Shown in pieces: positions 1-64,000 of a stretch of DNA of 64,000 nt; position 1 is the first letter of the stretch; every line of letters begins with the position of its first letter. The stretch spans positions 56,584,181-56,648,180 of the forward strand of contig NC_058340.1 in the NCBI RefSeq assembly GCF_905475395.1, in the 5' to 3' direction. Both the position numbers and the translations under genes were made by a program. This stretch comes from Chrysoperla carnea (Eukaryota > Arthropoda > Insecta > Neuroptera > Chrysopidae). The notes under the pieces are model-generated. The model was given only the letters and a program-made list of their open reading frames with translations, was not told the DNA's origin and did not search any database.

Positions 1-3000
1 TTTCCAACTGTTTTTTTTTACGTAATTCTATGTCAAAGTACAATTTTCTTTGTTTTCATTTTTAGAAAAGAGTAAATTTGATTACTCAGCTGTGCTTGCT
101 GCTCTACAGTAATTGCTGTTTAATCAGGAACTTCCACAGTACCTAAAAAATTTTTACTTAATTACTAGTCACAAATAAACAGATAACCCCTTTTTATTTT
201 ATCTTACGAAAATTTGAAATTTTAATTTTCTTGAATTTCGATAATTTATTATTTAATTATTAAATCTAATGAACAACAGTCTTAAAAATTTTTAATTATG
301 TGGTTAAAATTTTCAGAATTTTCGTCGATATTCGCAAACATTAACCAAACATGATTATACAAATCAAACACTATTTACTTTTATAGGTAGAAAACAATTT
401 ATAAAATAACTATAAATTGTTTTCTTAAATAAGAATAATTTTTTGTTTTTAATATGTACAGCATCAATTTTCCTAAAGAAAAATTACGTGTACCCTCATC
501 AAACATGCGGAAATGCCGGTTAAGTAATTTCCTAATAGTTGATGTTTTTATAACAAAATTGATTTTTTCATATACTAATGGAAGTTGGTATGATGTATTA
601 TACTAACTATTTTTCCCGTAAAAAAAGTATATTAATTAATGAAAATAATGAGAGGGGTGTGGGGTATAAAGAGGGATTTTGCAATAAAAAAAATATTATA
701 TGAAAAATATACAAAAAATAAAGCCATAATAGCCGTGAATTGATGGCTGGTATTTGGTCGGCGGGATATAAGCCGCTCATCTCAAGTCACTCTGGTGTGT
801 GTATATGTACTCCCACCCCCCATTAAAAAATAATATCAAAGCGTTATATACTCAAAGGTTCACTTAACCATCTGCTAATAAATAGTATTTAAATAAATTA
901 AAATGCATAAAATATAAGAAAACTTACTTTTATTAAACAGCAATCAGTTAAAAATACAAATTTATATCGTTGATTCACTAGATAACATCTTCCATAGTAA
1001 ATATGGCTTCGTTATAGAACTTGAATGCGTCCTTTGACAAATATTAACAACACATTTATGTCTGTCACACAATCACAATATCGATAAAAACATAATAAAA
1101 TGTTGTAAAACACAATTATTGTTAATATTTAAGTAATTTTTACACAAATTCAATAGTTATATACAATGTTTAACACTATTTTAATGACAATGTCTACCTT
1201 TACACTTGTACGGCCGCCATTTTATTACAATATTCTATCATACAACAATAAAAGACATGAAGCGCCATCTATCGATTTATGGTGACGTCATATACAATTA
1301 TTAAATACAATAGGAAAACGAAGTGAAAACGGGTGGTAGGATAAAATAAATCGTTGTTTGAAACGATGATCGTTCGCTACATATAACACCACTTTATATT
1401 ATATTATATTATATTATTATTATACCATCCATATACATATACCTACCAATACCGTACGTTGAATACATTCTATTCACTAACATACTACATACGTATATAC
1501 ATACTATGTATACAAAACTATTTTATTTCTCATTTTTATTAATTCTAAAAATTATTATTATTATGATTATTATATTCTATTCAAAAACAGGGCGTCGTTT
1601 TGTTATTGTTTAATAAAACCACGCATGGAAATAATCATTATTTTACTTATCCAGGGATTAATACTATATTATTGTTAATTAAAATAAATGATACATATAT
1701 TTTTTTTATTAATTAAATACATATATTCGATCAACTCCATCGTATAAAATATCGACTAACTACTTCGAATCCTCTTTGCTTTCTAGGTTTTATGAAATTG
1801 TTTATAATAATTTCGATAAACTAGAAAATGACGTATTCTCTCTCGAAGTATGTAAATTGTAAAAAATCTAAATATGTACTTTTTTAATATAATTTTTCCT
1901 GTTTGAATATCATTGGATTTTTCCTAGATAATATTACAAAAAAAATTACATTCGTAGAAAAACCTAAATAAAAAAAATTAGTTAGTAAAATGTATTGGTA
2001 ATTAATTTAAACGTTACTTTCAAGGACAATGTTGAGGGTCTATGCACCTACGTGCTCAAGACCCGATTGTGGCACCCCTCTTAATGTTTATTAATACTAA
2101 TCCTTTCATTCAATATTTATTCCCAATCCCAATACTTTTTATGAGGATTATAATGGAACAATGGTAGCTTGTTCACAAAATTTTATTTATAATACAGGAA
2201 TACCTTTAATATTAAATTAATACAAATATTTTATTGTAAATATTTTCTCTTTAAAGAATGATTTCTTTAAAATAAATTTAAAAAATTAAAATCAGTTAAT
2301 TTTTAAATATAATATGACATGTTATGATTTAAAATAAGAATCCTACAAACCTATTGGCATTTACTTATTGCTTTTTTAAAAATAATTTAAGTACCTAATT
2401 CTTAAATTTATCAAAATAAAAATAAATTTTTAGATGAATCTATATTTTCTTTAAATTGTATTATGGGCAGTAAAAATGACAATCAAAATAAAATTCAGAA
2501 AGTAGCATAAATAAATTTATTTTCTTCAAGAAATTATAAAAAATGAATTTTATTTCAGATTTAAATTGGTGGATAAGTGTCAAAAGAATTGGATAGGAGT
2601 TTTCCTTTTTTAATTAAATTTCTAGCTGTTTACCATATTCGTTTAGATTTTTAACTCAAGATCGTATTATGATAAATTTTCTATTAAATTAAAACATGAA
2701 AATCGTGTCTTTACTTACCTTTTTATTGGCTTAAAAAATTTGTTTCAAGTGAAATTAAAATCCAAAAGAGCTTAGAGAAATATCAGGAAATAATCAATAT
2801 GAAAACAATAAATTGCGGATAAATATAACTGATATTTAATTTTTGAATTGTAAATAGATTTCAAAGTACTAAGTGAAATAATTAACTGGAATTTAAAAAC
2901 TCTAAGGTCTGCTAAGAACTTTAAAATCAGGATTTTGAATTAAGTTATTTCATAAGGGATATAAAGTTTAGATTTTTTATTTCAAACGGAATGTTTTTTG

Positions 3001-4019
3001 ATTTAATAAAGTCAGAATATTTTGTTATTTATTTTTCTATTTTCATTTCTTAACAGAAAGAAAATGTAAGGAATTTTTTGACTAACTTAGTTAAAACGGG
3101 TTACAGATTTACTATCGACTACATTTTAATCATACAATTTATGATAGATAATATTAGTTTCACAAAAAATATGTTGTAATTATCGATGTTAAAAGTTACG
3201 ATTCTTTATTTTCAGTAGTAAATTGAATAAATTGTATAGAGATAACGCTTGACACTTAGTTTGAGCGTCAAATTAGGTCACGTGGTCACAAAAGCCGTGT
3301 TGGAATTGTCCATGTTAAAAGTCGTGAAACTTCATTTTCAGTAGTAAATTGTATAAATTGTATAAGCATGAAAATATATGCTAACGCTTGACGCTGAGTT
3401 TGAGCGTCAAATTAGGTCACGTAGTCAATTTAGACCGCGCTGCCTTCTAAAAGCTAAACATGCCAAGTTTTCTTTTTATTAATAAATATTCAACAATTTT
3501 AATTTAAAATAATGGAACTCACTCAAGTTTAACATTACCATACCTGTTTATTTTATTATTTATTATTTTACCTGTTTATTATTATTTATCATTACCATCG
3601 GTTTAATTAAAAATAAAGCTAGGTAATTAATTACTTTTAGTATTTATATCTCGAGATATCAACTTTTGATATTAATAAACTTTTTTGTCGCTCAAAACCA
3701 GCGTCAAGCTCCATCATAAGCTTACATTTTAACTTAATTAATTGAGGTAAAACTAATGAGTTGCGAAGATAAGATAAACTGAAACTGAAGCTTATCTTGT
3801 GTTAAGACGAGTACGAATGTAATATTAATATACGATCCAATAGGCGAGTGTAGTGGTTTACACGATATAAATTTAATTATAGTAAAGTAAAAAAATTTTA
3901 CAAAGCTTTTATTAAATTTTTTTCTCCGATCGGAAAATTTAAGGATTATTATAAAATTAAAAACATCATTATCAACAAAAATCTGCACAGTAATTTTATT
4001 ATTATTAAAGTTTAGTTCT
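1..4019. other. Gene-free flank, AT-rich
   Basis: I see no convincing coding sequence here. There is a short ATATT/TATTA microsatellite near 1390-1425 and a tandem duplication at 3173-3428, listed separately. A minus-strand open frame at 3734-3988 looks like chance: it has low-complexity composition and no recognisable motif. The 3' end of the AspRS transcript lies at the right edge, with an AATAAA signal on the minus strand at 4000-3995, just past the stop codon. Confidence 0.6.
3173..3428. repeat. Imperfect tandem duplication with palindromic core
   Basis: Two diverged units (about 3173-3292 and 3299-3428) share the order: GTTAAAAGT, then TTTTCAGTAGTAAATTG, then AACGCTTGAC, then TTTGAGCGTCAAATTAGG, then TCACGT. 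Each unit holds a short inverted repeat (TTGACGCT against AGCGTCAA in the second, slightly degraded in the first). The first ends in the E-box palindrome CACGTG, and the second has CACGTA there. No gene is near on this side except the AspRS 3' end. It may be a decayed mobile-element fragment or a duplicated non-coding segment; the sequence does not decide. Confidence 0.6.
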
Positions 4020-7000
4020 TTAAGGTGTTACACGTTTGGGATCACGTGGGAACATACTTGTTTTACGAATGTTATCCAATCCCAAATACAACATAACAAC
4101 ACGCTCCATTCCAATTCCACCACCAGCATGAGGTGGACATCCATAACGAAAAGCGTCAATATATCCGGCTATTTTGGTTGTATCTGAAAAAAATAAGAAT
4201 TAACTATATTAGTTATACACTAAAAAATAAATGGACTATGTTTCTAGTAAATAAATAAAAATGTAAATGTAATCAGATAAATCTTAAAGACAGATCTATT
4301 AAGTACTGAAAGTTGATCGATTTGTTTTATAGCTCGGTATAAGCGCCCGTGTATAAGGACGATTTCATGTCCTAATTATAAATTTTCTTGGCGTATGGTT
4401 TACAAGATTGTAAACAAACATTTCCATTTAATATTATGTATCTATGGGTTTTGCAAACTGTAGTTCTTTTTCCTATCGCTAGATAGAGTCTTTCTTAGTA
4501 TTAAAACCCAATAACATGTCAGAATTTTTATCTTCTTCAAAATGAGACTACATATCCATAGATCAAAATTATTCTGTTTAAGTTCTTGATACAAAAAATC
4601 ATCTCAAATTGTATCAAAACTCAAAATAAAATTTTAATTTCTGAAATATTCTTTTACATTACATACTAAACTTAAAATTTACTCACCTACGCCATGATGC
4701 TTAGCCCGTTTGATTAAGAATTCTGGATCGTGTATTCGTTGTGCGCCAGAGAGGATTTCTTCGCCTCTCATAAACATGTCATATGAGTTACTGTATTTTT
4801 CATTAGCTGGATCGGGCATGGTGTAAAACGGTCTTACAGCTAATGGATATTTATCTAATATATAAAAGTCTGTATCGTACTGGAAAATAAATTCGTTAAT
4901 TAGATATGAATAACCCTACTATCTAGTAAAAAATAATCCATTACGCACTTTAGCTTTGACAATACGCCCAAGTAATTTTTCACTTGGTGTGCTTAAATCA
5001 TCTTCATCACCCATTTCAACACCAGCTTCTCTTAGCATGGCAACTGCATCAGGAAATTGTAACACGAGTGGTGGTTCAACGAAAGTAAATTGATCAACAT
5101 TAAATTGTTGTTTTATAATTTCAACTTCATTTGAATAACTAAAACAATAAATATTTGTCATTTATCATGATGCAGTTATGTAATATTCAGACTGTACAAA
5201 ATTATGTTCTGATAGCTTACTTTTGATAAAATTACTTTTTAAAAATCAAAACATAAAAACTTCATATTGCCACAACATTCGCAAACCGTTAGGAATTGGG
5301 TCGAATTCCGTTAAGTTTTCGAAAAATATATCTATCTCTGACAATATTGTTAGAGAGAAATCAAATTGTTCCAAAAAAAAAAATGTGCAGGGGGGGGGGT
5401 CTTTATTCGATACATTTTTGCTACTTGATTATTAGGATTTAATTAACACTCTTTTTTTTAATTATATATATTTAGAAATAGTAAAATATTTACCTATCAC
5501 GTAGTCCTTTGAATAATTCAGTTAAAACATTACCAATAGTAAGCATTACTTCGTGATAATGATACTTGAAAGCCATTTCTAAGTCAAGGCCTACAAATTC
5601 AGTTAAATGACGATGTGTGTTTGAATCTTCTGCTCTAAAAACAGCTCCTACAGTAAACACTTTATCCATATCTGCCGCAATAGCCATCTGCTTATATAAC
5701 TGTGGACTTTGTGCCAAATAAGCGTTACCTGGATGTGTAAAATAATTATTTATCATAAAAATTAATAACTAAAAGCTGAATTCCAGAATTAACGCAAGAA
5801 GTATTTTAATAAAAACATAGAGGTTTTTGATTAAAAGTTATAAATTTGTAATTGATTTATAAAGTATACAGTACAGAGTTATGTATGAAAAATAGCATAT
5901 CTTAAAATGTATAGTATACTAGCTGCCCGACCGCGCGCTGTTGTGGCTGTAAGACTACCGCACTATAGCCTTTACTTCCCCTATCCTCACTTATCTTCCC
6001 TTTTTTCCTAAATTAATGGATCTTAATTGTTTAGTGCAGAAGTTTAATTTAAAAAAAAAAAATAGCTCATGGTATTTGCTGAGGCGAGCATTCTATAGGC
6101 AAAGGAATTTTTAAATTCACGTAAGTAGGAGATTAAAAAATGACTTATTTTCATACAAAATGTCATACTCCTGTCCTCATCCCCTTAGTCGGATAGGGAG
6201 GTCGACCACATTACAAATAGTTACGGAATTTGGTCAAAATCGGTTCAGTAGTTTCGGAGTTTATCCCCGAACTTGTGACACGAAATTTATATTAATAGAT
6301 ATATAAGATAGAATAAAAATCTAGGGTAAGTCTTTGTTGAAAATTCGTGAATACAGATCCAAATTTCCTTTCACAAGGCTTGAATGGTTGCACGCTTGTT
6401 AACAAAAGCTTCAATTATGGTCTAGCCTTTCTGGATTTTTTGAAACTTATCACATTTGATGACTGCCAAACCTCCGTTATTTTCAAAACCTTGCTCAAAA
6501 ATAAAAACGCGTAGGTTTTTCGGATAGTCCTTCATTATTAAAAATCCTAAACTATCAATTATCACGCTGTCTTTATTTTTTTACCGCGCAAAAGGTATAA
6601 ATTGTAAATTTTGCGTTAATTTCGGTACACTCTTTAAAATACTAAATCTGTAAATAAACGTACCTTTAAAATAACTAACGGTAAATACATTTGCTCCACC
6701 TTCACTCGCAGCTGGGATAATTTTTGGAGTATGAATTTCAACAAAACCACGATTCGTTAAAAGATCACGGAATAATTTGCATACTCCTGCTTCTAAACGA
6801 AATATTGCCTGGTTTGCTGGTGTTCGTAAATCCAATACTCGATTATCTAATCGAGTATCTTGATTAACCCGAATTGATAAGCCCTAAAATTTTTTATTTA
6901 TTCTTTAGTAAGTGCAATAATTCATGCTTCAATATACAAATTTTTTCGAATCGAAAATTAGATCTTATCTCTGTTTAAACTAATAAAAAACTGAAACGAA

Positions 7001-9735
7001 GGACAAGCTGTTAAAAAAGGTTTTTATTGATCATATTTATAACCGTTCAAAAACTCGTTCAAATTCAAAATAAATAAAATATACTCCTGTTCGAAAAAAC
7101 TCGCCAGCGTACAAAACAATGGTTTATAAAAATTCGATTTCGAAAGTGTGTGTAGCAAATTTAAAAACCAATAAAATGACAATTAATTTTGAAAAAGGCA
7201 GACAATACGCTCAAATAATTCTGATCGTCGTAATTTTAGGATCAAAATTACTCTAATACCTAATTTTCATGAATATTGAAACAATTACTACACATCTAAG
7301 GAGCAAAAGTAAAGAAATTCTCATATCTCATGTTCATTGTCGTGGTAAACATGAAATCTGAGATATTCTTTATTTACTACCCGTGGTGTATATACTATTT
7401 TTCTGCACGACGGAGGCGGAAAGCGATAAATTCGTTTAGCACAGCGAGGCGAAAGTTGACACTTTCCGCTCGGAGAGGAGAAAAATTTGTTAATGTTCTT
7501 TTACATTTTTTCAAGGGGTAACCTTTAATAAAATCGTACAAGTTCGATCAAATATTTGTTTCTAAAATCTTGAGTATAAATATTATCGAAGATAATAGAT
7601 GAGAACTCTAGGATATATCAAAATAATTTTCAATTTTTGCCCCAATTTCCTTGATCAGTTTTTTTTTTTTTTTTTTTTTTTTCTACAATTTATACTGATA
7701 AATTGTAGACACACGAAAGTATCATTGTGCAGTCCGCCACCAAATTAGCAAAGAGTAACATTCATAATAAGAGTAATCACTAGCTAATTCCTACTGATGA
7801 TGACTACTTGGTAGTCGAAAATACGTATTTTAAAAATACAAAACTGATCTAGGAAATTGGGGCAAAAATCGAAAATTATTTTAAAATCTTGAGGAAAACT
7901 TTGTTATAAACTAATTTAAACATAGCGTAATCGATGCCACTGACTAAAATCCATTCTGAATTATAATTTTCTAAATAAAAGATTAATAGGACTCAAATTG
8001 AAAACCGAATGAATTGTCAAAGTCATATCTTCAATAAGTACAGAGAATAAGTTTTCGATTTTCAAAAATTATTGAAACAAATATATAACGATCCAAGAAA
8101 TTATTAATAATTAAATATTCAAACTAGCACTAACTTCATCTCCAACATTTTCTGGACGTGCAGCATCTTCTATTTGAAGTGGTAAAACCGGCTCAGCCGA
8201 TGAAACAACATATAATTGTGAGCATAAAACTTCAACATTCTTTTGTGAACAAGCTTCGATGATTTGTGCAGTTGGTACTACAATACCTTCCACATCAATT
8301 ATACTTTCTTTCGTGATATTACTTGCAAATTTAACCATTTGTTTTGAAATAATCTCATCTACAGCTAACATTAATTGCACAGAATACTCTCTCTGTCTTA
8401 AAACTATAAAACACTGTTTCCCTCTAGCTCTTGATGTATGAAGACGGGCTCTTATCCAAACAGTTGGACCTTTAGCCTCTGAATCAGGATTGTTGGTTTT
8501 CCAACTATTAACTAATTCTTGTGTTAATGAAGATACATCGACAAATTTTCTTTCTTCTAATTTTTCGGCGGATTTAATTAGTGGTAAATTACCATATCGA
8601 CCAGCTGAATGATCCTCTAATAAAAAATAAATTTATATATTTAAGAACTTAAGTTTACGATAAGGATATTCGTATCCAGTGTACTCCAGATTGAATCAGA
8701 TGGGCTTGGGACTAATTTTAATGAGTGAAGCTAATCGTACACAAGCAGGTCTCTAGCGTGAATAGAATATTTCCGTTTTCTTTAGGTCATAGAGTCCCAT
8801 TTTTGAACGCAAGGGATAAAAACTTCAGAACCTAGTCAAATCCTATACAGTCGACAAACTCAACCATACAAACTCGTAATGATAATAACCAGCTTTTCAG
8901 AAAATTTACCTTTAAACAAGTGAAAACAAACAATTGACTGAGTTAATTGTTAAAATACCATGTATAGACAGTTTTGATGACGCAATCGTTTGTTTTTTGA
9001 CGTCACGTAAATAAAGAAAGATTTCTACTCTTAAATAACCACACACACATAACTGATATTCCCATATTTAATACATACTGCATAATTTTCACCTAATTAG
9101 CGCCCTCCTGAGTAAACAGTGATGTTTACAAGAAAATGTTTCAAACAAAAGTTGTTTATTTTTTTTATAAGGAACCCAAGATCTAATTGACCTATGTTGC
9201 TCATTTACGAACTCGACCTCACTTTTTACGTCTTAAGCACACTATAAAAATTTCAGCTTGATATCTCTTTTCGTTTTTGAGTAATCGTGATGACAGACGG
9301 ACAGACGACAGACAGACAGATAGACATACGGAAATGGACTAATTAGGTGATTCTATGAACACCTAAACCAAAATTTTTTTCGTAGCATCAATATTTTTAA
9401 GCGTTACAAACTTGGGACTAAACTTAATATACCATGTATATTTCATATACATGGTATAAAAACTTCTGAAACGAGTAAAATCCTCTATACAGTAGACAAA
9501 CTCAACCCAACAAACTCGTAATGATAAGAACCAGCTTTTCAGAAAATTTATCTTAAAAAAGTATTTACGCTAGAGACAGAATACGATACGACCATTAGAA
9601 TACAGGTTTACCTGTTGTAATTTCGTTGGTTTCGGCAGTTTTAGCACTTCTTTCAGCTTTTCGTTCTGCTTTTTGATTTGCTTTTGCTGCCTTTTTTGCA
9701 GCTTTTTTTGAAACTTCAACTACTTCATCACCCAT
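4020..9735 (-). CDS. AspRS: Cytosolic aspartyl-tRNA synthetase
   Basis: This enzyme charges tRNA-Asp with aspartate in the cytosol. I read seven coding exons on the minus strand: 9735-9612, 8616-8135, 6883-6664, 5728-5494, 5138-4949, 4879-4687 and 4183-4020. They sum to 1608 nt, or 535 aa, and all phases close. The N-terminus is a Lys/Ala-rich helix ([18 protein letters not shown]), as in animal cytosolic AspRS. An OB-fold anticodon-binding domain lies at about residues 85-180. The class II catalytic core follows: motif 1 near 247-260, motif 2 at about 305-320 ([15 protein letters not shown]), and motif 3 at about 501-515 ([12 protein letters not shown], Arg509). Residues such as [16 protein letters not shown] and the C-terminus [11 protein letters not shown] match the family closely. 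The exon 2 donor is GTTAGT; reading through it would end after a few codons. WDR4 starts 527 bp away in the opposite direction. Length fits the family (about 500-530 aa). Confidence 0.96.
5912..6310. mobile_element. RTE/SINE-like interspersed repeat in AspRS intron 3
   Basis: The segment opens with ACTAGCTGCCCGACCGCGCG. It has a degraded middle with CTCATCCCCTTAGTCGGATA, then the phrase AAAATCGGTTCAGTAGTTTC followed by GGAGTTTATCC, and finishes in an AT-rich tail with ATATTAATAGATATATAAG. From memory, this head, the 'CGGTCCAGTAGTTT' phrase and the TATAGATA-like tail are typical of RTE-class LINE ends and their short relatives in insects. No coding frame remains. The class is inferred from the motifs only. 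Confidence 0.45.
7575..7881 (+). mobile_element. Small insertion with inverted arms, 12-bp target duplication and hammerhead-like core
   Basis: The segment is bracketed by the exact direct repeat TAAAATCTTGAG (7563-7574 and 7882-7893), as expected of a target-site duplication. Inside are long inverted arms: left about 7620-7663 and right about 7839-7880, sharing TTTTTGCCCCAATTTCC. Between them lie a run of about 24 T, a perfect 11-bp hairpin (7683-7708, CTACAATTTAT, 4-nt loop, ATAAATTGTAG) and the hammerhead-like motif listed next. It sits in AspRS intron 2, antisense to that gene. Long target duplications of this size are known for elements inserted by reverse transcription. Penelope-like elements and retrozymes carry hammerhead ribozymes, so such an origin is plausible but inferred. 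No coding frame is present. Confidence 0.6.
7787..7837 (+). ncRNA. Hammerhead-ribozyme-like motif
   Basis: The core CTGATGA is at 7794-7800. Stem II follows as GACTAC (7802-7807), loop TTG and GTAGTC (7811-7816), six perfect pairs. The second core box GAAA is at 7817-7820. A short stem III can form from AAT (7820-7822), loop ACGT and ATT (7827-7829), leaving T7830 as the nucleotide before the expected cleavage point. Stem I is weak: A7793-T7831 and T7792-A7832, a 2x2 internal loop, then TTA pairs at 7789-7787 with 7835-7837. The layout (stem I open, short stem III) is that of type I hammerheads in Penelope-like elements and retrozymes. Activity cannot be judged; stem I suggests decay. Confidence 0.5.
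8818..9556 (+). repeat. Family A repeat copy bracketed by about 95-bp direct repeats (AspRS intron 1)
   Basis: The central copy (about 8916-9457) begins ACAAGTGAAAACAAACAATT and ATACCATGTATAGACAG. It contains GTAAACAGTGATGTTTACA, ATGTTGCTCATTTACGAACT and a run of CAGA/CAGACAGA units. It ends in the palindrome ATACCATGTATA, TTTC, then ATATACATGGTAT. It is flanked by two diverged direct repeats of about 95 bp (8818-8915 and 9458-9556), sharing for example CTCGTAATGATAA and CCAGCTTTTCAGAAAATTTA. At least five other full or partial copies of family A lie in this window. No coding frame is present, so it is non-autonomous; the class is unknown. Confidence 0.75.
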
Positions 9736-10261
9736 TTTTTCTAAAAATTAATATAAATACTAAAGGTAACTAGGTATAATAAACTGAATAACTAGGTTAT
9801 AACATACTGAATAACTAGGTATAATAAAATATTAAAATTTTCTATTTCGGTTGCAACTCGATTGAAAGATTAATTTTAGATTACTCATATTATTGACAAA
9901 ATAATATTGACAAAGTTTAATTTCAATAAAAATTGCATCATATTACAGAATTACCTGAAGTTATTACAGTATTTATGTATTGTAAAAAAAAACAGCCGGT
10001 TAAAAACTGAAAGAAATTTTATCAAAGCACCCAGCTCACAAGCCCAAGAGCAAAGAGGTTATTAATTCGAGGTTATAATAAAACATCGAGTTCAAAAATG
10101 TCCACATGTTCGTGTAAAAATCATGTAATATTTGAAGTTTAATGAATCGAAATTTTTTTAGACTTATTGGTAAATAATATGTAATTTTTTTAAGATAATT
10201 TTTCTTAATATAAAAATAATTTTTTAGGTAATCGTTTTGGTAAAGTAAAAAAACTTCAACG
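9736..10261. promoter_or_regulatory. Shared divergent 5' region of AspRS and WDR4
   Basis: The start codons of AspRS (9735, minus) and WDR4 (10262, plus) face away from each other across 526 bp with no other gene between, so both 5' UTRs and promoters must lie here unless distant exons exist. The region is AT-rich. A short direct repeat of 'GAATAACTAGGTATAATAAA' type recurs at about 9765-9830. I see no clear TATA box or initiator. That it works as a bidirectional promoter is inferred from gene arrangement only. Confidence 0.5.
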
Positions 10262-11377
10262 ATGTTCCTGTCATCCGATGAAGAAGATTTAATAATTGGA
10301 AGTTCAACAAAATTACTTAAAATTAACGTAAATACTAAAAGTATTTCAAGTATAAATATAAGCGAAAATATCGATAAAATTGAAGTTAAAAATCCATTAC
10401 CTTTAAAAATCAATTGTTTGGATTTTAAAGATAAACATTTAGCTGTATGTACAAATACAAAAAATTTACTTTTATACGATCCCCAATTAAAATTATTAAA
10501 TAAATGGTTAACAAATCGTAGTCCTAGTCAGTTATGTTTTGTAAATACGATCGAAATTATTTTAGCTGATAAAACTGGTGATGTTTACGTTTATAAACGA
10601 AATGAACCAAAACCAATATTATTACTCGGCCATTTAAGTATGATTTTAGACGTTAAACTTTCATTATGTGGAAAATATGTATTAACCGGTGATCGTGATG
10701 AGAAAATTCGTGTATCTTGTTTTCCAAATGCATATAATATTAAAAGTTATTGTTTAGGACATGAGGAATTTGTTACAATAATAAAAGTATTAGATTCAAA
10801 AACAATTTTAACTGCGTCTGGTGATGGTACTATTCGATTTTGGAATTTTATCGATGGTGAAGAAATTTATCAAATCAATTGTAATAACCATATAACGGAT
10901 AAAAAAAAAATCGATTCGTTTTCATCGGAAATGCGTTTAGTTAATGTAAATACTAATTCGTTACCAATCACGAATATTTCGATACGTATAGTTAATGAAT
11001 GTGAAATGCATATTGCTGTAACTTTGCATGAATCAAATGATTTGTTAATTTTTAACGTTAAACGAAATGATTCAAACTTTCAAAGTAATAAATTACAGAC
11101 GTTAATAATTCCAAATACTAAAATGTTATACTTTTTTAAAGATAAATTGATTGTTTTTATCAATTGTAAAATTTCTATTTATTCATTTGATACAAAAACG
11201 AATTGTTACAATGAAATTCAAAGTAATTTAAGTAATTTAATTCAGGATAACATTGAATTCGAGAATAATTGCGATGACAAAGATGATAATATTACTTTAT
11301 TATTTAAAAAAAGCTTTGATAATTTACAAGATTATCAAGAACGAAAAAAATTACGAATTGATGATACTAACAGATAA
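10262..11377 (+). CDS. WDR4: tRNA (guanine-N7) methyltransferase non-catalytic subunit WDR4/Wuho
   Basis: The product is a WD40-repeat protein that partners METTL1/Trm8 to make m7G46 in tRNAs. It is a single exon of 371 aa. The diagnostic stretch at about residues 115-205 contains LLGHLSMILDVKLSLCGKYV, TGDRDEKIRVSCFPNAYNI, CLGHEEFVT and TASGDGTIRFWNF, matching the central WD blades of the Trm82/WDR4 family. Flanking blades are more diverged and Asn/Lys-rich. The C-terminus NLQDYQERKKLRID is also family-like. Length is close to the family norm (about 400 aa). I chose the first ATG of the open frame; an upstream non-coding or short coding exon cannot be excluded, as a TTTTTTAG-like acceptor lies just upstream. 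A poly(A) signal AATAAA is at 11427-11432. Confidence 0.9.
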   Translation: MFLSSDEEDLIIGSSTKLLKINVNTKSISSINISENIDKIEVKNPLPLKINCLDFKDKHLAVCTNTKNLLLYDPQLKLLNKWLTNRSPSQLCFVNTIEIILADKTGDVYVYKRNEPKPILLLGHLSMILDVKLSLCGKYVLTGDRDEKIRVSCFPNAYNIKSYCLGHEEFVTIIKVLDSKTILTASGDGTIRFWNFIDGEEIYQINCNNHITDKKKIDSFSSEMRLVNVNTNSLPITNISIRIVNECEMHIAVTLHESNDLLIFNVKRNDSNFQSNKLQTLIIPNTKMLYFFKDKLIVFINCKISIYSFDTKTNCYNEIQSNLSNLIQDNIEFENNCDDKDDNITLLFKKSFDNLQDYQERKKLRIDDTNR

Positions 11378-11943
11378 TAATTTTTAAGTTTTGTTAACTG
11401 TTATTAGAATTAAGGAAAAAGTTGAGAATAAATTTAATTTTTATACTTAAATATTCATATTTATTAAATGAAATACATGAATTTCCATACTTTTGTAAGA
11501 AAGATTTATTATCTCTGACAATTGTTAGCTAAATGTATATTTTGTAGGTTTCCCAAAAGAAAAGAAAGCATAATATGATAATTCAAAAGACACTTTCATT
11601 TCAATTACGGTTCTTTACTGTTTTGGACAGATAGGGTTATAAAAGCGGCTCTTCATTAATTTAATCGAGATTTTTCGCATGTTCTTAAGTTTAATTGTAT
11701 GCATATGCTTATAAAAGCGACAATAATTATCTAAAAGGCCAATAAAAATTCTTAATTGGTTCTTTCATCCTTGTAAAAGTCCTTGTGAATCCTAGTCCCA
11801 AGAGAAGCTCTTGAGCTTTTTACACGGTTTTGGCCATAATTATTTTCCAAAAAAATGACTGAAATCATGTTCCGAACATTCTTTAATTTTATGGTTATTT
11901 TAGCATTTCTAGATATGGTTCTAGACTATTTGTGTACTTACCA

Positions 11944-12056
11944 TGGATATAGGAATATTTTAAAAGGGATGGAGTATAACCGAGTGGGGTGAGTCTCATT
12001 CAGGGAGAAGAGGCAGGGCATCATTGTGCCTACTTTCTATTGGCTGTTAACTATGC
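11944..12056 (+). repeat. Family B repeat, truncated copy 1
   Basis: It begins CATGGATATAGGAATATTTT and continues AAAAGGGATGGAGTATAACC, GAGTGGGGTGAGTCTCA, then CATTGTGCCTACTTTCTATT and GGCTGTTAACTA. It matches the copies at 13673-13868 and 46184-46387 almost base for base over the first 110 bp, then stops. The stretch TATAACCGAGTGG resembles a tRNA-type A box (TRGYNNARNGG), but no convincing B box follows, so a SINE origin is only a possibility. High identity between copies suggests recent activity. Confidence 0.8.
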
Positions 12057-12309
12057 GTATTCCTTGAGTATTTTTAAGTCCCTTATATTTTTATCCGAAT
12101 CGAAAAAATCCTCGTCGTCAATGAATTTAACCCGTTGCTAATTTCTATATATAGGAAAATTGAATGCAAAAAGGACTGCATTTTATTGGGACAAATAAAA
12201 GTTAAAAAAAATATTGCAGAAAGGAGAATATTTTATTTCAGCAACATAATTAAAATTTTTAACGATAAAAATTTTAAAAGCAAAATGTGGCAGGTTTAAA
12301 AATCGTGGT

Positions 12310-12772
12310 AATAGACCTTTTTCACATTTTTTTTTCTTTTTTTAAATGAAAGTAAATGTCTTGATAAATGGGCTAATTTTTTTTCCCGATTTTTTTGGAG
12401 CTATATGACCGAAAAAACAGACAATGAAAATCACTAAAATTCAAATTGGCGAAATCGACAAAACCGGAAACACACGATGTTACACGAAGGTAGGTTTTAC
12501 GTCATTTAAATTTGATAATAATGATATATTAATAGGACTGTTGACACTGTTTTATTGTTATTGCTTGTCGGATTGACATCACAGATCACGTGTGCGGTGT
12601 AGCCAAATAAAAATCGTTTGAAATTACTTCAAATATTGTGACTTTTTTAAAATTTTTTTCATAGTGTTTTTATTGTTAAAAATGCGTAATTTTCGTGTTA
12701 CAGGCTCTACTCGACCTATATTTTCAAAAAATTATCAAAAAGCATTCCTGTTTTTCATGAAAAAGGTCTATT
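12310..12772. mobile_element. MITE-like element with 15-bp terminal inverted repeats
   Basis: The left end AATAGACCTTTTTCA (12310-12324) is inverted exactly at 12758-12772. The 463-bp body is AT-rich, contains GATTGACATCACAGATCACG, and has no coding frame. I cannot define a target-site duplication, so the superfamily is unknown. Confidence 0.6.
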
Positions 12773-13010
12773 TTGTCGCTACATCTACCCTTAAATAAAA
12801 TTAAAATATAATATATCCTATAATCGTGAAGTATTATGATTATAAAATAATTTAAAATATTTATAATATATACAACAAATTAATATAACATTTATATGTA
12901 AATTATTTACTATATAGATAACAAATGTACATTTTTATTTTATTGAAAAGCATCAATCTTTTTTTAAATGTTAATAAGATTTATAAATAGTGTTATCACA
13001 TTTTTTGAAT

Positions 13011-14724
13011 TTAAAGCAAGAATAATCTTCGTAATATTAATAGTAGGATAGCTGCAATTAAAAGTATCATAAAGTACGTGATAGTTTTATCTTTTAATGT
13101 TGGTGATGAAGTTGATAATATTTCTATTCTTTGGACTGAATCGACTGTTGAGATAGGATTAACACGTTGTCGAATAGATGATTCTTCATTTTCTACACTA
13201 TCATCATTTGAAGTTGGTACTTCTTTCTTCTCAAATTTTTCTTCTTCAGCCTGGACAAAATAACGTTTATAGGAAAATAGAGAACTAAAACAATTAGTAG
13301 AAATAAAGCATTGACAATTTAAACTTTCTAACTTTGAACTGCAAATAATACCTACATAAAGGAAGGCGCAAAATTAACGAAATAGTTTGAGGTTTGAGTT
13401 TTTTTATACCTTTTATACTTTAGTTTTTATACCCTGTATATATGAAATGTATATCAAGGTATACTAATTTTAATCCCAAGATTGTAACGCTTTGAAGTAT
13501 TGATGATACGAAAAAAATTTTGGTATAGGTGTTCATCACCTAACTAGTCCATTTTCAGTTTTCCGCCCCCCCGTCATCACGATAACTCAAAAACGAGAAG
13601 GGCGTAAAAAGTGGATTTGAGTTCTTAAATTAGCAACCTAGATCAATTTGGTCTTAGGTCCGTAGGACTCATGGATATAGGAATATTTTAAAAGGGATGG
13701 AGTATAACCGAGTGGGGTGAGCCTCACTCAGGGGGTAGAGGCAGGGTATCATTGTGCCTACTTTCTATTGGCTGTTAACTAGGCGCTTGCTGAAAGTATG
13801 CTCAAAGCCTTCTTTAAGTGTTTTTGATTCGTTTGTAAGCATGGAAACATGTTTGACATATGGTTGACGTGTGTGGACAACATAAATAAATAATCTTATA
13901 TTCAAAAGAAAAGTAAAATTTGTAAATCAAAATAATATATAAGATAACACATACATAATACATACCTTTAAAGCAATTTGTTGAATAAGATCCGATTCTT
14001 CTTGGGTCAACGGTTTTGCAGACCCTAATCGATGTCCTCCTTCGTCTTCTTTTGCCAAATGATCACACAGCTTTCCGCAAAGTTCACATTCCCAAGTTTG
14101 TGATCTTTGAAAATGAATTACATTTGAATTAACAAAATATAAAATCAAAATAACTTAAAAAATTACTTTTTTGCAAGAATTTGACGTTCTTCTGGTGTAT
14201 AATCTAAAGAACCAATTGTCCCTCGTCCAGGTGACGGCATGAATGCAATTAAAGCTAATAGAGCTGTACGTATAGACCATGATGGTTGCCAACTTTCTGG
14301 ATGATAGCCAGATATTGATAAACATATTTTTTTATTTATTTCAAACCTCCCATTCGGCTAAAATCATATACAAAATTGAATATAGAACAATCAATTTTTA
14401 AGTGTAAATCTTACCGTCAATAAAATTATATTTGGTGGTTGCATTGGATACTGTGTAGGTAATAATATACGTCCATGATATAATCCACCTTCAAATTCAG
14501 TCCCTGATGGCCCCCGTACTGTAAAATGCCATTCAAAAAGATTGTCATCTAAAGGTTTTGCCGAATATTCTTCAGTTGGTTCTCTCAATTCTGCAGCCTC
14601 TCGCATAAGCCGTTTAACTCCTTGAAAAGTATAATTTTTTTTTATTAAATAAAATTCAAATCAAAGCCCCGAATATTTATATATTACCAGGACTTTTTAA
14701 ATTATATTTTGTTCCCGAAATCAT
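13011..14724 (-). CDS. UBE2J1: Ubiquitin-conjugating enzyme E2 J1, tail-anchored
   Basis: This E2 enzyme acts at the ER membrane and, in animals, passes ubiquitin to ERAD ligases. I read five exons: 14724-14688, 14620-14415, 14357-14167, 14104-13966 and 13250-13011. Together they make 813 nt, or 270 aa, and all phases close. The UBC fold covers about residues 8-160: YNLKSPGVKRLMREAAEL, LFEWHFTVRGP, YPMQPPNIILLTPNGRFE, then the active-site Cys in KKICLSISGYHPESWQPSWS. A linker with ECELCGKLCDHL and an acidic/Ser-rich segment follow. The C-terminus has one hydrophobic span (TYFMILLIAAILLLILRRLF) as tail anchor, topped by Arg-Arg. It is somewhat shorter than human UBE2J1 (318 aa) because of a shorter linker. 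Exon 3 must splice at GTAATT, since reading on meets a stop at once. Confidence 0.95.
13425..13665 (-). repeat. Family A repeat, right-end fragment (UBE2J1 intron 4)
   Basis: Read on the minus strand, it ends with the family's AAAATGGACTAGTTAGGTGA, the ATACCAAAATTTTTTTCGTA block and GCGTTACAATCTTGGGATTA, as in the copies at 8916 and 58275. A run of C/G replaces the usual CAGA run. It breaks off exactly where a family B copy begins, after GTAGGACT. Confidence 0.75.
13673..13868 (+). repeat. Family B repeat, copy 2 (UBE2J1 intron 4)
   Basis: This is the longer form. After the shared 110-bp head it continues with AAGTATGCTCAAAGCCTTCT, TTAAGTGTTTTTGATTCG and GCATGGAAACATGTTTGACA. It is nearly identical to the copy at 46184-46387. 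It directly abuts a family A fragment on its left. Confidence 0.8.
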
Positions 14725-17508
14725 TTTCGTATGTGTGGGTGTATTGTTTGTTTATCGAATCTCACAAAATTTTGACATTTGACTGATGTGGCTTATTTTC
14801 AGTGTAAACACCATACAGATTTTCTAACTAGATTTAAATTAAATAAATATTTGATTTTTATTAAAAATTGATTTTATATTTTTTTAATAAATCAGTTTTG
14901 CAATTATTTTTACAAAATTAATTATTATTTAAACTATATGAAAGTAATTTAAATGGAATATTAAAATTTTGAATAATATGGTAGTATACAGGACAAACTA
15001 TCTACATAATTAATTTTTGTGTTATTTTATTCAAGGCATGAAATATGTAGTACATGTTTCAAGGTCTTGTACAGGAAATTTTCATAGATAATTTTCTCGG
15101 AATAAACCGTAATAATAAACATTTGTTTAAAGGGGACCATACACAATAAAACATGTTGTAAAATTTGATTAGATTGTACAATGAAAAAAATACTTTCCGT
15201 TATTGGTCAGAGATATTGGAATGGGGGGCCATTATTATTATAAAAAATTAGGGTAAAAAGTGCTTGAAACTTTCCAAAAACAAAATCTAGACCCGGGGGA
15301 GTTTAACACAATTATCTATGGTTCGGTACATAATTTTCTATCTGTAACCTGTCTCTAATCACTATGGAAAAGTGATTTGAAAACAAAGCTTGGGTATCTA
15401 AAAAATCTGGAAGATACTGTTAATAAAGTCTGTTTTTGCAATAGCTCTTTTCGATCTTTACATAGCATAACTTTTTTGGAAAAAATTCTCTTTGAAATAA
15501 GAGCGCTGCCATGTCTATTTATACCGTTCTTGCGTTTAAATATTAATAATACAGAAGTGTTTTCAGAGGATTTTTCTTTGAAATAATAGACAGAGCAAAT
15601 TAGTTATTTATTATTAGTTGATTTTCATTTAATTCTAAAACGAGCAATTTCTCAACAAATATTTGTAGATTTTTACTAATTTTTTAGGATTTTGAAGTAT
15701 TATTTTAACCACAAAGTACTAGTAAAACCCTCACCAAGGTTTTTTTAAGCTTCTATTGTAGTTTTTATATTCTAGAATTTCGGGTTGTTTTGGTTTACTT
15801 CTATCATATTTATGTAAATTGCCTATATTTAAAAACTTTTAGGTGCTAAAATTTACTCTATTTATATCATTGTCTTTCCATAATTTTTATTTTTGTATTC
15901 GATATTTAAGATATAAACATGAAAATCGTAAATCAGCGTAAATTTTACCCAGAGCCTAGACTATGAATTCTGCCTCGAGCTTATATCAATATTTCATTCT
16001 TATATTACGGGAATATATTCCTAATGCGAAGCTGTGGGTACAGCTAATAGGGAATATTGATGAAATTTAAATTTGGTTCAAATTTTAACTGTACAACTGT
16101 AACGGCTACTGATTATTTTAGTAACGAATACATACGGGTACTCAATTTTTGGTAATTTTTCAGAACTCGATAATAGAAAACTGAGGCAAAAGATTTGTCT
16201 ATGACGGCATTATAAAAATGGTGGAGGGGGAAACTGACCTTTATTTCCATCTAACAAAATGATTTTGATTTTCCTTATACTTCAACCAATAGAATAAAGT
16301 AATAAAATGCTTCAATCTCTCTAAACTCTAAGCAACAATTTCCGTTCGCGATATTTATATACTTATTCAAATTCGCTGCAAGCGCCAGCACTATAAATCT
16401 TATGTGGAAGAGAAATGAATATTTGGATAAATCCAAAAATTTACTTACTATCAATATTTCTTTGTCAATTATGAGCAAATTACCTTTTAAAGTTAACGTG
16501 AATGATATTCTTAACTTGAATCGATTAAAAAATGGAGTCGGCTTAAAAAGTAATTGCTCACAAGGAAATTACTAATAAATGTACTAAGTTTAAAAATAGA
16601 ATACCCTTTTAGATCCAAGTTAAGGGGATTATGTGAATAATTATCCCATGGAATTCTCAAACTAAATCGAAACTAATTTCTTTTCGACGATATTACTGTA
16701 TTTATGTAGTATATTAGTTTAGATTTTAAATTGCATTTATTTGTGGAAAAAATACAGTAATAATATTTGTATGAATTTGAAATTTTCTAATTAAATAATC
16801 CACAGAAAACATAGAAATACGAACAGAAATAATTAAATGATTTTTAAAGATCCTCTGCTCGAGTAATAATGCAATTTGTTCACAGATGAGTTAAATTATT
16901 CTAGTTGAATTGAGTTGATTTATATAATACGACGCCATTTATTAGATAATCAATAAATCATTGGGGGTGATAGACTGATAGATAGGGTTGTTTACATAAA
17001 ATTAAATAAAATTTTTAAAGTCAATTTCAAATAATAAAATAACAAAATTATCATAATGCTTTTTTTATGTGATTCGATTAATATAAAGCTTATAATTTCC
17101 ACACATCGTCATAGTCAAAATGACTCATCACCCGTTTCCATACAATGTTCAATGCTGGATTTCCGCTAAATTTTTTTTTTTTCTTTTTATATGTAAACAA
17201 AACTTTTACTTGAATTGCGATTAAAAATATCTTACGCTTGAGTATTTTCTCTTGAATGTGTTAATTATCTCAGTACTCAATCTAGTACGAAATTAAAAAA
17301 AATTCTAAATTTTCAAAATACTAAAACTGGAATTGCAAAACCAAATAAACTGATGTTTTTACAGATTAAGAACTTTCTAAATCAAATTTTTACTGATTAA
17401 GACGTAAATAAAATATGTATAATTAAACAACACAATTTGCCGCGGCATTTTGAATTTTTTCTAAATTTAATACAGTTTTGTTGGTAGGATTGTAATTGTA
17501 CATTAACG
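14725..17508. other. Intergenic region between UBE2J1 and ZFR
   Basis: The two genes point away from each other across 2.8 kb. One end of a MITE family is visible at about 16046-16080 (AATAGGGAATATTGATG, then AAATTTAAATTTGGTT), related to the intact element at 27229-27817; I could not place its other end. Open frames at 15377-15586 and 16275-16478 have no recognisable features. Confidence 0.5.
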
Positions 17509-17586
17509 ATGGCGTACGTAATTTCCGTTATGCGCATTCTTACGTGTTCTAAAATATCCTTCGTGTCTATCTTTTATTGTGTTTAA
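17509..17586 (+). CDS. Possible upstream ORF of ZFR
   Basis: ATG at 17509 opens a 25-codon frame (MAYVISVMRILTCSKISFV and six more residues) that ends in TAA at 17584-17586, 16 nt before the ZFR start at 17603. If the ZFR 5' UTR extends this far without splicing, ribosomes would meet this frame first. Transcription here is assumed, not shown. Confidence 0.3.
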   Translation: MAYVISVMRILTCSKISFVSIFYCV

Positions 17587-17602
17587 TAAAGGTGGGCATA
17601 TT

Positions 17603-25781
<8,179 letters not shown>

Positions 25782-28150
25782 AATTTTTGTAAACATAATG
25801 TTTTAATCATTAACATAAAATTATCTCTCTTTAGCATAAGTAGAATTATTTTGTCAGTTCATTGTTGTCTATCATACAAGAGATTATGACAATGAACAAA
25901 AATTCAGAATTTCAAATATTCAAATTTTATTTTGTATGAGTAATTTGTTTTTTGAAAATTAAATGTCGAGTGATTTTTGCAATTATTTTTAGAATATTGA
26001 GAAACAATCAAAACAAATAATAACGGATGTTCAAACAACTATTGTATTTCGAAGCTTAATATATATTATAAAAAATATCTTCATATTTAAATAAAAAAAA
26101 AAAAACATGTATTTAATTATAATTAGTGTTATTATAATATTGTAAACACATCCTGTGCGCGTGTTATTTTATTGGCTGACAATAGCGTAAATAAACACGA
26201 TATTAAATATTTAAATATGTTTTATTATTACCTTTTCCAATCATCATTGATTGTGGTTACCCAACACTGAAAATTTAGCACCAGTTATGGTGTTTTGATT
26301 AAAAAAGATAATCGATAAGTACGGGAGTGCTAAATTTACAGGAATTGTTACAAATTATTACTGAGATTTTGGAAGTTATTACCATAGAATATATAACCTT
26401 ACGGTTATTACACATAACGTACTTGTTTCTTGTCTATGGATGACCAACAAAATTTTTCAAGATGGAATACCCTCATTGAAAGTGATACGTCTTAAGCCTG
26501 ATAAGCACTGATATAATCTCTTGAATTTTAACATTTCCAGCAATTCGTCCAAGTAAAGTTCGAAACAAAGAAAACGGATGCAAAAAAATAAATGAAAAAG
26601 GATATATTTGATGAATTTCACAGACTGCTATTTATTGAGCTCGAAATTGAAGAATTAAATTCGAAAACGGATTCCAATTGCAGGAACCCGTTATCTATAA
26701 TTTATTATCACGATCTTTGTAAAAACAACAGCCTGTATGTTAGGAGTTACAACCTAGATTCTAAACTGTTTAACCTGCAATTCGTAACTTTAACAGTGGA
26801 ACGTGGAACCAAACACAAAAGAAGTAATTTACTATTGGCTATTTCCAGCTAGGTTTTTTGCGATTACATATTACCATCGTGGTAGTTCAATTTTTCAACC
26901 ATATAAACGTAAAATACTAGTGTTGTAGAAATAAATTTAGGGTCAATGAATTTAAAATAAACTAACTACTATACTAAATAGGTTGACAACCTATCCACTC
27001 CTTTGTATCGCCTACTCAAGAAACATGTGCCTTGAATATAAAGTGTACAACATTGAATTTAAGATTCACGATTTTTTTAAACAAAACATTTCATCAATTC
27101 TCAGTATTGTGTGAGGAGAGATTTTAAGGAATTTTGTTTATTAATTAAGTCGAAAGTTTGTAAGCGCATGGAAAAATATATCTTTGTTTTTAAATTTCAC
27201 GTGGCTATAGATACTTTAAAGAAATCCAAATAGGGAATATTCATGAAATTTAAATTTGGTTGAAATATTTTTCTTCCGTAACTTTAATAACTGGACATTT
27301 CAACTAAACATTTATTTTAGTAATTAATATCTTTTTGATTACTTAAAATTAATTAATAAAAGTACAAATTCAGTGAGGGCATTTAAAAATTTCTAAAACG
27401 GAAATTCAAATTTTTATACGGACGTGACATCAAAGTACGGGCTTGTCAAATTTGTTGATATACAGTATGATATTAATTACTTACATTTCATATGGTATTT
27501 CATTAAATTATACTATTCTACGGCTTTTTATTAGAAAACTTAATAATAACGAGTGTAAATTCTGTTTTGTAAATTCATTTTTTTAAAGTGTAAATTATAC
27601 ATTGAACTGTCAAAAATTGACAGATCACGTACTTATACGTCATCAATAGAGAGCGCCAAAAAACTGCGTTTAAATATCTCAAAATTATAATGTATTTTAA
27701 ATATTTTTTTACACTTAAGTACAGCATTTTTAAGCAGTATTTATTTTTTTTACTTTGATATAACGGTGTAAACAATGAATTCAAAATATAAAAAAAATTA
27801 CATGAATATTCCCTATTGTCATTCAATTTTTTTGGCAACTGAGTTTTTTCTATAAACAATATTTCTAACCGTTACAAATTAACAATAAGATAATCGAATA
27901 TAGGTAACAAAGATAAATATTTATCGCCCATCACACTGTCGTATGAATTAATCGGAATTATTCATCACAAAAAATCATCCCACCCATGCCCATTATTGAA
28001 GTTTGTCCATGGTGTTGTCATATGTCCTGTCATGAAAGACTTTAATTGTTCAATATAAATAATAAAGTAATGTTAAGCGTGAAGATTTTGTGTGCTTGAA
28101 AATATTTTTAAACTTTTGATCGTAGAATTAATAAGTTTAATTTATTCATC
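25782..28150. other. Intergenic region between ZFR and the tetraspanin gene
   Basis: Holds the ZFR 3' UTR, with poly(A) signals at 26090 and again near 26188, and the MITE at 27229-27817. The tetraspanin promoter must lie at the right end. An 86-codon frame at 26592-26852 has no recognisable features and is not supported. Confidence 0.5.
27229..27817. mobile_element. MITE-like element with perfect 17-bp inverted ends
   Basis: AATAGGGAATATTCATG (27229-27245) is inverted exactly at 27801-27817. The 589-bp body has no transposase. Related ends occur at about 16046 and, degraded, at 37512-37529 and near 47530-47555, so this is a dispersed family. It ends 333 bp upstream of the tetraspanin start codon. 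Confidence 0.7.
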
Positions 28151-31100
28151 ATGAGTACGGCACATAATACAAAAATACCAAAATTACATGTTCGTAAAAC
28201 ATATAGAAGAGATACCAGCGAAGTCAGTTGTTGTTTAAAATATATGATATTTGGTTTTAATGTTTTATTTTGGGTAAGACTTCTGTTTTCTTTAAATAAT
28301 TATTAAAAAAACTCTCGTTTTGTTATTTGTTATGGTACCTAGACTAATCGAAGGTCTTTGTAAATAGACAAATTCCTATTATACAATACGAAGGTTAAAT
28401 TGTAAACTACGACTAGTGTCTACTACATTATGATTAAAAAACAAAAATTGTATTTTGAAGTGGTACAAAATTTTGCTTAAAATTACCTTACATGTTGCTA
28501 AAAAAATAGTGTACAGAAATCGAAATTATTAGGTGATAAAAGGCATCAAAAAGTTATGAACTGATATTTCGAGGAATAACATAATATCAAAGTTGAAAGT
28601 ATTGTTTTATTCACTAAAAATGATCTAGTCATTAGTAGTTTCTAGAGTTACATTTTGGAAAAATCGTTTTCAGATATATATTTATAGAGGCTCTGCTCCT
28701 TATTTTGATGAATTGCTTGTTAGAATCAGACAAGGTATGCTCTTTGTGCAGGTAGGCGTAGGATGGGGGAATGCTCTCACTATCGGTAATTTCTCTCACA
28801 CGGTACCCAGCATGGAGGCTATAAAGAAGGAGCACGATCGCTATAGAAAATATTGTCCCCAAAATATGGACAAAATAAGTGAGGCGCTGGGATCGCTAAG
28901 TTGTCTCATTAAAAGCGGGCTGTTGTGCGCTAATTTCAAATGATCTATTAACGTTTAATATACGTGTATATAATATCATTCAAAGGAAAAAAGGTATACC
29001 GAAAAAAAAAAGCAAATAATGAAATTATTATTATTATTTACTAATGAATAAATTATAAATTATCTATTCTACTTTATAAATTTATCTATACTACTTAATA
29101 AATTTGAATGGTACTAACTTCATCTACTTGTACTCATAAACAGCTAACTTCGCAGATACTACTTACCGACTGGTGGCTGAAAAACGAACTATAAATTCTA
29201 CAAATTTTCAGGGACAGCCGGGCTAATCCTTTAGCACGTAGCGATCGTTCTCCTTCTTTATAACCTCCATGGTACCCAGTTACCGCCATATTGTTTGTTT
29301 ACATTCGAACTGTCAAGTACATATTTACTGTCAACAAATATGACATAAGCAATATGGCGGTGACTGGGTACCGTGTGAGAGAGTAAGAAAATGTCCCCAT
29401 CCTACTCCTGCCTTTCATAAGAGCATACCTTGTCTGATTCTACCAAGATGAATTGTTTTTGTGACCCTGCCATGTAGACAGTTTATTATTGTTTTTAAGT
29501 AATTAGAGTTTTGGGAAAAATCATCAGAGGACCTTAAACCACTAGTTATATTCTGTGTTTATTGGTTTTGAATACTATTAGTATACAGTCTTTACTCCAT
29601 TGGTATACAATAATTCCAAACAGTGTTCCAAAGCATATCATAAAATGCAAGCGATATCAAAAATATTGACTTAAAAATCTATTTCCTATCTTTATATAGT
29701 TCTTGTTAGGGAAATTATCAAAACAGATATTGAATATTTAGCAATATTCCAATTGTTATTGGAAACACATATCATGAATTCTACCAGAATATGTGGTATT
29801 TGAATGTTTGCTACGCGATATTTTCGCTTTGAAATTGTGAAATTTTTTTAAAATTTCGATTTAGCACATAAATCAAAACTGCACAGCGAGGGAATTAAAA
29901 AGAAAAAACTGTCCTTATTTGGGAAAAATTATATTCCATATATAATGTAGTAGATTGATTGAAGTTTAAAGTTTGAGTGTCATTAATAAAAAACCGATTA
30001 GTAATGATAAAACATAAGATATTAATAAAATAATAAAACATAGCACCTAGACCAAGGGGTCTTCTGTGCCCTCGTTGAGAACAACCTGTCATCCGAAGAC
30101 GTTTCGTCTCCGGGTAAGAGATGCTATTTTAAGCAGATGAAGCTAGATTATGTTGGGACCAGACGCTACGTAGAAAGTCCACAGTTTCTCCGTTAAGAGT
30201 TCTCCCAGCATGTATGGATCCAAGGTTTCGGACTCAAACAATCTGACGTCGTACAGGTTTCTGGAGGTGCAAATAACATGTATGGAGATTTCATCGTTCT
30301 CCATACAGGCTCTACAAGTGGGATTAACAGAGATTCCCATGTTATGAAGATGGTAGTTCAATTGACAGTGTCCTGCCAAGGGCCTTACCATCCTTCTCAA
30401 CTGTGATCTAGTAAGTTTCAGACGAGCACAGTCGAATGACCTAGCTGTAGTTTTACACAGTTTTACACATTTGTCGCATGTCCTGCGCAAAGTCTCAGTA
30501 ATCAAAATGGGCTTGTCGTAGCCATTCCTTGATTGGTTAAACCGATTGGCAAAAACCTGATTAAGATAAACGTACAGTCGTTCATCTATCCATTTCGTAT
30601 TCTAAAAAATGGACTAATTATATGATAATTGATTATATAGTCTGCTAGAATTATTTTCGAGATTATGAAAATAAGTTGGATATTATTTTTTTCCAGCTAT
30701 TTGGTTTATTCCTCTTAACTGTTGGAATCTGGGCATGGAACGAAAAAGACGCATTCAATAATTTAGGACGAACAACCATCGCTCTTGATCCGGCTTTCAC
30801 ATTAATTTGTGCTGGTAAAGATATTAAATTAGGATTCATATTTCCTCACTTTTATATACAGAATACTAAATTAATTTTTTGTCAAATTTAGGAACTGTTA
30901 CATTTATAATTGGTTTTACGGGCTGCATTGGTGCTTTACGTGAAAATACATGTCTGTTATCGTGTGTTAGTAGAATTTTTTTTGTCTTAATTGCTGTTTA
31001 TAAATTGCGTAATATTGTTCTTCCGAATGATATTTAAATAAAATTTTGCATTTCGCTATTATTACTTATATCATAAATTACGCAATTTGTATACTCACAA

Positions 31101-34100
31101 AAAAATATAAAAAAATTCCTTGACATTTGACAATTTTCTTTACAAAAATAGTGATCAAATATTTTACAGTTTTACGCAATTTATGGTCAGTATTTATGAA
31201 AATATTTTATAATTTAAATAATATTGTTTTTTCTTTTAGTACGCAATATTTTTAACGATAATATTAGCGCTAGAAATGACAGCAGGTGTTTTAGGTTTCA
31301 TTTATAAAGATTGGGTAAGTTGAAAATGTAATTTCTTATATATCCAGCCTTAGTAATTTAATATTCTTTGTGATACTAGTGCAATCAAACTTTAATTCGA
31401 TCTGAACCACACACACCTGCAGGAAAATTTCATGTGGGAAAAGTATATTTTGCGAGACACTCTATTGGCACACTATTAAAATTTTCATTAAAAAAATTAT
31501 AGATTAAATAAATTATAGAGCCAGGCAAGAATTTCCCGTGGAGATGACGTAACGCCAACAATCCTTGCTAGACTAAATAACAACAATCTATAGAAAGGGG
31601 GGTTTACGTACATGTTTTATTGAATGTCTTGGGCGCATACTAAAAAAATTTTATTGCATTAACTTTCAATTATTCCAAAATAACTATGACTAAACGCAAA
31701 TCTTGTCAAACTCTTGTTTTGCGGTGTTAGTGATGACAGCTATTCAAGCAAGCTAGATTTACAATAGAGTTGATAATTTTATCCATTCACTTGTCTATGA
31801 ATTGACAGTGGAATGAAACACAAATATCACGGAGTAACATACAATTTATCGTGTACGATAATGACGAATATATTTTTTTTGTCGCATTCTTCAAGTTGAT
31901 AGGACCCTCGGACCGCGAGGCCGTAGGCGGTCGCTCACACCTTACGCCGAAACTGCATGCCTTCGAAAGTGGCATTTTTTATCATAGTAAAAGTTGTAAG
32001 AAGCCGTTATAACACCGTTGATATCTCTAGAAATTTTAAAGAGTAAAGTTCAAGTAACTTTTTGTGAAAATTAAATAATTTATAAATATTTTTATTATTT
32101 TTAATTATTATGTTTTGTATAATATGTAGATTAAGAATAAAGTGAAAGATGCTGGTATTTTGGAAGCATTCATTGTACATTACAGAGAAGATCCAGATCA
32201 ACAAAATTTAATAGACTGGATTCAAGAAGATTGGGTAATAATATAATTGAATTAATAAACGTATTATAATAAAAATGCAAATCGAAAATTGGAATAAAAA
32301 GCATTGTTTGTTATAAATCTTCTAAAAAGGTTTATTAAAATGAAAAATGTGCAAATTACGCTCTTACTCGTTTGACGAGGTTTTGTACCACATTGTGGAA
32401 AAAGACAGTTGAATTTCAGTTGAAAGTGCATAATTTACTTTTACTAGATCTAAGATTGTACAATTTGATTCCATACTACTTTTTTTCGTTAATGTTTTTG
32501 AAGTCTCAAATCTACAATTCTTAGCCAAAGACTATTCAAGACTTTATATACATAGCTCTGGTCTGCATTTATGTAGCATTTTTACACATTTAAAATGTGT
32601 GCCTACTTATATATTATTTCTTTAGTCTGTTTTCTGCCACTTCGCGAGAGATTCCTCATTCCTTTATCAATTTCCATGATTTATTCCTCATTTTAAAGCT
32701 TATCGTGCTGGCTAACGACGAAAACTAGACACACGTTCAGTATGTAATTTGTATATCATATCTGTAATTTTGTATCACTTATATATTATTGCTATAGCCG
32801 CTTTTTAGCCACCGCCCTGTTGAATTTCACACGGATCGACTAGTTTCAGTAAAATGTAATTAAACTTTCCAACAATGGTTTTATATTCCAAAAATAAATC
32901 TTGCATTTTTATTGTTAGACCCCAAATACAATAGTAACAATGTATTTGTATTTACAGTTACAATGTTGTGGTATTGTAGGCCCAAATGATTGGGACTTGA
33001 ATAATTATTTCAATTGTTCATCACATACAGTTGGTAGTCGAGAAGCATGTGGTGTTCCATTTTCTTGTTGCAAAAGAAAAATTAATGTAAGGTGACATTT
33101 CACAGTTTTTGTTATGTTTTAATAATGAATCTCCTTTTTTAAACTAGGAAATTATCAAAAACAAACAATGCGGATATGATGTACGGAAATCCGGTTATGT
33201 AAGTGTTTATCTGTAATTTACGCGGGTTTTATTATCATAATAATGGGTTTAAATTTTATTGGTAGCTTATATTGAAATACGTACCGCTAAAAATATAAAG
33301 TTTATCTAGCATATTTTCGATGAATGAATCGCATTTAATGCTTTGAGTATGGTTCGCGTTACAAGTAAAATGTTATCAAGGTGGGTTTATAGTATAAAAA
33401 TCGGCCGACGCGTTTGGTCTCGAGTGTGCCACATAGGAACAGACATAGACTGGTAAACGCATTACCACTCATTTGCGTTGATCAAATACGTTAAAAGAGA
33501 GTGGAAGAATATAATTGTGAATCGTTTAGATCAGCGTGGATATTCTTTTGTATAATACCAGTTGCAGTTGAATCTTGGATAATTAAGGAAGTTATTAACC
33601 AATTTTGTGGTATAAAAATTAGTGCATAATTTCTTGGATTCAATATAAGCTATGAATAATCAAATAACTATGCTAAGCAGACATTAATAATACAGCTTCA
33701 AATGATTTAATTTCTGATAGAACCTTTTTATAGAGTAACAGTAAAATAAATGATATATGTGAAAATATCATTAGATATTCGAAAATTTTATTAAGAAAAT
33801 AGTTAAAATCTACAATTTTAATGAATTTGTTTATAAAACAATTATTATTATTAACTGGCAAAGTTCAAGATTTAGATTTAAATTCAATCGCACTGTCATA
33901 AGCAGGGCCGGATTAACAAGTAGGCAGAAAAGGCAGTTGCCTGGGGCCCCCGATTTTAGGGGGCCCCCAAAAAATGAAAAAGACTTCTAAAATTTTCTTA
34001 CAAACATAAAATTCTAGAGAGTGAAAGGAAATATAATCAGAACTGAAAATAAATTTTACTCAAATAAATAAAACTCAATTGGCCGCATTCAAAAGGCGAC

Positions 34101-37100
34101 GACCGACGAACTAGACAAAGTTCCTAAAAAGGACATTTCCGACTACTTTGACAAAACTTATAGTCATTTGTATAAGATTCTAATGGAAGATCAATTAGCC
34201 GATGTATTTCCTAACACAGAAATAGCTCTTCGGATTTTTTTAACATTAATGATCACAAATTGTTCTGCCGAACGATCCTTCTCGCAATTAAAAAAAAATC
34301 AAAGCTGCTGAAAGAGCTACAACGCGACAAGAGCGATTCGAGATGTTAGGTATACTTTGCATTGAGTCAGATTAAGTTTGTATTTTTTAATCGAAAAAAG
34401 AAGGGAACGGGCGTGAAAAAAGGGCCCCCAAATTGATGGTTGCCTAGGGCCCCGTTGAGGATTAATCCGGCCCTGGTCATAAGTGAAAAAACGAATTAAG
34501 AAATTGTAGGCCCGTAGGCAGTTTCGAAAGAAAGAAAGTTTTCGCGCTTTTCTCTTTATAATCTCGCGCCTGTACGCACGTGCCTATTTTGCCTTATGGA
34601 TAATCCGTCTTTGCATAAGTGAAAAACTGAGATTAATGCAAAAATTCATTTTTTCCAAATTTGAATCATGCATGATCTGATTTGTACGTTTCTAGTAATA
34701 GTGTACGATATCATAATATAATTAATGAATCTTTATTTGCTGGTTAATTTGCGCTAATTGTTGATAAACATTTACGCTGTTCATCTCTGTGTAAAATTCT
34801 TAACTAAACTCGGCGCATGTAAATACCGGTTGGTTCTTATAAGTTAGGCTTAAGATATATTAACTAAAATAAAATATTTTGGATTTGTTTACAATATAAA
34901 TGAGAAAAAAATTTATGTGTTCAGTTCAGGCTGATCTACGTTAACTTAAGAGTTGTTTAACTTTAAATACACATATTTTATGTTCAATCCGAATTTGTTT
35001 GAGTTTTGGTTTTGGCACTTTTCTTCTGTGGGCTTCTCGTTTCAGGAATGTCCTTCGCGTTTTTTTAAATCTTATTTCCTTCAAAAACTTATTATATTTT
35101 TACATTCATGCTTTTTTTGTTTATATTGAAAATTCATAAAAAAATTGTAAACATGTCCATTGTATTTGTATGACAGCTCTTGACTTCACTTTAATGAATA
35201 TTTTTTATCAATATAGTAGTTGATTGCAGCAATACGATCTATTTTTACGATTTGAATTTGAGTTACGGAAGAGATTCAAATTTTTTACTGCAGATGTAAT
35301 GTTCCTCATTAACCGTTTATTGAGACTTTCTAGGCCAAGAGGTGGTGCCACATTTCACTCGACGATTTTCTGCTTATGCTTCCGAGAAACTTCTGCAAAA
35401 CTAACCACTTCTAGAATACACATAAACAGCGAAAAGACAAAAAAAATTGACAAAATTTGGCATCAACTAAACCCTTTTGTCACTCATATCTTTCTATATT
35501 CTCGGAGGTATAAGCGTCAAAATTGAGTGAAATCTGTCACCATCTTCCAGTCCATTACAAGAATAAACGGATCGGTGTACTAAAAATAAGCTCGTTATTG
35601 ATCGACAATCAACTACTGATTAATTTGAACTGTTCTAAAAATATTTAGAGTCTGATGTAATTTAATTAATTAATAGTAAATTTTAATGGCTTTTACTAAA
35701 AATATGCATGTATTTCTGGAATAGTCGGGAGAACGAAATATTTTTGAAAAAGGTTGTTTGCGGTCTGTGGAAGATTGGATGGAAACTAATTTGATTTTAC
35801 TTACAAGTGTAATCGTAGGACTGATGGTTCTACAGGTATATATTTATTAGAAAATCAAATAGTGTGTAGTTTATTTGTGAATGATAATTAGCTATTGCAT
35901 GATCCCTTTTTCTAAACAGCACTCAGTAACAACCAAGGGGCGTGCTTATACTTGAAATTATTGGAGACTGCTAACAACTATTTAGTAGGTAAAGTGCATG
36001 TTATATGACTATATCGTCTGATAGTCTTTTAAATCGGGTTCCAGAATTTTGATGTGTCGAAGATCATTAACGAAACTGGTTGTATTCAGGCGTTCCATAA
36101 CTGGCTCGAATATAATTTATTGACAATTGCTTTTATTGTAATTATGACTTTGTTCCTGCAGGTGAGTTCAATTATTTTATTATATACACCATTTATAAAA
36201 AAATATAGGATGCGTTATAATAAATGAATTTAAAAAAATAATAATAATTTTTTACGGCGTATATTCCAACAAAATTTGAATCTTATCTATCTTAAAATTT
36301 CTGGCTCGTTATTTAACTATTTACCAAACATTTCGGCTTGACAACTGTTGCAATGTCGAAAATGTTTAATTGAATCGTAAAACTTCTCAACGATAAATGC
36401 AAAAATTTGGTCCAACCATGGTCTCACATTGGTCTAATAAAATTAAACTACTTCATTTCAATCTTAATTAATTGTGAAATACTTTAATTAATTTATGAAT
36501 TTGCTTATGTCAAATAAATTGCAAGGAATGGTTTTGCCATGACCAATTGTACCTTAAGCAAAAGTGTCTGTTGATTACCATCACTAAAATGAGAATCTTC
36601 ATTGTGACGCATCCGTAATATTTTCCCAAGCCACGAATCAAATTTTCCAAAGTTATTTGATAGGTATAACTTGTGCACAAGAAACATCGTTTTTTTTGAA
36701 ATAGAGAATATGCATGAAGTTCTTTTTCGCATTTCTTAACATATATAGAAATATCGTATCAACAAATTATGAAAATATCGTAAAAGAGATAACAAAAAGT
36801 GAAATTAAAATTAAAATTGACTAGAAATGAATAATAAAGGTGTTCCAACATTTATTGAATAATGAAGTATATATCATTGTGAATGAAATAAGACATCCGT
36901 AAAATGACTGCCTCGGCTTTCTCGACTGGCACAGACGTACTCTTTTCATGAAATTTTCAAGGGCTGTGTTGTATAAATTTTGCGATATTTCAGTGTTACA
37001 TCATTAAATTTTCTTTTTTAAGGCTTCAATCGTTGTGGGTTTATTCACTTGTGGCTTTAAAAAACCACAAAGAAAAAATCCAAAGACGTTAAATTTCATG

Positions 37101-37763
37101 ATTTGGGCAGCCAATGACAATTTCCAAAACGAGAAATAACACGACTAGGAAATAAAATTTCAACCATTTTTATAATCATTCTTCATAATGAGAATTCGTT
37201 GTTGTGTATTGTAGCACTCCATTTTACTTAACTCCCCGCTCTCTACTGACGAACGGCTAATTATTTTTTAATATAAAATGACATGTAATTCAAAACCGGT
37301 GTTGGAACACTCTTTAGAAGCATTAAACTACTAATAAAGGCAGATATTAGCCAGAGAGATCCGGCAGATATTGTGACGTTCTACCATAGCAACTCCATGC
37401 TAAATTCGGTTTTATAGGCTTTTATCTAGGTTATTTTTACAGTTATTCGAAAAATAATTTTTCTTTGTTGTTTTTACATAAATGAGTTTTGATTAAAGAA
37501 AAAAAAAATAACATGCATATTCTCTATTATATTAAAAGTTTCTTATTCACTTGAGAAAGAGGATCAATCATCTATACATTATGGTAATCATTAATCGTTT
37601 ATTGTGATTGAATAAATATCAAATTTTTATAAAGCATGCTTAGTTTTACATTAAAGAAAATATTTTATACAATTTAACAAAATTAAATTTTCAGATACTA
37701 GGAATCTGTTTTGCACAAAACTTACGAGCCGACATATTTGCACAAAAAGCGAAGTGGCATTGA
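28151..37763 (+). CDS. TspanC8-type tetraspanin with two alternative penultimate exons
   Basis: Plasma-membrane or endomembrane four-span protein. Its eight-cysteine large loop puts it in the TspanC8 group, known to escort and regulate the metalloprotease ADAM10/Kuzbanian. Exons: 28151-28273, 30697-30814, 30892-30965, 31240-31314, 32130-32234, 32958-33086, 33148-33198, then 35725-35835 or 36045-36161, then 37695-37763. Phases close with either, giving 284 or 286 aa. The N-terminus (TSEVSCCLKYMIFGFNVLFW) resembles vertebrate TSPAN5/17. TM1 is about residues 30-55, TM2 about 80-102, TM3 about 107-130. The large loop has CCG (168-170), Cys185, Cys196, PFSCC (199-203), QCGY (215-218) and a last Cys from the alternative exon. 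The C-terminus is LGICFAQNLRADIFAQKAKW. Introns hold several mobile-element relics. I cannot say which of the insect TspanC8 genes this is. Confidence 0.94.
28716..29447. mobile_element. Foldback element with 8-bp target duplication and nested palindrome (tetraspanin intron 1)
   Basis: The direct repeat ATGAATTG lies at 28708-28715 and 29448-29455. Between them the ends are inverted: CTTGTTAGAATCAGACAAGG at the left against CTTGGTAGAATCAGACAAGG at the right, and the similarity runs on for about 95 bp (GGTATGCTCTT, GTAGGATGGGG, CTCTCACACGGTACCCAG). An inner arm (28811-28845, CATGGAGG.TATAAAGAAGGA) is inverted at about 29245-29275. Between the inner and outer right arms sits a 99-bp palindrome (29272-29370) with GGTACCCAGTTACCGCCATA inverted. 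The 8-bp duplication fits hAT-type transposition. The open frames over 28632-28943 come from this element. Confidence 0.75.
30050..30600 (-). mobile_element. LINE ORF2 C-terminal fragment (I/Jockey/R1 group) and 3' UTR
   Basis: A minus-strand frame (30505-30143, and in frame upstream to about 30600) encodes the end of a non-LTR retrotransposon polyprotein. Seen are LKLTRSQLRRMVRPLAGHC, LNYHLHNMGI and the zinc-knuckle pattern CRACMENDEISIHVIC (C-x2-C-x8-H-x3-C). This is typical of the tail after the RNase H domain in the I/Jockey/R1 branch. Downstream, the sequence at 30050-30125 resembles 60130-60200 (GAGAACAACCTG, CGGGTAAGAGAT), which may be a shared 3' end. It is a 5'-truncated insertion inside tetraspanin intron 1. 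The exact clade is uncertain. Confidence 0.7.
31895..31965. other. GC-rich island in tetraspanin intron 4
   Basis: About 70 bp (containing GACCGCGAGGCCGTAGGCGG and GCTCACACCTTACGCCG) stands out from the very AT-rich intron around it. No coding homology is recognised and I see no terminal repeats. It is probably a fragment of an unrecognised mobile element. Confidence 0.35.
33903..34475 (+). mobile_element. hAT transposon, internally deleted (tetraspanin intron 7)
   Basis: The inverted ends CAGGGCCGGATTAA are identical at both sides, and the flanks GTCATAAG (33895-33902 and 34476-34483) form a perfect 8-bp target duplication. The inside keeps only the C-terminal part of a hAT transposase: DKTYSHLYKILMEDQLADV, then the dimerisation block EIALRIFLTLMITNCSAERS followed by FSQLK. 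An extra A in the A-run near 34294 shifts the frame before KAAERATTRQERFEMLGILC. Most of the transposase, including the catalytic core, is missing, so it could move only if helped in trans. The perfect ends and target duplication suggest a fairly young insertion. Confidence 0.9.
35725..35835 (+). CDS. Tetraspanin alternative exon 8a
   Basis: A 111-nt phase-0 exon behind acceptor ...GGAATAG and before donor GTATAT. It encodes SGERNIFEKGCLRSVEDWME followed by TNLILLTSVIVGLMVLQ: the end of the large extracellular loop with its final cysteine (residue 236), then most of TM4. It splices in frame between exon 7 (ending KSGY) and exon 9 (starting ILGICFAQN). It is homologous in layout to 8b 209 bp downstream. 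Confidence 0.85.
36045..36161 (+). CDS. Tetraspanin alternative exon 8b
   Basis: A 117-nt phase-0 exon behind acceptor GGTTCCAG and before donor GTGAGT. It encodes NFDVSKIINETGCIQAFHNW followed by LEYNLLTIAFIVIMTLFLQ, again the loop end with the final cysteine (residue 238) and TM4. The pattern GC-x(6-7)-W-x(4)-NL is shared with 8a, while most other residues differ. Including both exons would give a protein with two TM4 segments, so use of one at a time is expected. The segment NET is a possible N-glycosylation site found only here. Confidence 0.88.
36837..37314 (-). mobile_element. Tc1/mariner-type relic, internally deleted (tetraspanin intron 8)
   Basis: Inverted ends AAAGRTGTTCCAACA-like (left AAGGTGTTCCAACA, right AAAGAGTGTTCCAACA on the minus strand) are flanked by TA on both sides. 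On the minus strand the start ECYNTQQRILIMKND resembles the N-terminus of this transposase group. A later block (SLDFFLCGFLKPQVNKPTTI) is the familiar 'TPxDFFLWG' region after the third catalytic residue, followed by FMKRVRLCQSR near the end. The catalytic centre is gone and the rest is split over frames, so it is a dead deletion derivative of 478 bp. Confidence 0.82.
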
Positions 37764-38692
37764 CAATCAAGAAAGCCTACGGCAGTTTAACAACAAATGT
37801 TTCTATGTCTTCGTTTTATAAAATCATTTGTTTGTCGTAGGTACTTATATCTATTGGAATTGACAATACCAAAATTCTAATTAATAGAATTTGACTTTCT
37901 ATACCTATTGTGGCCAATTTTATCAAATAATTTACAAGAAAAAAAAATCTCAATAGTTTTTATCTATTAACGAAATTCAACTGAGCAAAGATCAATTACG
38001 AGAAATAACTTTTCAATTACAATAGCATCAAAAATTTGAAAACAATTGAATGTTAATTATCGAAATATGAATAATTTTAATTATTTCCAAATTTTTTAAT
38101 GCTAACATATACGAGAATAAGCATCGTTTATTTTAAATACAAAGTTAACTTAATTATTCAGATAATTTTATACTTTTTAACCAAATTTTTAAAAAAGAAA
38201 TAAAATTGAACAATAATTTGGATAGTTTTTAAAGTTTCAAAATTTTCAGTTGAAGCAATTTTTGATGATCGAAAAATATCAACCCAAAAATGACAGCATA
38301 TTTGTTAAAAACGAACTCAGTTTAATAAACGACTGCACTGTCTTTCCAACTGTTATAAAAAAATTAAACGATTGAAGATTTGTAAGAAGTTCGGATAGAT
38401 AACGCATATATGTACTCATTTTAAAATGATCACTTTAACCATTGACCTGGGGTCAAGTCATTCAGTTTCCAAAAGTCCTTTTAATATTTGTTCCGTATAC
38501 AGAGTTTTCTATATCTATCAGAAACTACCATAATATTTCAGCAAAAAATATTTTTATTATTCGCGCCAAACAGAAGTTCACGCATTTGTTTTTCGTTTAA
38601 CTTACATGTTGTGATGAAAAAATTTTGAATTTTTGAGAGCGAATCAAAATTAATAAAACTACAGCCCAAAGTAAATACACATACGTGCAAAA

Positions 38693-38952
38693 GCCATTCA
38701 TTAATTTCGCCAGCACGATTTTGACGATTTTTGAACCCTCCTCTTTCTTACGTAAGATTCAATCTCGTTTTGTCGAATAATAAAACGTTTTTAGAAAAGG
38801 ATTTAAACTCACAGTTTGACATAAATTATATATATAAAGATTTTTATTGATGTACATACATTATTTCTAATAATAAATTCCAACTCAAAAAACCTTACGT
38901 GAGAATGGGGTTTCCCCCCCCCCCCCAATGCTTACGTAATTAATAAATCGCC
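38693..38952. mobile_element. MITE-like element with poly-C tract
   Basis: The left end GCCATTCATTAATTTCG and the right end, read inverted, GGCGATTTATTAATTACG are similar over about 17 bp. The body contains TTACGTAAG twice in opposite orientation and a run of 14 C. The 'CATTAATTACG' ends resemble those of the inner element at 40485-41005, so both may belong to one superfamily. Confidence 0.5.
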
Positions 38953-39043
38953 CTCAACCTGATCAAATGGTGTCCCTAGGCGCGACAGTACTTGCTTTAA
39001 AATGTAGGTTGCCCCATTTTAATTTCCCCAATCGATTTCATCA

Positions 39044-39555
39044 ATTAAACTTTATTGGAAAAAGTGACCCAAGTAAAATTTGTTCTATTCGAAAGGTTCT
39101 ATTCACCTGCATCTTGAATTTAACCTTGAAGGTGACCTAAAAATCAACTTCTGTTCTTAACTGATAAGAGATAGACGAAAAATTTAAAATAGAAAGTTAT
39201 TGTTTATGAAATAAGAATCAAAGTTGGCCCTTATTTCAAAAATAACAACTTTTACTAAAAACTTTTTATTAAAATTTACCTAAATTCCATGGAACTGGAA
39301 TGTAAAAACCAGTTCAGCTGTTCAGGCAGATTTGGGCATTCGATCAATTTCCATCGAATTACTTACGGTTTACTAAAAAATATTTCAAACAAATGTTGTT
39401 TGTAATTTGATAAAGAATAACTTTCTAAATTTTTTGCCTATCTCTTATCACTTACGTATGAGTTGAATTTTAAGTCACTTTGACAGAGAAGTTCAATCTT
39501 CCTCCAAGTATAACAACTTTTACTTGGATCAATTTTGCCAAAAACGCTTTACTGA
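39044..39555. mobile_element. Foldback element with about 165-bp diverged inverted arms
   Basis: The left arm (39044-39210) and the inverted right arm (39390-39555) share, in order, CCAAGTAAAA, TTGTT, GTGAC, AAAA.TCAACT, TGATAAGAGATAG, AAAAAATTT and AAAGTTATT.TTTAT. Identity is roughly 70-75 percent by eye. The 180-bp loop holds GGCAGATTTGGGCATTCGAT. No coding frame and no clear target duplication are seen. Divergence of the arms points to an old insertion. Confidence 0.6.
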
Positions 39556-40130
39556 AGAAATATTCAGCTGGGTAGAGTAAAATAGGGCACTGTACATGCG
39601 ACAACAATGTTATTGCAAAAATCATATTTAAATGTATATAAAATGTACAATCAGAAAAACTATGTAATTCGAAAAAAAGAAAAGAAAGTTATAAAAATAA
39701 TTTTAATTCATGACGAGGCATTCTCGTCAACAATGTATAGTAAAATATTATATAATCCCTTTGATTCGATCCCATGATTTTTGTAATATATAATCTACCT
39801 CAGTAATAAGCAATTTGAAAAAATTTACCAATTTAAAAAAACACCAATAGTTGTTTAGAGAATAATAATGTGTAATTGCTGTAAGAACAACTTTTGTATA
39901 GAAAATATAATATTATTTTCTTATAAAAATTATGCTGTTAAATTATTTTCATAAAATGTTTTGTTTAATTAAAATTGAAAATATTGTACAATAAATGTTC
40001 GTAATTTTAAACCTAGTCAGTATTTTCGGAATTCTTATTCGATCGAATAATTCATCAAAATTATATGCTATCACTTTCCCTCCTATCTCTTTATTTTTAT
40101 ATTTTTCTATTTTGTATTAAAACGATATAA

Positions 40131-40136
40131 TATAAT

Positions 40137-40163
<27 letters not shown>
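40131..40163. repeat. TA microsatellite
   Basis: An almost pure run of TA dinucleotides about 30 bp long, flanked by further AT-rich sequence. Confidence 0.9.
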
Positions 40164-40167
<4 letters not shown>

Positions 40168-40463
40168 TGAAAGAAATTTTAATTCAGTGAAAAAAATGTG
40201 ACTTTTTAGTCAATATGCGCTTTTCTAGAGGATCTATTTTCTATTTTATACATATTAATTATTACATAAAAGTTGCTGTCAATAATGTCAGAGGAGACAT
40301 TATAATTGAAAGTAATTTCAAAAAAATTTTCAATTTTACATTTAAGGTAATTAGCTTCAATTATAAAATATTATAAAATGTAAAAAAGACCTTCAAAATC
40401 GAAATTTTTGTTAAAAAGCGTAACATTTTTGTATTAGTTTATTTTCGAGTATTGTAATATAAT

Positions 40464-41039
40464 AATAGGGAGTATTAGTAGTTAGGGACCATCCATTAAT
40501 TACGGCACGCGTTAAGGAGGGGAGTCAACGAAATGTGACAAGGGATGGGGGGAATCAAAAGCTTTGTGACGTTTATAATAAATATAAACGCAAATTTATA
40601 TGTAAAACAAACAAAAAAACTAACCCATAAAAACCAAATTTTTATTATACTCCCTTTCTAAATTCTCTCGTAATATACATTTTTTTGAACGAAAATTTGT
40701 TAGATCATTTTATCGCCGCCATGAGTCAGCCCGATTGCAATCGTTTATCGTTAACTTAATTAATCTTTTGTTCTGCCTGTTTATTAATTAATTAAATTAT
40801 TTTACTTGATGTTGATTTTATTAAGAATTTTAGAAAAAAATTTTTTTAACTGTTACTTTATTTTAATTGTTTCTATTAAATTATAAAATATGTGATGTCA
40901 CACCAAGGAGGGGGAGCTTAAAAAATGTGACCAACTTTGACAAAGAGGAGGGGGGGGGGGTAAAAAATCGTAAAATTGGTTTACCCAATATATGAATAGC
41001 CCCTTATTCAAATAACAACAACTACTAAAACTCCCTATT
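40464..41039. mobile_element. Nested MITE pair
   Basis: The outer ends are AATAGGGAGTATTAGTAGTT (40464-40483) and its inverse at 41020-41039 with one mismatch. Just inside begins a second pair of ends, GGGACCATCCATTAATTACG (from 40485) and, inverted at about 41005, AAGGGGCTATTCATATATTG. The inner part carries G-runs near both ends (GGAGGGGAG, GAGGAGGGGGGGGGG) and TGTGATGTCACACC. This looks like a GGGACCATCCATT-type element inside a small outer element, or one composite. There is no coding frame. Confidence 0.55.
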
Positions 41040-42949
41040 TTCTCAGTGGTCGTGTTTTAAAATCGGATTTACTTCACATATCACCCTATTTAGTCTTATT
41101 TTATGAGCTAATTACTTTAATTTTTATTTAATAATATATATATCTAACCAAAACAAAAGTAAATTATTTAGGTAGCTTTTCAATGATTTGAAAAAATATG
41201 ATAAAGGCATGTAGGAATAAACTTGATTTTTACATTGAACTTTATTGCCAAATTTAAAAAAAAATAAGTTTCCATTCCTTGATATGTAATTGTTTTGAAT
41301 GAAAAAGGATATTAGCCCGAAAGAGGGTCGTAAAATTTTCATTTTCAAATCAATCATAAGTCGATAAATTAATCTACTACAACAGTAACAATTTCTTCCC
41401 AAATTGTTGCTCGTTAAAACAGATATCCCAACAATTTGATATGTGGGGCGTGTTAATCGTAGATAATAATCCTTTCTTGTGCTAAAAACCATTCTAAAAA
41501 GGATGGTACTTATTTTTGTACTAGAAATTATGATTTTTTCTTCAGTATGTCTTAAACATTCCAATATAAAATGATATCTTGAAAATTTCTAGTCAGAGAA
41601 ATAATATGTGTTTATTGTATTGTATAAATATCATATGATATTTGTGCCTTTTTATACGTGAATTTTAATAAAAAAATTTTTAAATAATTTTTACTGGGTG
41701 TAATAAAAAAAGTGTGATTATCGATTTTTTAAACATTCACAGCCCAACAAGTGTGAAACAAATTATAAAATATGATGTTCTTTTTCATACATCGAATCAG
41801 ACATTTTTTATTTCCTCTGTATAATCTGTAAAGTTTGTATATTCATAAAAGGAGTGGATAGATTGTCGCCAGTTGAGTGGTATCTATTTGTGTATTTTTA
41901 CAATTTAATATAATAATCGTCATTCTAAAAATTTCATTTTCGTTATTCAACAAACGCTATTGGTTCACTGCCATTATTTTATTTATACATTTGAAAAAAC
42001 AATTTTTCACGAGTAAAGTTTGTTGGGAAACGAGAATAGCTGAGCGAACTGCGAATTACTTCCAAAAAAGAGCATAAGTAGCTTAAGCAAAATAAATTAA
42101 TGGATTGTTAATAATGAAATACACAATTATTGATGCATATTTGGCAATTTACTCACTTTAATTTAAAAAGAAAAACGTGGATTTCAATAATTATTTTTAT
42201 GAAACAGTCTGTATATATTACAGTATGCTTTAATGAAGAATATTAATAAATTAATCGACTTTTAATGAAATTTATGTTACAAACATGTTAGCATGCTTAG
42301 ACATTTTTTATCACATGAGAATATTTCTTAGCCCAATTTTATTTTCGATGTTTCGACGTTAATTTAAAAAAATCCAATGATAGGATTTAACAATTCAGTA
42401 AAAAATATTTGAAAAATCGGGAAACATTCTTCAAGTGTAATTATGAAAAAAGGACTGAAAAATATTAAAAGATATGAAGATAATATGTTTGTAACATCGT
42501 AGGCATAAGTTTTAGAAATAAGCTATAATATTTATTTGAATTTTAATAATTTTTTATTTTATCTTTTGTTAAAAATAATTATATGCTTCCAAACGTGCAA
42601 TAATACATATTTGGATTAATAATTTCAAAACGAAAAACTCGATTAAAATTATTAGTTATTAAATAAATTTTCTGTTCATAAACACAATAAAAGCCGTCTT
42701 ATCAAGATTTTGAGAGAGTTACTTAAAATTCTAAAAATGGTCTTCGGTAATCATTTGTTAATTTTGTTGAGTTTTTTGTGAAATCATTTATAGCAACGAA
42801 ATTGATTTAGCCGATAATCTACAAGTGATAGAGTAAACCTGGCTGAGGCACCTAACATTGGACGGCTTAATTGAATATCACACACTTGGTAGCAAATAAT
42901 TTCTGACTGCGATTTCAGTCTTTAGAACGCGCAATGTTGTATAAATTGG

Positions 42950-43132
42950 CTACTTTATACTTGCCGAAGCAACCGAACGTGTTTGAGATTCTGAAACGTT
43001 ATTCAAACTTCGCTGACGAGTTCTCGCGCGATTAAAACGACTAGTTATGATCATTTCAGTCAAACTATCTAGTGCATGGGGTTTTTGTAATAGTTTATAC
43101 GTTTTAAGCAGCGGATCTCTTATATTATTCAT
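42950..43132 (-). CDS. Possible isolated coding exon, unknown protein
   Basis: A 60-codon minus-strand frame reads MNNIRDPLLKTYKLLQKPHA, then LDSLTEMIITSRFNRARTRQ, then RSLNNVSESQTRSVASASIK. Its composition is balanced and protein-like, unlike the Asn/Ile/Lys/Phe-rich chance frames around it. Near its end GGCAA|GTATAA could serve as a donor (frame ...SVASA). I do not recognise the protein and found no partner exon downstream on the minus strand. It could be a 5' exon of an unknown gene, a mobile-element remnant or chance. Confidence 0.22.
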   Translation of the reverse strand: MNNIRDPLLKTYKLLQKPHALDSLTEMIITSRFNRARTRQRSLNNVSESQTRSVASASIK

Positions 43133-44849
43133 TTGAATATAATTTTTATTTAAAATCTACTTATACTCGCTAAAAGATTGATTTCTCCTTTCCTTAAACG
43201 GTAAATTAAGTATCGGAAATATATTTTAGAGTGTACTCTCACTGACAAAAAATGTAGGACGAGTATGAACCGTTCATTCCGTGACATAAATAATACTCAA
43301 CATTTTTATAATATTGAATAAATTCGTTTAAATGTTAAAATACATTTGAATTAAACACTCAAACTCAAACAGCTCAAACTCGCATTTTTTTTACGTTTTA
43401 AAGATAATTTACCTTAAAATTTTTGTATGTCTTTAGTTGCTATGTTTATTACGCAGACACAATGGTTATAGTGCTGAAGTTTCTTTGAAACAGTATCTGG
43501 GTAGTTGGCACACATGTGCATCGGCAGAATTACGACTTTTAGGTAGAAATCATTGACAAGTTGTGTATAATTTTGTAATATTGAAATTTACAAAGTCTAA
43601 TTTGGTAGCTGCTTGAACTACTTATCTACAATAATGGATGCTTAAATTGGACCCAAGTTGTAAATATTTTATCTGATTGACCGCAATGTTTGATTTCTGC
43701 AAATTCTTTTTTCTTATTTTGTCATGTGACGAGGAAACTTATCCTAGTTTTGTCGTAATAATTTTAGCAGCCATTTTTTGTAGGTAATTACTTCTTGCAG
43801 TGATGTATTTTAACTCTTGCGAATGACATACTACTAAAGTAAAATTAATGTGATAAGAATAATTTTGCATTTATTAAAATATTAAAAGCTTTGTATTATT
43901 ATTATTAATTAATTACTGTATTCTATGGTAAATAAAATATATTAGATAATAAATTTTGTTTTATTTTATTGAACCTTACTGCGTATAAAAGGATAAGACA
44001 AGTTGGGCAGTACAATATTGTGCTAGTGTAAAAATCAAATTATGGGACAGGACATTTCGGAGAAAAGAATCGTTTAGAGGAATCATTCAAATGATTTTTT
44101 AAAAACGGCTCTAAATTAAGTCGTTTTCGAAACATTACACCCCAAAATTTTCGATTAAAACGTACGTTTTACGGATGTTTTTTATCGTTTCATTAACAAT
44201 TACAAGGCCGATTTACCTAAGCTTAAAGCCAAGAATAAATTTTATATTGTTGGGTGCAATATAACGGCGTACGAAACATTGCCTCCCTTAAAACTGATCT
44301 CTCTCTCTACTCTAATTGTAAGAAAATCATATGCAATTGAACCATAGACATTGCAGGAACAAATGTCTAATGTATTGAACGCTGTGTATATAAAGTTCTT
44401 AAGTCTAAATCGGGTACAAACAAGAAACTATAAATTTACAAATTTTATAGAAATTAACATACACCTAATATGTGTTAGGTGTAAGTTAGGCTTAAATACA
44501 AACATTCCAATGGTATTTCTATAGTGTTTTATTTTATTTATAAATTATAATGCATTTTTCCGAACAATCCCAGTGTTCGGAACAGTCCTGATTTTGTTGA
44601 GTCCCGAGTTATATAGATCAGTGAGTCCCAATTATCGAGACTATCGTATATCATATTTTAACGATTTGCCGCCCCATATGTTTGATCCTTCGGGCGGTTG
44701 CTTAGTTGTTCCCCTAGATCGGATCCTGGTGGCTGGCTATACACACATTGAATCATGCTTGTACATGCCGCATAATGAAAACACCATAAATTTATCTTCA
44801 TCCTGCATGTATATACAAACAAGATGCTTGCACAAAATCATCATATAGA

Positions 44850-44909
44850 GTTATAGACACAGATTATAATTTTTATTTATGTAATAAACTATAATCTGTG
44901 GTTATAGAC
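44850..44909. repeat. Small hairpin flanked by 9-bp direct repeats
   Basis: GTTATAGAC occurs at 44850-44858 and 44901-44909. Between lies a 43-bp hairpin: CACAGATTATA (44858-44868) is inverted exactly at 44890-44900. It may be a terminal remnant of a transposon that made 8-9 bp duplications, or a chance structure. Confidence 0.45.
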
Positions 44910-45410
44910 GCTCAAGCTTGCTTGTACCAAATAAATAAACGAGTGTGCCTTGCTCAAGAAAATAAGAAAGTATTGTATTTACTATTACAATATCTTTGAT
45001 TGTATTCGAGAATATTCCATTTGAGCGGCATATTACAAATTTTGAAATTTTAATCGTAATTAGAGGTGTTTAAAATTAACCGATACGTCTGAAAGAAAAA
45101 TGTAGACTTTGTAGTAGTTCCTAGCTTCAAAAGATTGAAAAAGAAATTATGATTACAATTCGTTTATTTTCATGAAATAAATAAACTTTTAACATATTCA
45201 AATACTAATAAAACTTCAATTAAAACCACAATAAAATACATTTGTTGATTTACAAAATTTAAATTATGTTAATACTAAAAATAAATTTAAATAATTTAAT
45301 AAGCAATAAATATATAAATAAGCATTTTTCGTGAAATTTCTATGATTTGTTGATCATCTATAAAAGTTATAATCTAATGTACCGGTGTTTAATGTTTGAC
45401 ATTTAAAAAA

Positions 45411-47764
45411 ATGGCTGTTGCAGTACCGTCGAGATTTGCTTGTCTTAAAATTGAAGATGACGATTATCGTCCAAAAACGAATTCAAACAAACCAACAGTG
45501 ATTAAAACTAAAAAAAATGAAACGAAAAATACCGTAGTAAAAAATAAAAAAAATACCACAAATAATAATAAGCCAATAAAAAGCACAAAACTGACAGTAA
45601 AAACTCCCAAAACAAATGGTGAAAATAGTACAAAACCACAAGTAAGTTATTCAAATGTAATTCTAAAACTTTGATTACAAATTTTGAGTTATTTTTTATA
45701 GTCTACTGGTAAAAATGGAAATAAGAAAAAGAAAGAATCTGATCAATGGGAAAAATGGAAAGAAAAGGATATGCTTTTAGTTGATGGTACATACGAAGAA
45801 GATTTACAAAATGCTATAATGTTATCAAAATTAGATTATGAAGAAAAAAAAGAATTTTATCAACAAAATAAGAAAGAAGAGTCAAATGAAAAATCTAAAG
45901 AAATCAATGGTAAAAAGAATAAAAAGAAAAAAGCAATGACCTTAGAACAATTTAATTGTATGGTAGATCCCGAAGCAAATCCAGTTGGTAAGTGATGGTT
46001 TTAAATTCGATTGTTGATAAGTAAAAGTCTTATATTCTTCTGAACTTACTTCAATGTTATGAGAATATACTCAACTTCTTATTATATTTAGAGCCATAAA
46101 ACTCCTGTCGTAAATAGATGCGATTCTACTAAAGTTATGGTAAATGCCATAAGGCAAACTGTTTTATTTCCGACCGCCCGTAGCATGGATATAGGAATAT
46201 TTTAAAAGGGATGGAGTATAATCGAGTGGGATGAGTCTCACTCAGGGGGAAGAGGCAGGCTATCATTGTGCCTACTTTCTATTGGCTGTTAACTAGGTGC
46301 ATGTTGAAAGTATGCTCAAAGCCTTCTTTAAGTGTTTTTGATTCGTTTGAAAGCATGGAAACATGTTTGACATACGTTTTACAAACGTAAATGTGCTAAT
46401 TAGATGATTTTATGAACATCTATACTATATTTTGTTTTTATCATCAATATTTCTAAGCGTTACAAACTTTTGACTGAATTTAATATAATCTTGATTTATT
46501 ACATGCAGAGCAGTACCGGATTAAGCCAGTGCGAGATCTGTATCAAATTCTATCAATGGTTGTGTTTTTTTAATAGTTTCCAACGGGGGCCATGGGGCAA
46601 AATTTGCCCACTTCCTTCCACTTTTCATCTATTTGCCCACTTTTGCTTGTTTTTTTCTTTGTAAATCTACTTGGGCAAATTTATGCCCAAATACAAAAGC
46701 TTAACTTTTTTTTTTTTACATTTATCAATCAGTGAAGAATGCCTGTAGAATTTTGTTGCTTGGATAATCTGCTATTGATGTAAAGTATAACAATAATATT
46801 TAATTTTTAGGTGATAATTCGACTACGACACCATCAATTCCAAAGAAAATAGAATTAGATGATAAATTCTTTGAAAAAATTCACCGCGACGCTAAAGAAG
46901 CACTTCAACGGGAACGCCTAAAACAAACAAAAAAACCAAGTGAACCATACAATGGGGCTGTAACTATTGCTCAACTTCAAGCTGAATTAGATTTACAAGG
47001 GCTTGAATTGGATGTTCAACGGGTTGAAAATGCAACACTACGCAAAGAATTAGAAGCTGCTCGTGCAGATATAATTAATGTAAAAACACGAAATAAAAAA
47101 TTATGCAGTTTACTAGGACAAGGCGAAAGTAATTTCTTTATATTAAATTATTTTTATTTGCATTGTTTTTAACGAATTTTATTCTTTACATTTAGTGAAA
47201 GATAAAGCTGAAGTTTTATTAGAGGTTGAACGGTTAACTCGAGTGCAAAATGAATTAACTGCAGAAGTTGAACGTTTACATGGACTTTTGGAACAAGAAC
47301 GCTCTAAGGTTGGAGCTTTAACTCATGAACCTAAACATAAAGAAAAGGTACGTTTTTGTTAAAATAAAATACGTGTTTTAGATTTTAACATAAGAAAAAA
47401 AATACACTATTCTTAAAACGACACCTGTAAGAATCCACTGTTTCAAGCGAAAATGCTGCTTTAAAAATGGCTTTTAACAGTCAAAACCTTTATTTTTTTT
47501 TACATCATATATCTTATGAATTCAAAATATAAAAAAAATATATGAATATTCAATATTCTAAAAAAACAGTGAAAAAACGCGGAAAATACTGCTGACTGTA
47601 GTAGCTTATGCCTTTGAAATTTTTTATTGATAATATTCCTGAGCTACAATTTAGTCTCAAAGCTTTGAAAATAATATTATTCAATAAAATTATACATTTT
47701 TATTTTTCAGAATAAAAAACAGAAGAATATTGGTAATGGTGATACAAAATCCCAAACGAAATAA
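45411..47764 (+). CDS. GKAP1: G kinase-anchoring protein 1
   Basis: In vertebrates GKAP1 (GKAP42) is a Golgi-associated coiled-coil protein that binds cGMP-dependent protein kinase I. Five exons: 45411-45641, 45702-45987, 46811-47128, 47196-47347 and 47711-47764, 1041 nt or 346 aa, all phases closing (human about 366 aa). The start MAVAVPSRFACLKIEDDD is the conserved N-terminus. A Lys/Asn/Thr-rich basic stretch follows, then the conserved block KKKKESDQWEKWKEKD, VDGTYEEDLQNAIMLSKLDY and KKAMTLEQFNCMVDP. The C-terminal half (about residues 190-330) is heptad-rich coiled coil (IAQLQAELDLQGLELDVQRV, EVERLTRVQNELTAEVERLH). The in-frame ATG five codons upstream (45396) is less likely, since family members start MAxAVxSRF. 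A poly(A) signal is at 48130-48135. Confidence 0.93.
46184..46387 (+). repeat. Family B repeat, copy 3 (GKAP1 intron 2)
   Basis: Begins CATGGATATAGGAATATTTT and ends GCATGGAAACATGTTTGACA plus a few bases. It differs from the copy at 13673 at only scattered positions. It is followed at once by a family A right-end fragment. Confidence 0.8.
46388..46492 (+). repeat. Family A repeat, right-end fragment (GKAP1 intron 2)
   Basis: GTGCTAATTAGATGATTTTA, TGAACATCTATAC, then ATCAATATTTCTAAGCGTTA and CAAACTTTTGACTGAATTTA match the right end of family A with more changes than other copies. Abuts family B copy 3. Confidence 0.7.
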
Positions 47765-50309
47765 CTGAATAAAAAACGTTTTTTTTTTTAAGAATAACTT
47801 CATACGATCTTTTTAAATGATTTATATTACAGAATTAACAAATTTTGCACTAAACTCGCCATTTTTTTATTTTTTGAATATTTCCATTAATATTTAAAAT
47901 ACTTGCAGTAGTAAAATGTAAGAAGAACTGATTATTAATGATTATTCTGAATTGTGATGTTAGTTTATGTCAAATTAATTTTTTTTTCTAGATATATGTA
48001 TTTCTAGTTATTAGTAAAAACAAATTTTCAAACAGGAATTCAAACATATTTACGACTTTCCATGTCCCAAAAAAAAATTATATCGAAATATATTTGTATT
48101 CTTGTTTGTAATAATTACTTTTTTTTTCAAATAAAGATTTTTTTTGAAAGTATTTGATGGATTTTGAAGTATCTTTTTTCCGAATATAATTTTTTAGGAA
48201 ATATATTATTCGGATCAAAAATAATAAGTTTAATAGATTTACACAATTTAAAGTCGCATATAATTATAACCACGGTTTGATCACGGAATAACCAGGTAAT
48301 GGTCTTATCGAGATATTTAAAAATTCATCATTATCCATTTTTTGTATCGTCAAAAGTTCCAAGTCGATCTGGTCTATCCTTAAAAATCATTGTCATACAT
48401 TCTAAAATCTAATGAAACATTATGATTTAAAAAGCTAGTTCTGATAGAAGACCTTATTAGTTTTCCAATTTTGTGCACCAATTTTAGAATATTATTAAAA
48501 TTTCTACTTTAGTGTTGCTTCGAGAAAAAATAATTGGATATTTTTGTGGGTAGAAAATTTGACACTTTTCCAACTGAAGGTGGGTGAAGATTTTATCAAA
48601 TCAATATTTCTTGAAATAAAATTGATCGAATAGAAGATAGAATTATTGGCGTCTAACGGAAAACTAATAATAATTTTATTGTAACATTTTCGATGACGAT
48701 TTTTAGGGATGGATTTAGATAACACTGGACAGACGTTATTTTTGTATGCCCAAATTATTAATTTTCGTGTGCATTTCTTTCATTCATGAACAAATTGAAT
48801 TTATTTGACTAAATTTAATTAGCGGCCAACTATTTCTTCATTTCAAAGATTTGCCTCTTCCAAAACTGTGATTTTTTCAATAAGACTGTTGAATTTGATT
48901 TTAAAATGTTGGCAAAATGTTATTTTATATGCTGTTTTATTACTGGTGAGAACACACAGAAAACAAAGAAATTGTATTGATTTTGTTAATTCGGTAGTCA
49001 AGCTGCCTTTATCGAATATCGAATATTTTATTATGAATATTTAATTTATGCACTCAGAACAAACAATTCATTTTTTTATATTACTTCTCAAAGACAGATC
49101 AATATTGGATGTTTTTGTCTCAAACCGGATGTTTTTGTATCGACAATTAACATGGACTTGTATAGCAAATAAGAAACTCATCAACTAATTTATCGATCAA
49201 CCAATAGAAAGTTATTGGCTGTGGCTACGCGATAAAAATACTTAAATGAGGCATTCTCTCTAGACACTTACCCCAATATAGATAATCTATTTTTATCTTC
49301 AGAATTTATATATGGGGTGCTAAATTTTCTGGAAAAGGTACGGCCAGTAATTTTTTTTCGTAACGGTTTGCGTTCGTCCGCTAAACAAGTCAATTATTTG
49401 TAATAATCACGATATGAATGACTATAAGGTAAAGACACTTTCAAGCTGACAGTAGAGCTGTCTTCTTGAGTACATAAATTGTCAAATTAACTTAAAGTGT
49501 TATGCTTGATCATTAAGAGAAAACAACCTCTTGGACTACACGTTTCGTTTATATTTTGTGTTATAAGGTAAATATGGGGTGAATGGTAAATTTAATTTTT
49601 CATTTTGTACTTCAATAAACTATTAAATAATAGAAAAAAAATTGCTTCTTATTTATTTATTGTAGTTTATCGCTTTCTTTTACAGAAGTTATACTGAATT
49701 GTGCAGTTGTGCTCGACAATTGCTTGAATGGCGATGCTGGGAATTTTAAAGTCCAGCATTTTCCTTTAGTGTCGTGGTTATAATTAAATTGTCACCACTA
49801 GTTATTTAGGGTAACTTAGATTGGTTTTGCGATATTTTTAACGCCTACTTGTATTCAATTTCGTATTTATTATCCTCCGAGCCAAAAGAGGGGGTGTTAT
49901 AGGTTTGCCCGCTATGTATGTGTGTTGGTCTGTCTGTGACATCGTAACTCCTAAACGGTAGAACCAGTTTTGATTTTTTTTTGTATGAAAGGAAATTTAA
50001 TAGAGAGATAACTACAAGGACAAATTTTTTATAAATTTCACTTGTCTTATATTATCCAGTCAAGTTTTTAACCTTAAGAAGTATTCATTACAGTAATATT
50101 ATGGATAATTTTCTCCGTCGTTTTTTGATTTATCCCTAATGGCCTCTTAAAATGTTTTATGGTTACTTTTTAGAGAAGATTTCAAATGGTTAATGAATAA
50201 AATGACTTCCCAGAGCAATGTCTTTTTACTACATAATTATTTATTTATCATATGTACGTACTAATATGAATAACAAACATCGTAAAATAATATTCAGAAA
50301 CTATATATC
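47765..50309. other. Intergenic region between GKAP1 and the DM4/12 gene
   Basis: Holds the GKAP1 3' UTR to about 48150 and a family C repeat at 49870-50060. The rest is AT-rich, with nothing I recognise. A minus-strand frame at 48504-48725 is unsupported. Confidence 0.5.
49870..50060 (+). repeat. Family C repeat, copy 1
   Basis: Contains GGGTGTTATAGGTTTGCCCG, CTATGTATGTGTG, then ACATCGTAACTCCTAAACGG and AGAACCAGTTTTGAT, and a later AAATTTCACTTGTCTTAT. The same order recurs at 61165-61345 and in part at 61640-61800. There is no coding frame and the class is unknown. Confidence 0.6.
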
Positions 50310-52685
50310 ATGTCCATTTTGAATTTCTGCAGTTTACTATTTTCTGTTTACGTTTTTAAAAAAAGAATTGAAATTTCAATGCGTTTTATATTAATATTTT
50401 TAATAATTGGTGAATTTATAAGATATTTTGTGCATTTTGTGGAAGCAACCAATTTTGTTTTGCCAGAAGAATCATATATGGATGTAAGTATTATAAAATA
50501 TTTATTAAGATTGTTTATATTCTGATATAAATATAACAGGTTAACAGAGATTAACAGTTAATTTACGATATTATTGTATTTCGATAAATTTTTTAAGTAA
50601 ACAAATAAATGCCGTTTAATAATTGAAATCGTGAAATATTAATGCACTTATGAGTCTTGAAATTTAATTTTTGTTGTCAAGGCTTCAAAAAAGATCTCTT
50701 ACAAATTAGATGTACCTAATTTGTAATCTAAGCTTCTATTTTAGAGCAATTTGGATCGAAAAATACCCAGTTAATCGTCAAATTAGCTGAATTTTTATGT
50801 TTTCTGGACTCTGATTACCCGAAGTTATCCAAGACACGAAAATCCGGTTAATTTTACAATACCTCGCACAAATTAGATGTAATCTGCATTTCGGTCAAAC
50901 TTTTTCAAATTTTGGCAAATGATAATTTATTCCAGTTTAAAGAAAAGTTTCCATGGTCACAAATCATGAAAATGACAGGATTTCATGTTCTTGATAAAAT
51001 TTAAATTTGGAAAATGTACTTATTTGTACAATTTATGCTCTATGTGTGTATAGGCAAATACATATACAAATATGTATAACTACATGCATACGTTTGTTTT
51101 TAATTCTTGTTTTTTTTGAAGAATATGTTACGAAATTCAAGGAACAAGCAGTGTTAAATTAGATGTAATCTACATTTCGGTTAAATTTTGGCAAATGATA
51201 GTTTGAGCTAGTCTAAAGAAAAGTTCTCATGGTCACAAATCATGAAAATGACATGATTTCATGTTATTGCTAAAATTTAAAGTTGGAAAATGTACTTATT
51301 TGTATAATATATGCTCTATGTGTGTATAGGCAGATACATATACAAATATGTATAACTACTTGCATACGTTTGTTTTTAGTTCTTGCTTTTTTGAAGAATA
51401 TGTTACGAAATTCAAAGAACAAGCAGTGTTAAATGTTCAGTGGGTCAATAATATGAATTGTTAAAAATTTTTGAATTTGAAAAAGTTTGACCGAAATGCA
51501 GATTACATATAATTTGTGCGAGATCTTTTGCTAAGTATATTTATTTGTAGGTATTGCAGACTGAGGCTCAAATTACGATACCCTAACCCTTTTCGCAGAA
51601 TTGTATGATTCTGAACTATTTAAATCTATAACTTAAACGCGATATTGATAAAATGCGATGTTTAGATTAGACAGTGCGGTGTTTTTGATGAAGGTTATAT
51701 TTTTTTAAAATTATTGAATTTCATCGACTCGCATTTCATTTAACTTCTTCGTGAACCCTACTCATCTCTGGTTAATGATGTAATGTATGTACAATTAGTA
51801 GATTGTAGTTTACGAGCTGTTTAACTTCCGAAAACTGAAAGTAAAAAACAATTTAATTAAACATGTATAAGGCAAAAAATACGTATTGTATGTGTTACAA
51901 CTTTTTTTTTGTAGGCAACTTTAAAAACATTCTAGTATAAGACTTTTGCAAAAACGTATATATTTTCCTAAATAAGGATTCAAAATTTGTTGTTCGGTAA
52001 CTTTGGGTAATTTTTGATCCTATAAAAAACTTGTAACTATTTTAAAGGAAATAACTATTTAAAAAAAAAACTCCACAAATCTTTATTTGTGACAGTCCAC
52101 AAATCTTTACTTGTGGGAAAATAGTTATCTTAAACCTTGATCTTCTCACCCACTCCATATTGCCACCCTTTCAGTGACCACGTAGGTATATCAGCTGGAT
52201 ATTAATTTTTTACAGGTCATATGCCAGGAAGAATTTTCTAATAATCATCAGTTTCTAATTTATTTTTACAGATATCTGCAGCCGTTGCAATTCCACTTGA
52301 TAAAGATCAAAAGAGCATATCATTATCATTTCTTTTTACGGGTAATTATTATTTTGAAAATAGTTATGTTGAGCACGAAGGTGATATACCTACAATTATG
52401 AGCAGAAATAAGGACAGAAAAATTAAAATTGATCGTAAAATGTTTTATCACAATGTTCAATCACATTTAGAAAAGTAATTAATTTCTCTGTATAATATAC
52501 TAACTATCAAAAATTTTATAGTTTGCTATTGTTTGAACTATTTTTAGGTATGGTTTTTCGGGACATGACTGCCTGTTACGTATCATTTGTGAAATCTCGA
52601 ATATCGACTTAAGTTATAATGGTGTTTTGGGTAGCATATTGTCTGTTTTATTTAGGTACAAAAATATTTCTTTATTCAAATAGTT

Positions 52686-52760
<75 letters not shown>

Positions 52761-53103
52761 TGTGATTCTGGAAAATTCAATGAATTTTAGTATAGATCAG
52801 GGAAAATGAAATGATGTACTTACAAAACAGAATTCTGGATTTGGTGGAAAAGATTTGGTGATTTTGGTGCAAAATTTCTAATTTCTGCCTAATCCGTTGG
52901 ATTTTCGAAAAATTGAGTCAAACATATAAAGCAAAACAAAATAATTATTTGAAAATATTTTCAGGCCATCCACATCTATTAACGAATTTGGTAATCGAAC
53001 TGATTTTAATGAAGCTGAGAAATTCGGCCAAATGGGAAACTGTGCACGTTATTTGGATAAATGTACATTTAACTTGCTAAATGAATTATCTATACTTTTT
53101 TGA
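50310..53103 (+). CDS. DM4/12-family secreted protein
   Basis: Insect DM4/12 proteins are small, secreted or membrane-linked and mostly of unknown function. Four exons: 50310-50483, 52272-52474, 52548-52655 and 52965-53103, 624 nt or 207 aa, phases closing. The family block lies at about residues 120-200: GFSGHDCLLRIICEISNIDL, NGVLGSILSVLFRP, then GQMGNCARYLDKCTFNLL, with the four conserved cysteines (DCLLRIIC and NCARYLDKC). The middle part (ISAAVAIPLDKDQKSISLSF) is typical of the upstream region. The second ATG (50379) gives MRFILIFLIIGEFIRYFVHF, a better signal peptide, and a 184-aa product, so it may be the real start. A poly(A) signal AATAAA is at 53117, 14 nt after the stop. Confidence 0.88.
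50862..51600 (+). repeat. Family D repeat with internal 286-bp tandem duplication (DM4/12 intron 1)
   Basis: The block opens CCTCGCACAAATTAGATGTA and GCATTTCGGTCAAACTTTTT. Near 51475-51522 these are inverted (AAAAAGTTTGACCGAAATGC, AATTTGTGCGAG), giving subterminal inverted repeats of about 50 bp. Between them two direct copies of a 286-bp unit (about 50871-51156 and 51157-51440) share TGCTCTATGTGTGTATAGGC and CATGCATACGTTTG-like text. A shared tail runs on to TTTTCGCAGAA at 51600. A second copy of the family lies at 56132-56600 in the same orientation. No coding frame is present. Confidence 0.75.
52688..52757. repeat. TA microsatellite in DM4/12 intron 3
   Basis: About 70 bp of uninterrupted TA dinucleotides, the longest simple repeat in the window. 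Confidence 0.95.
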
Positions 53104-53200
53104 TAAAATAATGATTAATAAAGTGAGGAAAAATTATAAAATGTCATATATTTTTTAGTATACTACCCCATTAGCTAGAGAAAAAAAGTAAGTTCTTAAA

Positions 53201-53439
53201 TGCAATTTATCGTAAAAATTTTTTTCTTGTTGGAATATGTTCAGGAGTATATCCCGAATGAAAACCTGTGTAGGCGGGACGAGGGGGGTGAAAGCTTCAG
53301 CCGCAGAGATATTTGATAAAACGTGTATTCCAAGATAGCAGTTGAAGCTCGCGCTTCTTCGTCCTACCAACTTGGGTTTTATTCGGAGGATACCCTTGAA
53401 CATATTTCAACAAGACAAAAATTTCTGCAGTAAATTGCA
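53201..53439. mobile_element. Near-perfect foldback hairpin downstream of the DM4/12 gene
   Basis: Left arm 53201-53305 and right arm 53335-53439 are inverted copies. They share TGCAATTTA, AAATTTTT, CTTGTTG.AATATGTTCA, GG.TAT.C.CCGAAT.AAA, GTAGG.GGACGA and AGCTTCA. Only about 30 bp lies between them. The arms are about 80 percent matched by eye. The minus-strand frame over it is an artefact. It starts about 100 bp after the DM4/12 stop and 80 bp after its poly(A) signal. Confidence 0.7.
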
Positions 53440-54671
53440 AAAAAAAAAACTACCCGGTTAAGGCCTTTACCTACATCCTATAATGTGTGATTACTTATAT
53501 ACATCCCAAGGGTCAATCCCAAAAGTTTTCTTCTATAATTTCATTATTTATCAAACAATTTTTTAGAATACATTAATTACAACATCATTAACTATTGTTA
53601 ATATGATCAAATTTAATCTAAATTATTTAGCTAATAATAAGCATGGTAGTATTTTATTGTGAAAATTTAATAGCCCCCTGGGTCGCGATTAACCTTTTGG
53701 AGGCAATGGGTATATAAGGATAACGGAGGCTCTATAACAGATAAGGGTTGATATGCAAAATTATAAAATCATTCAACAATTATTTTCATTTCATTTACAA
53801 TCACAATAAATTAATAGATAATTGTAACATGATTCGGAAAAGTAACTCAGCTCTTCGAATTTCTTTCAATGTTCATTTGAACCTAATTGAATTATATAAA
53901 TACAATAAAGGGAACATAATACTAATACTTTATAAATTTGGGCTAGAAACTTCGAAGATTGCATTATAAATCAATTACTTTCTCATTGAATTGTGTACTT
54001 AATGCGTAGAATGGAACCACAGCTGCAAAGATTCAAAGAATGATTTTTGTGTGGACAGACCGGGTTTCCTTTCGATCTTCTTCTTTCGGTTTTGGTGGAA
54101 ATGTAAAGGCCTGCTACTCGCCCTAGAATAAAGGTTTGATTCAATCACTCGGAAATTCCACTGACATATTTTCTTAAATTGATTGTAAAAAAATGAACAA
54201 TTTTTGAATTTGGTTTGCGGGTTCTAAATTATCTTAAGTTTTTTTTTTTTTTTTTTTTTCAATTTAAATGTATGTAGGTATCTAAAGTGTTCTTTTTATC
54301 ATTTTATTTACAATTTAAGAAGCTTTCCACCAATATTAACTTTCTCATTACCATTCAATCAAAATAGAGTGTTATAAGCTCAATTGATAGTAAATTCGAT
54401 CAGGTAATAATCTTTTTTTTCTCTCCTAGAGAAATGCGTTTTCAACCTCAATATCAAAATAACATGAGAATGTCGAAATATACAAAGTGAGTCACCAAAT
54501 ACATCACAGAAAAAATGATATATTTTGATGCAAGAAATTTTTTCTTGAATCAAGAATGTTTTTGTATTTTAAAAGGACGGTTGTCATCTTTAATGTTTGT
54601 ATTGTCTTAATTACTAGAATATTACAAATACTAAGCGTTTAAAAATTGAAAATAATACAAATCGAACACCT

Positions 54672-55145
54672 CACGCTTTTTATACCATGTAGGTATATGA
54701 AATAAATATATCAAGGTATCCTAAGTTTAGATCCCAAGTTTGTAACGCTTAAAAATATTGATGCTATGAACAAAATTTTGGTATAGGTGTTCATAAAATC
54801 ATCAAATTAGTCCATTTCCGGTTGTCTGTCTGTCTGTCTTAACTCGAAAACGAAAAAAGATATCAAACTGAAATTTATAGCGTGCTTAGGACGTAAAAAG
54901 TGAGGTCGAGTTCGTAAATGAGCAACATAAGTCAATTGTTTGAACAACAACTTTTGTTTGAAATATTTTTTCGTAAACATCATTGTTTACCCGTGAGAGT
55001 TGAAATTATCCGCCAATTGTATTGTATGTATTATATGGGAATATCAGTTATATATGTGTGACATGTATGTCTAATGAGTAATCAACACTGTCTATACATG
55101 GTATTTCATCAATTAACTCAGTCAATTGTTTGTTTTCACTTGTTG
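54672..55145 (-). repeat. Family A repeat, nearly complete copy, inverted
   Basis: Read on the minus strand it runs from CAAGTGAAAACAAACAATTG and ATACCATGTATAGACAG, through GTAAACAATGATGTTTACG and ATGAGCAAC-type blocks and a short CAGA run, to AGCGTTACAAACTTGGGATC and the terminal TATACC/ATGGTATA palindrome. It gives the best view of both ends of the family (about 470 bp). The left ATACCATGTATA and the right TATACATGGTAT-like end are inverted. Confidence 0.8.
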
Positions 55146-56131
55146 TTTATTAAATTTTACACAATATCTAAAATTTATTTTGAATTTCTCGATTAATAAA
55201 AGTGCATTTTTTTAGTATTTTCTATAAGAACAACAATGGCTATTTAAATAACTAAGTATCAATAACATATTTCATATTTATATGTAAATAGATTTACAAT
55301 GATATTAAAAGGACAAACAAGAATTTTTTATAGAAACAAAAACCATCATAAGATTATTGATATTAAAAATTTGGTAGACAAATAAATATTTTTATTGTTA
55401 CTATCAAAAGATAATATAACAATATATCTTAAAAAATATATAAATAAAATAAAACAATCAATTTTGTTTTAGAATATAATAAAACGTTACAAACGACTTA
55501 AACAATTGTTTATTATTACATTCACTTCCTTAAGTACTGACTCCTTGCTGCAAAAGTTTCTTTTTCCACTTCTTTATACTCCTTACTTACTGAAAAGTCT
55601 TTTTAGAATTGGAAAAATTACTTAAAATAAAAAGCTTGCTTTATTGTAGAACTAAAAATTTCACCTTAGAATTAGTTCTTGGTCAATGATCATGCGCATA
55701 TTCAGCTTTTGGACAAAGGGGGCAAATCAGTAATTTTTGGTCTAAAATATAAATATAATAATAAGGGCCAACAAAGTGTATGGTTATTCAACATACAGGG
55801 AGGGAGAACGATCTCTTAATCTGCTCCCTGCTTGGTACACTTAATCCTACGATTTATAAGATATAGATAAATAAGATATAGCTCAATAGTAATTGAATAA
55901 TTATTATATCACTTTTGCGGTTTTTTGCTTTATCCTGTCGGTAAATAGGTGCCGGGAAAATATTTAAAATATTTTGATCGAATTAACAAGAAAATTTTGT
56001 TATATGGTCTCATACTTCAAGGGATTCAATTTTCATTCAATTTATTCGAAAGAAAAAGTAAAGAGAGTAGAATTTTATAGTCTTGCTTAGAAATTTGGAT
56101 CGCTTAAACATAAGGTTTTCTTTTATACTTT

Positions 56132-56600
56132 CAAACTTTGGCAAATGCTAGTTTAAGCCAGTCTAAAGATCTAAAGAAAAATTCCCAGGGTCTCAAGTCA
56201 TGAAAATGACAGGATTTCATTTTATTGCTAAAATTTAAAGTTGGAAAATGTAATTATTTGTATAATATATGCTCTATGTGTGTATATGCAAATACATATA
56301 CAAATATGTATAACTACATGCATACGTTTGTTTTTAGTTCTTGTTTTTTTGAAGAATATGTTACGAAATTCAAAGAACAAGCAGTGTAAATGTTCAGTGG
56401 ATCAATAATACGAATTGTTAAAAATTGTTGAATTTGAAAAAGTTTGACCGAAATGCAGACTACATATAATTTGTGCGAGGTTTTTTGCTAAGTATATTTA
56501 TTTGTAAGTATTGCAGACTGAAGCTCATATTACGATGTATTTATTTGTAAGTATTGCAGACTGAGGCTCATATTACGATACCCTTACTTTTTTCGCAGAA
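56132..56600 (+). repeat. Family D repeat, second copy
   Basis: It has one 286-bp unit instead of two, but the same right inverted segment (AAAAAGTTTGACCGAAATGC) and the same tail to TTTTCGCAGAA. In the tail a 43-bp block (TGTATTTATTTGTAAGTATT, then GCAGACTGARGCTCATATTA) is itself duplicated in tandem (about 56490-56575). Confidence 0.75.
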
Positions 56601-58274
56601 ATTATACTGAATTCGATAAAATTTTGTGAATGAAATTAATTTGATATACCAAACTAGTTTGAGTACATATAGAATTTTTTGCGCTGACTGTACCAGGTTG
56701 ATTGAACAACACGATAGGTGAAGAAGATGAGTGTTGTTCTTTGTCTTAATTTTGGGAAGGAACTTTATGATTTATTTTTGGGAAAATAAGATAATGGTTA
56801 ATAATTTTTTGAAATAAATATTCACGCTCAGCTTTAATAAAGAAGTAATGAAGATTCTCTTACTTCTACTTTTAATCATTTTCAAAATAATTGAAGTAGT
56901 TGCCAAGAAGTTTGTATAACTGAGAATCTAACCATATGCTGTTAATAAATTTTCATCCAGACTCAGAGAAGCGATAAACGGCGAAAAGAAAGATTTCAAT
57001 TAATTTTTTCGAGTATAATATTTTTATTTCTAAAAATGCTTTATTTCTTTAAGTATGAAACGATACCACGGTTTATTAATATTTAAATATAATAATAAAC
57101 GAAAGCGACAAATACATAAAGATTTGATAGGAGCGACAACAACGGTGTGACCAGGACCACCAGGGGTTACATTGGTATTTTCAGTGATTAACATATTCAT
57201 TGAATTTTTTGATCACCATTATTCAAATATTCATTTCATAAACAAACGTATTCTATTCGTTTCATAGATTATTCTAGACAACCAAGATTTAAAATTAAAT
57301 AAGATTTTTGTAGGGAAATCGTATTCTAAGAATGAATGGTAAATTTCAAGGTGGCAAAAATGATAAAAGACAAAATTTTAATGAAACAGTGATACGGGAC
57401 TACTAGAGAGAGGCAAATCAGAAACTTTTGGCCAAAAAATTTTATCAATTCAACAATATTCTGGGATAAAAACATACTTAGCTACCCAAATATGTGGTAA
57501 ATCCAGATCCTGGGGGGGAGGGAACTGCTCCAAGCCCCAAACTGCCCTCCCCTTTGGACGTCTATGAGGAGTCGTTTACCAAACAGAAGAGGTAGTTTAA
57601 CGTTTTTGAGTCGGATGAAGCTGTTCGAATGCGATCTATATTAAACCATTTGCCACTTATTATCAGTCAAAAATTTAACTACAACTAGGGTAATTAAATT
57701 AATTACCAATAAAAATTAATTCAATTACCAGAAACAGACAGCTAAAGATTAATTTTTTGGACAATTTAAATACATATTGTCAAAAATATAAATAATGGTT
57801 TATAAGACATATGCCTGTCTATTAAATATAACTTTTTTATCCACAATTTTTTTATACTTTAAAAGTACATAAATATTGTCTAAGATATTATTATAATAAC
57901 AATTTATATTCTACAAAAATTATAATATTCCGCCCCTATTGTTGTACGTCAATATAACAACTATAAGTTATTTAAGGGTTGATAACTGTTGACAAGGGTA
58001 TTATAACTTCTCTTAAAAGTTCACGGGATATCTATTATAATAGCATGGTTGAAATATCTACAAGGTGAGTCGGAAAGAACAGTCCAAGCACAAGAAGTTA
58101 CATACTTCTATACATTAAATATTTAAGTAAAAGATGGTTTTTTATTTTTCACAGTGGGTTAGAAAGTATAAAGAAATTTTAATGATTTAATGAAATGTTA
58201 TAGCAAATAGAAGAAAGTATACTATTGAAGTTACTTAAATTACGCTACTGAATACATTCCGGAGATACGCATTA

Positions 58275-58742
58275 TAATTAATATACCCATATAATACATA
58301 ATATACAATTTGCACATAATTTGTGCTCTCACGGGTAAACAGTGATGTTTACGAAACAATGTATCAAACAAAAGTTGTTTATTTTTTTATAAGGAACATT
58401 TTTTATGTTTAAACTTTTGTTCTTTCTCAAACCATTTACAAGACCCAATTGACATATGTTGCTCATTTACGAACTCGACCCCACTTTTTACGTCCTCAGC
58501 ATGCTATAAAAATTTCAGCTTGATATTTCTTTTGTTTCATCACGAGTAATCGTGATGTCAGGGGGACAGGCAGACAGACGACAGACAGACAGACAGACAG
58601 ACAGAAACCGGAAATGGACTAATTAGGTGATTTTATGAACACCTATACCAAATTTTTGTTCATAGCATCAATATTTTTAAGCGTTACAAATTTGGGACTA
58701 AATTTAGTATACCTTGGTATATTTCATATACATGGTATTAAA
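58275..58742 (+). repeat. Family A repeat, copy lacking the extreme left end
   Basis: It starts within the ATACCCATATAATACATAAT block, then shows GTAAACAGTGATGTTTACGA, TTGCTCATTTACGAACTCGA, a long CAGA run near 58575-58605 and AAATGGACTAATTAGGTGAT. It ends in CTTGGTATATTTCATATACA and TGGTAT. It is the closest match to the copy at 8916. Confidence 0.8.
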
Positions 58743-60129
58743 AGCATTACTTTAATAAGTTTTCAAAATTGTTAAAAACCTTCTATGATTTCTAAAATAT
58801 TTCCAGCGAGTTGAAAGTCGGTGAGGAAACTCCAATTGCTGTCAGCTAACACTATTACAGGTGAAAAAAATTTAACAACAATAAACTGTTACTTTAAATA
58901 TATTTTCAACCGTTCATTTTTTTTCAATTTCCTTAACATTTAAATTATAATTCTACATAGATAAATAAAAATAAAAAATAATGATGTGAGTGGCCTCTGT
59001 TATAGATAGATATCTGAAAAACGGAGTTTAAAAAACATTAAAAAAATTATTCCGGCTTAATATTGTGTAGCTTATTCAGGGAAACATGTTTCTAATAAAT
59101 TCTTTACTTTTACTTTATTTTTTGCTTATAACTTATTTTTCTTTATAACTTTGATAGTTTCCACGATGCTTCCACCATATTTCTGTTTTGTAGCGTTCTT
59201 TCGATCTCCATTATCCGATTATTAGAAATAATATCACAATTTTCTACATATTTTCAAGATTTATTGCCATTTCGGTAATTTATCAATCGTTATCATAAAT
59301 GCTTTCACAAATAAAACTATTATACCTATAATTTTTATAACTAAAATGTCTCTAAACTATAACCTCTTCAAGTATAGAACCGTTCTTAGAATTTGGGTTT
59401 TGAATTGAGGCTTGTAATACGAAAATCACTAAAAGCAAAATGAATAAAAAAAACCTTTACATTTTTATGTTTAGTTTTAAAAGTGAATAATTCACTTTTA
59501 GTGCATTCCTTTAGTCATTCTGTAAACCTAGTTAGAAAATGATTATTTTTATGAATCATAAAATTATAATATTTTAAAATTTTTAAAACTTCCATCACTA
59601 TAAAATCCGGGTAAGTGTATACTCACTTACCACATAAAGTGATAATGGTATTTATAGTGCAGAGAAAACATATTTTCATTTAAGTATTCTTGTAAAGAGG
59701 TTTCGTAAAATGTTGAAGGTGGATTAGGGAAACTGTTATTTTGTTAATCATTGCAATGGTTGTATTTTTCTATAATTGAATGAATATCTTAATTTGGGGG
59801 GTCAGTTAAAAAGCTCTGTAATAAGTCCAAGTAAAAAAAAAACTACGATATGCATTTTAGAAAGGCGTTATTATTTAGCTATTATCATAATATAAAAATA
59901 TTCTGATTATGGTTCCTGTTTTGAACAATTTACTGTCAGCGTGCTAATCACTTTTTGGATTTGCAATTTAAAAACTATTTAAGCGTTTTGGTGAAATGCA
60001 TTATTCTCTGGCAAGTTTTCTGCAAGAGATCGTCCATAAATGACAGCATTTTGTTAGTAACAATAATAATAATTAATGATAAAACATACGAGGGGTATCC
60101 TAAATGGGTCTCTAGAAATTACACAAAAT

Positions 60130-60240
60130 CATTCTCTGTGTTCTCCTTGAGAACAACCTGGCCGAAGGTGAAACGTTTTCGGGTAAGAGATCCAAGATTG
60201 GCATTGATAGTAAGAGGAAAGGTTGATTTTAGTACAGGGT
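60130..60240 (+). repeat. Stretch resembling the LINE 3' region at 30050
   Basis: Shared blocks with 30055-30125 are TCTGTGTTCTCCTTGAGAAC (there TCTGTGCCCTCGTTGAGAAC), AACCTG, and CGGGTAAGAGAT. It may be a 5'-truncated LINE tail. No ORF2 sequence accompanies it. Confidence 0.4.
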
Positions 60241-61164
60241 GTTAAAAGGCAAAGAGGAAGGCAAAGATTTAATACATAATTTATCAAATAAGTAATGTTG
60301 TTATCGTTCTCGAAATTGTTCGAAGGAATTTGAAATATTGTTGTTTCTAGTGCTAAATAGAAAAAATCGTGTTAAAAATAATTATCGGTCGCACATCGGA
60401 CATTAAACGAAATTATATATATGAAAATAATTATTCAAAATAGTATTTATTAATTAATATGCTTATAATTGATCTTCGTGGAAAATATGCACGTGACAAT
60501 AAAACATTTTGGTAGTTAGATCATTTTAGTCTCGGAGCTTAGTATGGCCATATTAACTGAGAGTTTTTCCTGCTTATTTTCAGATTAATTGTAGATAAAG
60601 GTAGAACGATACTTTTACCCGTTTCCCGACGGCAATGATGGAAAAAATTTAGTAATACTTAGCCTTACACGAATAAACAAAAGTCCAGTGTTTTCAAGGA
60701 ACTTCGGGATGATACAAATAGATCAAATTTCAAAAAAAAAATATGTATAAAAAAATAATGAGTGCTTTCTGTATAAAACCTATGAAAAATTGTTCATTTC
60801 GATATAAAAATATAAAGTATATAGTATAAAGTTTTCCGATACCCGTGGGACTAAAAAAGCTATAGGATATTTTTAATACTTTTGAGTTTTGGAGGCTTTT
60901 TCAGCTGAAATGCCTCGATTTTCATCCGTTTTATTTTAGGATATCAAATTTGTTTACCTAATTTTTTTCAAAATTTGAATCATTCGTACTAACTCCAGAT
61001 TTTTTGAAATCGATGGAATTTTATATGTTTGAGCTAGGTATATATTACTAACGTTTTTCTTTCATTTCCTGTTGGGAAAATTTATTTATTTGAACTTTCA
61101 AACAGGTGGAAAGCGTTATATACTAGTCTGCGAACTAAGAATACACTCAATAATGTGCTCTTAT

Positions 61165-61345
61165 TAACCCCGAATTAAAAAAGGGATGCTATAAGTTTGA
61201 CCGCTATGTGTGTGTGTCTGTGTGTTTGTCTAGCTATGGCATCGTAGTGCCTAAATGGATGAACAGATTTTAATTTTTTGGTTTCATTTGAAAGGTAATT
61301 TAACGGAGAGTGTTAGCTATGTTTCCGAAAAAACTAAAAATGTAA
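61165..61345 (+). repeat. Family C repeat, copy 2
   Basis: Contains AAAGGGATGCTATAAGTTTG, ACCGCTATGTGTGTG, GGCATCGTAGTGCCTAAATG and GAACAGATTTTAATTTTTTG, parallel to 49870-50060. It is more decayed than copy 1. Confidence 0.55.
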
Positions 61346-61639
61346 TTTTATTATTGTCATGTAATTTTAACATATAAATAATAACTATGGAAATGAATGG
61401 TCAAAAAACCTGGCTCAATTCATTTCGAAAAGTGAAATGGTAAAATAATTAGGTAATTCAAAACAATAATTCAAAAGACCAAAGTCAACTCAAATATTTC
61501 AATTTCAATTAAAATATTTCTAAAAATTTGTCCCAAAAATTAATGATAGCTATCCTTTTCATGTCATCTAAGTTCCTTGACCATCACTTTGTTACTGATT
61601 TAAGAAGTAATCTTATAAGTTTAAAGTGTTTAATTGTGG

Positions 61640-61800
61640 GCCTGTGTGTTTCTCAGTGGCATCGTAGCTCCTAAACGGTCAAACCGATTTGATTGAGAAC
61701 ATTTTATAGCTTAGATACCAAAAATCGGTTTACAAGGAATAAATCGCATTTGTCGCTGGTTTTTTAAATTTTGTAAATTTCACTTGTTTTAGTCTTTTAG
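61640..61800 (+). repeat. Family C repeat, copy 3
   Basis: Contains GGGCCTGTGTGTTTCTCAGT, GGCATCGTAGCTCCTAAACG and GTCAAACCGATTTGATTG, and ends with AAATTTCACTTGTTTTAGTC, as in copy 1. It lies about 300 bp after copy 2. Confidence 0.5.
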
Positions 61801-64000
61801 TATGAATCTATAAACGTTTGTCGTTAAACAAATATGACATATTACATTCAATTACATTCATATCAGTAATGATCCTGCTAATACAGCTCCGATACTATTT
61901 ATATTGAGCTTGGTAGCTATTCATTTAAACAGATACAGATTGATTGTGATTATTATAATTTACTAAATTTAATGAATGGAAATTCAATTATTTTAATATT
62001 TCAAATGTCATTTTAAATTATATTATAATTAATATAGCAATTATTACTATAATAATATTCAAATTTTTAGTTATCACTATGTGTATGTAATGGTGAAAAG
62101 TTTATAATAATATTATTATTTATTGAAATTACAAATAAATCTACCATGTACTATTATACTTCAGTCTCCATATCGATAAACAAATTAAATTCGAAAAATT
62201 TAAAAAGTACTCGATGTAAAACAGTAATCTTTTAAAATGCATTGTAAGAGTTTTTTTAATTGAACAATTTTCTTTTTAAATTTATTTATTTATTAGTTAT
62301 TTAGTAAAAATTGTTGTGTTGCATGGCCGAGGATTTAAAAAAAGCTAAAAAAAAGCACCGTTTAAAAATAGCTATTGATTTTTAAGAGATTTTACAGATT
62401 TTTATCAGACATGGCTAAAAGAACCATTAATAAAATAGAATTGGTGGAAGCGTTTGATACATATAGTTTCTTGACAAACAGATATGCTCCATGAAGTGAC
62501 TTGCGCTTCCACCAAAATTAGTATTCTTTTACAAATTTGGAATGTCTGTGCTTGCGTACTTTTAGAAGAGGTTATAAACACAATTATGGCGGTCGAAAGG
62601 CCAAATTTATTTGGTTTTCAAAATTTTCGCAAGTATTTCCCAGAATGTTTCACAAGACCACTGGTTGAAACTGCCTATAAATTTTCAACTCCCTATCTTT
62701 TAAGTTTTGTAAACGAATTATGACTTTTATCAATCATTATGTTTTATTCGAAATAGATGACGATTTTAGCAAATTGAGAAAACACGATAAAATAACATGT
62801 AAAATGATAAATATACATGTAGAATGATAAACTTGCTTTCAATATATTAAAACGTAAAAATATATAGATTTCCATAGAAACAAGTTGAAAAATACGTGTA
62901 AATACGTCAGTATCGTTTTTTTATTCAAAAATATAACTATTTTTTTATTAATAATTAATAAATAAACTATTAATTTAAAAAAAGTTACTTAAATATACTT
63001 TAGATGAGTTATTATTTCATTTATATATGAATTTGTAACCAAAAAAAAAAAAAATAATAATAATACAAATTCTCTATTCTAGATATTCGGATACCGGGAA
63101 TTTTTTGGTGAAAACTGTACCTTCCACACTTAAAAAAAAAAGATTTCACCAATTTTTCAGAAAAGTTGTATTCGCACCCGGAACTTTTTATCGAGTCCCT
63201 CTTTTGGATTAACAAGTGAAAAATACTTTAAACTATTTTAAATGATGTTAATAACATTCAGATCAGAATCCCAACTCAATTGTTCCTATTAAATCCCGGT
63301 CTATAAAACTATCGTAAACAAGAGAGAAACTTTTTCGAAATAAAATTGAATAAATAATAATTGCAAACTAAATTCGATATTTATAATAATTAGAAAATGT
63401 TATTTAATACATATTTCGTTCTTACGTAACAAATCGGTAAATAATCTTGAGAATATCATTATTGTACCTGTAAGCGACAAATATTATTGGATATCAATGT
63501 TAAAAACGTTCGGGTTCACAACATGTACCAATATATCGTAGACGCGAGAGATATATTATGCGGGAGTTAATCCTTTGTAGTATGCGCGGCATCACATAGG
63601 TACCATAATAGTGTTTACATCATCGTTACATGTAGGGTGCATTTACGTGCCTATACGTATTACAAATAAAAATCCATATAAACGTCGGTCGTGTTTGGAT
63701 GTTTAATATTAAATGCCTTACGGCTATAACAATATTCGAATGTCATTTATCTTCTCCAAAAAAGAGGTGTGTCTGATAGTCGTTCAGGGTACAGGTATAT
63801 ACAAAAACCATTAAATTATACAGATGGAACGAAAATAATAACAAGGCTATAAATAAATATGGACCATAAAAGGGAAATCAATAGCTTTCTGATTAAGGTA
63901 GTATGAGCTCCAAGGCAATTTTAGTTTAAGGGTTAGATTAAGGGTTGATGATGAATTTTGTTATAACTTCATGAATGTAGAGGAAACATAAGAATAAAAT

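Follow-up and report, generated by a model that had tools for sequence, protein, structure and literature searches.

The window, that is, the whole 64-kb stretch of DNA that was analysed, carries a tetraspanin gene on the forward strand. In our hand-made gene model the coding part extends over 28151–37763 with nine exon positions, and the eighth of these is present twice, as exons 8a and 8b in tandem (Table 1). AG/GT is found at every internal border, 8a and 8b are both in phase 0 on each side, and both join exons 7 and 9 in frame. The recomputed end of exon 7 (33198), the borders of 8a and 8b and the start of exon 9 (37695) reproduce the coordinates, lengths and phases given in the preliminary description. 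The spacer between 8a and 8b measures 209 nt and the introns outside it 2526 and 1533 nt; the shortest introns of the gene are 61 and 77 nt long. The predicted products are 284 residues long with 8a, 286 with 8b, 247 with neither exon and 323 with both, and all of these frames are open.

Table 1. Exons of the tetraspanin gene and candidate regulatory elements around exons 8a and 8b (window coordinates).
Feature	Position	Strand	Basis
Exon 1, coding part: ATG, N-terminus, start of TM1	28151–28273	+	Hand-made gene model; spliced product matches PF00335
Exon 2: remaining TM1, small loop	30697–30814	+	Gene model
Exon 3: TM2 region	30892–30965	+	Gene model
Exon 4: TM3	31240–31314	+	Gene model
Exon 5: start of large loop	32130–32234	+	Gene model
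Exon 6: CCG ... GVPFSCC, loop cysteines 1–6	32958–33086	+	Gene model, cysteine count
Exon 7: loop cysteine 7; phase 0 at end	33148–33198	+	Gene model, cysteine count
Candidate selector upstream of 8a; 11 contiguous pairs with 37511–37521	35701–35711	+	Pairing search
UGCAUG, 20 nt upstream of 8a	35705–35710	+	Motif search; Rbfox site putative
Alternative exon 8a (111 nt, 37 codons): loop end, cysteine 8, TM4	35725–35835	+	Gene model; profile 32.6 bits, rank 1
UGCAUG, 61 nt downstream of 8a and 149 nt upstream of 8b	35896–35901	+	Motif search
UGCAUG, 50 nt upstream of 8b	35995–36000	+	Motif search
Candidate selector upstream of 8b; 10 contiguous pairs with 37508–37517	35995–36004	+	Pairing search
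Alternative exon 8b (117 nt, 39 codons): loop end with NET sequon, cysteine 8, TM4	36045–36161	+	Gene model; profile 27.6 bits, rank 2
Competing arm for candidate docking site	36691–36727	+	Repeat search, duplex energies
UGCAUG, 550 nt downstream of 8b	36711–36716	+	Motif search
Candidate docking site, last intron	37501–37537	+	Repeat search, duplex energies, pairing search
Exon 9: C-terminus and stop	37695–37763	+	Gene model

Both isoforms match the Pfam profile PF00335 (Tetraspanin) over positions 1–221 of 225, with scores of 179.1 bits (8a) and 176.0 bits (8b) against a cut-off of 32.1. Four spans are seen as hydropathy peaks, and CCG lies in exon 6. The large loop contains eight cysteines, at residues 168, 169, 185, 196, 202, 203 and 216 together with 236 in the 8a isoform or 238 in the 8b isoform; this number typifies the TspanC8 (PMC12203959). 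The best solved match of both isoforms is Tspan15 (entry 8esv), with E values of 8e-38 (8a) and 6.7e-35 (8b), and by name the other nine hits of each search are also chains of the tetraspanin family (Tspan7, Tspan10, CD9, CD53, CD81, Tspan15 and uroplakin-complex chains). The cysteine count, CCG and the match to Tspan15 uphold the TspanC8 identity proposed at the outset. The four spans, CCG, GVPFSCC and the eight loop cysteines are common to this gene and the known TspanC8 proteins (mammalian Tspan5, Tspan10, Tspan14, Tspan15, Tspan17 and Tspan33; fly Tsp3A and Tsp86D).

A TM4 position profile was built from six segments from outside the window, two from solved proteins and four from tetraspanins of the same genome. 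Scanned in six frames over the whole 64 kb, this profile ranks the two exons at the top. The third-ranked place, antisense to 8b, scores 9.8 bits, and the peaks in 12 Markov-shuffled windows range from 6.2 to 10.5 bits. No third copy of exon 8 was found in this six-frame scan of the window. The pattern GC-x(6–7)-W followed by a complete TM4 had been described for both exons; the motif and the hydrophobic span are present in each (Kyte–Doolittle peaks of 2.61 and 2.63), but the spacing is x6 in both and never x7. The NET sequon is restricted to 8b, as noted before, but a second sequon, NCS at residue 184, is present in both isoforms.

The alignment of 8a with 8b gives a score of 60, which none of 2000 shuffles reaches (shuffled mean −5.9, sd 7.5), with ten of the 37 aligned residues identical; the 27 differing ones agree with the earlier remark that the amino acids mostly differ. 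Over a 33-residue core the two exons score 63 against each other, compared with at most 55 (8a) and 47 (8b) against the six outside segments. A duplication inside the gene fits this higher core score, the segments being too short for proof. The core self scores are 166 and 173, so that 63 lies above the 15% default of PMC3923563 if computed alike. The prediction criteria for homologous mutually exclusive exons in the available text of the same source (adjacent, homologous, of similar length, in the same frame and with compatible splice sites) all apply to 8a and 8b. Codon positions one, two and three are identical in 14, 24 and 14 of the 37 codons, and the highest agreement at the second position is expected if the hydrophobic pattern has been kept. 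The exon duplication looks old, because so few residues are common to the two copies. Mean identity of such exon pairs is given as 67% (PMC7954323), and 8a and 8b lie well under this value; relaxed constraint on one copy is therefore possible.

The splice sites of both exons, called good in the preliminary description, look usable, and neither acceptor is outstanding. On a crude consensus count the donor of 8b (CAG/GTGAGT) scores 9 of 9 and that of 8a (CAG/GTATAT), which is without G at +5, scores 7 of 9; the remaining seven donors of the gene reach 5 to 7. The pyrimidine fraction of the acceptor is 0.53 for 8a and 0.65 for 8b, and 0.47 to 0.76 for the seven other acceptors. Weakness of the 8a sites was considered as a sign of regulation and dropped, these sites being inside the range of the other exons.

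The architecture of the product depends on how many copies of exon 8 are included. Without exon 8 the TM4 peak and cysteine 8 are lost, and the Pfam profile is covered only to position 171 (146.5 bits). With both copies a fifth hydrophobic span and an extra cysteine appear. Eight loop cysteines together with one TM4 are obtained only with exactly one of 8a and 8b; the product with one of the two exons would thus be the sensible one, and selection would favour it. There is no mechanical enforcement of this outcome: double and zero inclusion both stay in frame, and the spacer, which is longer than the two shortest introns of the gene, should not block splicing of both exons. A regulator is therefore expected. 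We consider it probable, at about 0.8 on the evidence of the genomic sequence, that 8a and 8b are two alternatively used exons in one TspanC8 gene. An old tandem duplication of a single exon would have left the homologous and frame-compatible pair, and each mRNA would use one of the two.

Other fates of the pair can be weighed on the same features. The low identity between the copies (10/37) and the 8a donor without G at +5 would also suit a gene in which only one of them is used, the other being a silent or rarely used relic of the duplication. However, both exons are open, both have retained AG/GT, phase, GC-x6-W and a strongly hydrophobic span, and both stand far above chance, whereas a relic of such age should have lost several of these features; the 8a splice sites are also within the range of the other exons, and we regard a relic as quite improbable. 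Routine inclusion of both exons would give a five-span protein. Its frame is open over 323 residues, and at 181.9 bits in two stretches the double form is still a tetraspanin by score and is not penalised by Pfam; the fifth hydrophobic span and the further cysteine, together with a C-terminus that would be placed outside the cell, nevertheless make it scarcely credible. Read-through of 8a or 8b into its intron would turn the exon into an alternative last exon without exon 9, and the frames do end soon, with 8a adding VYIY before the stop, but each of the two exons has a donor in phase with exon 9, which makes this outcome highly improbable.

In the introns flanking 8a and 8b the hexamer UGCAUG stands out. 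It occurs 12 times on the forward strand of the 64 kb, and five of these copies lie in the three introns around 8a and 8b, one at 34669 and the others as listed in Table 1. Enrichment was calculated for the 8a–8b spacer plus 100 nt before 8a (299 hexamer positions), with the stretch after 8b left out. Among the hexamers present twice or more in this region UGCAUG is the most enriched, with three copies against 0.056 expected; the Poisson P is 2.8e-5 uncorrected and about 0.12 when corrected for 4096 hexamers. The motif was examined only after catching the eye in the repeat search; of 1201 hexamers with comparable abundance, 45 likewise have three copies within 295 nt at some place in the window. 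Within 100 nt of the exon borders it is found in three of the four flanks of 8a and 8b versus none of the 16 flanks of the other eight exons; two of these 16 flanks are not intronic and some overlap a neighbouring exon owing to short introns. None of 5000 shuffles placed a copy within 60 nt upstream of both exons. Given the corrected P of about 0.12, the weight of the signal rests on the previously known splicing role of UGCAUG.

UGCAUG is recognised by RBFOX proteins, which in C. elegans select between the mutually exclusive exons of egl-15 and of unc-32 (PMC3585155). These genes likewise have two adjacent alternative exons with UGCAUG in the flanking introns. Their control has been demonstrated with mutants, reporters and binding (PMC3585155), whereas the present gene belongs to another protein family and offers the motif only. 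In the genome of Chrysoperla carnea, Rbfox-like RRM pieces lie on contig C1 near 111.79 and 111.80 Mb, 11 kb apart and on one strand. They are 92% (residues 1–24) and 74% (residues 40–73) identical to the RRM query; the best-scoring of the six RRM matches is another gene, 44% identical to that query. The Fox-1_C domain (PF12414) gave no match in the genome search. Rbfox acts by position, an upstream site repressing and a downstream site activating the exon. By this rule, the copies at 35896 and 35995 should favour 8a or repress 8b, and the copy at 35705 should repress 8a. We give Rbfox control of the 8a/8b choice about an even chance; the choice would then be steered mainly by Rbfox at the UGCAUG copies beside both exons, perhaps helped by upstream elements that pair with a site in the last intron.

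Insect exon clusters such as Dscam1 are governed by a docking/selector mechanism, and a search for such elements had been proposed for this locus. It yielded a moderate candidate, while whole-intron duplexes and local folds turned out ordinary. The segment 37508–37521 in the last intron can pair before both exons; with the pairing statistic taken at its maximum over that entire intron, 3 of 400 shuffles do equally well. As in Dscam1-type clusters, one intronic site is able to pair before each alternative exon; in contrast to them, the stems are short, there are only two exons and the pairing is predicted from one sequence. The first entry in the repeat list of this region is a 37-nt inverted repeat, 36691–36727/37501–37537, which is 78% complementary with 773 nt between its arms. 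Parts of 37501–37537 also pair with the element before 8b in the repeat search, and the element before 8a is similar to the 36707 arm. The duplexes of 37501–37537 have energies of −25.6 kcal/mol with 36691–36727 (0 of 300 chance pairs as stable), −19.7 kcal/mol with the element before 8b (0 of 300), −14.1 kcal/mol with that before 8a (8 of 300) and −8.1 kcal/mol with 35885–35910 (50 of 300), statistics that are biased upward because the arms had already been picked from the repeat search. In the four whole-intron duplex tests, 29, 16, 21 and 34 of 40 shuffles were as good, and local folding was equalled by 23 of 60 and 36 of 60 shuffles.

These pairings could be taken to mean that the choice is made chiefly by competing RNA structures, with the docking site at 37508–37521 and selectors before 8a and 8b, and not by an RNA-binding protein. 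The contiguous stems of 11 and 10 pairs with a single site and the three most stable duplexes speak for this. The paired cores, however, are UGCAUG and its near-palindrome, so the pairing and motif signals are not independent; the third UGCAUG copy, at 35896, pairs poorly, and the whole-intron tests are not significant. We find it doubtful that pairing is the chief determinant. Base pairing is a lead, weaker than the UGCAUG motif, and the flanks point to Rbfox at least as much as to docking/selector pairing.

Neither homologous exon pairs nor Rbfox control is new by itself, both being well known; the novelty lies in the gene and in the part that is swapped. Judged by titles and abstract openings, we found no publication on such an exon pair in a tetraspanin, and an existing database annotation is quite possible. 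Presumably the gene resembles fly Tsp26A, which we take to be a TspanC8. Fly Tsp26A, also an insect tetraspanin and under neural splicing control, is alternatively spliced in eMIC-minus brains and listed with Notch-pathway genes, the exon concerned being unstated in the available text (PMC8797185); this could correspond to the 8a/8b choice or be a different event. Like eMIC exons, exon 8a carries a UGC close to its 3′ site (PMC8797185). An eMIC-dependent exon was nonetheless rejected on size, with exons of 111 and 117 nt and introns of 2526 and 1533 nt here versus the very short exons and short introns of that class (PMC8797185). Splice variants of TSPAN5, TSPAN14 and TSPAN17 are mentioned in PMC2650405, in whose available text no homologous exon pair is named.

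Searching the genome with PF00335 produced 32 matches on the exon level with E values no higher than 0.01. Nine other tetraspanin loci were scanned for TM4; six have one segment, three have none above 11 bits and none has two, in a scan that is incomplete, as a known segment of locus L036 was missed. Locus L033 (G000:C1:4637000-4643500) reads as a second TspanC8, with eight cysteines counted by eye. It has a single TM4 segment, unlike the present gene with its two alternative exons for the loop end and TM4. In L033 the TM4 reading frame continues without the intron that precedes exon 9 in the studied gene. No intronless (mRNA-derived) copies are among the 22 genome places matched by isoform 8a. 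Scans of viral and prokaryotic collections with exons 5–7 (95 residues), which are silent on insects, gave 12 pattern matches in viral_contigs and 31 in genome_contigs, and no relative was confirmed among them.

The predicted swap would alter the stretch preceding cysteine 8, the helix that follows it, an N-glycan site (8b only) and TM4 as far as the border with exon 9, and TM1–3, seven loop cysteines and the C-terminus would remain constant. The two tetraspanin forms might thus differ in partner binding or trafficking, and the likeliest partner would be ADAM10/Kuzbanian. TspanC8 proteins set the location and substrate preference of ADAM10, for which mammals use six genes (PMC12203959). Noy et al. 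found with CD9 chimeras that the large loop of Tspan14 is both required and enough for binding ADAM10, whereas the variable region of this loop is required but not enough by itself (PMC4751363). In the fly, Tsp86D and Tsp3A are described as promoters of Kuzbanian trafficking (PMC6361131). The available texts of PMC8761850 and PMC13045381 give no loop contacts.

Since exon 8 provides no more of the loop than its end, together with TM4, an effect on ADAM10 is plausible as one option among others; changes in stability, in trafficking, or in packing with lipids and partners would suit the swap equally well. That the exon swap alters the handling of ADAM10/Kuzbanian is a tentative proposal, somewhat short of even odds. 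It is more speculative still, and in our view unlikely, that an Rbfox-steered swap lets Rbfox-rich tissue (nerve or muscle) build ADAM10/Kuzbanian complexes with another loop end, glycan and TM4, and so changes the substrates shed, Notch included. If true, one TspanC8 gene would act as two, with a splicing switch on a sheddase specificity that in mammals comes from six genes. Such an isoform pair would link a splicing factor with Notch-type shedding, and isoforms that differ in nothing but the loop end and TM4 would allow the role of that part of the protein to be tested cleanly in vivo.

Intron 7 of the gene contains a 0.58-kb repeat (33900–34480), presumably hAT-like, with 19-nt inverted ends that are 89% complementary. 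The 40 scored copies out of 181 candidates in the genome, the window copy included, are 98–100% identical, so the repeat has probably moved recently. The stretch before 8a (35000–35720) was rejected as a mobile element; besides itself it has only three short partial matches. In intron 1, on the reverse strand, a 152-codon antisense frame (30143–30601) gives the impression of a non-LTR retrotransposon protein tail.
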